From: Salinirubrum litoreum
GTDB lineage: Archaea > Halobacteriota > Halobacteria > Halobacteriales > Haloferacaceae
Assembly (NCBI RefSeq): GCF_020567425.1
Contig: NZ_JAJCVJ010000002.1
Span: 909,068-973,067 of the forward strand
Direction of reading: 5' to 3'
Length of the DNA: 64,000 nt
Shown: in pieces, positions 1 to 64,000 of the stretch
How positions within the stretch are numbered: the first letter of the stretch is position 1
How the letters are laid out: each line of letters starts with the position of its first letter
Translations under genes and position numbers: made by a program
Notes under the pieces: model-generated
Seen by the model: only the letters and a program-made list of their open reading frames with translations
The model's database searches: none
Told to the model about the DNA's origin: nothing

Positions 1-240
1 GTGAGAGAGGGCGACGAGGTGACGCTCACCGTCACCAACATCGAGGGCGTGCGGGACATCATCCACGGCGTCGCCATCCCGCAACACGGCATCAACCTCG
101 CCATCGCGCCGCAGGACACCCGGCAGGTGACGTTCACCGCCGACGACCCCGGTGTCTACTGGGTGTACTGCACGTACTTCTGTAGCGCACTCCACCTGGA
201 GATGCGCTCGCGGCTGATCGTCGAACCGCGCGACAACTGA
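1..240 (+). CDS. nosZ: Nitrous oxide reductase, C-terminal CuA domain (5' truncated by window edge)
   Basis: Only the last 79 residues are in the window; the reading frame runs in from the left edge, so the GTG at base 1 need not be a start. They form the cupredoxin CuA domain that receives electrons and passes them to the CuZ site for N2O reduction to N2 outside the cytoplasmic membrane. Visible ligands are H22 and the C57-x3-C61-x3-H65-x2-M68 motif (CTYFCSALHLEM), which is typical of NosZ. A CoxB CuA domain would read differently around these residues, and the downstream nosD, nosF and nosY genes settle the call. Confidence 0.95.
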   Translation: MREGDEVTLTVTNIEGVRDIIHGVAIPQHGINLAIAPQDTRQVTFTADDPGVYWVYCTYFCSALHLEMRSRLIVEPRDN

Positions 241-310
241 CTCCTCGCCCCCACGCTTCGACACGACCCACCCAACAGACGCGCACACGACCCACACACG
301 AGGTGATTCC

Positions 311-1048
311 ATGCAACTCCCCGACCCCACCGAGTTCCGCGAGGTCCGCCGTGGTCTGCCGGTCGTCGCCGGCGTCCTGCTGGTCGTCGCGCTGGCGCTC
401 CCGATGTGGACCATCTACGTGTCGGCGGTCCAGTATCCGGACACGACGCTGACGGTCAACCTGTACGCCTACCCGCGACTGACCGGCGACTACGCCGAGA
501 TGGCACGGCTCAACAAGTACGTCGGGTTCTACTACCCGGACCCGGTGCTCGTCGAGCCGAACTTCCCGGTGAAGGACGCGGCCATCGACGTGCCCGAGTG
601 GTCGCTCGGGCCGGTGGCGTTCCTCGGCGTCGCGGCGACCAGCCTGTTCGTCGCACTGGCACCGACCGGGCGGAAACTCCGGCGCGGCCTGCAGGCACAG
701 GTCGTCGGAACGGCAGCCGTCTTCGGCGTGCTGCTCGCCGACATCCAGTACCGGCTCTGGCAGGCGGGCCACTCGCTCGACCCGGACGCGCCGATGCTGG
801 GCGTCTCCGGCTTCACACCCCCGCTGTGGGGGAAGTACACCGTCGCCAACATCACCAGCTACTCCCGGTTCGGTGCCGGCGCGTACCTGACCGCGGTGGC
901 GGTCGGGTCGCTCGCGGTCGCGTACTACTACCGAGGGGAGGCGGTCCGGTTCGCCGACCTGCCCGGTCGCCTCCGCGAGCGTCTCGCCGGATTGCGCGGC
1001 CGTGCAGGACAGCGTGGAGAGAACACGGACCGGAGCACGGGGGGATGA
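311..1048 (+). CDS. nos-cluster membrane protein of unknown function
   Basis: 245 residues between nosZ and nosD, transcribed with them; its stop lies three bases before the nosD start. Membrane segments are predictable near residues 18-38, 97-118, 131-150 and 190-210. A long extracytoplasmic stretch (about 40-95) is rich in Tyr and Pro, and another conserved-looking stretch (about 155-190) contains FTPPLWGKYTVANITSYSRF. The C-terminus is basic. No metal-binding cysteines are seen. Position and topology suggest a membrane partner in electron delivery or maturation of N2O reductase. I do not recognise a named Nos family and infer the role only from context. Confidence 0.8.
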   Translation: MQLPDPTEFREVRRGLPVVAGVLLVVALALPMWTIYVSAVQYPDTTLTVNLYAYPRLTGDYAEMARLNKYVGFYYPDPVLVEPNFPVKDAAIDVPEWSLGPVAFLGVAATSLFVALAPTGRKLRRGLQAQVVGTAAVFGVLLADIQYRLWQAGHSLDPDAPMLGVSGFTPPLWGKYTVANITSYSRFGAGAYLTAVAVGSLAVAYYYRGEAVRFADLPGRLRERLAGLRGRAGQRGENTDRSTGG

Positions 1049-1051
1049 CCG

Positions 1052-2467
1052 ATGCACCGACCCGACGCCGAGGCGACCATCCCGTTGCTCGCGGCGGTCC
1101 TGCTCGTCGCAGCCAGTGGGCTGGCGGTCGCGGTCGGGCCGGTCGGTGGCGTCGGAGCGGCGACCCACGGCGACGAACCCGCACCCCGTGACCGGATCCA
1201 GTTCGACCCGCCCGTCCCCGACGAGTACGACTTCGGCGACCCACCGACGGCCGACGGCGTCGCCACGGTCGACGGGACCGACTACGACAGCCTCGACGCG
1301 GCGCTCGACGCCGCCGGGTCGGGCGACACGGTCCACCTGCGCGGTCGCTTCGACGGTCCCGTGACGGTCGAGACGCCCGGCGTGACGCTCGCCGGCGCGG
1401 GGGTCGAGGAGACCGTCCTCGCGGGCGACGGCGAGGGAACCGTCCTCACGCTCTCGGCCGCGAACGTGACGGTCCGGGGTCTGTGGGTCCGCGACGCCGG
1501 GTGGAACGCCTCGGCGAACGACGCCGCGATCTGGGTAGCCGGCGACGGTTCTGCGGTCGTGGACTGCCGCGTCACGGACACCACCTTCGGCGTCTGGATC
1601 GACGGCGCGAGCGAGGCACGGGTGATCGACACGACGATCGTCGGCCGCGAGTCGGTCCGCCAGCACACGAACCGGGGGAACGGCGTCCAACTGTGGGAGG
1701 CGACCGACGCCGTGGTCCGGGACAACCGGATCACCGACGTCCGGGACGGGATCTACTACTCGTTCTCGTCGGGGGTCGTCGCCCGGAACAACACGCTGTG
1801 GGACCTGCGGTACGGCGTCCACTACATGTACTCCGACGGGAACCGCCTCGCCGACAACACCGCGTTCGACAACGACGTGGGCTACGCGCTGATGGTCTCC
1901 GAGGACCTGCAGATCGTGGACAACGTCGCGGTGAACAACACCGGCCGGTCGGGCCACGGCATCCTCGTGAAGAGCGTCGACGACACCGAGATCAGCGGGA
2001 ACCACCTCGTCGGCAACGACAAGGGGCTGTACGTCTACAACGCCCTGAACAACACCGTCGCCGACAACCTCCTGCTGGCGAACCGGGTCGGCGTCCACCT
2101 GACGGCCGGGAGCGTCCGGGAGCGCGTGACCGGCAACAGCTTCGTCCGGAACGACGACGCGGTGAAGGCGGTCGTCGAGTCCGAGGTGGTCTGGAACGCC
2201 TCGCGGGGCAACTACTGGGCGACGGCCTCGGTCGCCGACGCCGACGACGACGGGATCAGCGAGACGCGCTACCGCCCCGAGGGGCTGCTCGACCGCGTGA
2301 CGGCCGAACATCCGGCGGCCCGCGTCTTCGTCGGTAGTCCCGCGTTCGACCTCGTGCGACTCGCCGAACGGACGCTCCCGGCGGTCGAGACGCCCGGCGT
2401 CGTGGACGAACACCCCCTCGCGCGCTCCCCGCACGACTGGAGGCGATACTATGCCACTCGAGATTGA
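1052..2467 (+). CDS. nosD: NosD copper-site maturation protein
   Basis: 471 residues. An N-terminal hydrophobic segment (about 8-30) acts as signal or anchor. The body is a right-handed parallel beta-helix of CASH/NosD type, shown by repeated short motifs with Asn ladders (DNRITDVRDG, NNTLWD, DNTAFDND, NNTVADNLL) across about residues 60-380. NosD is the extracytoplasmic component that, with the NosFY transporter, is needed to assemble the CuZ centre of N2O reductase. The 3' end overlaps nosF by 17 bases, so the two are probably translationally coupled. Length is normal for the family. Confidence 0.95.
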   Translation: MHRPDAEATIPLLAAVLLVAASGLAVAVGPVGGVGAATHGDEPAPRDRIQFDPPVPDEYDFGDPPTADGVATVDGTDYDSLDAALDAAGSGDTVHLRGRFDGPVTVETPGVTLAGAGVEETVLAGDGEGTVLTLSAANVTVRGLWVRDAGWNASANDAAIWVAGDGSAVVDCRVTDTTFGVWIDGASEARVIDTTIVGRESVRQHTNRGNGVQLWEATDAVVRDNRITDVRDGIYYSFSSGVVARNNTLWDLRYGVHYMYSDGNRLADNTAFDNDVGYALMVSEDLQIVDNVAVNNTGRSGHGILVKSVDDTEISGNHLVGNDKGLYVYNALNNTVADNLLLANRVGVHLTAGSVRERVTGNSFVRNDDAVKAVVESEVVWNASRGNYWATASVADADDDGISETRYRPEGLLDRVTAEHPAARVFVGSPAFDLVRLAERTLPAVETPGVVDEHPLARSPHDWRRYYATRD

Positions 2468-3239
2468 CGACGTGACGGTACGGTACGGCGACGTGACCGC
2501 ACTGAACGGCGTCTCGCTGTCGGTCGCGGACGGCGAGACGCTCGGACTGGTCGGGACGAACGGGGCCGGCAAGACGACGCTGTTCCGCCTGCTCGTCGGC
2601 CACGAGTCGCCCGACGCCGGGTCGGTACAGGTCGCGGGCCACGACCCGACTGCCGGCCCGGCAGTCCGCGAGGCGGTCGGCTACCTCCCGGAGGCGTCGG
2701 GCTTCCGGGCCGCACTGACCGGGCGGGAGGTGCTCCGGTTCCACGCTCGCCTGCGCGGGGTACCGGAGTCGGCCCGCCGGGAGCGTGTCGCTCGGACGCT
2801 GGCGACCGTGGGGCTGGCGGATGCGGCGGACCGCCCGGTCGGCGACTACTCGAACGGGATGGCCCGCCGACTCGGGCTGGCGACCGCGCTGGTCGCCGAC
2901 CCCGACGTGCTCCTCCTGGACGAACCGACCGCGGGGTTGGACCCGAACGGCGTGACCGCCTTCGACCGGCTCGTCGGGGCGCTGGCCGAGCGCACCGACA
3001 CCACGGTCGTCGTCTGCTCGCACGTTCTCTCGGTCGTCGAGCGGCTCTGCGACCGGGTGGCCGTGCTGGAGGACGGCGTGGTCCGCGAGCGCGGGTCCGT
3101 CGCCGACCTCCGACGGTCGGTCGGGAGTGACGGCGCGCCGGCGGCAGACGACACGTCCGCGGGGACGACGCTCGACGACGTGTTCCGCGATGCGGTCCAC
3201 GCGGAGCCGCCGGTCTCGCTGGGAGGTGAGTCGGCGTGA
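2451..3239 (+). CDS. nosF: NosF ABC transporter ATPase
   Basis: 262-residue nucleotide-binding subunit of the NosFY transporter, which energises maturation of the N2O reductase copper site. Walker A is G35-TNGAGK-T42, the ABC signature is YSNGM at about 133-137, and Walker B LLLDE has D157 and E158, followed by PTAGLDP. The ATG lies inside the nosD end, and the TGA overlaps the nosY GTG (GTGA), so nosD, nosF and nosY form one coupled unit. The last 40 residues extend past the ATPase core and may contact NosY. Confidence 0.95.
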   Translation: MPLEIDDVTVRYGDVTALNGVSLSVADGETLGLVGTNGAGKTTLFRLLVGHESPDAGSVQVAGHDPTAGPAVREAVGYLPEASGFRAALTGREVLRFHARLRGVPESARRERVARTLATVGLADAADRPVGDYSNGMARRLGLATALVADPDVLLLDEPTAGLDPNGVTAFDRLVGALAERTDTTVVVCSHVLSVVERLCDRVAVLEDGVVRERGSVADLRRSVGSDGAPAADDTSAGTTLDDVFRDAVHAEPPVSLGGESA

Positions 3240-4156
3240 GCCTCCGCGTCGACTCCCCGGTCGAGGAACCCGACGCAGGGACCACGACCGAGACTGGACG
3301 CGACACCGAGTCGTCGGCGGTCGACGAGCATCGACTGTCTGCGGTCGGTCGGTTCCGAGACGTCGGCGGGGAGGTGTGGACGCTGGCCCGGCGAGAGTAC
3401 CGGGTCACGAGTCGCGCGCGCTGGGGTGTCGGTCTCGCGGGCCTGTTCGGCCTGTTGTCGGTGTCGGCGGTCCTCCTCGGTGCCTCGTCGGTCGGGCCGG
3501 CCCGGTACACCACGGTCGTCGCCACGCTGACCGAGTTGTCGGCGTATCTCGTCCCACTCGCGGGGCTGACGCTCGGCGTCGGGAGTGTCGCGGGGGCAGA
3601 CGAACAGGGGTCGCTGGACGTGTTGCTCGCGCTTCCGGTGACCCGGCGGCGACTGCTCCTCGGCCTGTACCTCGGCAGAGCCACCACGCTCGCGGCGGGC
3701 GTGACACTCGGCTTCGGTCTCGGCGGGGCGCTGTTGCTCGCGCTCGCCGGACTCTCCGGGTGGGTGTTGTACGCTCGCCTCCTGTTCGCCGTGCTCGCCT
3801 GCGGGGTGGCGTTCCTCGCGGTCGGCGTCCTGCTGTCGGCGCTGGCGGGCGAGACGACCCACGCCCTCGGCGGGAGTCTGCTCGCGTGGCTCTACTTCGT
3901 CCTCCTGCACGATCTGGCGGCGCTGGCACTGATCGCCGGCACGGAACTGGGTGGAACGACCGCGACCCTGCTCGCGCTGGCGAACCCGGTCGACCTGCTC
4001 CGGATCGCGGTGTTGTCTGGCCTGCCGGCGACCGGTGGGGGGCTGTCGGCAGTCCTGCCGACCACCGGCCTGTCGCTCCCGGTCGTCGTCGGCGGGTTCC
4101 TCGCGTGGGTCGCGCTCCCGGTGGTCGGTGCGGGTGCCGTCCTGCGTCGGCGGTGA
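3236..4156 (+). CDS. nosY: NosY ABC-2 type permease
   Basis: 306 residues starting at a GTG that overlaps the nosF stop. An N-terminal acidic, Thr-rich tail of about 45 residues is followed by the ABC-2 core with six predicted membrane spans (about 65-85, 98-120, 140-165, 172-195, 205-230, 275-300). A conserved cytoplasmic loop EQGSLDVLLALPVTRRRLLLG is typical of NosY and related ABC-2 exporters. It forms the membrane half of the transporter energised by NosF. It is the last gene of the nos cluster; tRNA-Trp begins 54 bases downstream. Confidence 0.93.
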   Translation: MSLRVDSPVEEPDAGTTTETGRDTESSAVDEHRLSAVGRFRDVGGEVWTLARREYRVTSRARWGVGLAGLFGLLSVSAVLLGASSVGPARYTTVVATLTELSAYLVPLAGLTLGVGSVAGADEQGSLDVLLALPVTRRRLLLGLYLGRATTLAAGVTLGFGLGGALLLALAGLSGWVLYARLLFAVLACGVAFLAVGVLLSALAGETTHALGGSLLAWLYFVLLHDLAALALIAGTELGGTTATLLALANPVDLLRIAVLSGLPATGGGLSAVLPTTGLSLPVVVGGFLAWVALPVVGAGAVLRRR

Positions 4157-4210
4157 TCCCGCCACCGTACCGAAATCCCTTTTAGGCCGTCGGGGGTACT
4201 GTGTGACCGA

Positions 4211-4384
4211 GGGGTCGTGGCCAAGCCCGGCATGGCGACTGACTCCAGAGGCACCGCCCGGTGACGAACTCCAGACTGATATACCGAGCGACCGACTGAT
4301 CATCGGTCGTGACGACGACCCTCTGGAGAACCGAGGCGTACCGGAGATATCAGTCGATCGGGGGTTCAAATCCCTCCGACCCCA
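4211..4384 (+). tRNA. tRNA-Trp (CCA) with a 100-nt intron
   Basis: Acceptor stem 4211-4217 pairs with 4377-4383 and the discriminator is A4384. The anticodon stem ACTGA (4238-4242) pairs with TCAGT (4350-4354). The loop is C32-T33-C34-C35-A36-G37 (4243-4248) plus A38 (4349); the T arm is 4360-4376. Exons are 4211-4248 and 4349-4384. The splice sites form a canonical bulge-helix-bulge: CTCC (4243-4246) pairs with GGAG (4343-4346), flanked by three-base bulges AGA (4247-4249) and ATA (4347-4349), each cut after its second base. No CCA is encoded. Confidence 0.97.
4249..4348 (+). ncRNA. Box C/D guide RNA within the tRNA-Trp intron
   Basis: Box C GTGACGA (4261-4267), D' CCGA (4284-4287), C' GTGACGA (4309-4315) and D CCGA (4331-4334) are present. 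The guide before D (TCTGGAG, 4322-4328) is fully complementary to the spliced anticodon loop; the fifth base before D (G4326) pairs with C34. The guide before D' (ACTGAT, 4275-4280) matches 3' anticodon-stem bases 38-43, and the fifth base before D' (A4279) pairs with U39. This predicts 2'-O-methylation of C34 and U39, which agrees with what is known for the Haloferax tRNA-Trp intron. Confidence 0.93.
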
Positions 4385-4419
4385 TATCCTCTCGAACTCA
4401 TCGACACAGCGACTTCTGT

Positions 4420-4438
4420 AGCGTTTTAGGAAAACGCT
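4420..4438. terminator. Perfect 8-bp inverted repeat with T/A tracts after tRNA-Trp
   Basis: AGCGTTTT, a three-base AGG loop, then AAAACGCT. It lies 36 bases after the tRNA 3' end and 76 bases before the zinc-finger gene. The T run in the 5' arm could end tRNA transcription. It could equally be an operator of the downstream gene, so the role is inferred. Confidence 0.45.
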
Positions 4439-4513
4439 CTCTCCTATACTTCTGAACTGACTCGTCTCGTCGGAACACTGATACTGGTGTTCTGCCAACT
4501 CGTTTCCAGCTAG

Positions 4514-5077
4514 ATGCCAGAGTGCGACCAGTGTGACGAGACGGACATCTCGCAATCCTGCACCTACTGTGAGGGCACCTTCTGCGCCGAGCATCGCTTA
4601 CCGGAGAATCACGACTGTCTGGAGTTGAAGAACCGACAGGTGTCCGCCGAGATCGGTGCGGGCGCATCTGAGGGTGCGGTGTTGGGCGAGATCGAGACCG
4701 GCGACGAGCAGGATGAGATGGACCTCTCCCGCCCGAAACCGGAGGTGACGACGAGTCCCGACACGAACCTCGACGGGAGTCTCGGAGAGTCGGAGGAACC
4801 GGCAGAGATCGACCGCGATCAGCCCGACAAGCCCGGCCTATTCCAGCGCCTGAAGGTGATAGCTGAGGTGCAGTCGAATCGTGGCAGTGCGGTCGCTCGG
4901 ACGCTACTTCGGGTACTCGGGATCGTGATGGTGCTGATCGGTGCGTACAATCTTCTGTTGTTCGGCTTTCTCGCTAGAGAATCGGGCGTCTTAGGGTTCT
5001 ACTACGCTGTTCTTCCACCGTTCTTCGGTGACATCGTGTTCATGGCGATTGGCGCGTCGATCACGTGGTTCCTCTGA
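4514..5077 (+). CDS. AN1-type zinc-finger membrane protein
   Basis: 187 residues. An N-terminal AN1 zinc finger has all eight ligands: C4, C7, C16, C19, C24, H27, H33 and C35. A polar acidic linker follows (about 40-110, rich in Glu, Asp and Pro), then two hydrophobic segments (about 132-152 and 160-185) that should anchor it in the membrane with the finger in the cytoplasm. Haloarchaea have many AN1-finger membrane proteins of this layout whose function is not established. The gene stands alone and codon use is slightly less GC-rich than its neighbours. Confidence 0.85.
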   Translation: MPECDQCDETDISQSCTYCEGTFCAEHRLPENHDCLELKNRQVSAEIGAGASEGAVLGEIETGDEQDEMDLSRPKPEVTTSPDTNLDGSLGESEEPAEIDRDQPDKPGLFQRLKVIAEVQSNRGSAVARTLLRVLGIVMVLIGAYNLLLFGFLARESGVLGFYYAVLPPFFGDIVFMAIGASITWFL

Positions 5078-5164
5078 GAGAGCGTTCAGAGTAGTCCTGC
5101 GACCTGAAGGGTATCACAACAAACTGGCCAGCGCGCTCAAGTCACCCACGCCACTCCACAGAGT

Positions 5165-5290
5165 GTGAGAGCATCCACGATAGCCATGTTGTTCGGTGCG
5201 GCCCTGTTCGTCCTCCCGATTCCCGGCACCTTCGTCGCCGGTGCACTCGTCATCCTCGCAGGCGTCGCGGCCCGCGTCCTCGGCTCCTGA
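5165..5290 (+). CDS. Very small membrane protein
   Basis: A 41-residue reading frame from GTG at 5165, or 34 residues from the in-frame ATG at 5186. One hydrophobic helix contains the pattern LFVLPIPGTFVAGALVILAG, which I associate with a family of tiny haloarchaeal membrane proteins. The Pro-Ile-Pro-Gly-Thr turn suggests a hairpin in the membrane. Function is unknown. It is too short for most gene finders, and support comes only from the family-like motif and the free intergenic position. Confidence 0.55.
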   Translation: MRASTIAMLFGAALFVLPIPGTFVAGALVILAGVAARVLGS

Positions 5291-5359
5291 CCACGCTTCG
5301 CAGAACCGACCACCCACGACGACGTTTTATCACCGCGACTCGCGTCCCGCCGAGTAGCG

Positions 5360-5833
5360 ATGCCCGCCGACACACCGGACACCACCGACCGGGACCTCGT
5401 CACCACCGCCTTCTGGGAGCCACACGCCAGTCCGCGAAGCGTCTGGCCGTTGATCGCCGCCTACCCGATCCTCCTGCTCGCCATCTACCGCCGAAGCCCG
5501 ACACTCCTCGGCGGGACAGTCCTCGGCGTCGTGACCAATCTCCTCCTCGTCTCGCCACCGGAGACCGACGAGGCGTGGGCGACTCGGGTCGTCCTCGGGG
5601 AGCGCGTCTGGCTCAACCGGGGCCTGCGCTCGGAACCGGGGACGCTGGGCCTGCTGGCAGTCGGCGGGGTGCTCCACCTCGGTACGATGCGGGCCGCGCT
5701 CCGGCAGGACCGACTGCGGACGTTGGTCGGCGGTGCGGTGTCGATGGTGCTGATGCTCGTCTTCTTCGACCGGATGGTCCGACTGTACGAGCACGACGGG
5801 CAGACCGAACTGGAGCGGGAGACGGGTGAGTGA
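5360..5833 (+). CDS. DUF6653-type membrane protein
   Basis: 157 residues with predicted spans near 30-47, 50-70, 95-112 and 122-140. Motifs FWEPHASPRSVW, SPPETDEAWATRVVLGERVW and a basic/aromatic C-terminus match the DUF6653 family as I recall it. A paralogue with the same motifs lies at 55567-56151 in this window. Function is unknown. A TATA-like TTTTAT element sits about 30 bases before the ATG. Confidence 0.8.
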   Translation: MPADTPDTTDRDLVTTAFWEPHASPRSVWPLIAAYPILLLAIYRRSPTLLGGTVLGVVTNLLLVSPPETDEAWATRVVLGERVWLNRGLRSEPGTLGLLAVGGVLHLGTMRAALRQDRLRTLVGGAVSMVLMLVFFDRMVRLYEHDGQTELERETGE

Positions 5834-5974
5834 GGACCGACGACGGGAGCAGTGAGTGAGCGAGACGACCGAGTGGGTCAGACGACCGAGTGGCCGAGAC
5901 GGCCGGAAGGGGCGGAGTGAAGCCGAGAGCGAGACCGCGAGGTGTCGTGTCGATCCGAGTCGAGTCGACCCGAC

Positions 5975-6274
5975 TCAGAGCGCGCCGTTCTCGTCCAGTC
6001 GATCCACGACGACCTGCAGGTCCGCCTCGGACTCGATGGCCTCCTTCACGTCCTCACGTTCGCGCACGTCCGAGGAGTCCGCGTCGTAGGCGCGCATGAA
6101 CTCGGCGCGCCGGTGTTCGTCGAACGCGTGCCGGATGGCGAAGAAGCCGTCCGGGACGATAGTTCCACAGACCTTGCACTCGTGGCGCTCGTGGTCTTCC
6201 GTCTGGTGGACGATTGTCTCCTCGACCGCCTCGAACTCCCGGCCACAGCCGTCGATCCCACATTTCCACGCCAT
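5975..6274 (-). CDS. Small protein with two C2H2-like zinc fingers
   Basis: 99 residues. Finger 1 is C5-x4-C10-x12-H23-x4-H28 and finger 2 is C33-x2-C36-x12-H49-x4-H54. The remaining C-terminal part (about 60-99) is acidic and helical. No membrane segment is present. Such small zinc-finger proteins are common in haloarchaea and are often thought to bind nucleic acid or protein, but no function can be assigned here. It is divergent from the PHP gene across a 129-base spacer. Confidence 0.85.
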   Translation of the reverse strand: MAWKCGIDGCGREFEAVEETIVHQTEDHERHECKVCGTIVPDGFFAIRHAFDEHRRAEFMRAYDADSSDVREREDVKEAIESEADLQVVVDRLDENGAL

Positions 6275-6403
6275 AGCCGAAGCGTCTCGGCGGGGGGACT
6301 AAACGTTTTCACTCCCCCGACGTGTCTCCAAACCGTGGGACGGCGACCCACGCCGTCGTCGGCGAACAGTAACCACTAATGGGAGCGTCGGCGACGTGGG
6401 AAC

Positions 6404-7165
6404 GTGACAGCGGTGACGACGCGGGTCGATGCCCACGTGAAGGTGTTAGACGAGACAGTCGTCGCGCGGGCGAAAGCCCGGAACATCGACGTGCTGGTGT
6501 ACGCTCCACACTTCACGCGCCTCCCCGAGATACGCTCCCGCGCCGACGAGTTCTCGGACGACGACCTCCTCGTCGTCCCGGCCCGCGAGGTGTTCGCCGG
6601 CCCGTGGCACCAGCGTCGGCACGTCCTCGCGGTCGGTCTCTCCGACCCGGTCCCGGACTTCATCTCGCTCGACGCCGCCCTCCGGGAGTTCGAGCGTCAG
6701 GACGCCGCCGTCCTCGTCCCGCACCCCGAACTGCTGAACGTCAGTCTCACCGCCGGCGACATCGCCGCCCACGCCGACCGCATCCACGCGGTCGAGTCGT
6801 ACAACGCGAAGTGTCTCCCGCCGCAGAACAGTCGTTCCCGCAGTATCGTCGAGGGCTCCGAGAAGCCGGCGTTCGGCTCCTCGTACGCCCACCTCCGGCG
6901 GAGCGTCGGCGAGGCGTGGACCGCCTTCGACGCCCGCATCGACACCGAGACCGACCTCGTGACGACCTTCCGCGAGGGGCACCCTCGCAACGTCGGTCAC
7001 CGACCCGGACTCGGCCACCGACTGCAGGGTGCACTGGAGTTCGCGCACCTCGGCTGGGAGAACACGTGGGGAAAACTCGACCGAATCCTCCTCTCGGGAA
7101 TGGAGGCGACACATCCCAAGCAGGTCGCCTACGGCGGTCGGTTCGACGACGACTTCGTCTACTGA
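6404..7165 (+). CDS. PHP-domain metal-dependent phosphoesterase-like protein
   Basis: 253 residues from a GTG start. The N-terminal segment has the PHP-type pattern DAHVKVLDETVVARAKARNID, in which the usual DLHxH motif is reduced to DAHVK, and later metal-type residues occur in VLVPHPELLN. The middle carries ESYNAK, typical of the PHP-associated C-terminal half (residues about 135-150). The family hydrolyses phosphodiesters or phosphomonoesters with bound metals. The loss of one His in the first motif may alter the site. The substrate cannot be predicted. Confidence 0.8.
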   Translation: MTAVTTRVDAHVKVLDETVVARAKARNIDVLVYAPHFTRLPEIRSRADEFSDDDLLVVPAREVFAGPWHQRRHVLAVGLSDPVPDFISLDAALREFERQDAAVLVPHPELLNVSLTAGDIAAHADRIHAVESYNAKCLPPQNSRSRSIVEGSEKPAFGSSYAHLRRSVGEAWTAFDARIDTETDLVTTFREGHPRNVGHRPGLGHRLQGALEFAHLGWENTWGKLDRILLSGMEATHPKQVAYGGRFDDDFVY

Positions 7166-7220
7166 CCGACGCTCTACCGACGACGCTGTGGCCTCGCCTG
7201 CGACTGGTCGTCCCCGACGC

Positions 7221-7907
7221 CTACCGACCGAACGGTCGCCAGTACAACAACCCGACAGTGACGACGAACACCAGTGTCGAGAGATCGTACGAGAGCGGTG
7301 TCGTCGCGGCCGCCAGCGCCGACCCACCGCCCGCGATTGCCGCCGCCAGCGAGGCGAGAATCGGCCACGAACAGGAGACACACGACAGCAGGCCCAACAG
7401 GCCGGACACCGCCGCACTCGCCGCGTCGATGACGGTCGCGTAGACGAGATACGCCAGCGCGAGGTAGCCGACGACGCGGGCCGGCATCAGGATCACGTTC
7501 ACCGTCGCGCCGCTGTAGATCAGCGCGGGTCCCCACCCCGGCGGGAGCCAGCCGATCCGCGCACCGAGTGCGCCCACCCCGCCGCCGGTGACCAGTCCCC
7601 CCGCCACCGCGAGCAACGCGAAGTAGCCAACAGCGACCGCCAGTGCCTTTCGCCGAGTCGTAGTGCTGGCGGGTGCGGGCCGCACCTTCACCAGCACCCA
7701 CAGCCCGAGCGTCAGCCAGACGAGGCCGTAGAGCGCGTAGCGTGGCTCCGAGAGCGTCACCTCGGTCAACAGGAGGTACGCGAACATCGCCAGCAGTTCG
7801 GTGTTGACGACGAGTCCCAGCAACAGGAGGTCGCGCCGCGAGGGGCGCAGTCTGTCCGCGAGGGCCGCGAGTGCCGAGGCGAGTCGGTCGGCGGGTGAGG
7901 TGGACAT
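7221..7907 (-). CDS. Multi-span membrane protein of the oxidase-assembly locus
   Basis: 228 residues, about seven predicted spans. A conserved-looking SCVSCSWP motif (about residue 177) at the start of a helix gives a Cys-x2-Cys pair in the membrane, suitable for copper or thiol chemistry. It lies 18 bases after the CtaA/CtaB fusion on the same strand, so it is probably co-transcribed and linked to heme-copper oxidase assembly. Haloarchaea carry relatives beside ctaB that are annotated only as domain of unknown function. The role is inferred from context. Confidence 0.82.
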   Translation of the reverse strand: MSTSPADRLASALAALADRLRPSRRDLLLLGLVVNTELLAMFAYLLLTEVTLSEPRYALYGLVWLTLGLWVLVKVRPAPASTTTRRKALAVAVGYFALLAVAGGLVTGGGVGALGARIGWLPPGWGPALIYSGATVNVILMPARVVGYLALAYLVYATVIDAASAAVSGLLGLLSCVSCSWPILASLAAAIAGGGSALAAATTPLSYDLSTLVFVVTVGLLYWRPFGR

Positions 7908-7925
7908 GGATCAGGTGGACGCGGG

Positions 7926-9362
7926 TCAGATCGCGAGCGTGTCGACGACGACCGCGAGCAGGACCGCGCCGAGGTAGGCGTTCGAGGCGTGGAACGCCCG
8001 GAACGCGGCCGACTCCGTCTGTTCGTAGTGGAGGCGGACGACCGCCCAGAGGAACACCGCCCCGAAGACGATACCCGCCCCGACGTACAGCAGGCCGAGG
8101 TCGGCGTGGGTCGCCAGCACCCCGGCGGCCACCAGCGTCGCGCCGAGGTACCAGAGGATGTGTTTCCGGGTGACCGTCTCGCCGCGCACGACCGGCATCA
8201 TCGGGAAACCGCCGCGCTCGTAGTCGTCCTTGTACGCCAACGCCAAGTTGTAGAAGTGCGCCGGCGTCCACAGGAAGATGACCGTCGCCAGCGCGAGGCC
8301 GCCGAGGCCGATCTCGCCGGTCACGGCGACCCAGCCGATCAGCGCCGGGAGCGCGCCCGCCGCGCCCCCGACGACCGTGTTCTGGACCGTGTTCGGCTTC
8401 AGCAGGAGCGTGTAGACGACGCTGTAGAAGACGATGGCCGTCAGGCCGAGCAGGGCCGCGAGCCAGTTGATCGAGGCGAACAGCGCGAGCGATCCGAGCG
8501 CGAGGACGACGCCGAACGCGATCGCGTTCCGCACGGGGACCAGATCGGTCGCCAGCGGGCGGTCGCTCGTCCGGGACATCCGGCGGTCGATGTCGCGTTC
8601 GAGGACGTGGTTGAACGTGCCGGACGCGCCGATGGAGAGCACGCCCCCGCCGAGCGTCGCCAGGACGACCTGTGGGCTGAGCCCGGAACTGCCGCCGGCG
8701 AGTGCCATCGCCGCCGACGCGACGAGACAGAGCAGCCACATCAACCGGGGTTTCGTCAGCCGGAAGTAGGCGTAGGCGGTCGCCTTCGCCCGCGCGATCG
8801 GCTCGGTCGGGATCGTCGGGTCGTGGCTGTCGGCGGGCGGCAGGTCGGGTTCGGGTGCGTCGACCGGCGACTCGTCGGGGTCGCCCGTCTCGCGTTCGAG
8901 GTGCCACGCCAGCGCCGCGAGCGTCCCGCCGAAGATCGCCATCCCGACTCCGAGGTGGATGGTCGAGACCGTCACACCGGCGAGCAGCGAGTCGGCACCG
9001 CCGGTGGCGACGACGGCACCGAGGCCGACCTGCACTGGAAACAGTAGCAGTGCGACGAGCAGGCCGGCCCGAACGCGGCGAGTCGTCTCCGAGCGCCACG
9101 CGAGAGCGGCCGACAACAGCACGAGCAGACCGACGACGAGCGCCGTGATCCGGTGGCCGACGGCGATCAGGCCGGCGGTCGTCGTCGGCACCGTCAGGCC
9201 GTCACCGCAGGCTGGCCAGGCGGCACAGGCGCTGGCGGCGTCGGTCAGGGTCGTCGTCGCGCCGACGACGAGGAGGAGGTAGACGCCCATCGCGGTCGCA
9301 GCGAGCAGTCCCGACAGGCGGTCGCGGGAGTCTCCGTGGTCGGCGTGTGTACTCCCAGTCAC
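7926..9362 (-). CDS. ctaB: CtaA-like / protoheme IX farnesyltransferase (CtaB) fusion
   Basis: 478 residues, longer than the usual 290-300 of CtaB. Residues about 15-150 resemble half of a heme A synthase (CtaA): four spans with GHRITALVVGLLVLL and STIHLGVGMAIFGGTLAAL, including His residues that could bind heme. An acidic linker (150-185) leads into a full UbiA-type prenyltransferase: YFRLTKPRLMWLL, the first Asp-rich motif NHVLERDIDRRM, TPAHFYNLAL and YKDDYERGGFPMMP. CtaB turns heme B into heme O for the terminal oxidase. This fused arrangement is known in haloarchaea. It is divergent from coxB over 211 bases. Confidence 0.92.
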   Translation of the reverse strand: MTGSTHADHGDSRDRLSGLLAATAMGVYLLLVVGATTTLTDAASACAAWPACGDGLTVPTTTAGLIAVGHRITALVVGLLVLLSAALAWRSETTRRVRAGLLVALLLFPVQVGLGAVVATGGADSLLAGVTVSTIHLGVGMAIFGGTLAALAWHLERETGDPDESPVDAPEPDLPPADSHDPTIPTEPIARAKATAYAYFRLTKPRLMWLLCLVASAAMALAGGSSGLSPQVVLATLGGGVLSIGASGTFNHVLERDIDRRMSRTSDRPLATDLVPVRNAIAFGVVLALGSLALFASINWLAALLGLTAIVFYSVVYTLLLKPNTVQNTVVGGAAGALPALIGWVAVTGEIGLGGLALATVIFLWTPAHFYNLALAYKDDYERGGFPMMPVVRGETVTRKHILWYLGATLVAAGVLATHADLGLLYVGAGIVFGAVFLWAVVRLHYEQTESAAFRAFHASNAYLGAVLLAVVVDTLAI

Positions 9363-9573
9363 TGGGAAGCCGTTAGGAGCGCCGGTATTTAGGCCCCGCG
9401 CTTCGACCGGTGGTCTCGTGGCTTCCGTCCCACGCCGGCCCGCGATACTGAGGGAGTCGTCGGGCGGAGTCGGCTCTCCCCGGCGGTCGGTACGTCGCCG
9501 GGCGATCCTCGGGAGGCGGTCGGGTGACGAGAGTCAGTAGGTATTTACGTGGCAGTTCCTAACCCGGACTTAT

Positions 9574-10365
9574 ATGAAGGCAAAGCGTCTCGGACTCGTG
9601 GCCCTCCTCTCCGTGGTCACGCTCGCAGTCGCCGCCGATCCGGTTGCGGCGCAGGCGTCAGCCACCTCGGAGCTGATCAACGAGCTGAACGGGCAACTGA
9701 TGTACGTCGCGGTGCCGATCACCATCCTCGTCGAGGTCATCCTCTTCTACACGGTCTGGAAGTTCCGGAAGTCGGAGAGCCCGAAGCCGACGAAGGAGAA
9801 CCGCCGGCTGGAGATCACCTGGACGGTCGCCACCGCCATCATCCTGCTGTTCGTCGGCGTCGCCTCCTACGGCGTGCTGGCGAACGAGAACGTCACCTAC
9901 GAGGGTGGCAACCCCATCGACGACACCGACGACGGGGTGGTCGTGCAGGCCGACGCGTTCCAGTGGGGCTGGAACATGACCTACCCGGAACACGGCTACA
10001 TGAGCGCCCCGTCCGGTGAGAACGGGCCGCGGGTCGTCGTCCCGGTGGACCAACCCGTCTACTTCATGGTGACCTCACAGGACGTGTTGCACGCGTTCCA
10101 CGCGCCGCAACTCGGCCTGAAGCAGGACGCCATCCCCGGCCAGACGAACACGATCCGGACCGTCCCGCAGGAGACCGGCACCTACCAGGGCTACTGTGCT
10201 GAGTACTGCGGCGTCGCCCACTCGAACATGTACTTCACCGTCGAGGTCGTCTCACAGGAGGAGTACCAGCAGTTCCTCGACGAGCAGACCAGCGACGACT
10301 CCGGCAACTCGACCAGTAGCAGCCTCGACGCGAGCCCCGACCTCGTCGCGGCCGGCTCGGCCTGA
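9574..10365 (+). CDS. coxB: Cytochrome c oxidase subunit II
   Basis: 263 residues. A signal-like segment (residues 1-28) is followed by two transmembrane helices (about 45-65 and 85-107), then the extracellular cupredoxin domain. CuA ligands are C208, C212, H216 and M219 (motif CAEYCGVAHSNM) with an earlier His in VLHAFHAP. The tail after residue 235 is Ser/Asp-rich. It accepts electrons from a blue copper protein or cytochrome. Subunit I is not adjacent; the next gene is an acyl-CoA dehydrogenase, so the remaining oxidase genes must lie elsewhere. Confidence 0.95.
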   Translation: MKAKRLGLVALLSVVTLAVAADPVAAQASATSELINELNGQLMYVAVPITILVEVILFYTVWKFRKSESPKPTKENRRLEITWTVATAIILLFVGVASYGVLANENVTYEGGNPIDDTDDGVVVQADAFQWGWNMTYPEHGYMSAPSGENGPRVVVPVDQPVYFMVTSQDVLHAFHAPQLGLKQDAIPGQTNTIRTVPQETGTYQGYCAEYCGVAHSNMYFTVEVVSQEEYQQFLDEQTSDDSGNSTSSSLDASPDLVAAGSA

Positions 10366-10735
10366 TCGCGGCTCCGGTCTCGTCTCCCCCGTCTCGCTTC
10401 TCTCCGTCTCACCGACCTCGACAACCGACGCTACTCGCGGCCGCTCCCGGCTCACGCGTTCCGCAGTCCCTCCCGACTCACTCGACCGCAGTCGCCGCTG
10501 GACTACTCTCTGCGCAGTCGCCGACACTCGCCGTCGGCGATCTCGACCGACTCGTCGGTGTCGTGGACAGCGTAGCCCGTGTCGCCGACTCTGCCCGGTT
10601 TCGGTGAGCGAGTGGTCACTACGGGCCGGTTCGGGTGCGTCCGACAAGAGTGACGGGAGCCGCCACGAAGAAACTCCCAACACGTTGTTCTTCGGTTCCA
10701 AAACGGATAATAGTGCGGTTCCTGTGGGTTCCTAT
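10366..10735. other. Gene-free 370-base spacer
   Basis: Reading frames here are arginine-rich shadows without the acidic bias of real haloarchaeal proteins. The only signal seen is an AT-rich element GGATAATAG (10705-10713), about 25 bases before the acyl-CoA dehydrogenase ATG, which fits a TATA box. Nothing else is recognised. Confidence 0.5.
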
Positions 10736-11890
10736 ATGGACTTCTCACTCACGGACGAACAGCAACAACTGCGAGACGAGGTGCGACGGTTCGCGGAGAA
10801 CGAGATTATCCCGGTCGCCGGGGAGTACGACGAGGAGGAGAAGTACCCCTACGAGATCATGGACAAGGCCGCCGAGATGGGGCTTCTCGGGGCGCACTTC
10901 CCGCTGGACTACGGCGGCGTCGGCTACTCTCAGATGGAGATGGCGCTCGTCACCGAGGAACTGTTCGCGGCCGACCCCGGCATCGGTCTCTGTGTCACCT
11001 CCGCCGGTTTCGGCGCGGAGGCGATCATGGAGTACGGCACCGAAGACCAGAAGGAGCGGTTCCTCCCGCCGATCACGAACGGCGAGACGGTGATGGGCGC
11101 GGCCATCTCCGAACCCGACACCGGGTCGGACGTGTCGTCGGTCTCCACGCGCGCCGAGAAGGACGGCGACGAGTGGGTGCTGAACGGCAACAAGATGTGG
11201 ATCACGAACGGCTCCGTGGGCGACTACTTCGTCGTCATGTGCCAGACCGACCCCGACGCCGAGGACCGCTACTCCGGCTTCTCACAGATCGTCGTGGAGT
11301 CGGACCGCGACGGCTTCGAGGCCGACAAGATCACCGGCAAGATGGGCATCCGCGCCTCGGACACCGCCGAACTGATCCTCGACGACGTGCGCGTCCCCGA
11401 GGAGAACCTGATCGGCACGCGCGGGATGGGCTTCCTCCAGTTGATGCAGTTCTTCGACGAGACCCGGACGCAGGTCGCCGCGCAGGGCGTCGGCATCGCC
11501 AAAGGGGCCGCAGAGCGCGCACTGGAGTACGCACAGGAGCGTGAGCAGTTCGGTCGCGCCATCTCGGACTTCCAGGCGATCCAGCACAAACTCGCCGACA
11601 TGCACACCCAGACCGAGGCGGCCCGGCAGTTGACCTACAAGTCGGCGTGGTCGGTCGACAACGAACCCGACTCGCTGACCGGACTGGCGTCGATGGCCAA
11701 AGAGTTCTCCTCGCGCGTCGCGGTCCACGTCGCCGACGAGGCGGTCCAGACCCACGGCGGGGCCGGCTTCGTCAACGACCACGACGTCGAGCGGTTCTAC
11801 CGCGACGCGAAGATCACCCAGATCTACGAGGGCACCACCGAGATCCAGAAGAACATCATCGCGCGGGAACTGCTCGGCAAGGGCTTCTGA
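10736..11890 (+). CDS. Acyl-CoA dehydrogenase
   Basis: 384 residues, full family length. FAD-dependent alpha,beta-dehydrogenation of acyl-CoA thioesters in beta-oxidation or branched-chain amino-acid breakdown. N-terminal helical domain MDFSLTDEQQQLRDEVRRF, FAD/substrate motifs AISEPDTGSD and MWITNG in the middle beta domain, and C-terminal motifs THGGAGFVNDHDVERFYRDAK and IYEGTTEIQKN. The Glu in YEGTTE is the usual position of the catalytic base in short and medium-chain enzymes. The ATG at 10736 gives the standard N-terminus; the frame is open upstream but does not look coding. Confidence 0.95.
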   Translation: MDFSLTDEQQQLRDEVRRFAENEIIPVAGEYDEEEKYPYEIMDKAAEMGLLGAHFPLDYGGVGYSQMEMALVTEELFAADPGIGLCVTSAGFGAEAIMEYGTEDQKERFLPPITNGETVMGAAISEPDTGSDVSSVSTRAEKDGDEWVLNGNKMWITNGSVGDYFVVMCQTDPDAEDRYSGFSQIVVESDRDGFEADKITGKMGIRASDTAELILDDVRVPEENLIGTRGMGFLQLMQFFDETRTQVAAQGVGIAKGAAERALEYAQEREQFGRAISDFQAIQHKLADMHTQTEAARQLTYKSAWSVDNEPDSLTGLASMAKEFSSRVAVHVADEAVQTHGGAGFVNDHDVERFYRDAKITQIYEGTTEIQKNIIARELLGKGF

Positions 11891-11935
11891 GCGCGAGACA
11901 CAAGAGCCATTCACGCTCCTCCCGTCACGTGACAC

Positions 11936-12316
11936 GTGACGACGCCACCGCCCACCGTCGGCCGAAGACGACTCCTCGCCGGCCTCCCGGTCGCGCTGAT
12001 CGCCGGTGCCGGCTGTCTCGGCCAGACGGTCAGCGACGACCTCCTCGTTCGCAACCTGACCGACGAACAGCAGACCGTCTCGCTCGACGTGGCGACGACC
12101 GACGGGACGGACCTGTTCGCCGAGACCGTCACCATCCCGGCACAGGAGGAACGCCGGTTCGAGAACCCGCTCCCACCGACCGGTCAGTTCACGGTGACGG
12201 TGTCGGTGGAGGGTGGGCCAAGCGAGGAGACCTTCTGGGAGTCGGAAGACGAGGGCGATCAGCTCTCGATCCGGCTGACCGACGCGGGCATCGAGTTCGA
12301 CGCGAGCGGGGAGTGA
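11936..12316 (+). CDS. Tat-exported lipoprotein of unknown function
   Basis: 126 residues from a GTG. A twin-arginine motif GRRRLLAG and hydrophobic stretch end in a lipobox (AGAGC, Cys about 26), so the mature protein should be lipid-anchored outside the membrane. The rest is a small beta-rich domain (NLTDEQQTVSLDV, ENPLPPTGQFTVTVSVEGG) resembling the Ig-like folds of many haloarchaeal lipoproteins. No catalytic residues are recognised. It converges with the FAD oxidase gene across a tandem-repeat block. Confidence 0.82.
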   Translation: MTTPPPTVGRRRLLAGLPVALIAGAGCLGQTVSDDLLVRNLTDEQQTVSLDVATTDGTDLFAETVTIPAQEERRFENPLPPTGQFTVTVSVEGGPSEETFWESEDEGDQLSIRLTDAGIEFDASGE

Positions 12317-12350
12317 GTCGGACGACGCCCGCGCGGTCGATCAGGCACTA

Positions 12351-12476
12351 CTTCGCCGGCGTGAGGCCGGCTCAGGCGACACTTCGCCGGCGTGAGGCCG
12401 GCTCAGGCGACACTTCGCCGGCGTGAGGCCGGCTCAGGCGACGCACTTCGCCGGCGTGAGGCCGACTCAGGCGACG
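12351..12476. repeat. Four tandem copies of a 31-33 bp unit with hairpins, overlapping a gene's stop codon
   Basis: Units begin at 12351, 12382, 12413 and 12446. Each contains a perfect hairpin GCCGGC-GTGAG-GCCGGC, imperfect in the last copy. Read on the minus strand each copy also carries GTCGCCTGA or CGCCTGA, the last codons and stop of the FAD oxidase gene, whose true stop is at 12467-12469. The block therefore looks like repeated duplication of the gene's 3' end. It may act as a bidirectional terminator between the converging genes. Confidence 0.9.
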
Positions 12477-13669
12477 TTCCGCTCGACGAGTCCGTCGCCG
12501 TCCTCGAACCGATCACTCCGTAGTGGCTCGATGTCCACCAGCGACGCCTCGCCGTCGTGGACCAGTTCCGCGACGATCTGGCCGACAGCGGGCGCGTGCT
12601 GGAACCCGTGGCCGGAGAAACCGACCGCGTTGACGAACCCCGCGCGCTCCTCCACGATGGGGTGGTGGTCCGGCGTGACCGCGTACAGGCCGGCCCAGCC
12701 ACGTGCGACACGCGAGTCCGGGCCGAAGTAGCCCGCCGTGTCGGCCGCGCGTTCCATCGCCTCGGCGGTCCAGTCGAGGTCGATGTCCTTCGTGTAGTCG
12801 TCCGGGTCGACCACCGAGTCTGCCTCGTCGCCGAAGAAGCCGCCGACCAGTGCTCGACCTTCGCGTTCCGGGCGGAAGTACGACCCCGTGTCGAGGTCGA
12901 TGGTCAGCGGGACCGAGTCGGGGATCGGCGTCTCGGGGTCGACGACCGCGATCTGCCTGCGCTGGGCCGTCACGGGGAGGTCGACTCCGGCCATCTCGGC
13001 GATCTGTCCGGCCCACGGCCCCGCCGCGTTGACGACGAACTCGCAGTCGAGACGCTCCTGCTCCCCGCCCGCCGACACTGTCTCGACGCCGACCACGCAC
13101 CCCTCGCCCCCGTCTCCGTCGCTTTCGGCCGTCGCGCCGGGCGACTCGCGCACGATGTCGGTCACGGCCGTCTTCGTCCGGATCTCGACACCCGCCTCGC
13201 GTGCGGCCTCGGCGTAGCCCTGCAGGGCGAGATGTGGATCGGCGAAGCCGTCGGTGGGGGAGTAGGTCGCGGCCACGAACTGGTCGGCGTGGAGTTCGGG
13301 GCAGTGGTCGCGGGCCTCCTCTGGAGAGAGGAGTTCGGCCGGCACGCCCGCTTCGCGTTGCATCTCCACGGTCTCCCGGAAGGCGTCGGCGGTCGCCTCC
13401 TCGCGGGCACAGAACAGGTAGCCCGCACGTCGGTAGGCGATGTCCACACCGAACTCGTCTTCGAACGACTCCCACACGTCCATCGACGCGAGGGAGAGGT
13501 CGACGTTCACGCGCGTCGAGAACTGCGCTCTGATCCCGCCGGCAGACCGCTCCGTGCTCCCGGCACCGATCGATCCCCGTTCACAGACAGTCACGTCTGC
13601 GCCTCGGCGGGCGAGATACGTCGCCGCGGCGAGTCCGACGATGCCGCCACCCACGATACCAACTCTCAT
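12467..13669 (-). CDS. FAD-dependent amine/amino-acid oxidase (DAO family)
   Basis: 400 residues. The N-terminal dinucleotide fold has GIVGGGIVGLAAATYLARRG (residues 4-23) and an acidic residue at the end of beta-2 (CERG). FAD-contact motif GSTERSAGGIRAQF resembles sarcosine oxidase beta and glycine/D-amino-acid oxidases. C-terminal motifs GWAGLYAVTPDHHPIVEE and VGFSGHGFQHAPAVGQIVAEL complete the FAD site. It probably oxidises a secondary amine or amino acid; the substrate is not predictable. It is divergent from an ornithine-cyclodeaminase-like gene 51 bases away, so the pair may act in one amino-acid pathway (inference). Confidence 0.9.
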   Translation of the reverse strand: MRVGIVGGGIVGLAAATYLARRGADVTVCERGSIGAGSTERSAGGIRAQFSTRVNVDLSLASMDVWESFEDEFGVDIAYRRAGYLFCAREEATADAFRETVEMQREAGVPAELLSPEEARDHCPELHADQFVAATYSPTDGFADPHLALQGYAEAAREAGVEIRTKTAVTDIVRESPGATAESDGDGGEGCVVGVETVSAGGEQERLDCEFVVNAAGPWAGQIAEMAGVDLPVTAQRRQIAVVDPETPIPDSVPLTIDLDTGSYFRPEREGRALVGGFFGDEADSVVDPDDYTKDIDLDWTAEAMERAADTAGYFGPDSRVARGWAGLYAVTPDHHPIVEERAGFVNAVGFSGHGFQHAPAVGQIVAELVHDGEASLVDIEPLRSDRFEDGDGLVERNVA

Positions 13670-13720
13670 GGTCGGCCTTCGCGGGACCGGAGATTAAGCC
13701 TTCGGCGTCGTAGGGGAGGT

Positions 13721-14692
13721 ATGCGCGTACTCTCCGATGCGGACGTGGCGAGCCTCTTGGACCTCGAAGCACTGCTCCCGGTCGTCGAGTCGGCGTTTCT
13801 CGCACAGGGCCGCGGCGACGTCGAGCGGCCCGAGCGGCCGCACTTCCCGGTCGGCGTCGGACTCGACGACACCGCCCCGGAGGAGCCACTCGGCACCGGT
13901 CTCGTCATGCCGGCGTACGTCCACGGCTCGGAGTACTACGCCACGAAACTCGCCTCGGTCCACGAGGGGAACGCGGCCCGCGACCTCCCGACCGTCAACG
14001 CGACTATCGCGGTCTTCGAAGCTCGGACCGGCCTGCCGGTCGCGTATCTCGCCGGGACACGCGTCACGAACGCCAGAACCGGCTGTATCGGCGGGCTGGC
14101 GGTCCACGCGCTGGCCCGCGAGACGCCGATCCGACTGGCGGTGATCGGCGGCGGGGCACAGGCACGCTGGCAGACGCGCGCCATCGGTGCCGCAGTCGAG
14201 GTCGAGGACGTGCGCGTCTACTCGCCGAACTCGCGGGAGGCGTGTGCCGACGACCTGCGCGAGGCGGGCTTCGACGCCGAGGCGGTCGACTCGCCGGCCG
14301 CGGCGGTGCGGGACGCCACGGTCGTCGTGACCACGACGCCCAGCACCGACCCGGTGTTCGACGGCGACGACCTCGCGCCGGGGACGCTCGTCGTCGCGGT
14401 CGGTGCCTACACCCCCGAGATGCGGGAACTCGACGCCCGGACGATCGAGCGCGCGGGACTGCTCGTCGCGGACGTCCCCGAGGAGGCGCTGACGGTCGGC
14501 GACCTCGCGGACGCGGGCGTCACCGAGGTCCCACCGCTGTCGGCGGTGTTCGAGGGGGAGGTCGGTCGCTCGTCGGGCGAGGAGATAATCGTCGTGGAGT
14601 CGGTCGGGTCGGCGGTGCTGGACGCGGCGACTGCGGGCTGGCTGGTCGATCGTGCCGAGTCGCGAGCGGTCGGGACCGTCGTCGAACTGTGA
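13721..14692 (+). CDS. Ornithine cyclodeaminase / mu-crystallin family dehydrogenase
   Basis: 323 residues, normal family length. The N-terminal substrate domain contains YYATKLASVHEGN with the conserved Lys. The NAD(P)-binding Rossmann motif is V141-IGGGAQARWQTRA, followed by VRVYSPNSREACADDLREAGF. Members include ornithine cyclodeaminase, archaeal alanine dehydrogenase and related imine reductases; the sequence alone does not decide between them. It sits back to back with an FAD amine oxidase, so both may process amino acids or imines. Confidence 0.88.
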   Translation: MRVLSDADVASLLDLEALLPVVESAFLAQGRGDVERPERPHFPVGVGLDDTAPEEPLGTGLVMPAYVHGSEYYATKLASVHEGNAARDLPTVNATIAVFEARTGLPVAYLAGTRVTNARTGCIGGLAVHALARETPIRLAVIGGGAQARWQTRAIGAAVEVEDVRVYSPNSREACADDLREAGFDAEAVDSPAAAVRDATVVVTTTPSTDPVFDGDDLAPGTLVVAVGAYTPEMRELDARTIERAGLLVADVPEEALTVGDLADAGVTEVPPLSAVFEGEVGRSSGEEIIVVESVGSAVLDAATAGWLVDRAESRAVGTVVEL

Positions 14693-14740
14693 TCGAGAGG
14701 AGTGGAGGCGGCCGTCGAGAAGTGATCGAGACGAGGAGGT

Positions 14741-14920
14741 GTCGTCGGGGTCGTGACCGGCGTCGTCGTCGGGGTGTGACCGCAGTCAGTCGTCGGGGTC
14801 GTGACCGGCGTCGTCGTCGGGGTGTGACCGCAGTCAGTCGTCGGGGTCGTGACCGGCGTCGTCGTCGGGGTGTGACCGCAGTCAGTCGTCGGGGTCGTGA
14901 CCGGCGTCGTCGTCCTCGGT
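14741..14920. repeat. 48-bp tandem repeat, nearly four copies, spanning a gene's stop codon
   Basis: Copies start at 14741, 14789, 14837 and 14885 with near-perfect identity. The unit read on the minus strand includes GACCCCGACGACTGA, which is the end of the response-regulator gene (Asp-Pro-Asp-Asp-stop at 14882-14896), so three further copies of the gene end lie downstream of it. No spacer variation is present, which rules out a CRISPR array. Confidence 0.92.
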
Positions 14921-15538
14921 CAGGACCGGCACGTCGGTCCCCTCGGCGAGGTCGCGTTCGAGGTCCCGGTAGACGCTGACGAAGTCGTCCTGCTGGCCGA
15001 GTTCGTGGACCGTCTCGTCGAGGTCCGCCCGCAGGTCGGCGAGTTCCTCCGCGAGGTCGGCGTACTCGGCGTTGTCCGCGAGTGCGGTCTGGCTCTTCTC
15101 CGACTCCAAGAGCGCCTTCTTCGACGCGAGCGAGAACAGTCGCTGGACGCCCTCGTCGTAGGCGTTCCGGAGGTGCATACTCTCGACGGTGCCCCGGAGT
15201 GCGTCCTTCGAGACCGGCTTGACGAGGTAGTCGTCGAACCCCATCGCCACGATGTCGAAGTCGGGTTCGACCGCCGTCACCATCGCCACTCGGCAGTCGA
15301 TGGCCCGGTCACGGATCGCTTCGAGCACCGCGTCACCGGACACGTCCGGCATTCGCCGGTCGAGGAGGACGACCGACACGTCGTCGTCGAGTGCGTCCAG
15401 CGCCTCCGCGCCGCCGTAGGTGACACGCGGACTGTACTCCTCGCCGAGCCACGTGGCGTAGAGGTCGGCGAGGTCTGGTTCGTCTTCGACGATCAGGACG
15501 ACCGGTCGGTCCTCACCTCTCTCGCGCGCTTCGCTCAT
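14882..15538 (-). CDS. Response regulator with HalX domain
   Basis: 218 residues from ATG at 15536-15538; the longer frame upstream adds an unlikely N-terminus over the promoter. The receiver domain has the acidic pair E18-D19, phospho-acceptor D60 (VVLLDRRMPD) and K107 (YLVKPVS). The C-terminal domain from about 125 is the helical HalX module typical of haloarchaeal bacterio-opsin-activator and phosphorelay proteins. No DNA-binding domain is seen, so it probably works in a phosphorelay by protein contacts. The cognate kinase is not adjacent. A TATA-like TATTTTGATATGG lies 40-60 bases upstream. Confidence 0.88.
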   Translation of the reverse strand: MSEARERGEDRPVVLIVEDEPDLADLYATWLGEEYSPRVTYGGAEALDALDDDVSVVLLDRRMPDVSGDAVLEAIRDRAIDCRVAMVTAVEPDFDIVAMGFDDYLVKPVSKDALRGTVESMHLRNAYDEGVQRLFSLASKKALLESEKSQTALADNAEYADLAEELADLRADLDETVHELGQQDDFVSVYRDLERDLAEGTDVPVLTEDDDAGHDPDD

Positions 15539-15670
15539 CTGTCGATCCGTGACACGGGGTCCGTCACGTCGGACGATGTGTGGTGGGACCATATCAAAAT
15601 ACCCCTTGTCCGCCCCGTGGCCCACCACGGAGTTCCTCGAACGTCCCCCGATACCGACAGAGATAGTCGG

Positions 15671-16753
15671 TTACGACGCTTCGGGCGCATCTATCTCGAC
15701 GACCGTGATCCGGGTCGCTTCGACCTCTTCGACCACCGACCCCCACCCGCCGACGGTGCGAATCCGACCGTCGGTCTCGACCGAGAGCGTCACCTGTCCG
15801 GCGAGTTGCGAGAGCGGCGGCGGCCCGTCTTCGGTACGATCGCCGCTGTAGTCGACGCCGACCAAGGTGCCCTCGAAGGAGACGGTGTCGCCGGTTTCGA
15901 TCTCGAAGCCGGCGACCCGGACCGTCACGCGTTTCCCGTCGGTCAGCAGGGGTTCCACGTCGCGGACACACCGCCGGATGTCGGCGTAGGTCAGCGGCGG
16001 TTCCTCGGTCTGGGTCGCGTAGACCGTCTCCCACACTTCCCACAGACAGGTCAGGAAGTACCAGTGGAAGACGTACGTCAGGGTGTAGTCGTCGACGAGC
16101 ACGCCGTACTGGTTCACCGACCGGGCGTGGGGCGCGAAACAGGTCTTCGTCCGGTCGATCAGCGCGACGAAGGGTGTCGGCATGTCGCGGAACCGGGCTT
16201 CGGTCACGGCCCCCGGCAGGTCCTCCATCGGCAGGCCGTCGCGGTCGTCGGGACCGTGGAGCGAGAGTTTGACGATGGCCCCGTTGTCCACGGCGGCCAC
16301 GAGCGCCTCGCGCAGTTCCGCGAACTGTGCGGGTGTCGCCGACACCTGCACCTCGTTTTCGGCCTCGGCGATGGCGCGTCTGGCGCGGCCGGTGACGGTG
16401 TCGAACCGCTTGACGATACTCACCTTGTGCGGGTCGACGGCCGGTTCCTCCCACCGGTCTTCGATCTCGTCGGCCGCCTGGCTGAACAGCGAAGCCCGGC
16501 CCCGGAGGTCGGACAGCACCTCCTCGGGGTCGCGGGCGCGAGCGTGCAGACTCCCCTGTTCGTACGTCTCGATGTACCCCTTACCCTCCAGATCCCGCAG
16601 AACGTCGTAGATACGCGCAGTCGGGACGGCACAGGCGTCTGCGAGTTCTGTCGCGGAGGCCGTCCCCAGTCGGAGGAGTGCAGTGTACGCCTCGGCCTGA
16701 TACTGCGACAGTCCAGCGTCCTCGAGTGCGTCGCGAAGGTCCTCCGTGTCCAT
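15671..16753 (-). CDS. TrmB-family transcriptional regulator
   Basis: 360 residues. The N-terminal winged helix (LSQYQAEAYTALLRLGTASATELADACAVPTARIYDVLRDLE, about 15-56 in two stretches) is followed by a coiled segment and the TrmB sugar-sensing-type C-terminal domain (about 110-360). TrmB proteins bind sugars and control sugar or central-carbon genes in archaea; no sugar operon is adjacent, so this could be a global regulator. The ATG is preceded at 24-34 bases by TTATAAGCC, a strong TATA box for a leaderless transcript. Confidence 0.9.
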   Translation of the reverse strand: MDTEDLRDALEDAGLSQYQAEAYTALLRLGTASATELADACAVPTARIYDVLRDLEGKGYIETYEQGSLHARARDPEEVLSDLRGRASLFSQAADEIEDRWEEPAVDPHKVSIVKRFDTVTGRARRAIAEAENEVQVSATPAQFAELREALVAAVDNGAIVKLSLHGPDDRDGLPMEDLPGAVTEARFRDMPTPFVALIDRTKTCFAPHARSVNQYGVLVDDYTLTYVFHWYFLTCLWEVWETVYATQTEEPPLTYADIRRCVRDVEPLLTDGKRVTVRVAGFEIETGDTVSFEGTLVGVDYSGDRTEDGPPPLSQLAGQVTLSVETDGRIRTVGGWGSVVEEVEATRITVVEIDAPEAS

Positions 16754-17088
16754 TCGGCTTTGTCATGGGTCCTCATGGCTTATAACACCAACTATCGCGG
16801 TCGTCGGTGTCGGACGGGTGTGGATCGGCAGACGCCGGCGTGAACTCGGACGACTCTGTGGGTGAGAACTCGGTCGAATCGGCTGTGGGCCACTCTGTCA
16901 AATCGGTCGCCGAGAACGAGGGGTGAACGCCCCCGGTGTCTCGACCACCGGGGAGAACCGAGGTGCGGTGCCCGTGGCTGTCGCGGTCGGTGGTGTTGTC
17001 GTCGTTCCCGATCACAGTCGATGGTGCTCTCGCCGTTCCCGCTCCCGGTCCTCGGGGACGATTCTGTAGCACAACCGCTCTCACACGC
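16754..17088. other. 335-base spacer with a TATA box; no gene seen
   Basis: Holds the TrmB promoter (TTATAA at 16780-16786 on the minus strand). It also holds a degenerate direct-repeat stretch (GTGAACTCGG / GTGAGAACTCGG, 16840-16880). A 122-codon minus-strand frame crosses it but runs into the next gene and has no recognisable features. Confidence 0.45.
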
Positions 17089-17574
17089 TCACCCGCGTAC
17101 CACCAGTACCTTCGTGTTCCCGCGCTCGTCGGCGAACCCACTCCCCGCAGGCGGTTTGATGTCGATCACCAGCGTCCCCTCGTCCTGGTTCGGCCGAAGT
17201 TGTGGCGCGACCGAGATCGTCGCGGTCCCGTTCGGGCCGGTCGTCGCGGTCTGTACCCCGTCCAACTCCGCGCTCCCGCCCTTCACGACGACCGTCGCGT
17301 CCGCGATCCGGTCCCCCTCCGGACCGACGACCGCGACCTCGATAGACTGGTCGCCCGGCGTCACCACCTCCGGCGAGGGCCGGGCGTCGAGTTCCGTCAC
17401 CGAGAGCCCCGAGAGTCCCGAGATCATGCTCATCATCACGCTCAGACTGGCGACGCCGACGACCAGCGCGATCACCAACCGAACCGGCAGGCCTTCGATG
17501 GCGCGGTCGTCCGCGACGAACGTCTCCGGTCGGAGCCGATCCACGAGCGCCGCGCCGCGTTCGCTGTCGATCAC
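17089..17574 (-). CDS. Membrane-anchored protein with carboxypeptidase-regulatory-like beta domain
   Basis: 161 residues from a GTG at 17572-17574. A short cytoplasmic part with FVADDRAIEGLPVRLVIALVVG is followed by one transmembrane helix (about 27-50) and an extracellular Ig-like beta sandwich (about 62-158: VTPGDQSIEVAVVGPEGDRIADATVVVKGG). The EGLPVRLV motif before the helix matches a haloarchaeal family I know as DUF7382. Function is unknown; it may be a surface or pilus-like component. It is divergent from the HerA-like ATPase gene. Confidence 0.8.
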   Translation of the reverse strand: MIDSERGAALVDRLRPETFVADDRAIEGLPVRLVIALVVGVASLSVMMSMISGLSGLSVTELDARPSPEVVTPGDQSIEVAVVGPEGDRIADATVVVKGGSAELDGVQTATTGPNGTATISVAPQLRPNQDEGTLVIDIKPPAGSGFADERGNTKVLVVRG

Positions 17575-17650
17575 GGGGCGGGGTGGTCCCGGCTTCCGAC
17601 AAAAACGCTCGCCCGAACGTTGAAGTGCCGGGACGGGACCAGCCCGTGCC

Positions 17651-18847
17651 ATGCACGTCCTCGGCCGACACACGAGCGGCGAACCACACCCCTCCACGCT
17701 CCCGACCGGGAGACTCGGCCGGTACCGCGCGACCGACGGGAGCGCCGGCGCGACCGTCGGCGTCGACCTCGACCGCCCACACGCTGGCCTCGTCGTCGGG
17801 AAGCGCGGCTACGGGAAGTCCTACACGCTGGGCGTCCTCGCGGAGGCGGCCGCCCGCGCCGAGGGTGTCGCCCCGATCGTCGTCGATCCGATGGGCGTCT
17901 TCGCGGGCTTGGCCGACGATCCGACGGGAGGCGACCCCGACTCGATCGGCGACCCGCCGCCGACCGACCCCGCGTCCGTCGATCCGGTCTCCGCCGAGGT
18001 CCTGACGCCGGCCGTCGCACCCAGCGCGCTCCCGGCGCGTGCCTGGCCCGCGCTCCTCGGTCTCGCCCGCGACTCCCCGGCCGGGTCGCTCTGCCAGCAC
18101 GTCGCCGGGCGTGCCCCGCCCGACGCGACCCTCGCCGAGTTGGCCGCCCGTGCTGCGGCCAGCGAGGCGACCCGGTCGGCCAGGCGAACCGTCCGAAACG
18201 AACTCCGGCGGGCCGACGACTGGGGCGTCTTCGGCCCCGACGGACTCCGCGCACCCGACCTGCTCTCGGCGTCGGCGACCGTGCTCGACTGCTCGCGGCT
18301 CTCCGACCCGGCGCTGAACGCGGTCGTCCGGGCCGTCGCGGTCGGGCTCTATCGCCACTGCGTCCGCGAGTCTCCCGCTCGACTCCCGTGGCTCCTGCTC
18401 GACGAGGCCCACGCCTGTTTCGACGGTATCGCCGGGCCAGCACTGGAGACCATCCTCACGCGGGGGCGCGCACCGGGCGTCAGTCTCGTCGCCGCGACAC
18501 AACGACCGAGCGCGCTGCCGGGGGTGGCCCACTCGCAGGCCGACCTCCTCGTCGCACACCGACTGACCGCCACCCCCGACATCGACGCGCTCGAAGCCGT
18601 CAGTCCGACGTACCTCCGGGGGTCGCTCGGCGAGCGACTGCCGACCGAACCGGGCACCGCGCTCGTCGTCGACGACACCACCGAGTCGGTCCACGGCGTC
18701 CGGATCAGAGAGCGCACGACGCCGCACCTCGGCGACAGCCCACGGGCGAGTCACCGGCGCGCGACCGTCGAATCCGACGACGACGGCCAGCAGACGCCCG
18801 ACGCCGGTCGTCACCAGCGGCGTCGCCGAGTCGAAACGACCGAGTAG
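17651..18847 (+). CDS. HerA/VirB4-like P-loop ATPase
   Basis: 398 residues. Walker A is G50-KRGYGK-S57, in the GxGKSxTL context typical of HerA and DUF87-like ATPases. Walker B is WLLLDEAH with D251 and E252. Sensor-like region VAATQRPSALPG and a C-terminal stretch with RIRERTTPHLGD follow. Such ATPases translocate DNA or protein; no NurA partner or conjugation gene is nearby, so the role is open. The last 40 residues are polar and probably disordered. Confidence 0.82.
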   Translation: MHVLGRHTSGEPHPSTLPTGRLGRYRATDGSAGATVGVDLDRPHAGLVVGKRGYGKSYTLGVLAEAAARAEGVAPIVVDPMGVFAGLADDPTGGDPDSIGDPPPTDPASVDPVSAEVLTPAVAPSALPARAWPALLGLARDSPAGSLCQHVAGRAPPDATLAELAARAAASEATRSARRTVRNELRRADDWGVFGPDGLRAPDLLSASATVLDCSRLSDPALNAVVRAVAVGLYRHCVRESPARLPWLLLDEAHACFDGIAGPALETILTRGRAPGVSLVAATQRPSALPGVAHSQADLLVAHRLTATPDIDALEAVSPTYLRGSLGERLPTEPGTALVVDDTTESVHGVRIRERTTPHLGDSPRASHRRATVESDDDGQQTPDAGRHQRRRRVETTE

Positions 18848-18868
18848 CCGGCCGCGAACGACCAGACG

Positions 18869-19210
18869 ATGAGACGGCAGGTCGTCGCGGTCGCGCTGGT
18901 CGGTTGCGGTGGGTTCGTCGGCGCAGTCCTGCGGTATCTGCTCGCGGTCGGACTGGGCGGGCCGGTCGGGACGCTGGCGGCGAACGTCCTCGGCAGTTTC
19001 GCACTCGGCCTCGCGGTGACGTTCGTCGGCGACCGACGCGTTCGGCTGTTCCTCGCCACGGGGCTGCTGTCGTCGTTCACCACCTACAGCACCTTCGCGG
19101 TGGAGACCACGCAGTTGGGTGTCGAACTCGGTGCCGTGAACGTCCTCGTCACCTACGCCGTCGGCCTGCTGGCCGCACTGGCGGGCCTCCGAGTGGGAGG
19201 ACGACGATGA
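18869..19210 (+). CDS. crcB: CrcB/Fluc fluoride channel subunit 1
   Basis: 113 residues, four predicted helices. Family motifs GGFVGAVLRYLLA, GTLAANVLGSFALG (with the conserved Asn) and LLSSFTTYSTFAVET (the fluoride-coordinating TxxxST-F pattern) are present. Fluc proteins export fluoride as dual-topology or paired heterodimers. A second crcB follows directly, so the two probably form a heterodimeric channel. The TGA sits in an ATGA that could once have been the start of the second gene. Confidence 0.93.
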   Translation: MRRQVVAVALVGCGGFVGAVLRYLLAVGLGGPVGTLAANVLGSFALGLAVTFVGDRRVRLFLATGLLSSFTTYSTFAVETTQLGVELGAVNVLVTYAVGLLAALAGLRVGGRR

Positions 19211-19304
19211 CCGACGCGGTGTCGGCTCGACTTCGGGTCGGTGGTCGCCGGTGATCGACGCGGTGTCGGCTCGACTTCGGGTCGGTGGTCGCCGGTGATC
19301 GACG
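19207..19304 (+). repeat. 44-bp tandem repeat between the two crcB genes
   Basis: Unit starts at 19207, 19251 and 19295 (the third is only the first ten bases). The repeated part includes the start-codon context of the second crcB (ATGACCGACG, GTGATCGACG, GTGATCGACG). Because 44 is not a multiple of three, the earlier start codons are out of frame with the third. Confidence 0.85.
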
Positions 19305-19639
19305 CCGCGCTCGTCGGCGCGGGTGGCGTCCTCGGTGCCGTCGCCCGGTATCTCGTCGGCCAGCGACTGTCGGGGCGACGGGCGACCGCGAGCGTCAACG
19401 TCCTCGGCAGTGCGCTCCTCGGACTGGTCGTCACGCTCCCGGTCGGTGACTCGGTCCTGCTCGCGGTCGGCACCGGCTTCTGTGGGGCGTTCACGACGTT
19501 CTCCTCGTTCGCCGTCGAGGTCGCAGACCTCTCGACGGACGGGGCGGAGCGTGTCGCTGGACAGTACGCCCTGCTGATGCTGGTCGGCGCACTGCTCGGT
19601 GTCGGTGTCGGGACGCTCGTCGGGCGAGGCCTCGGGTGA
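19295..19639 (+). CDS. crcB: CrcB/Fluc fluoride channel subunit 2
   Basis: 114 residues from the GTG at 19295, chosen because it gives a standard N-terminus (VIDAALVGAGGVLGAVARYL); the in-frame GTG at 19241 lies in the repeat block. Motifs NVLGSALLGLVVTLP and FCGAFTTFSSFAVEV match Fluc channels. It probably pairs with the preceding CrcB in opposite membrane orientation to form the fluoride pore. Translation may depend on the repeat-modified leader. Confidence 0.9.
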   Translation: MIDAALVGAGGVLGAVARYLVGQRLSGRRATASVNVLGSALLGLVVTLPVGDSVLLAVGTGFCGAFTTFSSFAVEVADLSTDGAERVAGQYALLMLVGALLGVGVGTLVGRGLG

Positions 19640-19738
19640 AACCGCTCCGGAGTCGTGGCTTCGGAACGACGCTCGGACACGTCTCGTCGGGCGAGTCGGA
19701 ACCATCATTGTGGAACCGTGTCTACGACGACGAGAGTG

Positions 19739-21787
19739 ATGCCCGAACGAGACGACACGTCGCCACGGTCGGCCGTGGCACGCGACCGGCGCGAGGAGGT
19801 CTTGACGCGGCTCCACGAGGCGACTCGCGATCTGGTGCGGGCGAGCGACCGCGAACGCATCGGGGAGGTCGTCATCGAGACCGCAAACGACGTGCTCGGT
19901 CTCGGTATCGCCGTGTTCAGTGTCGTCGATCCGGACGACGAACTGTTGCGTCCCCTGGTCGTGAGCGACGAAGCGGCGGCACGACTACCGGGCGTCCACG
20001 ACCTCGCGTACGGACCCGGCACGCTCCCGTGGCGCGTCTTCGAGTCGGACGACGCGAACGTCTACGCCGACATCGGAGAGCGTCTGCCGGAGGTCGACGA
20101 CAGCGTCGGGACGGCCATCCTCGTCTCGCTCGGCGACCACGGCCTGCTCGCGGTCGGGAGCAGTGACGAACGCGACCTGACCACCGCCGACGTGGAGTTC
20201 ACCCGGTTGCTGGCGGCCAACGCACAGTCCGCGCTGGACCGCACCGAACGCGAGGCGACCTTGCGCGAGGAGCGTGACCGGATCACGGCGCTGTTCCAGA
20301 ACGCCAGCGACGCGATGGTCGAGATCAGATACGAGACGAGAGACCCGACGATCAGCGCCGTCAACCCCGCGTTCGAGACGGTCTTCGGCTTCGACGCCGA
20401 GTCGGTCGTCGGGCGGTCGCTGTACGACGTGCTGGTGCCGGACGGGGATCGCAGTACTGCACGGGAACACGTCGAACTCGCGCGGCGGGGCAGTCGGTTC
20501 GAGCGCGAGGTTCGCCGGCAGACCGCCGACGGACCGCGTGACTTCCTCCTGCGGGGCGTCCCGCTGGACGACGAGGGGACGCCGACGGTCGGCTACGCCA
20601 TCTACACCGACATCACCGAGCGCACCGAACAGACGCGGACACTCGGCCGCCTCCACGAGACGACCCGTGACCTGGTTCGGGCGAGCGACCCGACGGAGAT
20701 CGCCCGGATCACCGTCTCTGCGGCGCGCGACACGCTCGGCTTCCCGATCAACGCGGTTCGGCTGTACGACGCCGAGTCGAACCGTCTCCGACCGGTCGCC
20801 GTCCCCTCGGACACCGTGGAGACGATGGGCGACCGGCCGATTTACGGCCCGGGCGACGGCGTCGTCTGGGAGGCGTTCAGGTCGGGCGAGGTGATCGTCG
20901 TCGAGGACGTGTCGGCACTCGACGACGGCGGGAACCACGACGGGGTGGCGAGCGCGATGTACCTCCCGCTCGGCGAGTACGGGACGATCAGCATCGGCTC
21001 GACGGAGGCGAACCACTTCGACGACGCCGACGTGCAACTGGCGAAGGTGTTGGCCGCGAACGCCAGTGTCGCGCTGGGGCGCGCCGAACAGGAACGCGAG
21101 TTACGCCGTCGGGAGACCGAACTGGCTCGCCAGAACGAGCGACTCGACGAGTTCGCCAGCGTCGTCAGCCACGACCTCCGGAACCCACTGTCGGTCGCGC
21201 GCGGCTACCTGGACCTGCTCTCGGGGCATCGGGCCGATTCCGAGGAGTGGGACGACACGGAAGCCGAGTATCTCGACCGCATCCGGACGGCCCACGAGCG
21301 GATCGACCGCTTGATCGGCGATCTGTTGACGCTGGCGCGGCAGGGGAAGTCGGTCGGAGAGACCGAGGTCATCTCGCTCGCCGCAGTCGCACACTCGGCG
21401 TGGCAGACGGTCGGGACCGCCGAGGCGACGCTGTCGGTCGTCGAAGACACCCGGTTCCGCGCGGACCGGGACCGGCTGTGTGAACTGTTCGAGAACCTCT
21501 TTCGGAACGCGATCGGCCACGCCGGGGCGGACGCGAGCGTGACGGTCGAACCCTGCGAGGGCGGCTTCGCCGTCGCCGACGACGGCCCGGGTATCCCCCC
21601 GGCGGAGCGCGAGCAGGTCTTCGAGCGCGGCTACACGACGAGCGACCGTGGCACCGGGTTCGGCCTCGCCATCGTCGCCGAGATCGTCGCGGCCCACGGC
21701 TGGTCGGTCTCGGTCGAGGCGAGCGAGAGCGGTGGCGCGCAGTTCGTCGTCCGCGGGGTGGAGTCCGTCCCGGCGGTCGACGAGTGA
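19739..21787 (+). CDS. GAF-PAS-GAF histidine kinase
   Basis: 682 residues from ATG 19739. Order: GAF domain (about 15-170), PAS domain (about 180-300, NPAFETVFGFDAESVVGRSLYDVL), second GAF (about 305-455), dimerisation/phospho-acceptor domain with H478 in FASVVSHDLRNPLS, and HATPase with N box ENLFRNAIGHAG, G1 DDGPGIP and G2 GTGFGLAIV. No membrane span, so it senses a cytoplasmic signal, perhaps light, redox or a small ligand through the GAF domains. The two GAF domains begin with the same helix motif (LHEATRDLVRASD and LHETTRDLVRASD), which indicates an internal duplication. No response regulator is adjacent. Confidence 0.92.
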   Translation: MPERDDTSPRSAVARDRREEVLTRLHEATRDLVRASDRERIGEVVIETANDVLGLGIAVFSVVDPDDELLRPLVVSDEAAARLPGVHDLAYGPGTLPWRVFESDDANVYADIGERLPEVDDSVGTAILVSLGDHGLLAVGSSDERDLTTADVEFTRLLAANAQSALDRTEREATLREERDRITALFQNASDAMVEIRYETRDPTISAVNPAFETVFGFDAESVVGRSLYDVLVPDGDRSTAREHVELARRGSRFEREVRRQTADGPRDFLLRGVPLDDEGTPTVGYAIYTDITERTEQTRTLGRLHETTRDLVRASDPTEIARITVSAARDTLGFPINAVRLYDAESNRLRPVAVPSDTVETMGDRPIYGPGDGVVWEAFRSGEVIVVEDVSALDDGGNHDGVASAMYLPLGEYGTISIGSTEANHFDDADVQLAKVLAANASVALGRAEQERELRRRETELARQNERLDEFASVVSHDLRNPLSVARGYLDLLSGHRADSEEWDDTEAEYLDRIRTAHERIDRLIGDLLTLARQGKSVGETEVISLAAVAHSAWQTVGTAEATLSVVEDTRFRADRDRLCELFENLFRNAIGHAGADASVTVEPCEGGFAVADDGPGIPPAEREQVFERGYTTSDRGTGFGLAIVAEIVAAHGWSVSVEASESGGAQFVVRGVESVPAVDE

Positions 21788-21877
21788 GCGTGTGCCGCCG
21801 GGGGCGTGGTAACGGCGGCTATCACTCGGTGACTGTCGAGTTCCGACGTCGGGCGGGATAGCCCCCGAATCGTCCGT

Positions 21878-23590
21878 TCAGCCCTCGCGCCGCAGTCGCC
21901 GAACCACGAACGCGTCGTCCAGTTCGCCGAGGAACTCGCCGAGTCGCGGTCCCTGCGTGTCGTCGAAGAAGAGGCGATAGCCCGCCGCGAAGAAGTCGCT
22001 CGTCTCCACGTCGTGTCGCTTCGCGGTCTCGTAGATCTCACCCTGGATCGCGTCGCCGTCGTGGCCCTCGGCCACGAAGTCGGCCAGTTCGTCCAGCGCC
22101 GACTCGATCTCCGCGTCGAAGTCGGTGTCGGGCAGATCGGCCTGCAGGCGGTAGTTGTAGGCGTTGTCGTTGCGCTCGGCCCACGTCCGGGCCTTCTCGA
22201 CGCGCGCCAGTGCTTCCTCGATGGCCCACTCCGGCGTGTCGTCGTCGACGAAGCCCTGACTCCGGGCCATCCGGATCCGGAGGTCCCGGTCGTCTGTCAT
22301 CCCCAGCACGGCCGCGAAGGTGTACGGCAGGCGAACGCGCTCCTCGCGGACCTCCGCGACCAGCATCGGGTACGCCCGCTCTGCGAGGGGTGCGAGGTCT
22401 TCGTCGTCGACTTCGCCGAAGTAGACCTGCTCGAACCGGTCGAACTCGTCGACCAACTGGTCGAGCCGAGAGGTGTCGAAGTCCTTCGCCTTCTTCGGGT
22501 TCCGGGCGAAGAAGTATCGTAACACTTCGGGTTCGAGCATCTCCAGCACCTCCGCGACCGTGACGACGTTCCCGGCAGAGGAGGAGAGTGCGTCGCCGTC
22601 GAGCGTGAACCACTCGTAGGTCATCGGCACCGGCGGGTCGATGTCCAGAATCTGCCGGGCGATGTCCTCGCCCGAGGGCCACGACCCCTCGGCGTGGTCC
22701 TTGCCGAAGGGCTCGAAGTCGACCCCCAGCACTTGCCACTGGGCGGGCCACTCGAAGCGCCACGGAAGCTTCCCCTCCCGGAACGTCGCGGTGCCCGCGT
22801 GGCCACAGCCGTCGATCTGCTGGCCGCCGGCCTCCATGCCGACGCACTCGTACTCGACCGTCTCGGCGTCGAGGTCGACGCTCCGGATGCCGGTCGTCAG
22901 CTTCCCGCACTCCGAACACTGGGCCATGAACGGGACGTAGTCGTCGTCCACGCCGTCCTGGTACTCGGCGAGCAGGTCGCGGGCCGCGTCCTGCTTCGAG
23001 AGGACCGTCGCCACCGCGTCGTCGAACGCACCCTCGGCGTAGAGGTCGGTGTTCGACAGCATCTCGACGTCGACGCCGATCATCTCGGCGCTCTCCGCGA
23101 GCAGGTTCGTGAAGTGTGCGCCGTAGGAGTCGACCGTGCCGAAGGGGTCGGGGATGTCGGTGTACGGCTTACCCAGGTTCCGGCCGAGTGCGCCGGCGTC
23201 GACCTCACCGAGACCGACGAGGTTCCAGTCGTCGTCCGCGAGCGTCCGCGGCACCTTCCGGAGCGCGTCCTTGTCGTCGCTGGTGAAGACCTGCCGGACC
23301 TCGTGGCCGCGCTCGCGCAGTACCTCGGCGACGAAGTAGCCCCGCATGATCTCGTTGAAGTGGCCGAGGTGTGGCACGCCGGACGGGGAGACACCGCCCT
23401 TGATGACGACCGGTGCGTCGGGGTCGCGGGTGCCCTCGGCGAGTTGACGCTCGATCCGGGCTTCGATCTCGTCTGCGATCTCGTCCGCCCAGAACGCGTG
23501 GCGCGTCTCGCCCGTCTCGGTTGGCTCGGTCGGCTGGCTCGCTTCCTCGTCGGTCGCTTCCCGTGTCGTCTCGGTATCCTCGTCGCTCAT
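21878..23590 (-). CDS. lysS: Class I lysyl-tRNA synthetase
   Basis: 570 residues. A class I catalytic core with the HIGH-equivalent H74-LGH and the KMSKS-equivalent ALSSSAGNVV identifies the archaeal LysRS-I, which charges tRNA-Lys in place of the bacterial and eukaryotic class II enzyme. Cysteine pairs in MAQCSECGKL and the region near ECVGMEAGGQQIDGCGH may bind zinc. The first 30 residues are a Glu/Thr-rich halophilic extension. Its ATG overlaps the end of pyrH (ATGA), so the two are co-translated. Confidence 0.96.
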   Translation of the reverse strand: MSDEDTETTREATDEEASQPTEPTETGETRHAFWADEIADEIEARIERQLAEGTRDPDAPVVIKGGVSPSGVPHLGHFNEIMRGYFVAEVLRERGHEVRQVFTSDDKDALRKVPRTLADDDWNLVGLGEVDAGALGRNLGKPYTDIPDPFGTVDSYGAHFTNLLAESAEMIGVDVEMLSNTDLYAEGAFDDAVATVLSKQDAARDLLAEYQDGVDDDYVPFMAQCSECGKLTTGIRSVDLDAETVEYECVGMEAGGQQIDGCGHAGTATFREGKLPWRFEWPAQWQVLGVDFEPFGKDHAEGSWPSGEDIARQILDIDPPVPMTYEWFTLDGDALSSSAGNVVTVAEVLEMLEPEVLRYFFARNPKKAKDFDTSRLDQLVDEFDRFEQVYFGEVDDEDLAPLAERAYPMLVAEVREERVRLPYTFAAVLGMTDDRDLRIRMARSQGFVDDDTPEWAIEEALARVEKARTWAERNDNAYNYRLQADLPDTDFDAEIESALDELADFVAEGHDGDAIQGEIYETAKRHDVETSDFFAAGYRLFFDDTQGPRLGEFLGELDDAFVVRRLRREG

Positions 23591-24306
23591 CGCTGTGCCC
23601 AGTAGCTCGGTGCCTCGCCGCTTCCCTCGGGGACGATGTCGGTCCCGTCGTGGTCGCCCCGGAGGACCGCCCGCTCGATCCGCGCCGGGTCGGTCCCGTC
23701 GAGGACGATACTCCGCATCCCGGATCGCTCGATCAGCTTCGCGGCCAGCAGGTCCACCGGCGCTGACGCCCCGGCGTCGCGGCTCATCGGGGCGATCACG
23801 TCGACCAGTTCGGAGGCCGACAACTCCTCGAACTTCGTCGCGTCTGGGTCGGTCTTCGGGTCCGCGTCGTAGACGCCGTTCGCGCTCGTGGCGTAGACGA
23901 GGAGATCGGCGTTGACGTACTCGGCCAGCGCGGCCGCCACGGCGTCGGTCGTCTGGCCGGGCGTCACTCCGCCCATCACCGCCACGTCGCCCCGGCGGAT
24001 CGCGTCGCCGGCGTCCTCGTAGTCGTGTGGCGGCGTCGGATCGACGCCGGAGCCCAGTGCGGCGATCAACATCCGGGCGTTGATCCGCGTCACGTCGATA
24101 CCGATCTGATCCAACTGAACCTCGTTCGCGCCGAGGTCACGCGCCGCACCGATGTACTCACGGGCGACACCACCGCCGCCGACGACCGCGCCGAGGTCAC
24201 ACCCCTCACGCGAGAGTGACTCGATCACGGTCGCGTGGGCCTCGATCCGGTCGGGATCGAGGTCCGGCGCGAGGACGCTCCCGCCGATAGAAATCACGAC
24301 TCTCAT
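23587..24306 (-). CDS. pyrH: UMP kinase (archaeal type)
   Basis: 239 residues, amino-acid-kinase fold. N-terminal phosphate-binding motif VVISIGGSVLAPD, glycine-rich AVVGGGGVAREYI, and QLDQIGIDVTRINARML are typical of archaeal PyrH, which makes UDP from UMP and ATP. The catalytic-site segment GVTPGQTTDAVAAALAEYV and VYDADPKTDPDA are present. It is the first gene of a pyrH-lysS operon; a TTAAGG element lies about 25 bases upstream. Confidence 0.95.
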   Translation of the reverse strand: MRVVISIGGSVLAPDLDPDRIEAHATVIESLSREGCDLGAVVGGGGVAREYIGAARDLGANEVQLDQIGIDVTRINARMLIAALGSGVDPTPPHDYEDAGDAIRRGDVAVMGGVTPGQTTDAVAAALAEYVNADLLVYATSANGVYDADPKTDPDATKFEELSASELVDVIAPMSRDAGASAPVDLLAAKLIERSGMRSIVLDGTDPARIERAVLRGDHDGTDIVPEGSGEAPSYWAQR

Positions 24307-24439
24307 TGCCGACAGGTAGCTTGGACGCCGGCTTAAGGGTTGTCAAGACCGACGGGCGAGAACGCCCTGGCGCTGTGCAGACACGCTCGTTTCCGCCGGT
24401 CGAAGCAACACTAATGCCCGTCGGTCCCCGTCGTCCGGT

Positions 24440-25270
24440 ATGCACACACTCGGTATCGTCGGCCCGGGCGCGTCCGACCTCGCGGAGCGACTCGCCGCCC
24501 GACTCGACGGGCGTGTCGTCACGGTCGAGTCGTTCCCGAGCGCCGACGCGCCCCTCGGCGCACCCGACACCGACGCCGCGTACGGCCTCGCCGACGACGG
24601 GTCGTGGATCGGTGCCGGCGGCGACTGCGACCTCGACACCCTGCTCGACGACCTCGCGCCCGACACCGACTACCTGTTCGCGGCCGGCTTCCCGGACGCC
24701 GACCTCCCGACGGTGCGGATCACCGGCGACAGCGAGGAGACGTCGGCGACGTCGGACGGTCCAGCCGAAACGGAGGTCACGGGGTCGCTCGTCGCGGAGG
24801 TCTCCGATCCGGCCGACGCCGACCTCGCTGGTCTCGTCGAGACGCTCCACGCGACCGAGCCACACGTCACGCTCGGCTCGTTGGTCGCCGAGGCGAAACG
24901 CCACCCCGACGCCGAGCGGTCGGGTGCCATCGCCACCTTCACCGGACGCGTCCGGGCGAAAGACGCCGAGGACGACGACCGGACGACCGCACTGGAGTTC
25001 GAGACCTACGAGGGCGTCGCCGACCAGCGCATGGCGACGATCAGCGAGGAACTGGAGAGCCGCGACGGTGTCCACGCCGTGTTGATGCACCACCGGACCG
25101 GCTACGTCGCCGACGGCGAGGACATCGTCTTCGTCGTCGTCCTCGCGGGCCACCGCCGGGAGGCGTTCCGCACCGTCGAGGACGGCATCGACCGCCTGAA
25201 AGACGAGGTGCCGATCTTCAAGCGCGAGATCACGGTCGACGGCGACTTCTGGGTCCACGACCGCGAGTGA
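24440..25270 (+). CDS. moaE: MobB-like / molybdopterin synthase catalytic subunit (MoaE) fusion
   Basis: 276 residues. The C-terminal half (about 145-276) is MoaE: SGAIATFTGRVRAKD, YEGVADQRM, MHHRTGYVADGEDIVFVVVLAGHR and the catalytic region RLKDEVPIFKREI. It inserts sulfur into precursor Z with a MoaD/SAMP partner to make molybdopterin. The N-terminal half (1-115) resembles MobB, but the P-loop reads GPGASDLAERL, lacking the Lys and Ser/Thr of a working Walker A. The fusion itself is known from other haloarchaea. Confidence 0.9.
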   Translation: MHTLGIVGPGASDLAERLAARLDGRVVTVESFPSADAPLGAPDTDAAYGLADDGSWIGAGGDCDLDTLLDDLAPDTDYLFAAGFPDADLPTVRITGDSEETSATSDGPAETEVTGSLVAEVSDPADADLAGLVETLHATEPHVTLGSLVAEAKRHPDAERSGAIATFTGRVRAKDAEDDDRTTALEFETYEGVADQRMATISEELESRDGVHAVLMHHRTGYVADGEDIVFVVVLAGHRREAFRTVEDGIDRLKDEVPIFKREITVDGDFWVHDRE

Positions 25271-25603
25271 GTCGGCGTCGACGGCGGTGTGACCGCCCGC
25301 CGACCCGCGCCGACGGCGCGATCGCCTGACCGTCGAGCCCGCCGAACCGGGACGATCAACTGGCAATTTATGCCCCGAAAGACCGGATTTCACCCGGTGT
25401 CGACCCCGTTTCATCCGCCGAATAGAGGGCGGTTTCAACTGAAAGAGACGACTTCTACTGGCTCCGTAAACGATCTAACGGTCTCTGAAAAGGTCGTAAA
25501 ACGAATCCTTTTCGCCGATTCAGGCTGAAAGCGGCCGAACTCCTCCTAACGTTCCTCCCTTTATAACATCCTCTCGCCCCAGGGATGGAGTGAGGTGACA
25601 CAG
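25271..25603. promoter_or_regulatory. 333-base spacer with a strong TATA box before the DUF7123-type gene
   Basis: No gene is seen. The stretch 25360-25570 is unusually AT-rich for this genome. CTTTATAAC at 25558-25566 is a near-ideal archaeal TATA box, placing transcription start near 25590, just ahead of a GAGGTG motif (25592-25597) seven bases before the ATG at 25604. The AT-rich upstream part could hold further control sites or a small RNA; none can be shown. Confidence 0.65.
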
Positions 25604-25861
25604 ATGAGCGCAACCGCGAACCCCTCCACTGATGCGGACGCTGGATCGAAAGAGGAACGACTGAAGCAGTTCCTCGTCGACAAAGCGCAGAACGGCGAGA
25701 TGTACTTCAAGAGCAAGTTCATCGCCGAGGAAGTCGGCCTCTCCCCGAAAGAGATCGGCGCGCTGATGGTCAAACTCCGCGACTCCGCGACCGACCTGAC
25801 CGTCGAGAAGTGGTCGTACACGAGCGCGACCACGTGGCGCATCGAAGCGGCGTCGGCCTGA
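25604..25861 (+). CDS. Small conserved haloarchaeal protein (DUF7123 type)
   Basis: 85 residues from the ATG at 25604; a GTG at 25595 is in frame. A polar, Thr/Asp-rich N-terminus (1-17) precedes a compact winged-helix-like domain (MYFKSKFIAEEVGLSPKEIGALMVKL) and KWSYTSATTWRIE. I recognise it as a small protein conserved across haloarchaea. Its strong promoter and ribosome-binding signal suggest high expression. The fold hints at DNA binding, but no function is established. Confidence 0.85.
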   Translation: MSATANPSTDADAGSKEERLKQFLVDKAQNGEMYFKSKFIAEEVGLSPKEIGALMVKLRDSATDLTVEKWSYTSATTWRIEAASA

Positions 25862-26085
25862 TCCGCGCCCGTAGCCAGTCACTGGCCCGCCCGGTCCCCC
25901 GTCGGTCCCCGCCGGTTCCCGTACTGCCTTCCGAACTACTCGGTCTCTCGCACCCTGCGAACAGACCGGTCTCACCCCGACCGAGACACCCTCACAAACC
26001 CCCTTCGTTTCGACTGGAGACCGATTGTTTTTCCGCGCGTGAGTGAATTCTGGCGTGTGAACACCCACCACGCTGTGGCGACAGC

Positions 26086-26093
26086 GTTTATGA
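26086..26093 (+). promoter_or_regulatory. TATA box of htpX
   Basis: GTTTATGA in an otherwise GC-rich spacer, 21-29 bases before the htpX ATG at 26115, consistent with a leaderless or nearly leaderless transcript. Confidence 0.55.
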
Positions 26094-26114
26094 GTTCCAG
26101 CGAGTAGAGAGGGT

Positions 26115-26990
26115 ATGGATTGGAAACCGGACTGGGGACTCCGTGGTCGGATGGCGATCACGATGTTCCTGTTGTTCGCTCTCTACATCGTCTTCGTCGG
26201 TGCGATGGTGCGGTTCACCAGCTACGGTGGCATCGTCCTCCCGATGATGGCGATCTTCCTGTTCGCGCAGTTCTTCTTCAGCGACAAACTCGCACTCTAC
26301 AGCATGGGTGCGAAGGAGGTCAGCGAGGAGGAGTACCCGGAGCTCCACGCGATGGTCGGCCGGCTCTCACAACAGGCCGACCTGCCGAAACCGAAAGTCG
26401 CGGTCGCCGACAGTCGCGTCCCGAACGCCTTCGCCACCGGTCGGAGCCAGAAGAGTTCGGCCGTCTGTGTGACGACCGGCCTGCTCCGGACGCTCGACAG
26501 AGACGAGTTGGAGGGTGTGATCGCCCACGAACTCGCCCACGTGAAGAACCGCGACGTGGCCGTGATGACGATCGCGTCGTTCCTCTCGACGATCGCGTTC
26601 ATGATCGTCCGGTGGGGCTGGCTGTTCGGCGGCGGGCGGAACCGCAACGGTGGCGGCGGCGTCATCGTCGCCATCGGCGTCTCGCTGGTGGTCTGGGTCG
26701 TCTCGTTCCTGCTGATCCGGGCGCTCTCGCGGTACCGCGAGTACGCGGCCGACCGCGGCGGGGCGACGATCACGGGCAAGCCATCGGCGCTGGCCTCCGC
26801 GTTGCTGACCATCGACGGGCGGATGGACAAGGTGCCCAAAGAGGACATGCGCGAGCAGGCGGAGATGAACGCCTTCTTCGTCATCCCGATCCGGTCGGGG
26901 TTCATCGGCAAGATCGCCAGCACGCACCCCTCCACGGAGAAACGCGTCGAGCGACTCCGCGAACTGGAGCGGGAGATGGAGTCCGCCTGA
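26115..26990 (+). CDS. htpX: HtpX-family membrane zinc protease
   Basis: 291 residues. Two N-terminal membrane spans (about 12-32 and 36-56), the zinc motif H138-ELA-H142 (VIAHELAHVKNRD), two further spans (about 145-168 and 178-200), and the third-ligand region YREYAADRGGA. HtpX is a quality-control endopeptidase for misfolded membrane proteins. It is followed by a small membrane protein and a PspAB gene, an arrangement that ties it to membrane-stress response. Confidence 0.95.
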   Translation: MDWKPDWGLRGRMAITMFLLFALYIVFVGAMVRFTSYGGIVLPMMAIFLFAQFFFSDKLALYSMGAKEVSEEEYPELHAMVGRLSQQADLPKPKVAVADSRVPNAFATGRSQKSSAVCVTTGLLRTLDRDELEGVIAHELAHVKNRDVAVMTIASFLSTIAFMIVRWGWLFGGGRNRNGGGGVIVAIGVSLVVWVVSFLLIRALSRYREYAADRGGATITGKPSALASALLTIDGRMDKVPKEDMREQAEMNAFFVIPIRSGFIGKIASTHPSTEKRVERLRELEREMESA

Positions 26991-27080
26991 GATCGGTCCG
27001 ATCGCCGACACTTTCATTCAGTCGGTCGCCGGTCGAACGCTGCCGAGGGTTTTTGTCGGATCAGTAACGTGTGGTACACG

Positions 27081-27302
27081 ATGTCTGCCGAAGGAAGTCT
27101 GTGGACGCTCAGCGGACTGGTGCTCGCGGCCTCGGGCATCCTCGCCGTCGGCATCCTCTGGTACGCCGGGACCGTCGTCCCCGCACTCGGGACCCTCCAG
27201 GCGACGGCACCACGTTGGGCGCGGCTCGTCGTCCTCGCCGTGGGGGCGGGACTGGTGCTCGCGGGACTGGTGACCGCGACGCGCACCGGCCCGAAGGGGT
27301 GA
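27081..27302 (+). CDS. Small two-span membrane protein between htpX and pspAB
   Basis: 73 residues from ATG 27081; an in-frame GTG lies at 27069. Two hydrophobic helices (about 9-30 and 47-67) are joined by a short loop, with a basic tail. No known family motif is recognised. It is on the same strand as htpX (90 bases before) and pspAB (45 bases after), so it may belong to the membrane-stress unit. Confidence 0.7.
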   Translation: MSAEGSLWTLSGLVLAASGILAVGILWYAGTVVPALGTLQATAPRWARLVVLAVGAGLVLAGLVTATRTGPKG

Positions 27303-27347
27303 GCCGACGGTCGCATCTTCTAAGAGTGCCCGCCTCCTCTGCTCTGT

Positions 27348-27953
27348 ATGGGCATCTTCGACTCGCTGAAGTCGATCCTCGGGACCCGCGCCGAGTCCGA
27401 CGCGACCCGGAAGGCCGACCCCGAGGACCTCTTCGGCATGAGCACCGCCTACATCACGATGGAGGCCGACCTCGGCTACACCTCCGTCGGGCAGGCGGCG
27501 CTCTGTTTCTCGTCGGTGGACAGCACGGACTTCGAGACGACGGTCGAGAACGTCGAGGCCATCCTCGAGGCCGGATCGGAGGAGACCGGCACACACTTCG
27601 AGACGTACGAGGACAGTCACGGCTACCACTGGGTGATCCTCGAGGACGACGACCCGGAAGACCTCGTGACGAGCATCCACTTCGCCAGCGACGAGTTCAT
27701 CGAACAGGGGTACGGGTCGCGCCTCCTGGCCGCCGTCTTCGGGTTCCAGAAGAACGGCCAGCGCGCCTACTGGCTCTACTCGTTCCGCCGAGGAGCCTAC
27801 TACCCCTTCGCGCCGAAACGCGGCCGCGAACGCGACAAACAGGTCGAGTTCAAACTGGAGTCGATGTTCGACGGCGAACTGGAGATCGAGAAAGAGAAGG
27901 AGTACTGGTACCCGCTCTGGTCCGACAGCGACGGCGGCCACCCCTGGGAGTGA
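27348..27953 (+). CDS. pspAB: PspA-associated protein PspAB
   Basis: 201 residues, no membrane span. N-terminus MGIFDSLKSILG, then an alpha/beta domain with FGMSTAYITMEADLGY, FETYEDSHGYHWVILEDDDPEDLV, and the C-terminal ENPF-like region FAPKRGRERDKQVEFKLES. This family occurs next to htpX and phage-shock PspA genes in archaea and actinobacteria, which fits this locus. The molecular role is unknown but presumed to be in membrane-stress response. Confidence 0.85.
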   Translation: MGIFDSLKSILGTRAESDATRKADPEDLFGMSTAYITMEADLGYTSVGQAALCFSSVDSTDFETTVENVEAILEAGSEETGTHFETYEDSHGYHWVILEDDDPEDLVTSIHFASDEFIEQGYGSRLLAAVFGFQKNGQRAYWLYSFRRGAYYPFAPKRGRERDKQVEFKLESMFDGELEIEKEKEYWYPLWSDSDGGHPWE

Positions 27954-28111
27954 CCCCGGACCGACCGCCCGACAGGTCGTCCGACGAGCCGCGCTTTCCT
28001 ATCTAAACGCTACGATGTCCAGCCGATCACACACCTCGCAGTCACGCGATTATACTTTCACTACGCTGTTAACGAGGGTTTATGTGGCATCCGGCGTAAG
28101 CACGGAGTACG

Positions 28112-29143
28112 ATGGCAGAAGACGACCTCGAAAGTCTGCCGGGCGTCGGCCCGGCGACCGCCGACAAACTCAGCGACGCAGGGTTCGAGAGCTACCAGTC
28201 GATCGCCGTGGCGAGTCCCGCCGAACTGTCGAACACCGCCGACATCGGCAACAGCACGGCCGCCGACATCATCAACGCGGCCCGCGAGGCGGCCGACATC
28301 GGCGGCTTCGAGAGCGGGACGGCCGTCCTCGAACGACGCCAGCAGATCGGCAAACTCAGTTGGCTGATCGACGAGGTCGACGACCTGCTGGGCGGCGGCA
28401 TCGAGACCCAGTCGATCACCGAGGTGTACGGCGAGTTCGGGGCCGGCAAGTCGCAGGTCACCCACCAGATGGCCGTCAACGTCCAACTGCCGGCGGAGTA
28501 CGGCGGACTTGAGGGTTCCTGTATCTTCGTCGACTCCGAGGACACCTTCCGACCGGAGCGCATCGACGACATGGTCCGCGGCCTGGACGACGAGACGATT
28601 CAGGCGACGATGGACCACCGTGGCATCGAGGGCTCGCCCGGCGACGAGGACGCGATGGAGGAACTCCTCGCCGACTTCCTCGACAAGATCCACGTGGCGA
28701 AGGCGTTCAACTCCAACCACCAGATCCTGCTCGCCGAGAAGGCGAAGGAACTCGCACAGGAACACGAAGACACCGACTGGCCGGTCCGTCTGCTCTGTGT
28801 CGACTCGCTCACGGCCCACTTCCGCGCGGAGTACGTCGGCCGTGGCGAACTCGCGGAACGCCAGCAGAAACTCAACAAGCACCTCCACGACCTGATGCGC
28901 ATCGGCGACCTCTACAACACCGCCGTCCTCGTGACGAACCAGGTCGCCTCGAACCCCGACTCCTACTTCGGCGACCCGACCCAGCCCATCGGTGGGAACA
29001 TCCTCGGCCACACCTCGACCTTCCGGATGTACCTCCGTAAGTCGAAGGGCGACAAGCGGATCGTCCGCCTCGTGGACGCGCCGAACCTCGCCGACGGCGA
29101 GGCCGTGATGCGCGTGCAGGACGGCGGCCTGAAGCCCGAGTAG
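28112..29143 (+). CDS. radA: DNA repair and recombination protein RadA
   Basis: 343 residues, the standard archaeal length. N-terminal helix-hairpin-helix domain ([19 protein letters not shown]) for DNA binding, then the RecA core with Walker A G107-EFGAGK-S114 and Walker [19 protein letters not shown]-binding loops are at [12 protein letters not shown] and [19 protein letters not shown]. It forms the nucleoprotein filament for homologous recombination. A GGTTTATG TATA-like element is 25-34 bases upstream, with a second ATTATAC further up. Confidence 0.97.
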
Positions 29144-29167
29144 ACACGGACGCGCGCCGTTCTCTCC

Positions 29168-29250
29168 GTCTCTCCTCTCCCCGTCTCTCCTCTCCCCGTC
29201 TCTCCTCTCCCCGTCTCTCCTCTCCCCGTCCCTCCTCTCTCCGTCCCTCA
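29168..29250 (+). repeat. 15-bp polypyrimidine tandem repeat after radA
   Basis: GTCTCTCCTCTCCCC repeated with starts at 29168, 29183, 29198 and 29213, then diverging copies to about 29250. One strand is almost entirely C and T for more than 80 bases. It begins 25 bases after the radA stop and may serve as a terminator region or form unusual DNA structure. Confidence 0.85.
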
Positions 29251-29308
29251 GTGTTCACCTCGCTCGCCGCCGTGAGTGGCGTCGGCCCTCGTTTCTCAGT
29301 ATCTTGGA

Positions 29309-29325
29309 AGTATAGTACAATACTA
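29309..29325. promoter_or_regulatory. AT-rich dyad before the TusA-SQR operon
   Basis: TAGTACAATACTA (29313-29325) has perfect 5-bp arms around a 3-base centre, and AGTAT/ATACT (29309-29313, 29320-29324) is a second overlapping symmetry. It lies 37-53 bases before the TusA start, where a TATA box or operator is expected. The sulfide-responsive role is inferred from the operon. Confidence 0.5.
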
Positions 29326-29361
29326 CCCCCGTTCCGCCCCAAGAAGAGGTGTGACCAGATC

Positions 29362-29598
29362 ATGAACGACTACGAACCGGACATGACGGTGGATTCGCGT
29401 GGCTCCGGCTGCCCCGGTCCGATGATGGACTTGATCGGGAAGATCAAGACAGCCGACCCCGGCGCGGTCGTCAGGCTCCTCACGACGGAGCGTGGCTCGA
29501 CGACGGACGTACCGGAGTGGCTGGAGAAGGCCGGCCACGAACTCCTCGACGTCGAACAGGTGGACGACTACTGGCAGATCGACGTGAGGAAGTCATGA
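29362..29598 (+). CDS. TusA-family sulfurtransferase
   Basis: 78 residues, full length. The conserved sulfur-carrying motif is C17-P-G-P in SRGSGCPGPMMDLIGKIK. The alpha/beta sandwich continues to VEQVDDYWQIDVRK. TusA proteins carry persulfide sulfur between enzymes. Its stop overlaps the SQR start (ATGA), so here it probably takes sulfur produced by sulfide oxidation. Confidence 0.92.
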   Translation: MNDYEPDMTVDSRGSGCPGPMMDLIGKIKTADPGAVVRLLTTERGSTTDVPEWLEKAGHELLDVEQVDDYWQIDVRKS

Positions 29599-30737
29599 CA
29601 CAGCAGATCGCAGTCGTCGGTGGTGGGACCGGCGGGACCGTGGTGGCGAACAAACTCGCCGAGAAGCTCGGTCCCGAGATCGACGCGGGCGAGGTCGCGG
29701 TGACCCTGCTCAACGACGGGCCCGACCACGTCTACAAACCGGTCTGGCTCTACGTCGCGTTCGGCCAGCGCGAACCGGCCGACGCCCGGCGGCCGCTTCG
29801 GGACCTGCTGGACGACCGCGTGACGCTCGTCTCGAACCGCGTCCGCACGGTCGACACCGACGGGAAGCGACTCCGACTCGAAGACGGACCGGGGATGGAC
29901 TACGACTACCTCGTGCTGGCGACGGGCGCGACGCTCGCGCCGGAGGAGGTACCGGGTCTCGTCGAGGGTACCCACCACTTCTACGGCGAGGCGGGGGCGA
30001 CCGCACTCCGGGACGAACTCGCCGACTTCACCGAGGGGCACCTCGTCCTCAGCGTCGTCGGGACGCCCCACATGTGTCCCGCCGCGCCGGTCGAGTTCGT
30101 CCTGATGGCGGACGACTGGTTCCGCGAGCGTGGGGTACGCGACGACGTGGAGATCACGTACACCTACCCCATCGGCCGGACACACGGCAAGGAGTCGGTC
30201 GCGGAGTGGGCCGACCCGCGCTTCGCGGAGCGTGACATCGGCGTCGAGACGTTCTTCAACGCCGAGGCGGTCGACCCAGACGCGAAGACGATCACGTCGA
30301 TGGAGGGGACGACCCTCGACTACGACCTCCTCGTGGCCATCCCGCCGCACCGCGGCGACGAGATGATCCGGGAGTCGGGACTCGGCGATCAGGGGTGGGT
30401 CGACGTGGACCGCCACACCCTCGAAGCGACCGCCGCCGAGGGCGTCTACGCGATCGGGGACACCGCCGACCTCTCCATCCCGAAGGCCGGGAGCGTCGCC
30501 CACTACGAGGCCGGCGTCGTCGCCGACCGACTCGCCAGCCAGGTGCGGGGGCAGGTCCCGACGGCGACCTACGACGGGAAGACGATGTGCTTCCTCGAGG
30601 CCGGCATGGACGAGGCGACGTTCATCTCGTTCGACTACCAGCACGAACCGGTGCTCAGAGACGAGTCGCGCCCGGTCCACTGGGCGAAACTGGCGTACAA
30701 CGAGTCCTACTGGCTCACCGCGCGGGGGTTGCTATGA
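29595..30737 (+). CDS. sqr: Sulfide:quinone oxidoreductase-like flavoprotein
   Basis: 380 residues. N-terminal FAD fold QIAVVGGGTGGTVVANKLA, second FAD motif YDYLVLATGA and C-terminal VYAIGDTADL identify the SQR/FCC family. Cysteines of the redox disulfide are C161 (GTPHMCPAAP) and C332 (KTMCFLEAG); the third Cys of some SQR types is not seen. It oxidises sulfide and reduces membrane quinone, attached by a C-terminal amphipathic stretch. Translational overlap with tusA upstream and a micro-ORF/DUF1641 gene downstream supports one sulfide-detoxifying operon. Confidence 0.9.
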   Translation: MTQQIAVVGGGTGGTVVANKLAEKLGPEIDAGEVAVTLLNDGPDHVYKPVWLYVAFGQREPADARRPLRDLLDDRVTLVSNRVRTVDTDGKRLRLEDGPGMDYDYLVLATGATLAPEEVPGLVEGTHHFYGEAGATALRDELADFTEGHLVLSVVGTPHMCPAAPVEFVLMADDWFRERGVRDDVEITYTYPIGRTHGKESVAEWADPRFAERDIGVETFFNAEAVDPDAKTITSMEGTTLDYDLLVAIPPHRGDEMIRESGLGDQGWVDVDRHTLEATAAEGVYAIGDTADLSIPKAGSVAHYEAGVVADRLASQVRGQVPTATYDGKTMCFLEAGMDEATFISFDYQHEPVLRDESRPVHWAKLAYNESYWLTARGLL

Positions 30738-30772
30738 GTCACGTCGTCGACAGCCCGGAGGTGCGAGCATGA
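30734..30772 (+). CDS. 12-residue micro-ORF bridging SQR and DUF1641 genes
   Basis: ATG at 30734 overlaps the SQR stop (ATGA) and its own TGA (30770-30772) overlaps the ATG of the DUF1641 gene in a second ATGA. The encoded peptide starts MSHVVDSPEV. A GGAG-containing stretch (CCGGAGG, 30755-30761) inside it lies eight bases before the next ATG. It may simply couple translation rather than make a functional peptide. Confidence 0.4.
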   Translation: MSHVVDSPEVRA

Positions 30773-31398
30773 GTGACTCGCCGCCACAGCAGTCGACGAT
30801 CGACGCCGAGCAACTCGAGGCCGCCATCGCCGAGAACCCGGAGGCGGTCGCCGCGTTCGTCGACAGACTCGACGCGGTGAACGACCTGCTTGACGTCCTC
30901 GCACTCGGGACCGAGGCGCTGGACGACGAGATGGTCGCGGAACTGTCGGGCACGGGCGCGACACTGGCGGAGTCTGCCGACGGCCTCGCGACCGAGGAGA
31001 CGGTCAGACTCGCCGAAGCGGTCGGACGCAACGGCGACGACCTGACCGAGGCGCTGGAGACGGTGGTCGAACTCCAGCGGACCGGCACACTGGACGAACT
31101 CGTCGCCCTCGCCGACACCGTCTCGCTGGCGACCCACGCGCTGGACGACGAGATGGTCGTCTCGCTGGCCCGCACCGGCGCGTCGCTCGGCGAGGTAGCC
31201 GACGTGGCGAGCGACGACGACACCGCGCGGGGCCTCCGGACGCTCCTGGGTGCGGTCGGCGACGCGACCCGCGACGGAGAGGTCGAACCGCTCGGTCCGT
31301 TCGGACTCCTCCGCTCGCTGTGGACCGCCGACGTTCGCGTCGGCCTCGGCTACGCCGTCGCGGTCCTGAGAAACCTGGGTCGGCGACTGCGGCCGTGA
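30769..31398 (+). CDS. DUF1641 protein
   Basis: 209 residues, acidic, helical. Two copies of the motif ALDDEMV-x2-L (ALDDEMVAELSGTGATL and ALDDEMVVSLARTGASL) about 75 residues apart indicate an internal duplication. The C-terminus GPFGLLRSLWTADVRVGLGYAVAVLRNLG is the DUF1641 signature. The family commonly neighbours SQR and formate-dehydrogenase-like genes; it is probably a membrane-associated helper of the sulfide oxidising enzyme. The biochemical role is unknown. Confidence 0.85.
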   Translation: MSDSPPQQSTIDAEQLEAAIAENPEAVAAFVDRLDAVNDLLDVLALGTEALDDEMVAELSGTGATLAESADGLATEETVRLAEAVGRNGDDLTEALETVVELQRTGTLDELVALADTVSLATHALDDEMVVSLARTGASLGEVADVASDDDTARGLRTLLGAVGDATRDGEVEPLGPFGLLRSLWTADVRVGLGYAVAVLRNLGRRLRP

Positions 31399-31428
31399 GT
31401 CGGCGGCGGAGAGCCGTCTGGCGGCCGA

Positions 31429-31848
31429 TCAGTCTTCGGTCGTCGTCTCGTCGATCTCGATCTCGCCACGGTGGATCTTCGCGCCGTCCTGTGCGACCTT
31501 CTCTGCGAGGACGGCACACTTGATCCGCATCGGACTGATGTCGACCCCGAGCAGGTCGATCACGTCGTCTCTGTCCATCGCCTCCAGTTCCGAGAGCGTC
31601 GTGCCGGGCAACTGCTCGGTGAGGAGACTCGCGGCGGCCTGCGAGATGGCACAGCCGTCACCCGAGAAGGCGGCGTAGTCGATGGTGTCGCCGTCGTCTT
31701 CGAGTCGCACGTCCATCCGGATCGTGTCCCCACAGGAGGGGTTCTCCCCGACGTGCGAGAAGTCGGCGTCGTCCAGTTCGCCGTAGTTCCGGGGGTTCTT
31801 GTAGTGATCCAGAATCTGCTGTCGATACATGTCCGAACCCATGCCCAT
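31429..31848 (-). CDS. sufU: SufU/NifU-like iron-sulfur scaffold or sulfur-transfer protein
   Basis: 139 residues. Conserved cysteines C39 (NPSCGD), C66 (GDGCAIS) and C111 (IKCAVLA), with Asp residues beside the first two, match the SufU/IscU fold. SufU accepts sulfur from the SufS desulfurase, or scaffolds Fe-S clusters. sufS lies 5.9 kb away on the same strand, with unrelated accessory genes between them. The start used gives MGMGSDMYRQQILDHYKNPRN; an internal ATG (M7) may be the true start. Confidence 0.92.
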   Translation of the reverse strand: MGMGSDMYRQQILDHYKNPRNYGELDDADFSHVGENPSCGDTIRMDVRLEDDGDTIDYAAFSGDGCAISQAAASLLTEQLPGTTLSELEAMDRDDVIDLLGVDISPMRIKCAVLAEKVAQDGAKIHRGEIEIDETTTED

Positions 31849-31933
31849 AGTTGTCTGCCGGTAGGCGAGTGCGGGTGAAAAGGGTTCCGGGGACGGAGGC
31901 GTCAGACCGTCGTGACGGCCGAGAGACGGCCCG

Positions 31934-34012
31934 TTACAGATCAGGGAAGTCGTCAGGCCAGTGGAACTCGCCGTCGAACGCGACGGGGTCGGACATACTT
32001 TCGAGAAAGGGAGTGACCTCGTCCGGCGAGAGAGTCCAGGACGTCACCTCACCGGACGCGATGTGATGCTCGGATGCCCCCATCTCGGAGAAGTTTACTA
32101 CACTGCCGATGTCGAACGCATTCGCTGGATGCTGTACGTGGGCCAGTTCGTACTGCTCGCCGGTTCGGTCGAGCACACCGGCGACGTTCGCCCCACCCTT
32201 CGTCTGACAGACCGAGTACCGAGGTGCGCCGACGACGGTGTACTTGTCTGTCGGGAGCGATACGTGATCGAGCAGTGAGAGCGTCGCTTCGAGCGAATAC
32301 CCCTGGTTCAGGAACCGGGCCGCTTGCCGACCGAAACTGGTCGCTCGGTGGTTGAACACCTTCTGCAGTGTGACGATGCCGCCCTTCGCGCCCGCGTCGA
32401 CGAGCGCTCGCCCCTGGTCGTACGAACGGCAGGCGTTCAGCAGAAACGCCTCGACACCGGTGTACTCCAGGCTGGCCGCGTCGAGGTGACCGTCGGGACA
32501 CTGGAACCCGTCGTCGTCGATATGGCCGACGTAGTGAAAGAAGTCGATATCCCGCTCGAGTAGCTCGCGGAGCTCGGCAATCGACGTGCAGTAGTGCGTC
32601 GAGACGTCGAAGTCGACGACATCGCGCAGGCCGTAGATACCGTCCCGAGTCTCGTCGAGCATCTCTCGGTCGGTGCACACGACGGCAACCGAGATTACGT
32701 CGTTCGTCGCGGTGTCTCCGGTCGCGATCTCCCGAACTCGCTCCAACCGTGGCTTCATCGCTCCGGCCTGTACCCCTTCACCGATCCACATCTGTGCGAG
32801 TGCCTCCGATGTGGCGCTCTCAACGTCGGAGTTCGTGGACGATTCGGTCGCCATCTCTTCCGACCCTCCGCGCACTGGGACTTCCCTGACGAAGTCTGTC
32901 AGTTCCGGCGGCGGTGACGGAAGTGAACTCGGCTCGAGGTGCTCAGCGACGTGAACTGACGACAGCCAGTACGCGATGAACGGAAGGTACCCGAGGTGCT
33001 CCGGATTCGGCGTGATCGTCGACCGAACCGGCCACTGTGGAACGTGTGGCTCGACGAGGTGGTACGGGACGTCGTCGTACGCGGCGACGCGCTGTGACAG
33101 GGGCGCATCGTACATCGACTCGAGGTCGAAGGGGAGCGACTCCTCGAGTGCAGTTCGCGCTTCGAGTTCCATCTGATACAACCCCTCCGTCCGGACGATA
33201 CAATCGAGGAGGAAGGATTGTTGCAGGAGCCGGTCGATCCGTTCCTCGACGCTCAGACGATCTGTCGAGAGCGGCAGGGACTCCCCATCAGCGACGACAC
33301 GTGGTTCTGTCCCGCACTCGACGGTCGCACCGAAGTAGAACGCGAGCGGTGCGACCCGGTAGAGAGACGCGAGATCCGGCGGCACCTCGACGACGACCCC
33401 CGAATCCGGCGGCGAGACGACATCGGGGACCGACAGCTCGGCCCCGACCTCAACCAGCGGCGGGTGACCCCGGAGCGTCGGAAACGACCGCTCCGGGGAG
33501 AGCGTCTTCAGTGCCGACCCGAACGTCGAGACCGCCCGTGCCACGTCGTGTGGGTCGTCTGTTGTCTGGACCGTGCCAGCGGGTTGTTCGTGACACGTCC
33601 GTGCACCGATCTCGACCTCCCGTCTCTCTCCGAACTGGAATCGCATTCGGTTGTCGTCCTCGGGAACCGTCATCGGTCCGGAGACGCGGAGGTACACCTT
33701 CGGAGTGACACTCATGACCTGTAGTTCGTGTCGTCCCGCCTCCAGTTGGCCTCCGTCTTCTCGCCACACTTGCGTCTCTGATCCCTCGTCGAGCGACCTC
33801 GCGTACACGACGACCCCCTGCGGCGCGACCAGTTCCTCAGCTTCGATGCTTACTGCTTCATCGACCGGAAACCGGAACTCGTCGGGAGGAACGGGTCGAG
33901 GCTCCACGGAGCGGTCCGTGCGTATCTCGAATCGCGCGTCGTCCACCCGGTCGTGGACGAGGACGCCACGGTGCTCGTCGAGTGTCGTGATCGAGACCAA
34001 CTCGTCGCTCAC
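31934..34012 (-). CDS. CHAT-domain (caspase-like) protein
   Basis: 692 residues from a GTG start. The N-terminal 350 residues are beta-rich and resemble nothing I can name. A CHAT peptidase domain occupies about 430-600: catalytic His motif FFHYVGH (H497) followed by an acidic turn, then catalytic Cys motif LLNACRS (C528) and GAKGGIVTLQKVFNHRAT. No TPR, membrane span or signal is seen, so it is cytoplasmic. CHAT proteases cleave host proteins in programmed cell death and anti-phage systems. No adaptor gene is next to it, so its trigger and targets are unknown. GC content is lower than in the flanking genes, suggesting transfer. Confidence 0.82.
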   Translation of the reverse strand: MSDELVSITTLDEHRGVLVHDRVDDARFEIRTDRSVEPRPVPPDEFRFPVDEAVSIEAEELVAPQGVVVYARSLDEGSETQVWREDGGQLEAGRHELQVMSVTPKVYLRVSGPMTVPEDDNRMRFQFGERREVEIGARTCHEQPAGTVQTTDDPHDVARAVSTFGSALKTLSPERSFPTLRGHPPLVEVGAELSVPDVVSPPDSGVVVEVPPDLASLYRVAPLAFYFGATVECGTEPRVVADGESLPLSTDRLSVEERIDRLLQQSFLLDCIVRTEGLYQMELEARTALEESLPFDLESMYDAPLSQRVAAYDDVPYHLVEPHVPQWPVRSTITPNPEHLGYLPFIAYWLSSVHVAEHLEPSSLPSPPPELTDFVREVPVRGGSEEMATESSTNSDVESATSEALAQMWIGEGVQAGAMKPRLERVREIATGDTATNDVISVAVVCTDREMLDETRDGIYGLRDVVDFDVSTHYCTSIAELRELLERDIDFFHYVGHIDDDGFQCPDGHLDAASLEYTGVEAFLLNACRSYDQGRALVDAGAKGGIVTLQKVFNHRATSFGRQAARFLNQGYSLEATLSLLDHVSLPTDKYTVVGAPRYSVCQTKGGANVAGVLDRTGEQYELAHVQHPANAFDIGSVVNFSEMGASEHHIASGEVTSWTLSPDEVTPFLESMSDPVAFDGEFHWPDDFPDL

Positions 34013-34113
34013 AAATTCGGCCCCCCAGTAGCCGCCGGGCTTCGTCTCGGCGACCGACCCTGCGCAGGCTGAGACCCCATCACTCGGAAGTACCGACTAC
34101 CGCTAATTAGCTC

Positions 34114-34683
34114 TTACCCGTCGGACGGCGTCTCCCCGTCGGTCTCCAGTGTCCACTTCTTCTCCACGTCCCGATTCGCCAGTATCACCGTGTCGCCGTC
34201 CTCGCGGTCGATGCGGCTCTTCCGCAGTTCGATACTCCGCACGGTCCCCGTCACGCCGTCGGCGGTGACGGTGTCGCCGGGGTTGAAGTCCGGGTCGCGC
34301 AGGAGGTAGACGCCGGCGACGGTGTCGGCGATCATGTTCGACAGGGCGTAGGAGATACCCAGCGCGATGAAGCCGGTGGCGGTGCCGAGACTCGCCGCGA
34401 TGTCGCCCATGCCGACGATCTTCAGCAGCGCGAGGATCGCCGCGAACCAGAGGAAGACGCTGACGACGGTCGTCCCGAGACTGACGATGAGGTCCTGTTC
34501 TTCGGGGTAGACCGCGTCGAGCGCCCCCCGGACGACCCGGAGCGCGAGGCGGATGCCGACGTACGCCAGCGTGAGAAAGACCAGTCCCATCAGGAGCTTC
34601 GGGACGGCGTCGAGGAGGTTCTGCTGGAACGTCGTGAGCGTCTCGGTCACGAGGCGCACGAGGAAGTCGACAGGTGTCGCCAT
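34114..34683 (-). CDS. Small MscS-type mechanosensitive channel
   Basis: 189 residues from ATG 34681-34683. Three predicted spans (about 22-45, 70-92, 95-118), the last with the pore-lining pattern GDIAASLGTATGFIALGISYALSNMIAD, followed by a short beta domain (LLRDPDFNPGDTVTADGVTGTVRSIELRKSRI in two stretches). It opens under membrane tension to release solutes on hypo-osmotic shock, which matters to a salt-loving cell. It lacks the C-terminal alpha/beta domain of large MscS proteins. Confidence 0.9.
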   Translation of the reverse strand: MATPVDFLVRLVTETLTTFQQNLLDAVPKLLMGLVFLTLAYVGIRLALRVVRGALDAVYPEEQDLIVSLGTTVVSVFLWFAAILALLKIVGMGDIAASLGTATGFIALGISYALSNMIADTVAGVYLLRDPDFNPGDTVTADGVTGTVRSIELRKSRIDREDGDTVILANRDVEKKWTLETDGETPSDG

Positions 34684-34821
34684 GGAAGCAGGCCCGGGGC
34701 CAGGCGATAAAACAGTTCGGTCGCCGACAACCCGACTCGTGGCAGCCGAGTGAAATTCCACCGTGGCGGCCGGCGGATTTATCAGTCGCTCTCGAAACTA
34801 TCCGGTAACCGAGCAGTACGT

Positions 34822-37686
34822 ATGCGTGATAACGATGGCGACGACGGCGACAGCGACGCCGGCGACGGCCGGTGGCCCAGTGTGACGAGCAGGCGCGCCT
34901 TCCTCGCGGGCGTCGGCGTCGGGGCCGGTGGCGTCGGACTGGCGACGACCCACGAGCGACTCGCGGGACTCCTCGGGAGCGAGACGGGGGCGACGGCTCA
35001 CGGCGTAGACGGTCACGGCGGGGGCCACGCCGACGCCGACGCGATTCGGGCGCTGGTGCCGGACGAGGCGGTGACTCACCGGGCGACCGGCGGTGACTGG
35101 ACCGACGCGGCGACGTGGACCGAGGCCCGACCGACCGACGAGGCGCGTGTCCTCATTCCGGCGGAGACGACCGTCACACTGGACGACACGCTCGACGCCG
35201 CCGTGCACACCGTCCGCGTCGACGGCACGCTCCGCGTCGACCCGGCGGCGACCACGCGCCTCGCGGTCGACACGCTGGTCGTCACCGACGGCGGCCGCCT
35301 CGAACTCGGGACGGCCGACGACCCGGTCGGGCCCGACGGGAACGCGACAATCGAGTTCCGCGACCGCGGGGCCATCGACGAGGACTGGGATCCCGAACGA
35401 ATCAGCAGAGGGCTGCTCGCGCTCGGCGGCGCGACGGTCAGACTGGCGGGCGCGGAGACGACCGCCTTCGCCGAGACCGCGGTCGCACCCACGGCCGGCG
35501 ACGAGACGCTCGAACTCGACTCGGCACCGAGCGGGTGGGAGGCGGGCGACCGCCTCGTCCTCGCGGGGAGCCACCCCGACCGGAACGAAGACGAGGAACT
35601 CCGGGTTTCGGGGGTCTCGGGGACCACGGTCCGACTGGACCGGCCGCTGGAGTACGACCACGTCCCGCCGCGCGAGTCGTTCTCGGCGTACGTCCTGCAC
35701 CGGGACCGGCACGTCACGCTCCGGTCGGCATCCGACCGGACGAAGCGACGCGGGCACGTCATGTTCATGACCGACGACGTGGCCCTGCGCCACGCCGCCT
35801 TCGCCGCCCTCGGCCGGACCGACAAGTCGCGCCCGTTCACCGACCCGGCGAACGGCGTCCCGCCGCAGGACGCCGAGCCGAACCCGCAGGCCCGCTACGC
35901 CTGCCACTTCCACCGGACCGGCACCGGCGTCGACGCCGAGCCACGGCAGGTCGTCGGCTGTCACGTCGACGGCAGTCCGGGGTGGGGCTACGTCAACCAC
36001 GGCAGCTACGTCCGGTTCGCGCACAACACCGCCTATCGGGTGTTCGGCGCGGCGTTCGTCGCCGAGAACGGTGCGGAGGCGGGCACCTTCCACCACAACT
36101 TCGCGCTCCGGTCCCACGGCTCCGGGAACGTCCCGGACGGCCGGCAGTTCAAAGAAGACCGGGAGGGGGCCATCGACGACTTCGGCCACGGCGGCTACGG
36201 CTTCTGGTTCCAGGGGCCGGACCTCACCGTCACCGACAACGTCGCGGCCGGCCACCGCCACCACGGCTTCGTCTACTGGAACCGCGCGAAACCCGACCGC
36301 GAGGTCCCGGCCGAGGTACTCCGGAGCCTCGTCGGGAAAGTGCCGAACCTCCCGGTCGACCGACTCGACGGCCAACCCGAACTCGCGCGGTCGGACCGCG
36401 TCGAGGACGGGATGGTGCCGTCGAGTTTCGTCCGCATCCGGGCGTTCGCGGGCAACACCGTCTTCGCCTCGGGCGGTGGCCTCGACGTCTCCCGCCACCA
36501 GTTCGGCTACGCCCACGACCGCGTGGACGCCTACAGCGTCGTCGAGGACTTCACCGCCTTCGACGTCGGCGGCCACCGGAGCCAGTGGGACCGCCGGCGA
36601 CCGCCGAACGACCGCGGGGCACAGGGCGGCACGAACGGCATCTCGGTTCGCTACAGCGCGAACGTCGTCGTCCGGAACCCGACGCTGGTCGCGGGCCGGG
36701 GTGACCACCGCGGCGTCGGCATCAACCGGAACCACGCGCCGAGCAACGTCCACGTGGAGAACCCCGACGTCGAGGGCTGGTTCGTCGGGATTCGCGCCCC
36801 GCCGCGCGGCACCGCACCGATATCTGGCGGTCGTCTCGACAACCACGTCGACGTGCAGGTGATCGGCGGGACGACCGACCGCCGATGGTCGCCGAAACAG
36901 CAGGTCGCGGTCGACGGCGTGGACTTCGGCGACGGCGGCCGGGCGGAGCTGTTCCTCTCGACCGCACTCGACGACGACCTCTACGGCCTGTTCACGCCGG
37001 AGGGACACGTCCGCCGCGACGGGACCGACCTCGCCTTCGCCGCGCAGGCGCCCGACGTCGTGCCGTACCCGACGAAACAGGACCTCCCCGAGACCGGCGA
37101 CGACCCGCTCGCGGACCTCGCGGACGTCCCGCCCGACCGACTCGTCGGGAAGTCGAACGCCGCCCTCACCGACCAGTACGGCCTCGCCGTCGAGGGGTCT
37201 GTCGGTCCCGCCGTCGACGCGGACCGCCCCGCTGGCGTCTCGGTCGGCACCGTCGCGGACGACTCGCCGGCAACGCCGGACGGTGCGGGCCCCATCGAGT
37301 ACGTGGGGTCGGCGGTCGGGTCGCTGTTCGAGGTCGGCAGCCTCGAACAGGGTGCACGACTGACCGTCTACGGCGACGCGACGGTCCAGACGGTGCCGGG
37401 GCGGTACGCCGGTCTGCCCTACGTGCGACTGGAGGGCGAGGACGGCGACGTGGACCGGAAGTCGTGGCTCCGTCTCGGCCTCTCGGGCGCGAGCGAGGTG
37501 TTCGTGGCGAGCGAGACCGAGGAGACGCCGGGGTGGCTCTCGGCGTGGGACGACACCGGCGACAGCCTCGGGACGAGTGCGGGGACGAAGCGCGTCTTCC
37601 GGCGGTCGCTGGACGCCGGTCACCACTGGCTGTCCGGCGTGCCGACGAGCGACGACCTGCCGACGGTGTTCGTCCGGGAACGGTAG
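34822..37686 (+). CDS. Tat-exported G8-domain / beta-helix surface protein
   Basis: 954 residues from ATG 34822. A twin-arginine signal SRRAFLAGVGVG (about 24-45) follows an acidic N-terminus. A G8-type domain spans about 75-200, with eight regularly spaced glycines and GGDWTDAATWTEARPTDEARV near its start. A right-handed beta-helix follows (about 300-690, many Asn/His/Gly turns such as NHGSYVRFAHNTAY and DNVAAGHRHHGFVYW). The last 150 residues are a beta domain. G8 plus beta-helix is the layout of animal CEMIP/TMEM2 hyaluronan-degrading proteins, so polysaccharide binding or cleavage is possible. No enzyme activity can be proven from sequence. Confidence 0.82.
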   Translation: MRDNDGDDGDSDAGDGRWPSVTSRRAFLAGVGVGAGGVGLATTHERLAGLLGSETGATAHGVDGHGGGHADADAIRALVPDEAVTHRATGGDWTDAATWTEARPTDEARVLIPAETTVTLDDTLDAAVHTVRVDGTLRVDPAATTRLAVDTLVVTDGGRLELGTADDPVGPDGNATIEFRDRGAIDEDWDPERISRGLLALGGATVRLAGAETTAFAETAVAPTAGDETLELDSAPSGWEAGDRLVLAGSHPDRNEDEELRVSGVSGTTVRLDRPLEYDHVPPRESFSAYVLHRDRHVTLRSASDRTKRRGHVMFMTDDVALRHAAFAALGRTDKSRPFTDPANGVPPQDAEPNPQARYACHFHRTGTGVDAEPRQVVGCHVDGSPGWGYVNHGSYVRFAHNTAYRVFGAAFVAENGAEAGTFHHNFALRSHGSGNVPDGRQFKEDREGAIDDFGHGGYGFWFQGPDLTVTDNVAAGHRHHGFVYWNRAKPDREVPAEVLRSLVGKVPNLPVDRLDGQPELARSDRVEDGMVPSSFVRIRAFAGNTVFASGGGLDVSRHQFGYAHDRVDAYSVVEDFTAFDVGGHRSQWDRRRPPNDRGAQGGTNGISVRYSANVVVRNPTLVAGRGDHRGVGINRNHAPSNVHVENPDVEGWFVGIRAPPRGTAPISGGRLDNHVDVQVIGGTTDRRWSPKQQVAVDGVDFGDGGRAELFLSTALDDDLYGLFTPEGHVRRDGTDLAFAAQAPDVVPYPTKQDLPETGDDPLADLADVPPDRLVGKSNAALTDQYGLAVEGSVGPAVDADRPAGVSVGTVADDSPATPDGAGPIEYVGSAVGSLFEVGSLEQGARLTVYGDATVQTVPGRYAGLPYVRLEGEDGDVDRKSWLRLGLSGASEVFVASETEETPGWLSAWDDTGDSLGTSAGTKRVFRRSLDAGHHWLSGVPTSDDLPTVFVRER

Positions 37687-37727
37687 CGTCGGTCGCAGAA
37701 GCGAGCAGTGAGCGTGTGATCGCGAAC

Positions 37728-39005
37728 TCAGCCGAACAACTGGCGGGCGTCGTCCACCGCGTCGACGAGGGCGTCGATCTCCTCGAACGTGTTGTAGACG
37801 TAGAACGACGCGCGAGCAGACGCCGGGACGCCCATCTTCTGGTGGAGCGGTTGCGTACAGTGGTCGCCGGCGCGGATGGCGACCGCGTGGTCGTTCAGGA
37901 TGCTGGAGAGGTCGTGTGCGTGGACGCTCCCGACGTTGAACGCGACCAGTCCGCCGCGCTCGTCGCCCGGCGGGCCGTATATCTCCACGTCGTCGAACTC
38001 CGTCAGACGGTCGTAGGCGTACTCCGCCAGCAGGCTCTCGTGGCGTTCGACCCGGTCCATGCCGATGTCGTCGAGGTAGTCGATGGCGGCGTGGAGGCCG
38101 ACCGCCTCGGCGATGTTCGGCGTCCCGGCCTCGAACTTCCACGGGAGGTCCTCCCACGTCGAGTCGTCGTAGGTCACCTTGCGGATCATGTCGCCGCCGT
38201 AGAGGTACGGCTCCATCTCCTCCAGAATCGCCTCCTTCCCGTACAGCACGCCGATGCCGGTCGGGCCACAGAGCTTGTGGCCGGAGAAGGCGTAGAAGTC
38301 GGCGTCGATGGCCTGCACGTCGACGGGGCGGGTCGGCACGGCCTGTGCGCCGTCGACGAAGATCAGCGAGTCGTGGTCGTGCGCGAGGTCGGCGAGGTCG
38401 GCGACCGGGTTGATCGTCCCGAGGGTGTTCGAGACGTGGACGACGCTGACCATCGCGGTGTCGTCGTCGATCAGTTCGGCCGCGTGGTCCATGTCGAGGG
38501 AGCCGTCGTCGTCGACCCGGACGAAGCGCACGTCCGCGCCGGTCTTCTTCCCGAGTTGCTGCCAGGTGACCAGCGAGGCGTGGTGTTCCATCTCGGTGAG
38601 GACGACGTTGTCCTCGGGACCGAGTTCGTTCAGGCCCCACGCGTAAGCGACGAGGTTCATCGCCTCGGTGGTGTTCTTCGTGAAGACGATCTCCTCGCGA
38701 CCCGACGCACCGATGAACTCCGCGACGCGGTCGTGAGCGGTCTCGTAGGCCACCGACGCCTCCTGGCTCAACTGGTGGATGCCGCGGTGGACGTTCGCGT
38801 TGTACGAGTAGTAGTAGTCGCTCATCGCCTCGACGACCTGCCGCGGGGTCTGGCTCGTCGCCGCGTTGTCCAGATACACCAGTGGCTCGGTGTCGTCGTC
38901 GGTCTGTCCCGGTGTCTCCACGTCGCCGCCGACCAGTCGGTCGAGGATGGGGAAGTCCTCGCGGATGGCGGCCACGTCGATCGGGTACGATTCCTGCGCT
39001 TCCAT
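37728..39005 (-). CDS. sufS: Cysteine desulfurase SufS
   Basis: 425 residues, PLP-dependent class V fold. The PLP Lys is K244 (FYAFSGHKLCGP) and the catalytic Cys is C383 in GDHCTQP. Further family signatures are YLDNAATSQTP, FTKNTTEAMNLVAYAWG and RIGV-like ARASFYVYNTFEEID at the end. It removes sulfur from cysteine for Fe-S cluster assembly with SufU. The N-terminal 20 residues contain an acidic spacer after VGGDVE typical of halophiles. It is oriented with sufU but separated from it by the CHAT, MscS and G8 genes. Confidence 0.95.
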   Translation of the reverse strand: MEAQESYPIDVAAIREDFPILDRLVGGDVETPGQTDDDTEPLVYLDNAATSQTPRQVVEAMSDYYYSYNANVHRGIHQLSQEASVAYETAHDRVAEFIGASGREEIVFTKNTTEAMNLVAYAWGLNELGPEDNVVLTEMEHHASLVTWQQLGKKTGADVRFVRVDDDGSLDMDHAAELIDDDTAMVSVVHVSNTLGTINPVADLADLAHDHDSLIFVDGAQAVPTRPVDVQAIDADFYAFSGHKLCGPTGIGVLYGKEAILEEMEPYLYGGDMIRKVTYDDSTWEDLPWKFEAGTPNIAEAVGLHAAIDYLDDIGMDRVERHESLLAEYAYDRLTEFDDVEIYGPPGDERGGLVAFNVGSVHAHDLSSILNDHAVAIRAGDHCTQPLHQKMGVPASARASFYVYNTFEEIDALVDAVDDARQLFG

Positions 39006-39099
39006 TAGGCGCGCCTAAGAACTGGAAGGGTAACACGTCTTCGGTCCCGAGAAGCGGCGGTCGGCGCGATTCCGCCGTCTGTCGGGGGGTCCGCCGGGT

Positions 39100-39402
39100 C
39101 TACCGCATCCACAGCAGTTGCGCGTGGAGCGTCTCGCCGACCTCCAGCACACGGGTTTCGTCGACGATGCCGGCCTCGATGGCGACCCCGACCGACTCCT
39201 CGCCGACGAGGTTGGCGACCGTCGCCCGCGTCAGGCTCTCGACCACCGCCTCGGGATCGGCCTCCTCGGCCTCCTCGCCGCCGTAGAACTCCTCGGTGAC
39301 GGTGATCGACACGTCGCCGTTCGCGTACGTCTCGCCGAGGCAGTCGGTGTCCGCGACCGACACCAGCAGGCCCTCGGGGGTCTCACGTTCACGCAGGAGC
39401 AT
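39100..39402 (-). CDS. DUF424 family protein
   Basis: 100 residues. LLVSVADTDCLGETYANGDVSITVTEEFYGG followed by a C-terminal helix-strand part ARATVANLVGEESV-like and GVAIEAGIVDETRVLEVGETLHAQLLWM matches the archaeal DUF424 family. This family is conserved across archaea and often sits with translation genes; the function is not established. Its ATG shares a base with the TPR gene's stop (TGATG), so it is translated by coupling. Confidence 0.85.
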   Translation of the reverse strand: MLLRERETPEGLLVSVADTDCLGETYANGDVSITVTEEFYGGEEAEEADPEAVVESLTRATVANLVGEESVGVAIEAGIVDETRVLEVGETLHAQLLWMR

Positions 39403-40160
39403 CAGTTGCCGTACTCCTCGACGAGTCGCTGTTCGGCGTCCTCGCGCAGTTCGTCGGCCTGTTCCTGCACTTCCTCGGCTTCCTCGTACTCGCCGAGTTC
39501 CTCGAGTGCGCGAGCCTTCTCCTCTAACAGCCCGGCGTTTCGCATCCCGAGACGGAGCGCGTTGTCGAAGGCGTTCACGGCGTCCTCTGCGAGGCCGCGT
39601 TCGAGCAGGAAGAAGCCCCGGTTGTACCACGCCTGCGGGAAGCGGGGGTCGATCTCGACGGCGCGTTCGGCGTGTTCCAGTGCCTCCTCGCTCTCGCCGA
39701 ACTCCCACAGCGCGTACGCGAGGTTCGTCTCGGCGCTGGCGGCGTGTTCGGAGTCGTCGTCGATCCGGAGTGCTTCGCGGTACGCGCCGATGGCCTCGTC
39801 GTACTCCTCCAGTTCGGCGTGCGCGACGCCCTTGTTCACCCACGCCTCCTGTTCGTCCAGGGAGTTGTCCTCGGCGAACCGGGCGGCGCGCTCGAAGGTG
39901 ACGGTCGCGTCCTCGAACCGGTTGATCTGCATGTACGACAGGCCGACCTCCATCAGGTCCTCCGTGTCGACCTCGTCGCTCCCGACGTTGCGCTGGTCGA
40001 GCATGTCGGTGATGGCCCGCGAGTCGACCGGATCGACCTTCGTCGGGTCGACCTTCAGTTCGGGCGGATCGAGCGTAAAGTCCTCGTACTCCTCCGAGAA
40101 CCCCTGTCCCTCGGAGAAACGGTGGTCACGGTCTCGGTCTCGGTCGCGCTCGTCGCTCAT
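39402..40160 (-). CDS. Tetratricopeptide-repeat protein
   Basis: 252 residues, very acidic. After a charged N-terminus rich in Arg/Asp (SDERDRDRDRDHR), TPR units cover about 68-250: VGLSYMQINRFEDATVTFERAA, AWVNKGVAHAELEEYDEAIGAY, NLAYALWEFGESEEALEHAERA, AWYNRGFFLLERGLAEDAVNAF and LEEKARALEELGEYEEAEEV. It should be a protein-protein scaffold in the cytoplasm. It is co-transcribed with DUF424; no partner is known. Confidence 0.88.
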   Translation of the reverse strand: MSDERDRDRDRDHRFSEGQGFSEEYEDFTLDPPELKVDPTKVDPVDSRAITDMLDQRNVGSDEVDTEDLMEVGLSYMQINRFEDATVTFERAARFAEDNSLDEQEAWVNKGVAHAELEEYDEAIGAYREALRIDDDSEHAASAETNLAYALWEFGESEEALEHAERAVEIDPRFPQAWYNRGFFLLERGLAEDAVNAFDNALRLGMRNAGLLEEKARALEELGEYEEAEEVQEQADELREDAEQRLVEEYGN

Positions 40161-40327
40161 ACTCCGGTCTTGACCGGGAGCGTGGTTAAGCCCTGCGTCC
40201 TCGGGACAGCGTGTCGCCGCACCCGTGTCGGCCGGTCGTCGGCGTCTCGGATCGCTTGCCCTCGACGACTCGCCTGCTCACGGCCACTCGCCGGAGCTTT
40301 ACGGCACCGGCAGACGAACAGCGAGGT

Positions 40328-40888
40328 ATGCGACTGTTCGTCAGTGTCGACCTGCCGGACGCGCTCGCCGACCCACTCGCCGACCTCCAGCAGGAGTTCG
40401 GCGACGCGCCGGGACTCCGATTCACCGACCCCGAGCAAGCGCACCTGACGCTGAAGTTCCTCGGCGAGGTCGACGAGAAGCGCGTGCCCGAGATCGAAGA
40501 CGCCCTCGAGACGGCGGTCGATGCCGCCGGCGTCGACCCCTTCGACGCGACCGTCGGCGGTCTCGGGGTCTTCCCGAGCATGGAGTACATCAGTGTCGTC
40601 TGGGTCGGGATCAGAGAGGGAGCGGGCCGCGAGGAACTGACACGTCTCCACGAGGCAGTCGAGCGCGAGACGACCGCGCTGGGCTTCGATCCGGAGGATC
40701 ACGACTTCACGCCGCACGTCACCCTCGCCCGGATGAACGACGCCCGGAGCAAGGTGCGCGTCCAGCAGGTCGTCCGGGAGCAGGACCCGACGCTCGGGAC
40801 GATGCGCGTCTCACAGATTCGGCTAAAAGCGAGCGAACTCGACAGAGACGGGCCGACCTACTCGACCGTGAGTCGGATCGGGCTGTGA
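40328..40888 (+). CDS. thpR: RNA 2',3'-cyclic phosphodiesterase (2H family)
   Basis: 186 residues, full length. Two catalytic HxTx motifs: H39-LTL and H130-VTL. N-terminus [13 protein letters not shown] and the C-terminal [19 protein letters not shown] are typical of ThpR, which hydrolyses 2',3'-cyclic phosphates on RNA and can act reversibly as a 2'-5' ligase. It is divergent from the TPR gene; the next genes are the rpl39e operon. Confidence 0.93.
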
Positions 40889-41052
40889 CCTCGCACGCGA
40901 GTCGGCGCGAAGCCCGACCGAGGCGGTCACGAGTCGGCTCGGTGCGTGACGCCGGCGTGGCCGACCGCGGGTCGTCCGCGTCGTGGAGTCAGCGCGAGTG
41001 TCACGGCCAAAGGAACAAGATTTTATGCTGGCCGACGGAACTCACGAGCACC

Positions 41053-41205
41053 ATGAGCAAGAAGACGAAGGCCAAGAAGAAGCGGCTGGCGAAGCTGGAG
41101 CGCCAGAACAGCCGCGTCCCGGCGTGGGTCATGCTGAAGACCGACATGGAAGTGAGCCGAAACCCCAAGCGTCGCCACTGGCGGCGTAGCGACACCGACG
41201 AATAA
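41053..41205 (+). CDS. rpl39e: 50S ribosomal protein L39e
   Basis: 50 residues, highly basic: [42 protein letters not shown] in two stretches is the L39e signature. It lines the exit tunnel of the archaeal/eukaryotic large subunit. It is the first gene of the rpl39e-rpl31e-eif6-rplX-pfdA-ftsY-srp54 block. Its TAA overlaps the ATG of rpl31e by one base. A GATTTTATG TATA element lies about 25 bases upstream of the ATG. Confidence 0.97.
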
Positions 41206-41483
41206 TGAGCGCGAGCGACTTCGAGGAGCGTGTCGTCACCGTCCCGCTCCGCGACGCGAAGAACGAACCGTCTCAGGAGCGCGCAGACAAGGCGCTGAAG
41301 CTGATCCGCGCGCACCTCGCCAAGCACTTCAAGGTCGACGAGGACGCCGTCAGACTGGAACCGAGCCTCAACGAGGCCGTCTGGGCGCGCGGGCGCTCGA
41401 ACCCGCCGAGCAAGATCCGCGTCCGCGCCGCACGCTTCGACGAGGACGGCGAGTCGGTCGTCGAAGCAGAGCCGGCCGAGTAA
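41205..41483 (+). CDS. rpl31e: 50S ribosomal protein L31e
   Basis: 92 residues. [26 protein letters not shown] and [20 protein letters not shown], given in separate pieces, are L31e signatures. L31e sits near the tunnel exit, next to the SRP docking site. It overlaps rpl39e by one base and eif6 starts two bases after its stop, so the genes are tightly coupled. Confidence 0.97.
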
Positions 41484-41484
41484 C

Positions 41485-42150
41485 GTGCTCCGCGCCTCTT
41501 TCGCCGGATCGTCGTACGTCGGTGTCTTCGCCCGCGCGACCGACGACTGTCTGCTGGTCCGTCCCGACGCGGACGACGACCTCGTCGCCGACATGAGCGA
41601 GGAACTCGGCGTCGAGGCGCTCACGACGACGGTCGGTGGCTCGGGCACCGTCGGCGCACTGGCGACCGGCAACGAGAACGGCATTCTCCTCTCGGGTCGT
41701 GCGACCGACGCCGAACGCGACGCCATCGCCGATCTGACCGACCTCCCGGTCGCACGACTGCCGGGCAAGATCAACGCCGCCGGCAACGTCGTGCTGGCGA
41801 ACGACTACGGCGCGTACGTCCACCCGGACCTCTCCCGGGAGGCCGTGCAGGTCGTGAAAGACACCCTCGACGTCCCGGTCGAGCGCGGCGAGTTGGCCGG
41901 CGTCCGCACCGTCGGGACGGCGGCGGTCGCCACCAACGAGGGCGTGCTCTGTCACCCCAAGTCGCGCGAACCGGAACTCGAACGGCTCGAGGAACTGCTG
42001 GACGTGTGGGCCGACATCGGGACGATCAACTACGGCGCGCCGCTGGTCGGGTCCGGGTTGGTCGCCAACAACGAGGGCTACGTCGTCGGCGAGGACACGA
42101 CCGGGCCGGAACTCGGTCGGATCGAGGAGACGCTGGGCTACCTCGACTGA
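41485..42150 (+). CDS. eif6: Translation initiation factor aIF6
   Basis: 221 residues from a GTG start. The five-fold pentein repeat is visible as recurrent [45 protein letters not shown] and [15 protein letters not shown] segments. aIF6 binds the large ribosomal subunit near L23/L24 and prevents premature joining of the small subunit. It is placed in its usual archaeal position after rpl31e. Confidence 0.97.
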
Positions 42151-42245
42151 GCCGGCGTACAGCTCCTCCTGCGGCCGATCTCGGACTTCTCCCGGCACGT
42201 TCCCGAGTAGGAAGATACTTCCCGCTCGCTCGCCGATTCCCGTCC

Positions 42246-42422
42246 ATGAGTCAGTTTACTGTGAGCGGTCGGTTCAAGACCCGACACGGGTGGCAGTCCT
42301 TCGAGCGCCAGCTCGACGCCCCGAACGAACAGGTCGCCGAGGAGTGGACGGTCTCCCGGTTCGGTGCCGAACACGGTCTCGACCGGATGCGCGTCGACAT
42401 CTCGGAGGTGTCCGCCGCATGA
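42246..42422 (+). CDS. rplX: 50S ribosomal protein LX (L18ae homologue)
   Basis: 58 residues: MSQFTVSGRFKTRHGWQSFE and SRFGAEHGLDRMRVDISEV match archaeal LX, a short homologue of the eukaryotic L18a. Its TGA overlaps the prefoldin ATG (ATGA). The position between eif6 and pfdA is the conserved archaeal order. Confidence 0.95.
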   Translation: MSQFTVSGRFKTRHGWQSFERQLDAPNEQVAEEWTVSRFGAEHGLDRMRVDISEVSAA

Positions 42423-42898
42423 GCCTCGGTGGTGGCGGCGGTGGCGGTCAGCAGCAACTCCAGCAGCTCTCCCAGGAACTGCAGGCGATCGACGAGGAGA
42501 TCGAGGAACTCGAAGGCGAGATCGAGGATCTGGAGCAGGAGCAGGACGAGATCGACGAGGCCATCGAGGCCATCGAGACGCTCGAGTCCGGCTCGACCGT
42601 GCAGGTCCCGCTGGGCGGCGGCGCGTACCTCCGCGCCGAGGTGCAGGACATCGACGAAGTGATCGTCGGACTCGGTGGCGGCTACGCCGCAGAGCAGCCG
42701 CAGGACGACGCCATCGACGCACTGGAGAACAAACAGGATCTGCTCGACGACCAGATCGAGACGGTCGAAGGGCAGATCGACGAGTTGGAGGAGGAGAGCG
42801 ACGAGATCGAACAGCAGGCCCAGCAGCTCCAACAGCAGATGCAGCAGCAGCAGATGCAGCAGATGCAGCAGATGCAAGAGCAGGGCGGCGACGAGTAA
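42419..42898 (+). CDS. pfdA: Prefoldin alpha subunit
   Basis: 159 residues. Two long amphipathic coiled-coil helices (about 11-55 and 98-150) flank a beta-hairpin with STVQVPLGGGAYLRAEV and VIVGLGGGYAAEQP, the alpha-class prefoldin layout. A glycine run (4-10) opens the protein and a Gln/Met-rich tail closes it. It forms the hexameric chaperone that hands unfolded chains to the thermosome. It overlaps rplX upstream and is followed by ftsY six bases later. Confidence 0.95.
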   Translation: MSLGGGGGGGQQQLQQLSQELQAIDEEIEELEGEIEDLEQEQDEIDEAIEAIETLESGSTVQVPLGGGAYLRAEVQDIDEVIVGLGGGYAAEQPQDDAIDALENKQDLLDDQIETVEGQIDELEEESDEIEQQAQQLQQQMQQQQMQQMQQMQEQGGDE

Positions 42899-42904
42899 GG
42901 ACCG

Positions 42905-44203
42905 ATGTTCGACGGACTCAAGGAGAAACTCGGGAAGTTCCGCAAGGACGCCGAAGACGCCGCCGAGGAGAAACCCGCCGACGCCGACGCGGAGGCGGCG
43001 GCCGACTCCGAGGCCGACGTCGAACCGGAGGCGGATGCGACCGGCGGTGCAGACGACACGGCCGAGACGGCGACCGACGCGGACGCCGAGACCGGCGCGG
43101 ACACCGAGGCAGGCACGGGTGCCGACGCAGAGCCAGCCCCGGACGAGGCCGAGACCGCGACCGCCGAGGCGGAGACGGCCGACACGGCCGCCGACTCCAC
43201 AGAGTCCGACGAGCGCGACACGAGCGACGCGGGTGAAGAAGAGCGGGCACCGCTGGCGGACGCGCCCGGCTCGCAGGTGTTAGACGAGGCGAGCGAACGG
43301 AAGCAGTCCTCCGGCGGGTTCGCCCAGCGGGCGAAGGCGTTCGCCACCGGGCGGATCATCATCGAGGAGGAGGACCTCGAAGAGCCGCTGTGGGAGTTGG
43401 AGATGGCCCTGCTGGAGAGCGACGTGGAGATGAACGTCGCCGAGGCGATCCTGGAGACGATCCGGGAGAACCTCATCGGCGAGTCGCGCAAGCAGGTGCA
43501 GTCGACCGGCCAACTCGTCGAGGAGGCGCTCCACGAGGCGCTGTACGACGTGATCTCGGTCGGGCAGTTCGACTTCGACGGCCGCGTGGCCGAGGCGGAC
43601 AAGCCGGTCGTCATCATCTTCACCGGCGTCAACGGCGTCGGGAAGACGACCAGCATCGCGAAGCTCTCCCGGTACTTCGAGCACCAGGGCCTCTCGACGG
43701 TGCTGGCGAACGGCGACACCTACCGCGCCGGTGCGAACGAGCAACTCCGGAAGCACGCCGAGAATCTGGACCGGAAAGTCATCGCCCACGAGCAGGGTGG
43801 CGACCCCGCCGCGGTCATCTACGACGCGGTGGAGTACGCCGAGGCGAACGACGTGGACGTGGTGCTCGGCGACACTGCCGGTCGCCTGCACACCTCGAAC
43901 GATCTGATGGAGCAGTTGGCGAAGATCGACCGCGTCGTCGGCCCGGACATGACGCTGTTCGTGGACGAGGCCGTGGCGGGGCAGGACGCGGTCCAGCGCG
44001 CCAAGACGTTCAACGACGCCGCCGAGATCGACGGCGCGATCCTGACGAAGGCCGACGCCGACTCGCAGGGCGGGGCGGCCATCTCCATCGCGTACGTGAC
44101 GGGGAAGCCGATCCTGTTCCTCGGCATCGGGCAGGGGTACGAGGACCTCCAGCGGTTCGATCCCGAGGAACTGGTCGACAGCCTGCTGGGCGTCGACGAG
44201 TAA
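42905..44203 (+). CDS. ftsY: Signal recognition particle receptor FtsY
   Basis: 432 residues. The first 125 residues are an acidic Ala/Asp/Glu/Thr tail, as in halophilic FtsY. The helical N domain and GTPase G domain follow, with P-loop GVNGVGKTTS (K247), TYRAGANEQLRKHAE, DTAGRLHTSNDLMEQL and TKADADSQGGAAIS. FtsY docks the ribosome-SRP complex at the membrane. It sits next to srp54, its direct partner. Confidence 0.97.
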   Translation: MFDGLKEKLGKFRKDAEDAAEEKPADADAEAAADSEADVEPEADATGGADDTAETATDADAETGADTEAGTGADAEPAPDEAETATAEAETADTAADSTESDERDTSDAGEEERAPLADAPGSQVLDEASERKQSSGGFAQRAKAFATGRIIIEEEDLEEPLWELEMALLESDVEMNVAEAILETIRENLIGESRKQVQSTGQLVEEALHEALYDVISVGQFDFDGRVAEADKPVVIIFTGVNGVGKTTSIAKLSRYFEHQGLSTVLANGDTYRAGANEQLRKHAENLDRKVIAHEQGGDPAAVIYDAVEYAEANDVDVVLGDTAGRLHTSNDLMEQLAKIDRVVGPDMTLFVDEAVAGQDAVQRAKTFNDAAEIDGAILTKADADSQGGAAISIAYVTGKPILFLGIGQGYEDLQRFDPEELVDSLLGVDE

Positions 44204-44294
44204 GCCGGCGCTCGCGGCCCAGTCGATTCTGCGGTCTTCGTTCGTCGCGCCGACGAACAAAGCCTTTACCGCGTCGGATACGTAGCAGGAGCAA

Positions 44295-45683
44295 ATGGTA
44301 CTCGACAATCTCGGCAGTTCTCTCCGTGGGAGCCTCGACAAACTCCGAGGCAAGTCCCGGATCGACGAGGAGGACGTTCAGGAGATCGTCAGGGAGATCC
44401 AGCGATCCCTGCTGTCGGCCGACGTGGAAGTCGATCTCGTGATGGAGCTGTCGGACAACATCAAGAATCGGGCACTGGAGGAGGAACCGCCGGGCGGCAC
44501 CAGCGCGCGGGATCACGTCCTGAAGATCGTCTACGAGGAGATGGTCGACCTCGTCGGGGAGTCGACCGACATCCCGCTGGAACCGCAGACCATCATGCTC
44601 GCCGGGTTGCAGGGCTCCGGGAAGACCACGACTGCGGCGAAGATGGCGTGGTGGTTCTCGAAGAAGGGCCTGCGTCCGGCGGTCATCCAGACCGACACCT
44701 TCCGGCCCGGTGCCTACGATCAGGCGAAGCAGATGTGCGAGAAGGCCGAGGTGGAGTTCTACGGCGACCCCGACGAGTCCGACCCCGTGAAGATCGCTCG
44801 TGAGGGGATGGAAGCGACCTCCGACGCCGAGGTTCACATCGTCGACACCGCCGGTCGCCACGCGCTGGAGGCGGACCTGATCGACGAGATCGAGGAGATC
44901 GAAGGTGCGGTGACGCCGGACCTCTCGCTGCTGGTGCTGGACGCCGCCATCGGGAAGGGCGCGAAGGCGCAGGCCCGCGAGTTCGAGGACTCCATCGGCA
45001 TCGGCGGGGTCGTCATCACGAAACTCGACGGGACCGCGAAGGGTGGCGGTGCGCTGACGGCCGTGAAGGAGACGGGGTCGTCCATCTCATTCCTCGGCAC
45101 GGGCGAGACGGTGCAGGACATCGAGCGGTTCGAGCCGAACGGCTTCATCTCCCGACTGCTCGGCATGGGCGACCTCCAGCAACTCGCAGAGCGCGTCGAG
45201 CGCGCGATGGAGGAGACGCAGGCCGAGGACGACGACTGGGACCCCGAGGACATCATGAAGGGGTCGTTCACGCTGAAGGACATGCAGAAACAGATGGAGG
45301 CGATGAACAAGATGGGGCCGCTGGATCAGGTCATGGACATGATCCCCGGCATGGGCGGCGGGATGATGGACCAGTTGCCCGACGACGCGATGGACGTGAC
45401 GCAGGACCGGATGCGTTCCTTCGACGTGATCATGGACTCGATGACCGACGAGGAGTTGGAGAACCCCCGGATCGTCGGGGCCGAGCGCGTGCGCCGGATC
45501 GCCCGCGGAAGCGGACAAGAGGAGGACGTGGTGCGTGAACTGCTCCAGCAGCACAAGATGATGGAGCGAACCCTGAAGCAGTTCCAGGGGATGGGCGACG
45601 GCGACATGCAGCGGATGATGAAGAAGCTCCAGAACCAGGGCGGCGGTGGCGGTATGGGCGGCATGGGTCCCTTCGGCGACTGA
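44295..45683 (+). CDS. srp54: Signal recognition particle 54 kDa protein
   Basis: 462 residues. NG domain with P-loop G104-LQGSGKTTT (K110), [23 protein letters not shown] and [13 protein letters not shown]. The C-terminal M domain is Met-rich (about 300-460, [29 protein letters not shown]) and binds signal sequences and 7S RNA, with a terminal Gly/Met tail. It targets membrane and secreted proteins to the translocon. It is the last gene of the block; a long non-coding stretch follows. Confidence 0.97.
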
Positions 45684-45965
45684 ACTGTCCGAGCGGTTCG
45701 GTTTCGGCGGTTGCGCTTCTGTAGACCGGGACTGGGGTTGTGATGGTACTGTAGATCGTGTCGACGACAGCTACTGCACCGCGAACCGTGACCGCGACAG
45801 CACCAGCACCGCTACTCGTGCGAGCGCGAGGAACCGCATCCGCGACCGCGACAGCAACCGCACCTCGGTCCTCCCCAGCCTCGGCGGGCGCACGAGAGCG
45901 CCCGCCTCCCTCGCGCGCGTTCCTCGCGCACGCCGGATTCTCGGTGAAAGCGCACGCAACATTCG

Positions 45966-46142
45966 TCACCCAACCACGCGACGACAGCCCGGAATCCGAC
46001 CGGATGCGATCTGCTGGCGACCGGAACCGAGCAGTGTCCGAACACCGTGAGGACCTGCTCGCAGTTCGGTCGCCAGCAGTCGGGGAGGGCTGGGGAGTAC
46101 GAGCGAACCGGATTCCAAACTCACAGACAACTCGATGGGTGA
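45966..46142. repeat. Large diverged inverted repeat
   Basis: Matching blocks on both arms in reverse order: TCACCC (45966) with GGGTGA (46137), GGAATCCG (45991) with CGGATTCC (46109), a perfect 13-bp CTGCTGGCGACCG (46011) with CGGTCGCCAGCAG (46067), and CGAGCAG (46028) with CTGCTCG (46055). Spacings differ between arms, so the arms are related by descent rather than forming one perfect stem. Confidence 0.7.
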
Positions 46143-46175
46143 CCACCAATGACGACACGATGGTTCGCAGAATCG

Positions 46176-46533
46176 GGTGGGACTGAAAGGGGCCGCGGTC
46201 CCGCGAGCCTGCGAGGGGGACGTTGGAGAGCGAAGCTCTCCAGAACTCTCGACCCTCCCCCGACGCCGGTAGCCGGGCGGGACCGGGGGTCCCGCTGGAA
46301 ACCGGCGCGCCGCGCCGGTGGCAGAGCGAGACCTCCGGTCTCGCCAGCAGTCGGGCGACTCCCGTGTCGCCCGACGACACGGGACTGAACGAGAGCGTGA
46401 GCGAAGCGAGCGCTCTCGTGAGGGAAGCGCGTGGTTCGAGAGACGCCAAGGGCGTCTCTCGTCATCACGAGAGAGCTTCGCTCTCTCGAACGACACCAAG
46501 TCGCGGGTGGTCGAGAGCGCGGGGGCTTTCACC
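46176..46533. repeat. Cluster of short perfect hairpins flanked by GGTGGGACTGAAAGGGG and GGGGGCTTTCACC
   Basis: Perfect stems, with loops of 3-13 bases: 46225-46241 (7 bp), 46277-46295 (8 bp), 46301-46319 (8 bp), 46326-46344 (8 bp), 46350-46375 (10 bp), 46389-46419 (9 bp), 46437-46461 (11 bp) and 46468-46488 (9 bp). The 46350-46375 stem competes with 46361-46369/46375-46383. GTTCGAGAGA (46434-46443) pairs with TCTCTCGAAC (46482-46491), enclosing the last two hairpins. GCGAAGC, a known ultra-stable DNA mini-hairpin, occurs directly or as its complement three times. Confidence 0.8.
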
Positions 46534-46634
46534 TGTTGTTGTTCACGACCGATTCATCCGACTCGTCCACGTTCGACTCGACCACGCTCACGTTCGAGAG
46601 GCAGGCATATCCGGACAGGCCCGAACACCCAGCC

Positions 46635-47006
46635 ATGTCACGCGACGAGACGAACGTCTACGGCGACCCCCTCGCACTCTGCGGCGACGACCCGACGACC
46701 GGCTACCTCCGGGACGGACACTGCCGGCATCTGCGCCGGGACCCCGGCAGACACGAGGTCTGTGCGGTCCTGACCGACGAGTTCTTGCAGTACAGCAAAG
46801 CGCAGGGCAACGACCTCGTGACACCCCGCCCCGAGTTCGACTTCCCCGGATTGGAGTCGGGCGACCGCTGGTGTCTCTGCGTCCCGCGCTGGGTGGAGGC
46901 CCACGAAGCCGACTCTGCGCCGCCGGTGGTGCTAGCGGCGACCAGCGAGGCAGTGCTGGACGACGTGTCGCTGGCGACGCTGGAAGCGTACGCGTACGAG
47001 GAGTGA
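46635..47006 (+). CDS. DUF2237 family protein
   Basis: 123 residues. NVYGDPLALCGDDPTTGYLRDGHC, HEVCAVLTDEFLQYSKAQGNDL, and PRPEFDFPGLESGDRWCLCVPRW, quoted in parts, are the conserved core of DUF2237, with cysteines in the usual places (LCG, HC, VCAV, WCLC). The family is widespread in bacteria and halophiles; its function is unknown, but the cysteines suggest metal or thiol chemistry. It is the last ordinary gene before the toxin operon and converges with it. Confidence 0.9.
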   Translation: MSRDETNVYGDPLALCGDDPTTGYLRDGHCRHLRRDPGRHEVCAVLTDEFLQYSKAQGNDLVTPRPEFDFPGLESGDRWCLCVPRWVEAHEADSAPPVVLAATSEAVLDDVSLATLEAYAYEE

Positions 47007-47020
47007 GAGGTGGTCGAGCG

Positions 47021-47758
47021 CTACGTCGTGCCCGAACGAGTCCCGTTCGTTCCGTCTTCGAGGTGTCGCTCTATCGCACGCAGTGTCTCCACGTCCCTGT
47101 CCAGTGGGTCTTCGGTGGCGACGAGAGCAATCGACCCGCCTTCGAGTTCACGCACCTCGGCCGCCGGAGCCGAGACGAACCGGTCACGGCCGACCTGATC
47201 GACGAAGGTCTCGGGGAAGACAGTGAGCCAATCGAGGTTTGGAATCCGGCCCTCGGTGATCGTCTCCCGCGTCGGATGCTCGTCGAGTACTCGTGGCGAT
47301 GTGGCCGGGAACGCGTACGAGTACACTGGCTCAGCCGCCACAGACACGGTGGTCGCCAGATCGACCAGTCGCTGTCGACTGGCGACGATAGCCTCGGATG
47401 GGTGGATATCATCTCTGAAGAGAGAGGCCGAAATTCGGAGGTGATATGCGGGTGTCAGCGGGACCGTCGGATCGGGAGCGTAGAGCCGACTGACGACCCC
47501 GATGTCACCGTATTCGAGCGTACTCGACGAATCGACGCCACCGAGCTGTGCGTCTCCTGAATCGAGTAGTTCCTCTGCTAATGCGGCCACTGTAGTGGCC
47601 TGCTGGTGTCCGTGCTTGCCGTGTGGATAATACACGTCGCCGGCGTCGGTTTCCGGGAATCCGAGGCACTCCGCGAGTCGGTGGATTAGACTGCGGGCGT
47701 GAGACTCGTACTCGTCTGACGGGAACAACCCCCAGATGTGGATCGACTCGTAGCTCAT
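47021..47758 (-). CDS. Immunity-type protein, third gene of the toxin operon
   Basis: 245 residues, no membrane span or signal, so cytoplasmic. N-terminus SYESIHIWGLFPSDEYESHA; a C-terminal block reads WLTVFPETFVDQVGRDRF, then APAAEVRELEGGSIALVATEDP, a pattern I associate with Imm52/DUF3396-like immunity proteins of polymorphic toxin systems. That assignment is tentative. It lies 181 bases after the preceding immunity-like gene on the same strand and may protect against this toxin or a related one. Function is inferred mainly from position. Confidence 0.65.
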   Translation of the reverse strand: MSYESIHIWGLFPSDEYESHARSLIHRLAECLGFPETDAGDVYYPHGKHGHQQATTVAALAEELLDSGDAQLGGVDSSSTLEYGDIGVVSRLYAPDPTVPLTPAYHLRISASLFRDDIHPSEAIVASRQRLVDLATTVSVAAEPVYSYAFPATSPRVLDEHPTRETITEGRIPNLDWLTVFPETFVDQVGRDRFVSAPAAEVRELEGGSIALVATEDPLDRDVETLRAIERHLEDGTNGTRSGTT

Positions 47759-47939
47759 AGCTCTTCTATCTCGATCAGTTCGGCTTGCGAGTGCTACCGC
47801 AAGGCCGTCTCCGGTGGTTGGATCCTCCCGGTGGGCTATCTGTCTCCGAGACGGTGTACAGTGGCGGGTTGATCGACACCGAACGAGTCAGGGAGGCTGT
47901 GAGTGTCGACGACAGATAGCCGACCTCGTCCCTCCTTGG

Positions 47940-49118
47940 CTACCGCCGCCCTGCTCCTTTGAGTAGCTGAATCGTGTCCACCGGGAGTGCCGATAGCGTG
48001 TCGTCGAACGTTCCACCGTCGGTTCGGTCTTGCACGACGACGAGTTTTCTGAGTAGCGAGCCGTCTCGATACGCCGTGGCGGCGTCTTCGACGACGCTGT
48101 CGTCGTAGTGGTCACGCCATCGAGCTTCGTCCAATGCGGCTTCTATCCAATCGTCCGACAAGATTCGTCCTGCCTCGCGCTCGGGCACGTCGTCGGCCGT
48201 GATATCTCCGCGACCGGACTGGTACATCCGAGCGACGATGACCGGTATTCCGTCCTCGTCGCGTTCGAGGTCGAAGAAGCCGACTCGGCTGGTAGCCGTC
48301 ACGTCACTCACGTCTACGTCGAGTCGGCGGTCGTCGTCGGGAACCGCTTCTTGTACGAGGTATTTCGGGACTCGCGCGGAGTCGACCGCCACGTGTACGT
48401 CGTGTCGTCGAGCGAGAAGTACGAGCGCACAGAGCGACCGAAGTACGTACTTCCGGGGCTCGTCCGGGTCTGTGTCGCGCTCGACGTAGAATTCGAGCAG
48501 TTCTCCGATGGCCGACTCTGCGGCCTCTTCGTCGCCACCGTCGAGCGCCCGGTAGAACTCCGGGATCACCTGCCAGTACCGACTCGGATCGCTCAGTGTC
48601 TCGACGGTCTCCACAAGCTTCGAGAGCCACTCGGATGCACGTTCGTCGTCCAGCACGAGAGCGGCCTTGACTCGGGTCTGATAGTAACTGGCGACGGAGT
48701 CCGGATACTCGTCGGCGAACTCGTCGAGGTACGCTTCGTCCAACGCCACGGCGTCACGTGCGATCCCGGTCGATAGCTTCTCGTCTCGACTCAACAGCGC
48801 CGTCGTCAGCGCCTCGGAGAGTTTTCGTGGCTCGGCTTCCCAGACCATTCGCTCCCGGCTGTCGCGTCTGAGTCGCCCCGACACCACTCTCTCGTAGTGG
48901 AGGGACGCGGCGGTTCCGAACCATCGACGAGACTGACTCACCGCTCCGAGAAGCGCCGCAGTACAGGCCAACTGCTCGTAGGCCTTGGCGGCGCTGTACG
49001 CGAATCCGGGGACGCCGTCGACCGGCACCTTGTCCTCGTTCCAGAGTCGGCCCATCCGGCGGACCTCCGCTTCACTCCGTTCGAGGTGGTCTCTGAGCGT
49101 CTCGTCTGTGAAGGTCAT
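47940..49118 (-). CDS. Putative immunity protein with nuclease-like C-terminus
   Basis: 392 residues, cytoplasmic. The first 265 residues are all-helical with [39 protein letters not shown] and [26 protein letters not shown], reminiscent of Imm49-type immunity proteins. The last 110 residues resemble the C-terminal nuclease of the upstream toxin: [14 protein letters not shown] matches [23 protein letters not shown] matches NDWIDDAFN, and LVVVQD matches VIVVQD. The catalytic Glu and Lys are replaced (A296, M298). Its ATG overlaps the toxin stop by four bases, the usual toxin-immunity order. Confidence 0.75.
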
Positions 49119-52100
49119 TTGGTTACTTCACCCGTTCGGATGATACTCACTCTATCGATACCGTAGTCGTTGAGTCCACGAGTCAGCGTCTTGGTGGTGC
49201 GTCCGTCCTGCACGACGATGACCTCTTTCCGGTAGCTATCGGTCTGAATGGCTGTTCTGACCTCGTCGTAGCCATCGAACTCGCCGTCCGCGATTTCGTC
49301 GTTGAACGCGTCGTCGATCCAGTCGTTGGTCATCTGGCGAGCGTCTTCTCCACTGTCGAGTTCACGAGTCGACCCGAGAAGTCCCTTCCCCGGAGTGTCG
49401 GACTTTCTCGTGAACTTCACCTCTGTCACGACGATGTTACCGTCGTTGTCCCTGGCAATGAGGTCGATGCCGGGATCGGTACCGCCTTTCTCGTCGGCGT
49501 AGAGTACATCCCAGCCGCGACGTTCGACGAGTTTGGGAGCGATGTCTGCCTCGACAACGTCCGAGCCGATCTGTTGACTGGAGAGGTCACGAAGCTCCTC
49601 GACGGAGTCTACCGCATCACTGTTGTCGAGATAGAATCGTTCGGTGTCGTCCGGGTAGCCGAGTTCCGTCTCGATACCGTACTTTTCACCGTCGATTTTT
49701 ACCTCGCCGTCGACACGCCTGACCGCCGAGACGGTGTCGAGATCATCGATAGCTTTGAGTCCCGTTTCGGGGACGTTACTCTGGACCAGCCGGCCGAATT
49801 CGTCGGTGTCGAGGCGCTCCGCGAGGCTGGATCGAACGTCCGAATCGACGCGCCACATGGGCGCGTCGAGATCGGTCTGGACGCTACACTGCTGGATAGT
49901 CGATGTCGAGAGCGAGAACTGCCGATCCGGTGTGACTCCCGCTCCGGCACCGACGCCAGTCACCGTGAGACCACAACTGTAGTCCAGTGCGTCTCGAAGC
50001 CCATCGTCGTCGAGTCTCGCCGCGCTCACGGCCGCGTCCGGGTCACCGTCGAGAACTTGACTGAGTTGCGCACGCCTGTCGGCGTCCAGTTCGGCGTACC
50101 GGAGTGCGAGTACAGAGCGAGTCCGAACGTCGATATCGAAGTTCGTCAGATCATCGAGCGTCGCCTGATCTAATCGCCGAACCGCACTCGCGGTGTCGGA
50201 GCCGCCCTGTGCGACCGCTCTCGCGAGGCGTCGTTGCTCGAGGTCAGACAGCTCACCGATGTCTGCGTCGGCACCCCGGGTCGTCCGCCACAGCCGGTAG
50301 ACTTGGCCGACATTGCTCGCTTCGCCGAGGTAACTCCCCGGCACGTCGTCCGCACTCCGCACGATAGTCGTCGCAACGCGCGTCTTCGCGGCGTCACCCA
50401 GATCGTCGATCTTCGTCAGCACCGAGCCGACTCGCGTACTCCGGATCGAGTCGCTGATGCGCTGGACCGTCCGGGTGCTCTTGATCGCCTTCGCGGCCGA
50501 GGCACCGACGAGCGCCTTCGCCACGAAGCCCATCGCGTAGCCGGCGTACCAACTCGCCCGGAAGTCGTCGTACAGCGCCGCCCCCCGATCGTAGGGGTTG
50601 TTCCGCTCCATCTTCGACTGGAACGAGTCGATGGCGGCGTTGACGATGCGTTCGACCAACTGCGGGCTGAGGTCGTTCACCAGCGCCAGCAGTTGCTGGA
50701 TCGTGTCCACGAAGAACAACGGATCGTCCAGCACCTGCTGGATCAGGTCGATCACGTTCGTCGCCACCGCGCCGAGACTCGCAGAGAAGCCGGACAACGA
50801 GCCGAGGTTCGCGGCGATGGCCGACGTGAAGATGGTGTCAGAGCCGAGTCGCCCGGCGAGGTTGCCGAAGAAGTTGGCCCGTTCGAGGCCGACCGTCTCC
50901 TTCAGGTTGCCGTGGACGTCTTCGGCCGTGACCGTCACCGAGGTCCCGGTGAAACTGTCGAGGATGGTCTCGCCGGCCCCGGTCGAGAAGCGCCAACTGA
51001 CGCTGACGGCGTCGGCACCGTCTGCGGTGGTGCTAAACCGCTCCGTGCCGGCCTTCACCAGCGCGGTGCTGGCGACGCCCGAAGCGTCACTCACCGACCA
51101 CAGCAGGTAGTAGGTCGTGTCGAAGCTGAACGCGGGCTTGTAGAAGTTCGCCCGGATCACCTCGACGTCCGGTCCCTGATAGTCGTGGAGCGTCGGGTCG
51201 GTCCCGATGTCGATCTCACGAGCGTCGCTGATCCCGTCGCCGTCGGTGTCGGCGCTCGTCGGGTCGGTCGCGTTCCGTCGCTCCGCGCCGTCGTCCAGTC
51301 CGTCCTCGTCGGTGTCGGCTGAGAGCGGATCGGTCGAGACGTTGTACTCGGTCAGCGCGTCACCGATCTCGTCCGGTGACTCGGCGTTCAGTGCCTGTCG
51401 CGCGGCGTCGGGACTCGTGGCGACAGTGACCTGTGAGGACTCGGTGAGTTCCTCGGCGTCCGAGAGACCGTCGTCGTCCGAGTCGACCTCGGTCGGATCG
51501 GAGTTCAGGGCGTAGTACTCGCCGTAGCGCGTCTCCAGCGGGTCGCCGACCTCCTGTCCGTCGGGGATGCCGTCACCGTCGGTGTCCGCGTCGTAGGGGT
51601 CGGTTTTCAGCGTCTCGCCGATCCCGGTGCGGATGCCGGCGCGTTCGAGGTTGTCCGAGAGTCCGTCACCGTCGGAGTCCTGAATGCCGGTCGTGTTGTT
51701 GGCGACACGTGAGAACACCTGCGGGAGGTCGCTCGCGTCGTCCACGCGGTTGTACTCGCCGCCGGTGATCTGTGCGATGTCCCGGAGGAGCACGTCGTCC
51801 GGCGCGCCGAAGCCGATCGTGTAGATCGTGATGTTACGGTCTGCGGCGCGTTCTGCGGCCCGTCTCGCGGGCGCTCTCGCGGCCCGGCCGTCGGTCAGGA
51901 GCACCTCGATCTTCGCCCGCGAGTCGTTGCTGTTGCGGTCGAACTCGCGGTTGGCGGCGTCGATGCCGTCGCCGATGTCGGTGCCGCCGGAGGCGTCGAG
52001 GCGGTCCACACTGCGGTTGACCGCGTCGAAGTCCGTCGTCAGCGACTGGCTGACGAAGGCGTTCGAGTCGAAGTCGACCACGCCGGCGCGGTCACCCTCG

Positions 52101-54337
52101 ATCAGTGCGCCGACGAACCGCTTCGAGGCGGTCTTCCGGAAGCCGTTCGGGTCGTTGCCGCCCATCGACCCCGAGGAGTCGATGGTGAAGACGACGTCCA
52201 CGAACTGCTGGGTCGCGTTGCCGCTCCCACGGTTGCTCGGCAGGTCGGCGCTGAACAGCGATCCCCAGTTCGCCACGTCGAACACGACGAACGTCGAGAA
52301 GTGCGGGGTCGTCCCCGTCACCGTGTTCGACTCGGGATCGACCGTCGACTCGACCGGCACGAACGTCTGTGCCGACCGGTTGTAGGTGAACATCCGGAGG
52401 TTCGACTCGTTGTCGACCCGCCCGGCGTCGTACTCGATGGTGACGTTCGCCGACTCGAACTCGCGGCTCGAGTCCAGTGAGACCAGCGGCGAGACGCTCG
52501 CGTTCTGCACGCTTCCCGCGTCGAAGCGCGTCCGGTCGTCACGCTCGATGGTGACGCCGGCCGCGACCGCGCCCTGTCCGTCGAGCGAGACGGTGGTGCC
52601 GAGCGACTCGTTTGCGGTCGTGGAGGTGAACGTCTCCTCGCCGTCCGGCACCCCGTCGCCGTCGCTGTCGGGGTCGAGTGGGTCACTGCCGAGGCGCACC
52701 TCCTCGCCGTCGAGGAGTCCGTCGCCGTCGGTGTCCGGGTTCGTGACGTTCGTCCCGTACTCGTCGACCTCCTCGCCGTCCGACAGCATGTCGAGGTCGG
52801 TGTCCGGCACGGTCGGTTCGGTGCCCAACTCGGCCTCGCGGCTGTTCGACAGTCCGTCGCCGTCGGGGTCTTCGGCCCCGTCGAGGGTGCCGTCGTCGTC
52901 GGTGTCGGCGTCGGTCGCGTTCACCGCGGAGAAGGCGGTCTCGAAGGCGTCGGAGAGCCCGTCGCCGTCGGTGTCGGCCGTGAAGGAGTCGGTGCCGTAG
53001 ACGTACTCGCCGTAGGTCGGGAGCGTGTCGTTGTCGAAGTCCTCGCGGCCGTCACGGACGCCGTCGTCGGCTTCGTCCGTGGCGGTGCGGTTCGAGTCGC
53101 TGTCCGGGTCGAGCGGGTCGGTCTCGGTGACCGACTGCTCGTAGACGCCCGGCAGACCGTCGCCGTCGAGTCGGAGCAGGTCGAAGCCGACCTCCGGGTC
53201 GCCGCCGGTGTCTACCGACTCGCCGTCGTCCTCCTCGTCACCGTCGTCTTCTTCGTCGTCCTCACCGTCGTCTTCCTCGTCCTGCTCGTCGTCTTCGTCG
53301 TTTTCGTCGTCGTCACCCTCACCCGGTGGGCCGTTCCCGTTTCCGGGACCCTCACCCGGTGGGCCGTTCCCGTTTCCGGGACCCTCACCCGGTGGGCCGT
53401 TCCCGTTTCCGGGACCGGCACTGCTCGACAGGTCGCCGGACTCGTCCGACTCGGTGGATTCGTCGTCACCGACGAACGTGCTGTACTGCGTGCCGGGATC
53501 GACCACGGTGACATTGATCCGGTTCAGATCGGCGGTGACGTTCACCGCCGTCCGGAACGTCGTCTCGCTCGCGGTCGTGTTGCCCGTCAGGGGGACCGTC
53601 GCCCGCGTCTCGCCGTTGACCGAGACGGTGGCGTTGTCCAGTTCGTAGGGCCGAACGTCGAACACCGTGCCACGAACGACGTAGCTGATCGTTCCCTCGT
53701 GTCGCGGATCGGGGCGACTCGTGATCGTCACCTGCGGGTCGGTGGCGGCGTCGACCACGTCGAGTGCGGTCTGTGCCTCGCGCCACGCGGTCGCGTACTG
53801 CGCGATGGCGGCCGGACTCGACTGCTCGCGCAGTTTGTCACCCTGCTCGAGTCGCCGGTCGGCGCGAGTGAGTGCGGCTTCGACCGCCTCGCGGTCGTAC
53901 TCGATCCCGCGTTCGTCGGCGAGTCGGGCGGCACGCTCGGCGTCCGCGATTGCCGTCGCCGCCAGCGCCCGGTCCGACACCGCGAGCTGTGCGCCGACCT
54001 CGCCCGCCTCGGACGTGCTCCCGGCCGCGACCCGCTTGTCGGCGTCGAACGACGGCTCGCGCGTCCGGTTGTCGTCGAGATAGCCGGCGAACGTCGATTG
54101 CAGCGTCGATTCCAGTTCGGCCTTCCGCGTCTCGTTCGGGAAGGTCGTCTCGTTCAGCGCACGGGCGGCCGCCAGTCGTGCGTCGGTGGAGGACACGTCC
54201 GCAGAGACCGACGGAACGCCCGGCGCGTTCCCGGCCTCGTCGTCGTGATTCCCCAGCGCGACGACGGGTGCGACGGTCCCGGAGACCATCAGCACCGCCA
54301 GCGCGAGTGCGATCAGTTTCGTGCCACGGTTCGGCAT
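49115..54337 (-). CDS. Giant secreted polymorphic-toxin-like protein with VWA, TSP3 repeats and C-terminal nuclease
   Basis: 1740 residues. Sec signal (1-28); helical segment (about 40-190); beta domain (about 195-290); three copies of an 11-residue Gly/Pro/Asn repeat and a highly acidic run (about 305-378); calcium-type TSP3 repeats DxDxDGxxDxxE (about 380-590 and 890-1085); VWA domain with MIDAS D720 ([10 protein letters not shown], about 715-880); hydrophobic/pre-toxin region (about 1150-1300, [16 protein letters not shown]); helical part; C-terminal PD-(D/E)XK nuclease (about 1590-1740) with D1625, E1639 and K1641. It is likely displayed or secreted to deliver the nuclease into other cells. 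Immunity-like genes follow. No secretion machinery is adjacent. Confidence 0.85.
53316..53414 (-). repeat. 33-bp perfect tandem repeat inside the giant toxin gene
   Basis: Three identical copies starting at 53316, 53349 and 53382, encoding [11 protein letters not shown] three times. The copies are identical at DNA level, so the array is recent and may vary in number between strains without changing frame. Confidence 0.9.
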
Positions 54338-54357
54338 CGTGTAGACGAGTCGTCAAA

Positions 54358-54368
54358 TGTATCTTAAA
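54358..54368 (-). promoter_or_regulatory. TATA box of the toxin operon
   Basis: TTTAAGATACA on the minus strand, 21-31 bases before the toxin ATG, in an AT-rich pocket of a GC-rich spacer; it fits a leaderless transcript. Confidence 0.55.
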
Positions 54369-54479
54369 TCTATGGGTGTGAGATAGTTCGTTGAACAGTG
54401 TGATCGAACAGACTACGACGAACTCGGGTGAAACGATCCTCGGAGGGGACTCGAATCGCCGGCAGACGCCGGGGTCGAC

Positions 54480-55574
54480 TCACAGTCGCGACAGCACCGC
54501 CGCACGCAGTCGGTCGCCAGCGACCGCGCCCTCGAAGTGACCGACGGGCCACACGTCCGGCGTCGTGTCACCGTACGAGGGCACTTGCGTCTCGAAGCGG
54601 TTGAGACAGTCGTACAGGCCCACGACGGGGTGGACGGTCGGGTGATCCCGGTCGGCCCACTCGTCGGCGAAGTTCAGACGCTCGCGGAGTCGGTCGGCAC
54701 GGCGGCGCGCCGACCGGGCCGCCGGCCACGAGGAGAGGAAGATCTCGGCGTGTGCACACCCGGCGACGACCGGGACGTAGGCGTCCGCCGAGTCGAACGC
54801 GAGGTGGTGGCGGTTCGCCACGAAGCCGCCGAGACTGTAGCCCGCGACGACGCTCCGGCAGGGGCGACACCACGCGAGCAGACGCTCGGTCAGGTCGACC
54901 GCGACGGCCATCGTCGCCAGATAGCCCGACAGCGTCGCCCCGACCTCGGTGATCCCGCCGCGTCGGTCGTGCCCCGGCGCGCGGACGACGAGCAGGGTCG
55001 CGTCGTCGGGTACGTCGGGATGGAGCGCGTCGTCAGCCGACTGCGCGGTCCCGGCCCCGTCCGGTTCGTCGCCGAAGGCCACGTCGAAGGTGCGGTCGAA
55101 GGGGTACTCGCCGCCGCCGTGGTGCCAGACGACGGTGGGTGCACCCACGCCACCCCAGCGAGCGACCCGGACGCCGGCCGTCAGCGACCCGGCCAGCGTC
55201 TCGGCCGGCACGTCGTAACTCCCCTCGTACCCGCCGTCGCCGTCGAGTGACGGAGCGTCGCGCTCGTCCACGCCGTCGAGTGGGGACAGGTCGAGTTCGA
55301 CCGCCTCGCGGTGAGCCTCGAAGGGTGGTGACTCGACGCCGTCCCGGAAGTACGGCCGGTGCGCGGTGAGTGTCCGAAACAGTGCGAGGAGGAGACGGTC
55401 GCGGAGGACCGACCGATTCAGCACCGACCGGGCGGGCGAGTCGTCGAGGCGGAGACTCGGGTGGAAACCGGACGGACCGGACACACTGGACGCACCGGAC
55501 CCGTCGAGTACGTCGACTCCGTCGAACGAGTCGGATCGCTCGGAGTCGTCGACCCCGTCGGTCGTCTCACGCAT
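54480..55574 (-). CDS. Alpha/beta hydrolase
   Basis: 364 residues. The nucleophile elbow is AGYSLGG with S247; later candidates for the acid and His are D in VVGLYDCLNRF and H in WPVGHFEGAVAGDRL. An oxyanion-type HHGGGEYPFDR occurs near residue 150. The N-terminal 40 residues are acidic and Ser-rich. It overlaps the end of the DUF6653 gene by eight bases, so the two are co-translated. Substrate is unknown; an esterase or lipase-like role is possible. Confidence 0.85.
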   Translation of the reverse strand: MRETTDGVDDSERSDSFDGVDVLDGSGASSVSGPSGFHPSLRLDDSPARSVLNRSVLRDRLLLALFRTLTAHRPYFRDGVESPPFEAHREAVELDLSPLDGVDERDAPSLDGDGGYEGSYDVPAETLAGSLTAGVRVARWGGVGAPTVVWHHGGGEYPFDRTFDVAFGDEPDGAGTAQSADDALHPDVPDDATLLVVRAPGHDRRGGITEVGATLSGYLATMAVAVDLTERLLAWCRPCRSVVAGYSLGGFVANRHHLAFDSADAYVPVVAGCAHAEIFLSSWPAARSARRRADRLRERLNFADEWADRDHPTVHPVVGLYDCLNRFETQVPSYGDTTPDVWPVGHFEGAVAGDRLRAAVLSRL

Positions 55575-56151
55575 CCCGCCGGTCGAACGCGGGCACGTCC
55601 TCGGGGAACCGTTCCCGGTTCTGCTCGTAGTACCGCGCGACGTAGCCGACGAACAGGAACTTCGTCGCCATCGACAGTGCGGTGGCGACGACGGTGGCGA
55701 CCGGTCGTCTGCGGTAGGCCGCGTAGACCGCGTAGGCCGTGATCGGGCCGTTGACGTAGTTCAGCAGGTCGACAGCCCCGCGACCCTCGCGGTGCCGGTA
55801 GTACATGCGCTCGCCGAGGACGACGCGGGTCATCCACGCGTCGGCGTCGTCGGGCGGGGAGAACAACACGGGATTGAACACCGCGAACCCCAGCGCGAAC
55901 GCGACGAGACGCGGTCGCCGGGTGTAGATGCCGGTCATCAGAATCGGAAGGGTGAGGACGCGCGACCAACCGCTGAGTGGGTTCGCGTGGCGTGCCCACA
56001 GCGCGTCGGTGAGTCGGCTCCCGTTCGTCTCGGCGGCGTGGGTTCCGGCACTCTCGGCGGCGGTCGCTGGGTCGGTGTCGCTGTCGGTCCCGTCTCTGTC
56101 TCCGCCGGGGTCGTCCGTCGACTCGTCGGCGTCGTCTGGCTGGGGGTTCAC
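55567..56151 (-). CDS. DUF6653-type membrane protein (paralogue of 5360-5833)
   Basis: 194 residues from a GTG at 56149-56151. A Pro/Asp-rich N-terminus (1-55) is followed by LWARHANPLSGWSR, SPPDDADAWMTRVVLGERMYY and four predicted spans, matching the gene at 5360-5833. The start is supported by a TATA box GAAATATAC (56176-56184, minus strand) 25-33 bases upstream. Longer frames upstream are basic and unlikely. It is the first gene of a two-gene unit with the hydrolase. Function is unknown. Confidence 0.82.
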   Translation of the reverse strand: MNPQPDDADESTDDPGGDRDGTDSDTDPATAAESAGTHAAETNGSRLTDALWARHANPLSGWSRVLTLPILMTGIYTRRPRLVAFALGFAVFNPVLFSPPDDADAWMTRVVLGERMYYRHREGRGAVDLLNYVNGPITAYAVYAAYRRRPVATVVATALSMATKFLFVGYVARYYEQNRERFPEDVPAFDRRDA

Positions 56152-56228
56152 GAATAGAAAAACGAAACGTTCCTGTATATTTCTACCGGTCACCGGTGGG
56201 ACCGTCGCTCGGCCGGGAGCGCGCCGAC

Positions 56229-57086
56229 TCACTCGCGGTCGGGGATGGCGAACACGCTGGCGTGGCGGGCGACGAGTCCGGTCGCGCGACCGAGCGTCCA
56301 CGCGAGGAGGTTACACAGGTTGCACACGACCAAGAGGAGCACGAGACCGGCCCCGGCGACCAGCAGCGCCTCCGGGAGCGTGTCGACGACCCACTCGCCG
56401 GACTGGACGACGATGCCGGCGTCGACGGTGTAGAAGCCGTCGACGTAGCTGAGTTCCAGCCCCTCCGGGAGCACGAACCGGACCTCGGCGGCGGGGTCGT
56501 CGTAGATGAAGGGCGCGACCAGGAACACCGTGGGGACCACGGTCCCGACTGTCAGGACGACGAACGCGGCGATGCCGACGGGGAACTTGGCGAGGACCGC
56601 GAGAACCGACAGGTACGTCCCCGCCGAGAGGAAGTACGACCGGGCGAAGCCGACCGGATCGGCCAGCGGCGAGCCCTGGACGGGGGACTCGGGGAGCGAG
56701 CGGCCGAGGACGAGGCCGGTGACGAGACGGTCGACGGTGAACAGGCCGACGCCCCCGAGCGACGCGCCGACGACGCCGACCGCGAACAGCGCGAGGGCGA
56801 CGAGCAGGAGGACCGGGAGCGCGATCAGGAGCGCGACGATGCCCGCGCCGGCACCGAGGGTCTCGCCGACGACGGTCGGGACCGCCTCGGTGAAGATGGT
56901 CACCGCACCGAACGCGGTCGCCCCGAGGGTGACGAGCGTCACGAAGTACGCGATGCCGAGCGGGAACTGGAGGAACAGGTACAGCAGGTTCCGGTACGTC
57001 TGCACTCGGAACGGTGCCGTGAGGAAGTCGAGCACCGGGCGAGCGGGCTGTCCGCCGTCGGTCCGGTCGTGTTGGAGGTTGTCCAT
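56229..57086 (-). CDS. Sensor-domain membrane protein
   Basis: 285 residues, about five to six spans. N-terminal FRVQTYRNLLYLFLQFPLGIAYF is typical of the putative sensor domain found N-terminal to kinases in actinobacteria and as stand-alone proteins in haloarchaea. The extracellular loop (about 185-225) contains VRFVLPEGLELSYVDGFYTVD. No kinase or output domain follows here. It is divergent from an HTH gene over 98 bases, so they may be linked. Confidence 0.82.
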   Translation of the reverse strand: MDNLQHDRTDGGQPARPVLDFLTAPFRVQTYRNLLYLFLQFPLGIAYFVTLVTLGATAFGAVTIFTEAVPTVVGETLGAGAGIVALLIALPVLLLVALALFAVGVVGASLGGVGLFTVDRLVTGLVLGRSLPESPVQGSPLADPVGFARSYFLSAGTYLSVLAVLAKFPVGIAAFVVLTVGTVVPTVFLVAPFIYDDPAAEVRFVLPEGLELSYVDGFYTVDAGIVVQSGEWVVDTLPEALLVAGAGLVLLLVVCNLCNLLAWTLGRATGLVARHASVFAIPDRE

Positions 57087-57184
57087 ACCCGTCGTATCAG
57101 GGCGAGGGGTCTTAACGCGGCGGCCAACTTTCCGAGTCAGAAACTACGGGGGGCCTTTTAGGTCTCGCCCTGCGCAGTCGGAGT

Positions 57185-57547
57185 GTGAGCGAGGTGTGCG
57201 ACGAGACCGAGGTGCTCGAACTCCTCGAGGACCAGTACGCCCGCGCGATCATCCTCGCCACCAGCAGGTCACCGATGTCAGCCTCCGAACTCACCGACGC
57301 AATCGACGCCTCGCCCCCGACCGTCTACCGCCGGGTGGACGATCTGCAACGGTGTGGCCTGCTCGCCGAACGCACCGAGTTCGTCGAGGGCGGCCGCAAC
57401 TACAGCGTCTACGCGGCCCGCGTCGAACGCGTGTCGGTCGACTTCACCGACGGCGAACTGACTGTCACGCTGACCGAACGCGACGACGTCCCGACCGACG
57501 AGACGGTCGCCGAACGCTTCACCCGACTGTACGAGGGCCTCCGATGA
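57185..57547 (+). CDS. Winged-helix transcriptional regulator (ArsR-like)
   Basis: 120 residues from a GTG. Helix-turn-helix MSASELTDAIDASPPTVYRRVDDLQRCGLL with wing TEFVEGGRNYSVYAA. No effector-binding domain is present. The stop overlaps the ATG of the following membrane protein gene, an arrangement common in haloarchaea and suggesting the membrane partner modulates the regulator. A TTTTAG element lies about 30 bases before the start. Confidence 0.88.
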   Translation: MSEVCDETEVLELLEDQYARAIILATSRSPMSASELTDAIDASPPTVYRRVDDLQRCGLLAERTEFVEGGRNYSVYAARVERVSVDFTDGELTVTLTERDDVPTDETVAERFTRLYEGLR

Positions 57548-57918
57548 CACACGACACGCTCCCCGCCACCCTGACGCTCCCCGCCGACGCACTCGTCCCC
57601 CAGACGCTTCCGGTCCTCCAGGTCGTGCAGTCGTCGGGCGCGCTCCGCATCCTCGCGGTGCTCTCGACGTTCCTGCTGTCGGCACTGCTGGGCCTCGTGA
57701 TCGCCCGGAAGGCGTACCAGGGCTACGCGACCACGCGCTCGAAGCCGATGCTGTACCTCGCGGTCGGCATCGTCCTCCTGACCGCCGTGCCCGCGCTCCT
57801 CTCGACGGTCCTGACGAACCTCACCGCCCTGCCGGGGTACCAGGTCGTGCTGGTGACGAACGGTGCCGAGATTCTCGGCCTGCTGTCGGTCGCCTACTCG
57901 CTGTACGGCGACTTCTGA
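57544..57918 (+). CDS. Small membrane protein partnered with the HTH regulator (DUF7521 type)
   Basis: 124 residues, three predicted spans (about 32-53, 66-88, 100-120). RKAYQGYATTRSKPMLYLAVGI and ATTRSKPMLYL pattern resembles a haloarchaeal family that I recall as DUF7521 and that is nearly always encoded after an HTH gene. It overlaps the regulator gene by four bases. It may sense a membrane signal or hold the regulator at the membrane (inference). Confidence 0.8.
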   Translation: MTHDTLPATLTLPADALVPQTLPVLQVVQSSGALRILAVLSTFLLSALLGLVIARKAYQGYATTRSKPMLYLAVGIVLLTAVPALLSTVLTNLTALPGYQVVLVTNGAEILGLLSVAYSLYGDF

Positions 57919-58006
57919 GGAGAGGATCTGCGAGGAGGCGATCTGCGAGGAAGCAACTGCTGAAGCGACGACCTCGGAGGAGACGACCTTTGTCCGGGTG
58001 ACTCAC

Positions 58007-59497
58007 TCACCCGGCGAACTGACCGAACCGCCGGACCAGCACCGCACAGACGCCCAGTTGATACAGGGTCCCGACGACGAGGTGTCCCGCGACCGCGACG
58101 AGACTCCCACCCGACAGCGACAGGACGACCGCCTTCGCGGCCCAGTACGGCGGGAAGACGCCCGCGACCAGTTCGAGCGGTCCCGAGACGAGTGCGATGG
58201 CGACGACCGGCGCGACGATCAGGAAGCCGAGGCCCTTGCTGACGCCGACGCCCTCCACCGTGTTCGACGCGAGTCCCGCGAGCAGGAGTGCGGTGACGGC
58301 CGCGTGGAGCGAGGCGACGAGGACCACCGCGAGAAACGTCGCCGGCGGGAGCGTCCCGAAGTCCACGACCGGGACGGTCAGGGCGGTCACGACCGCAGTC
58401 AGGCCGAGGATCACCAACCCCCGGTAGCGCAGGTAGCCGGCACCGGTGATCGGTGTCGTCCGGAGCGCCTGCAGGACGCCCTGTTCGCGGTCCTCCAAGA
58501 CGAAGAAGCCGCCGACGAAGCCGAAGGTGCCGGCCGGGGTCAACAGGAACGCGGCCAGCAGTTCGGGTTCGTAGGCCGCGAGGTCCACGAACGACACCGC
58601 CGCGTCTATCGCGGGGACGCCCCAGCGCCCGAGTCCGGCGAGGAGCAGGGGCGACAGACCGATGTAGACGAGCAGTGGATCGCGGAGCCAGTTCCGCAGG
58701 TCTGCGACCGCCAGCGTCGTGATGGGGCCGACCGCCAGTCGGTCCAGCAGGCCCGACACAGCACCGCCTGTGGGAGCCGACTCCGCCTGTTCGCGCCGCC
58801 CGCCACCCTCCCCCCGAACGACGTGGCGGACGAACCGCCGGCGGGCGAGCACCCACGCGACCGCACTCGCGGCCAGCAGGTAGGCGACGCCGTAGGCGAG
58901 TTCCCACGTCGGGGTCGGCTCGAAGGCGGCCCCGAGGAGAACGAGCGAAGCCTGCGTCGGAAAGAGGTACAGCAGGGGGTGCGAGGCGATCCCGAGGTGG
59001 TCGAGGAGTGGCAGCGACAGGGGGAGCAGGTAGAGGATCGCGGTGAGGAAGTAGGCGTTCAACGAGTCGAAGCGGGCGACGGCGACGAAGCCGACGAGGA
59101 CGAACAGCCCCGCCGTCAGCCCGAGTCCGAGCAGGAACCAGAACGGGTCGAAGTTGGTCCCGTGGACGACGAGGGTGACGACGCTCGCGCCAGCCAGCGC
59201 GATAGCCGACAGCGAGACGACCTTCGCGGCGAGGTACGCCCGGATCGACAGCGGCGAGGTGACGAGCGCGTCCAGTACCCCCTCGTTCTTCTCGAACAGC
59301 ACCAGCGCGCCGACGAAGTAGAAGCCGAGGAAGCCGGGGTCGCCGAACAGCACCAGCACGAGCAGGTCGGTCCGCGCGCCGGGCGGCACGAGGAGGAGTC
59401 CCGCCGAGAACAACACCGTGACGACCGCGTAGACGGCGTAGAAGCCGTATCGGATCTGGAGGTCCACGTCCCACCGGAGCATCGTCGCCAGCGACAT
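58007..59497 (-). CDS. ABC-2 type permease with two homologous halves
   Basis: 496 residues, about twelve spans. The first half contains FYFVGALVLFEKNEGVLDAL followed by TSPLSIRAYLAAK; the second contains FGFVGGFFVLEDREQGVLQAL followed by TTPITGAGYLRYR. This is an internal duplication of a six-span ABC-2 unit joined by a cytoplasmic linker (about 220-250). Such fused permeases export lipids, drugs or peptides with a separate ATPase. It starts one base inside the end of the ATPase gene, forming one exporter operon controlled by the divergent TetR regulator. Confidence 0.9.
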   Translation of the reverse strand: MSLATMLRWDVDLQIRYGFYAVYAVVTVLFSAGLLLVPPGARTDLLVLVLFGDPGFLGFYFVGALVLFEKNEGVLDALVTSPLSIRAYLAAKVVSLSAIALAGASVVTLVVHGTNFDPFWFLLGLGLTAGLFVLVGFVAVARFDSLNAYFLTAILYLLPLSLPLLDHLGIASHPLLYLFPTQASLVLLGAAFEPTPTWELAYGVAYLLAASAVAWVLARRRFVRHVVRGEGGGRREQAESAPTGGAVSGLLDRLAVGPITTLAVADLRNWLRDPLLVYIGLSPLLLAGLGRWGVPAIDAAVSFVDLAAYEPELLAAFLLTPAGTFGFVGGFFVLEDREQGVLQALRTTPITGAGYLRYRGLVILGLTAVVTALTVPVVDFGTLPPATFLAVVLVASLHAAVTALLLAGLASNTVEGVGVSKGLGFLIVAPVVAIALVSGPLELVAGVFPPYWAAKAVVLSLSGGSLVAVAGHLVVGTLYQLGVCAVLVRRFGQFAG

Positions 59498-60510
59498 CAG
59501 ACCAACTCCCGACCGGTGACGGCGATGAACACGTCCTCCAGAGTCGCCTCGCTGGAGTGGAGTCGCTCGACGGTGACCGCGTCGTCGGCCAGCAGACGGT
59601 CGAACGCGGCGTTCGCGCCCAGGCCGGCGAGGTCGAACGTCTCGGTCTCGACGAGTCCGTCCTGGCGGTACTCGACGGTCACGGTCGGCTCGCCGTACTC
59701 GCGTTTCAACGCGCTCGGGGCGTCCAGCACCGGAATCTCGCCGTCGACGACGAACGCGACGCGGTCACAGAGGTCGTCGGCGACGGTCATGTCGTGGGTC
59801 GTCAGGAAGACCGAGGTGCCCCGCGACTGGTGATCGCGGACGATCTCCTTCACGCGCCGGGCGTTACCGGGATCGAGTCCGCTGGTCGGTTCGTCCAGAA
59901 ACAGCAGGTCGGGGTCGTGGAGCAGTGCCCGGACGACGTTGAGGCGCATGCGCATCCCCTTCGAGTAGTCGCCGACCTGCTGGTCGGCGGCGTCGTCCAG
60001 TCCGACGAGCGCGAGGAGTGCGTCGGGGTCGCGCGTCTCGCCGTCGTACAGGCCGGAAAACAGCGCGAGGTTCTCTCTGCCGGTCAGCTTCAGATACTGG
60101 TTCGGCGACTCCGAGGAGATGCCGATGCGTTCGTAGTAGTCGCCGCCCCAGTCGGCGACCTCGCGGCCGAACACCTCGACGCGACCGTCGTAGCCGTCGA
60201 GGAGTCCGACGACGACCTTCTGGGTCGTGGACTTGCCCGCGCCGCTCGGCCCGAGGAAGCCGAACACCTCGCCGGCACCGATCCGGAAGTCGAGACCGCG
60301 GAGCGTCGGCGCGTCCGCGCCGGGGTAGCTGTACCGGAGGTTCTCGACGATCACGTGAGCGTCTGCGAGGTCCGATTCGGTTGCGGACCGTGTGTCGCTG
60401 TCGCTCTCCGATCCTGTTCGGTGGTCGTCGCTGTCGGTGCTGGTGGACCGAGTGTCGCGGTCTGTGGACCGACCGCGACCCGTTGCGTCGGCGGGGTCGT
60501 TCGTCGCCAT
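59497..60510 (-). CDS. ABC exporter ATPase
   Basis: 337 residues. A Ser/Thr/Asp-rich N-terminal tail (1-50) is unusual for ABC ATPases. Walker A is GPSGAGKST with K93, signature YSKGMRMRLNVVRAL, and Walker B LLFLDEPTSGLDPG. The domain order and the C-terminal region (YRQDGLVETETFDLAG) resemble multidrug/daunorubicin-type exporters. It energises the downstream duplicated permease. Its promoter TATA CATATATTCAT (60531-60541, minus strand) lies 21-31 bases before the ATG, consistent with a leaderless transcript. Confidence 0.92.
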   Translation of the reverse strand: MATNDPADATGRGRSTDRDTRSTSTDSDDHRTGSESDSDTRSATESDLADAHVIVENLRYSYPGADAPTLRGLDFRIGAGEVFGFLGPSGAGKSTTQKVVVGLLDGYDGRVEVFGREVADWGGDYYERIGISSESPNQYLKLTGRENLALFSGLYDGETRDPDALLALVGLDDAADQQVGDYSKGMRMRLNVVRALLHDPDLLFLDEPTSGLDPGNARRVKEIVRDHQSRGTSVFLTTHDMTVADDLCDRVAFVVDGEIPVLDAPSALKREYGEPTVTVEYRQDGLVETETFDLAGLGANAAFDRLLADDAVTVERLHSSEATLEDVFIAVTGRELV

Positions 60511-60530
60511 GACGCTCGTCGCTTCCGACT

Positions 60531-60694
60531 ATGAATATATGAACGTATCGTTTCTATATTTTTGAACGTGGATGACGGCGTCTCGTGATCGTCTCGGGCG
60601 GTTCGTGGTAGTCGATGGCCGTGGATGCCGACCGCCAACCGACGACCACTGGCCGACGAATGGAAACGAGAAACAGACGATTCATGTATTCGTG
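60531..60694. promoter_or_regulatory. Back-to-back promoters sharing a TTCAT-type motif
   Basis: GTTCATATATTCATAG on the minus strand (60530-60545) faces the ABC ATPase gene, and ATTCATGTATTCGTGA on the plus strand (60680-60695) faces the tetR gene. Both occupy the TATA position (about 20-30 bases before the start) and both have two TTCAT-like units eight bases apart. This would let one TetR protein cover both promoters. The regulatory reading is an inference. Confidence 0.5.
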
Positions 60695-60710
60695 ATTCCT
60701 GTGTTCGACT

Positions 60711-61313
60711 ATGCGCGGGTTCACACCGGAGCAGGAGTCACGGATCAGAACGCAGTTGCTCGAGACCGGACACGAGTTGTTCAGCACCTACGGGCTCCGG
60801 AAGACGACGATCGAGGATCTCACGAGCGAGGTCGACATCGGGACGAGCACGTTCTACCGCTTCTTCGACTCGAAAGAGGAGCTGTTTCTGGCCGTCCTGG
60901 AACGAGAGGGCGAGCGCGTCCTCGCGGAGTTCCACGACCGGGACTTCGACGAGGCCGATGATCCAGCGGCCGCGACCGCCGCCTTCCTCCGCTTCATCAT
61001 GGACGAGATCGAGACGAACCCGCTGGTGGAGACGATGCTGGTGGACGTGACCCGCCAGCAGGTCGCGGCCCACCTGAGCGAGGCCGAACGCGAGGCAGAT
61101 CGGGAGAGCGACATCGCGTTGATCCGGTCGTTCGTCGCCGACTGGGTCGACGACGACGCGGTCCACGGCGAGGACCCCGACGTGGTCGCGGGCGCGATCC
61201 GGGCGATCACGTTCCTCACGCTCCACCGCGAGGACATCGGCGAGGAGAGCTACCCCGAGGTCCGCGACTTCGTGATCGAGACGTTCGCGCGCGGACTGGT
61301 CGCCGACGCCTGA
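60711..61313 (+). CDS. TetR-family repressor
   Basis: 200 residues. N-terminal HTH FSTYGLRKTTIEDLTSEVDIGTSTFYRFFDSKEELF, given as separate overlapping stretches, is typical of TetR. The ligand domain covers 60-195. It is divergent from an ABC exporter operon, and a motif shared by both promoters suggests it represses both. The 3' end ends in LVADA and is the source of the following 18-bp tandem repeat. Confidence 0.92.
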   Translation: MRGFTPEQESRIRTQLLETGHELFSTYGLRKTTIEDLTSEVDIGTSTFYRFFDSKEELFLAVLEREGERVLAEFHDRDFDEADDPAAATAAFLRFIMDEIETNPLVETMLVDVTRQQVAAHLSEAEREADRESDIALIRSFVADWVDDDAVHGEDPDVVAGAIRAITFLTLHREDIGEESYPEVRDFVIETFARGLVADA

Positions 61314-61420
61314 GTGGTCGCCGACGCCTGAGTGGTCGCCGACGCCTGAGTGGTCGCCGACGCCTGAGTGGTCGCCGACGCCTGAGTGGTCGCCGACGCC
61401 TGAGTGGTCGCCGACTGCGG
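61298..61420 (+). repeat. 18-bp tandem repeat made of the tetR 3' end and stop codon
   Basis: GGTCGCCGACGCCTGAGT repeated at 61298, 61316, 61334, 61352, 61370 and 61388, then a partial copy from 61406. The first copy is the last codons and stop of tetR (Val-Ala-Asp-Ala-stop). Each later copy repeats the TGA in the same frame, because 18 is a multiple of three. Confidence 0.95.
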
Positions 61421-61459
61421 AGGTGCTTTCACAGACTGCGGTGCCGAGTTCCGGCCGAG

Positions 61460-61714
61460 TCAGGCGTCCGCCAACTGGATCGCCCGCGTGACGACGTACA
61501 ACAACAGCATCGCGGTCCCGACCGCGAGCACGAACTGGCCGACGACCGCAGAGAGGAGCGCGAGTGGCCCACCGACCGCGGCTCCGACGGCGAACGGGAG
61601 GAGTGCGAGACCGCCGAACAGCGCGACGAGGGCGGTGATCGGGATCGCTTCACGACGGAGGGCGTCGAAGTCGAGCGAGAGCGTCCCCGGCTCGACGAAG
61701 GGCGGGTTCGGCAT
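61460..61714 (-). CDS. Small two-span membrane protein
   Basis: 84 residues from ATG 61712-61714; the longer upstream frame is basic and crosses another gene's start. After a short N-terminus (NPPFVEPGTLSLDFDALRREAI) it has two hydrophobic segments (about 25-48 and 55-77). No known domain. It is transcribed toward tetR from a promoter that is back to back with the lipoprotein gene. Confidence 0.72.
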   Translation of the reverse strand: MPNPPFVEPGTLSLDFDALRREAIPITALVALFGGLALLPFAVGAAVGGPLALLSAVVGQFVLAVGTAMLLLYVVTRAIQLADA

Positions 61715-61852
61715 CGTCGGGAGACTCACCCGGTCGCTAATTGACGCTTTCGGCTCGCCCCACGCGAGAGACCTCGTCGGGCGCTCGGTCGGCTCTCCAC
61801 CTGGTTTCGGAGTACCCCCAAAGCGTTTACCACAGCCCGCACCACAGGGGGT

Positions 61853-63437
61853 ATGCGACGCCGTGCCCTCCTCGCGGCGCTCGGTACCGGCGCGAGCGCC
61901 CTCGCCGGCTGTACGACGTTCGGGTCGTCGGCCACCGACACCGATCCCCCACCCGAGACGACAGCAACCGACCAATCGCCGGCGACGGCGACCGACGAAC
62001 AGTCTCCCGGCGACGGCGACCGACGAACAGTCTCCCGGCGACGCCACCGACGAGTCGCCGGTCAAGCCGAGCGCGTCGTTCGACATCGTCGACCTCGACA
62101 CGGTCCGGCGGACCTACGCGCTGACGCCGACTACGTACCGTTCCGACGACGACGCACGGGTGGCACTCCAGTTCGCCCGCACCGGGACCGCCGACCACCC
62201 GCCGGCAGTCGCGGTGAGCCTGACCAACGACAACGACTTCGCAAACACGTTTCGGCTGGACTGGCTCCCGCCGTTCGGCCGTCACGGGAGTCGGAACCCT
62301 CACCGACTCGGCCGGCCGCGCGACCGGTACGAGGCCGCCTACCGCGCCACGCTGTACTTCGTCCCGACCGCGGCGCACCCGCTCGTCGACGACCCGCCGA
62401 GCGTCGAGCGAGACACAGACGGTATCTGGCGACTGGCCGACGCCCCGAACACGGGCGAGTGGGGACCCGAGCAGTACCGACTCGCGCCCGGCGAGACGCT
62501 CCGGGGGGAGTACGCGCTCGTCGGCCACCCGGACGGTGCCGGCACCGGCCGACCGACCGGCGTCTACGAGTTCCGAGGCGAGAGCGACCTCCGACTCGCG
62601 GTGTGGGACACCGACCGGCCCGGTCCGACGACCGACTCGCGGTTCGCCGGCACCGACCTCCCGCCGGTCGGCCGCACCCGCGAGGGCGAGTCGGTGCCGA
62701 CCGCGTGGGTCCACGACGCCGACGCGACGACGCCGAGTTACGTGCTTCCGGAGACCGAACGGGCGACACTCCCCGAGGGCATCGAGTTCGCGTTCGTCAA
62801 CTCGAGCAGAGAGCCCACACAGTGCGGGCACTGGAACCTCTACAAACTCGTGGACGGCGAGTGGTTCCACGTCGCCCCGTCGGTCCACACCGCCGACTGC
62901 CGGCTGGTACGACCCGGCGGGACGAAGACGTGGGACCTCCACGCCTACCCCGGCGAGGCGATTCCGAGTTACGGCGACCAGACGACTGTCGGCTTCCTCG
63001 GCGGCGGTCGCTACGGCGTCGTCGCCGGCTACGGCCACGCGACCCCGCAGTCTGGTGCGCTGGTCGAACTCGTCGGCCCGCCGGTCGAGGTCGTCCCGAC
63101 CGAGGACGTCGAGGCGTCTCGGGACGGCACGACCGTGACCGTCACCGCGCCGCAGTACGGCGACGCCGAGCACCCACCCGACGCCAGCCTCGTCGTGACC
63201 CGGACCGACGCCGATCCGGAGACGCGACTGATCCCCGAGCAGGTGATGCGCCGCCGGTATCGTGGGCTCCGGAACACGCTGTCGTGCTTCGACAGCGAGA
63301 CCGAGCGTGTCGTCCTCCGAACCGACCAGCACGTCGTGGACCGGACGGTGGGCTACGACGGCGACTCGCTGACCTTCCGACTCGCCGGGACCGTCTACGA
63401 GGCGGTCAGAGCGGGCGCGGTCGGCGTCGATCAGTAG
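61853..63437 (+). pseudogene. Tat lipoprotein gene thrown out of frame by a 28-bp tandem duplication
   Basis: The N-terminus MRRRALLAALGTGASALAGC (lipobox Cys) starts at ATG 61853. After about residue 45 the true coding frame, shown by acidic composition and beta-rich content (DIVDLDTVRRTYALTPTTYR onward), continues in another frame to a TAG ending at 63437. The break lies in the repeat 61986-62041; removing one 28-base unit joins both parts into a 518-residue protein reading ATDEQSPGDATDESP across the joint. As it stands the protein would end in an arginine-rich shadow frame. The mature part is a secreted beta protein of unknown function. Confidence 0.85.
61986..62041 (+). repeat. 28-bp perfect tandem duplication inside the lipoprotein gene
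   Basis: Two identical copies: 61986-62013 and 62014-62041, preceded by a degenerate third. The unit length is not divisible by three, so copy-number change shifts the frame. Peptide repeats (TATDQSPA, TATDEQSPGD) show that the segment expanded before. Confidence 0.95.
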
Positions 63438-64000
63438 GCGTCCCGCAGGACACCCTCGATTTCCTCGCGGGTCGCTTCTAACTCGCTCGGCGCGTTCGCC
63501 ATGAAGGAGTCGTCCAGCACCGCCTGTGCGACCTCGGGGAAGTCGTCGGGGTCGGGACCGTCGACGTCCCGGAGTCGCGTCGGGAGGCCGAGCGCGTCCC
63601 GGACCGCTCCGACCTCGCGGACGACCGCTTCCGCCGGGTCGGCGGCGTCCGCGACGCCGAATGCCTCGGCCAGCAGGTCCCGCCGACCGTCACACTCGGC
63701 GAACAGGTACCGGAGCGCGTGCGGCGCGATGATGCCGTGGGCCGCCCCCTGCTGGACCGGGTAGGTCTTGGTCAGCGCGTGCCCGAAGGCGTGGATCACG
63801 GAGAGTGTGACGCCCTCGGGGCGAGAGACGCCGTACTGCACCAGTACGATCCCCTCCAGCACCGGGATCAGCGTCTCGGGATCGACCGTGCCGGCGCTCT
63901 CCGCTGTCGCACCCATCGCCCGGAGCGCGGGCGCGAGCACACCCAGCCCGTGACTCGCGGTCGCGTCGGTGATCGGCGTCCGGTTCCGGGCGTAGATCGT
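63431..64000 (-). CDS. Iron-containing alcohol dehydrogenase, C-terminal part (5' truncated by window edge)
   Basis: 190 residues in frame to the right edge; the start lies outside. Metal-binding and family motifs are IHAFGHALTKTYPVQQGAAHG and IIAPHALRYLFAE with three His residues in the usual spacing, and ARNRTPITDATASHGLG near the window end. Group III alcohol dehydrogenases reduce aldehydes or oxidise alcohols with NAD(P). The 3' end overlaps the lipoprotein gene's stop by seven bases, converging. Confidence 0.92.
   Translation of the reverse strand, partial: TIYARNRTPITDATASHGLGVLAPALRAMGATAESAGTVDPETLIPVLEGIVLVQYGVSRPEGVTLSVIHAFGHALTKTYPVQQGAAHGIIAPHALRYLFAECDGRRDLLAEAFGVADAADPAEAVVREVGAVRDALGLPTRLRDVDGPDPDDFPEVAQAVLDDSFMANAPSELEATREEIEGVLRDAY

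Follow-up and report, generated by a model that had tools for sequence, protein, structure and literature searches.

The REP and BIME repeats of bacteria, the former joined with TnpA_REP (i.e. RAYT) in the REPtron, are among the closest described systems to the element reported here. They are high-copy, intergenic units of ca. 20–40 bp consisting of a hairpin and a conserved unpaired 5' tag (GTAG or CGTC), which occur as inverted pairs and are enriched between convergent genes. MITEs, including those derived from IS200/IS605, are non-autonomous and dispersed, with a parent transposon and sites that turn over. A third group is formed by the candidate structured RNA families of comparative genomics, with their conserved folds, compensatory changes and RNA-like internal loops. 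The RepRanger survey of REP sequences covered no haloarchaeal genomes (PMC12306157).

The present element was noticed as a cluster of hairpins in a window of 64,000 nucleotides from Salinirubrum litoreum (contig NZ_JAJCVJ010000002.1, positions 909,068 to 973,067), whose own numbering is used below. Its motif string was found in one unrelated paper only, the literature search turned up no report of the element, and it is apparently undescribed. On balance we favour the view that the segment belongs to a REP/BIME-like, dispersed, non-autonomous, modular structured repeat of the Halobacteria, of which it represents a single copy. Copy number, class-wide spread, compensatory change, strand asymmetry, turnover of sites and head-to-head pairing support this.

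The segment (46176–46533) is located between ffh/SRP54 (44295–45683, + strand) and a gene with its start at 46635 (+). Counting perfect Watson-Crick stems that reach 7 bp or more (loop 3–40), it contains 14, four of them of at least 10 bp; 500 dinucleotide shuffles averaged 2.0 such stems and never exceeded 6. The fold z-score is -8.4. The excess of hairpins, given in the preliminary description as eight perfect stems of 7–11 bp, is therefore real. The two stems described as mutually exclusive are those at 46350–46375 and 46360–46384, and the long-range stem is 46434–46443/46482–46491, with hairpins 46437–46461 and 46468–46488 inside it. Three GCGAAGC-type loops had been claimed and were located at 46226–46240, at ca. 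46398–46412 and, as the complement, at 46471–46485; both end sequences are likewise present, the left from 46176 and CTTTC up to 46530. Absent from that description was a 14-bp stem (P1) closing the whole segment, in which CCGCG (46193–46197) and CTCTCGACC (46246–46254) together pair with GGTCGAGAGCGCGG (46509–46522). The split 5' arm (46193–46254, +) was recognized by reading the sequence and from P1 covariation, and the 3' arm (+) from the sequence and the P1 pairing count. It is the pairing that matters most in the segment. The element also exceeds the limits first noted, with related sequence upstream to ca. 45.86 kb and downstream beyond 46530.

Across the class the core follows the plan GGTGGGACT-GAAAG-GGG-C-P1...P1'-G-GGG-CTTTC and measures ca. 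104–126 nt when canonical (ca. 114 nt in the covariance model). The window copy, delimited by own-genome copies, class-wide covariance model matches and covariation, is an expanded core of 355 nt (46176–46530, +). It opens with the 9-nt 5' leader GGTGGGACT (46176–46184, +), which corresponds to columns 1–9 of alignment A1, is unpaired in the predicted fold and is invariant but for T/C at position 3. The base stem, supported by covariation, pairs GAAAG (46185–46189, +) with CTTTC (46526–46530, +). The 5' arm of P1 is interrupted by a 48-nt hairpin insertion (46198–46245, +), which was defined from the sequence, a stem search and comparison with other copies, and which resembles insertions in four copies of the same genome (L011, L019, L033, L059). 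A further inserted block of hairpins, with the approximate limits 46274–46384 (+), emerged from the stem search and from comparison with shorter own copies; its stems are at 46277–46295, 46301–46319 and 46326–46344, followed by the alternative pair already mentioned. The window copy is thus the canonical plan with inserted hairpins, and most of the array is a nested insertion into one older hairpin. By this account the extra stems would derive from hairpin modules that entered the core, P1 having been split by one such module, and shorter copies would arise by deletion of the body.

Upstream of the core is a left module of class B (46011–46175, +), a 13-bp stem (46011–46023/46067–46079) followed by GTCGGGGAGG. 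An inverted L module (reverse complement GAGGCTGGGGAGG...) is found at 45865–45919 (-); in other genera the L module motif immediately precedes the 5' end of cores. Downstream there is a 3' tail (46531–46610, +). The core also encloses a nested two-hairpin module, GTTCGA-hairpin-TCGTCATCACGA-hairpin-TCGAAC (46434–46491, +), which recurs in other copies and genera. This module was seen both within and outside cores in several genera, at L126, L168, L189, L265 and L273; possibly it is a second small repeat family.

Elsewhere in the window, 4211–4384 (+) gave an Rfam tRNA match over 174 nt which was not reported by ARAGORN and probably represents a tRNA gene interrupted by a long intron. Such an intron is known for haloarchaeal tRNA-Trp. 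The 1740-aa ORF at 49115–54337 (-) has, by eye, D-rich repeats of calcium-binding type and a VWA-like region, and its product may be a large surface-type protein.

A 411-base query recovered dozens of places in the genome of S. litoreum. The preliminary description named uniqueness of the sequence together with a lack of covariation in relatives as grounds for refutation; the sequence is not unique and its stems covary, and that description was not refuted. With up to three mismatches GGTGGGACTGAAAGGGG had 105 matches in this genome versus 10 for the reversed control; after the context of the matches was read ca. 91 copies remained, all between predicted genes, these counts being based on the pattern search and the sequence stretches around its matches. 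An exact 17-mer is present in 58 of the ca. 91. Contigs C1 to C4 carry 44, 44, 2 and 1 copies, which corresponds to a density of 26–30 per Mb for the large C1 and C2 and of 3–6 per Mb for C3 and C4. Left modules of class A precede 54 of the 91 copies, and of class B 37. The body is canonical in 27 and expanded in 39; seven retain half a stem, 11 have no recognizable end, and in seven bodyless copies the body has been lost exactly, with GGGGCC joined to GGGGGCTTTC. In fourteen copies (L018, L067, L051 and 11 more) there are two to four right ends, the spacing of which is nearly always 54 bp. In own copies other than that of the window the right end together with the tail is tandemly repeated at a 54-bp period, or repeats of 24–27 bp follow. 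At L080 (1673–1816) six perfect 24-bp tandem repeats are found immediately 3' of an element copy.

Head-to-head pairs within 60 nt account for 35 of 121 copies, spacers of ca. 20–30 bp being common. With genes called by a composition heuristic, convergent genes flank 25 copies and divergent genes 8 (p = 0.005), and between co-directional genes the orientation is without bias (21 vs 24). Copies may settle mainly at the 3' ends of genes, where the hairpin could also affect mRNA ends.

Occupancy differs between relatives. In genus g2 one intergenic site between two conserved genes holds the core and left module in seven species (G038, G011, G027, G103, G133, G197, G152) and is empty in eight (G213, G209, G196, G097, G194, G207, G199, G013); the spacer is 23–93 bp if empty versus 319–404 bp if occupied, and the flanks are too diverged to place the borders or to define a target-site duplication. 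Downstream of ffh a regular-expression search of 29 relatives from the family found the motif in none of them, a type of search which strongly diverged copies could escape. Read from the sequences, these site comparisons show gain or loss, the direction of which they do not distinguish.

At least 120 contig stretches contain the exact 18-mer GTGGGACTGAAAGGGGCC, and among the matches listed all are from Halobacteria or from metagenome bins of haloarchaea. With a covariance model (R1) of the ca. 114-nt core, matches were obtained in 165 of 194 genomes of Halobacteria, representing 57 of 65 genera; at most 19 places were scored in each genome. No exact core was present in IMG/VR and none was found in phage records at blastn sensitivity, so a virus or phage origin was rejected. 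A known RNA family was likewise rejected: Rfam at gathering scores returned tRNAs as its only matches, at a permissive E-value the matches were weak only, and the plasmid regions described below had no match.

The predicted core fold consists of the unpaired leader and a single long irregular hairpin. Its helix is interrupted at conserved places by the GGG/GGG loop, by an AA-containing loop and by tandem G-A pairing (G45/A98 and A46/G97, each in 57 of 61 sequences). Two-sided changes across genera are seen in 23 of the 30 predicted base pairs. The covariation score is 0.50, compared with 0.134 for a shuffle control that disregards the relatedness of copies and at most 0.067 after sliding by 1–3 columns, a control that favours the tested structure because RNAalifold had derived this as the consensus of that very alignment. 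When P1 was counted independently and without gaps, single positions showed as many as all four Watson-Crick types. Of the copies in which 9 or more of the 12 pairs form, P1 is perfect over 12 bp in 66 of 123 from other genomes and in 34 of 49 from the own genome. The base stem has switched to CAAAG/CTTTG in one related genus.

Mismatches in P1 of copies from other genomes are G-T in 35 and A-C in 9 cases (p = 1e-4); over the whole alignment there are 42 versus 17 (p = 0.0015), or 32 versus 16 (p = 0.03) once the pair richest in wobbles is left out, and these p-values are optimistic because the copies are related. At columns 49/95 there are 13 U-G and no C-A combinations. Considered with the double-sided changes, the excess of G·T over A·C suggests that the fold of one strand is under selection, and its direction fits a fold that would act on the leader strand, as RNA or single-stranded DNA. 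The own copies alone show little asymmetry in P1 (G-T 7, A-C 5), which counts against the favoured reading.

That these perfect palindromes are kept so by template switching during replication, without selection on function, as the GC-rich hairpins, nested insertions, precise body loss and 54-bp tandem duplications, all suggestive of slippage, might indicate, is scarcely credible: the leader and internal-loop mismatches stay invariant across genera instead of being converted to pairs, and a G-T/A-C asymmetry is unexpected.

The core was also found, mostly once and nearly always unannotated, on 36 haloarchaeal plasmids. In five of these an RPA-like OB-fold gene, oriented away from the core, has it ca. 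470 bp upstream. Of 12 further plasmids with the RPA-like gene, five have a diverged core there (E < 1e-5); in others of the 12, including pNRC100, core-like sequence is, by eye, inserted into or truncated. Between gene and core lies a conserved ca. 450-nt GC-rich noncoding region with exchangeable hairpins (L249:2535–3000, and equivalents in 15 aligned haloarchaeal plasmids (A2) including pNRC100, L347), which resembles either a DNA site of the plasmid or a folded RNA of large size. L350 and L353, also among the 12, lack the core and still possess the adjoining region. Long retention is thus possible, yet the core is also detachable. The fixed place in most records examined looks like vertical retention, not free movement, and argues against the mobile reading.

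A combined, quite tentative possibility is that a pan-haloarchaeal class of structured RNA is itself a mobile hairpin element, the invariant leader of which would be recognized by an archaeal RNA- or ssDNA-processing system, and which on plasmids would form the last domain of a conserved folded region of ca. 450–600 nt upstream of the RPA-like gene. That the element might instead be primarily a functional structured RNA family of haloarchaea, acting in cis or trans and dispersed only secondarily, we regard as rather unlikely. The covarying helices set apart by invariant internal loops, the excess of G-T and U-G combinations and the core retained on plasmids would suit such an RNA. It is hard to reconcile with ca. 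90 copies in one genome, with relatives that do not share sites, with the unbiased orientation between co-directional neighbours and with left flanks in which no promoter was recognizable by eye.

Of the three interpretations first offered for the segment, i.e. a mobile noncoding element, a regulatory RNA or a hairpin-based recombination site, dispersal, turnover and covariation speak for the first, with a conserved fold, a regulatory RNA is conceivable, and nothing was found in support of the last; the initial interpretation is thus supported in part. A REP/BIME-like repeat would presumably spread via a single-stranded nucleic acid recognized on one strand, and the mobilizing machinery would act in trans and not be encoded beside it. 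No linked mobilizing gene was found, which weighs against mobility. An all-against-all comparison of 715 ORFs at 120 loci revealed no consistent protein family, and a recurrent neighbour gene was rejected as partner. Y1_Tnp is encoded in 132 of the 194 genomes and is absent from five (G006, G009, G011, G015, G026) each with at least 19 core places; in the S. litoreum genome neither TnpB nor Y1_Tnp genes adjoin copies. A TnpB or IS200-type partner was rejected on both grounds. It is accordingly most improbable that the element is a classical REP or an IS200/IS605-derived MITE moved by a resident Y1 (HUH) transposase, even though its unpaired 5' tag and hairpin, inverted pairs, many intergenic copies and the frequency of Y1_Tnp would agree with one. 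The core is 3–5 times REP length, and IS200 is the only type of Y1 transposase reported from Archaea, the REP-associated subclasses not being so (PMC6006769).

A repeat present in most haloarchaeal genera, with ca. 90 copies here and a strongly supported fold, is missing from Rfam. Should it move, archaea would have a route for mobilizing hairpin elements that does not involve RAYT; should it be an RNA, it would be a new class-wide one. Haloarchaea are model archaea, and either reading can be tested in laboratory strains.

Among known systems, CRISPR was also compared. ACTGAAAG resembles the 3' handle of a CRISPR repeat, a short sequence likeness only; the element has no spaced array, and a sub-threshold CRISPR-DR match falls in an inserted hairpin and not in the core leader. 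With the candidate structured RNA families it shares a class-wide fold, compensatory change and RNA-like internal loops, but it differs from them in its tens of copies per genome, unstable sites, lack of orientation bias and lack of an Rfam entry. It is non-autonomous and dispersed with sites that turn over, as are MITEs, but unlike those derived from insertion sequences has no parent transposon or adjacent transposase that could be found. The likeness to REP/BIME extends to the ca. 91 intergenic copies, the conserved unpaired tag followed by a hairpin, the inverted pairs and the enrichment between convergent genes. The tag, GGTGGGACT, is neither GTAG nor CGTC, and the long core with its covarying irregular helices and conserved internal loops, the spread over a whole archaeal class and the absence of RAYT set the element apart. 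The best reading is that of a modular structured REP/BIME-like repeat which is new for archaea.
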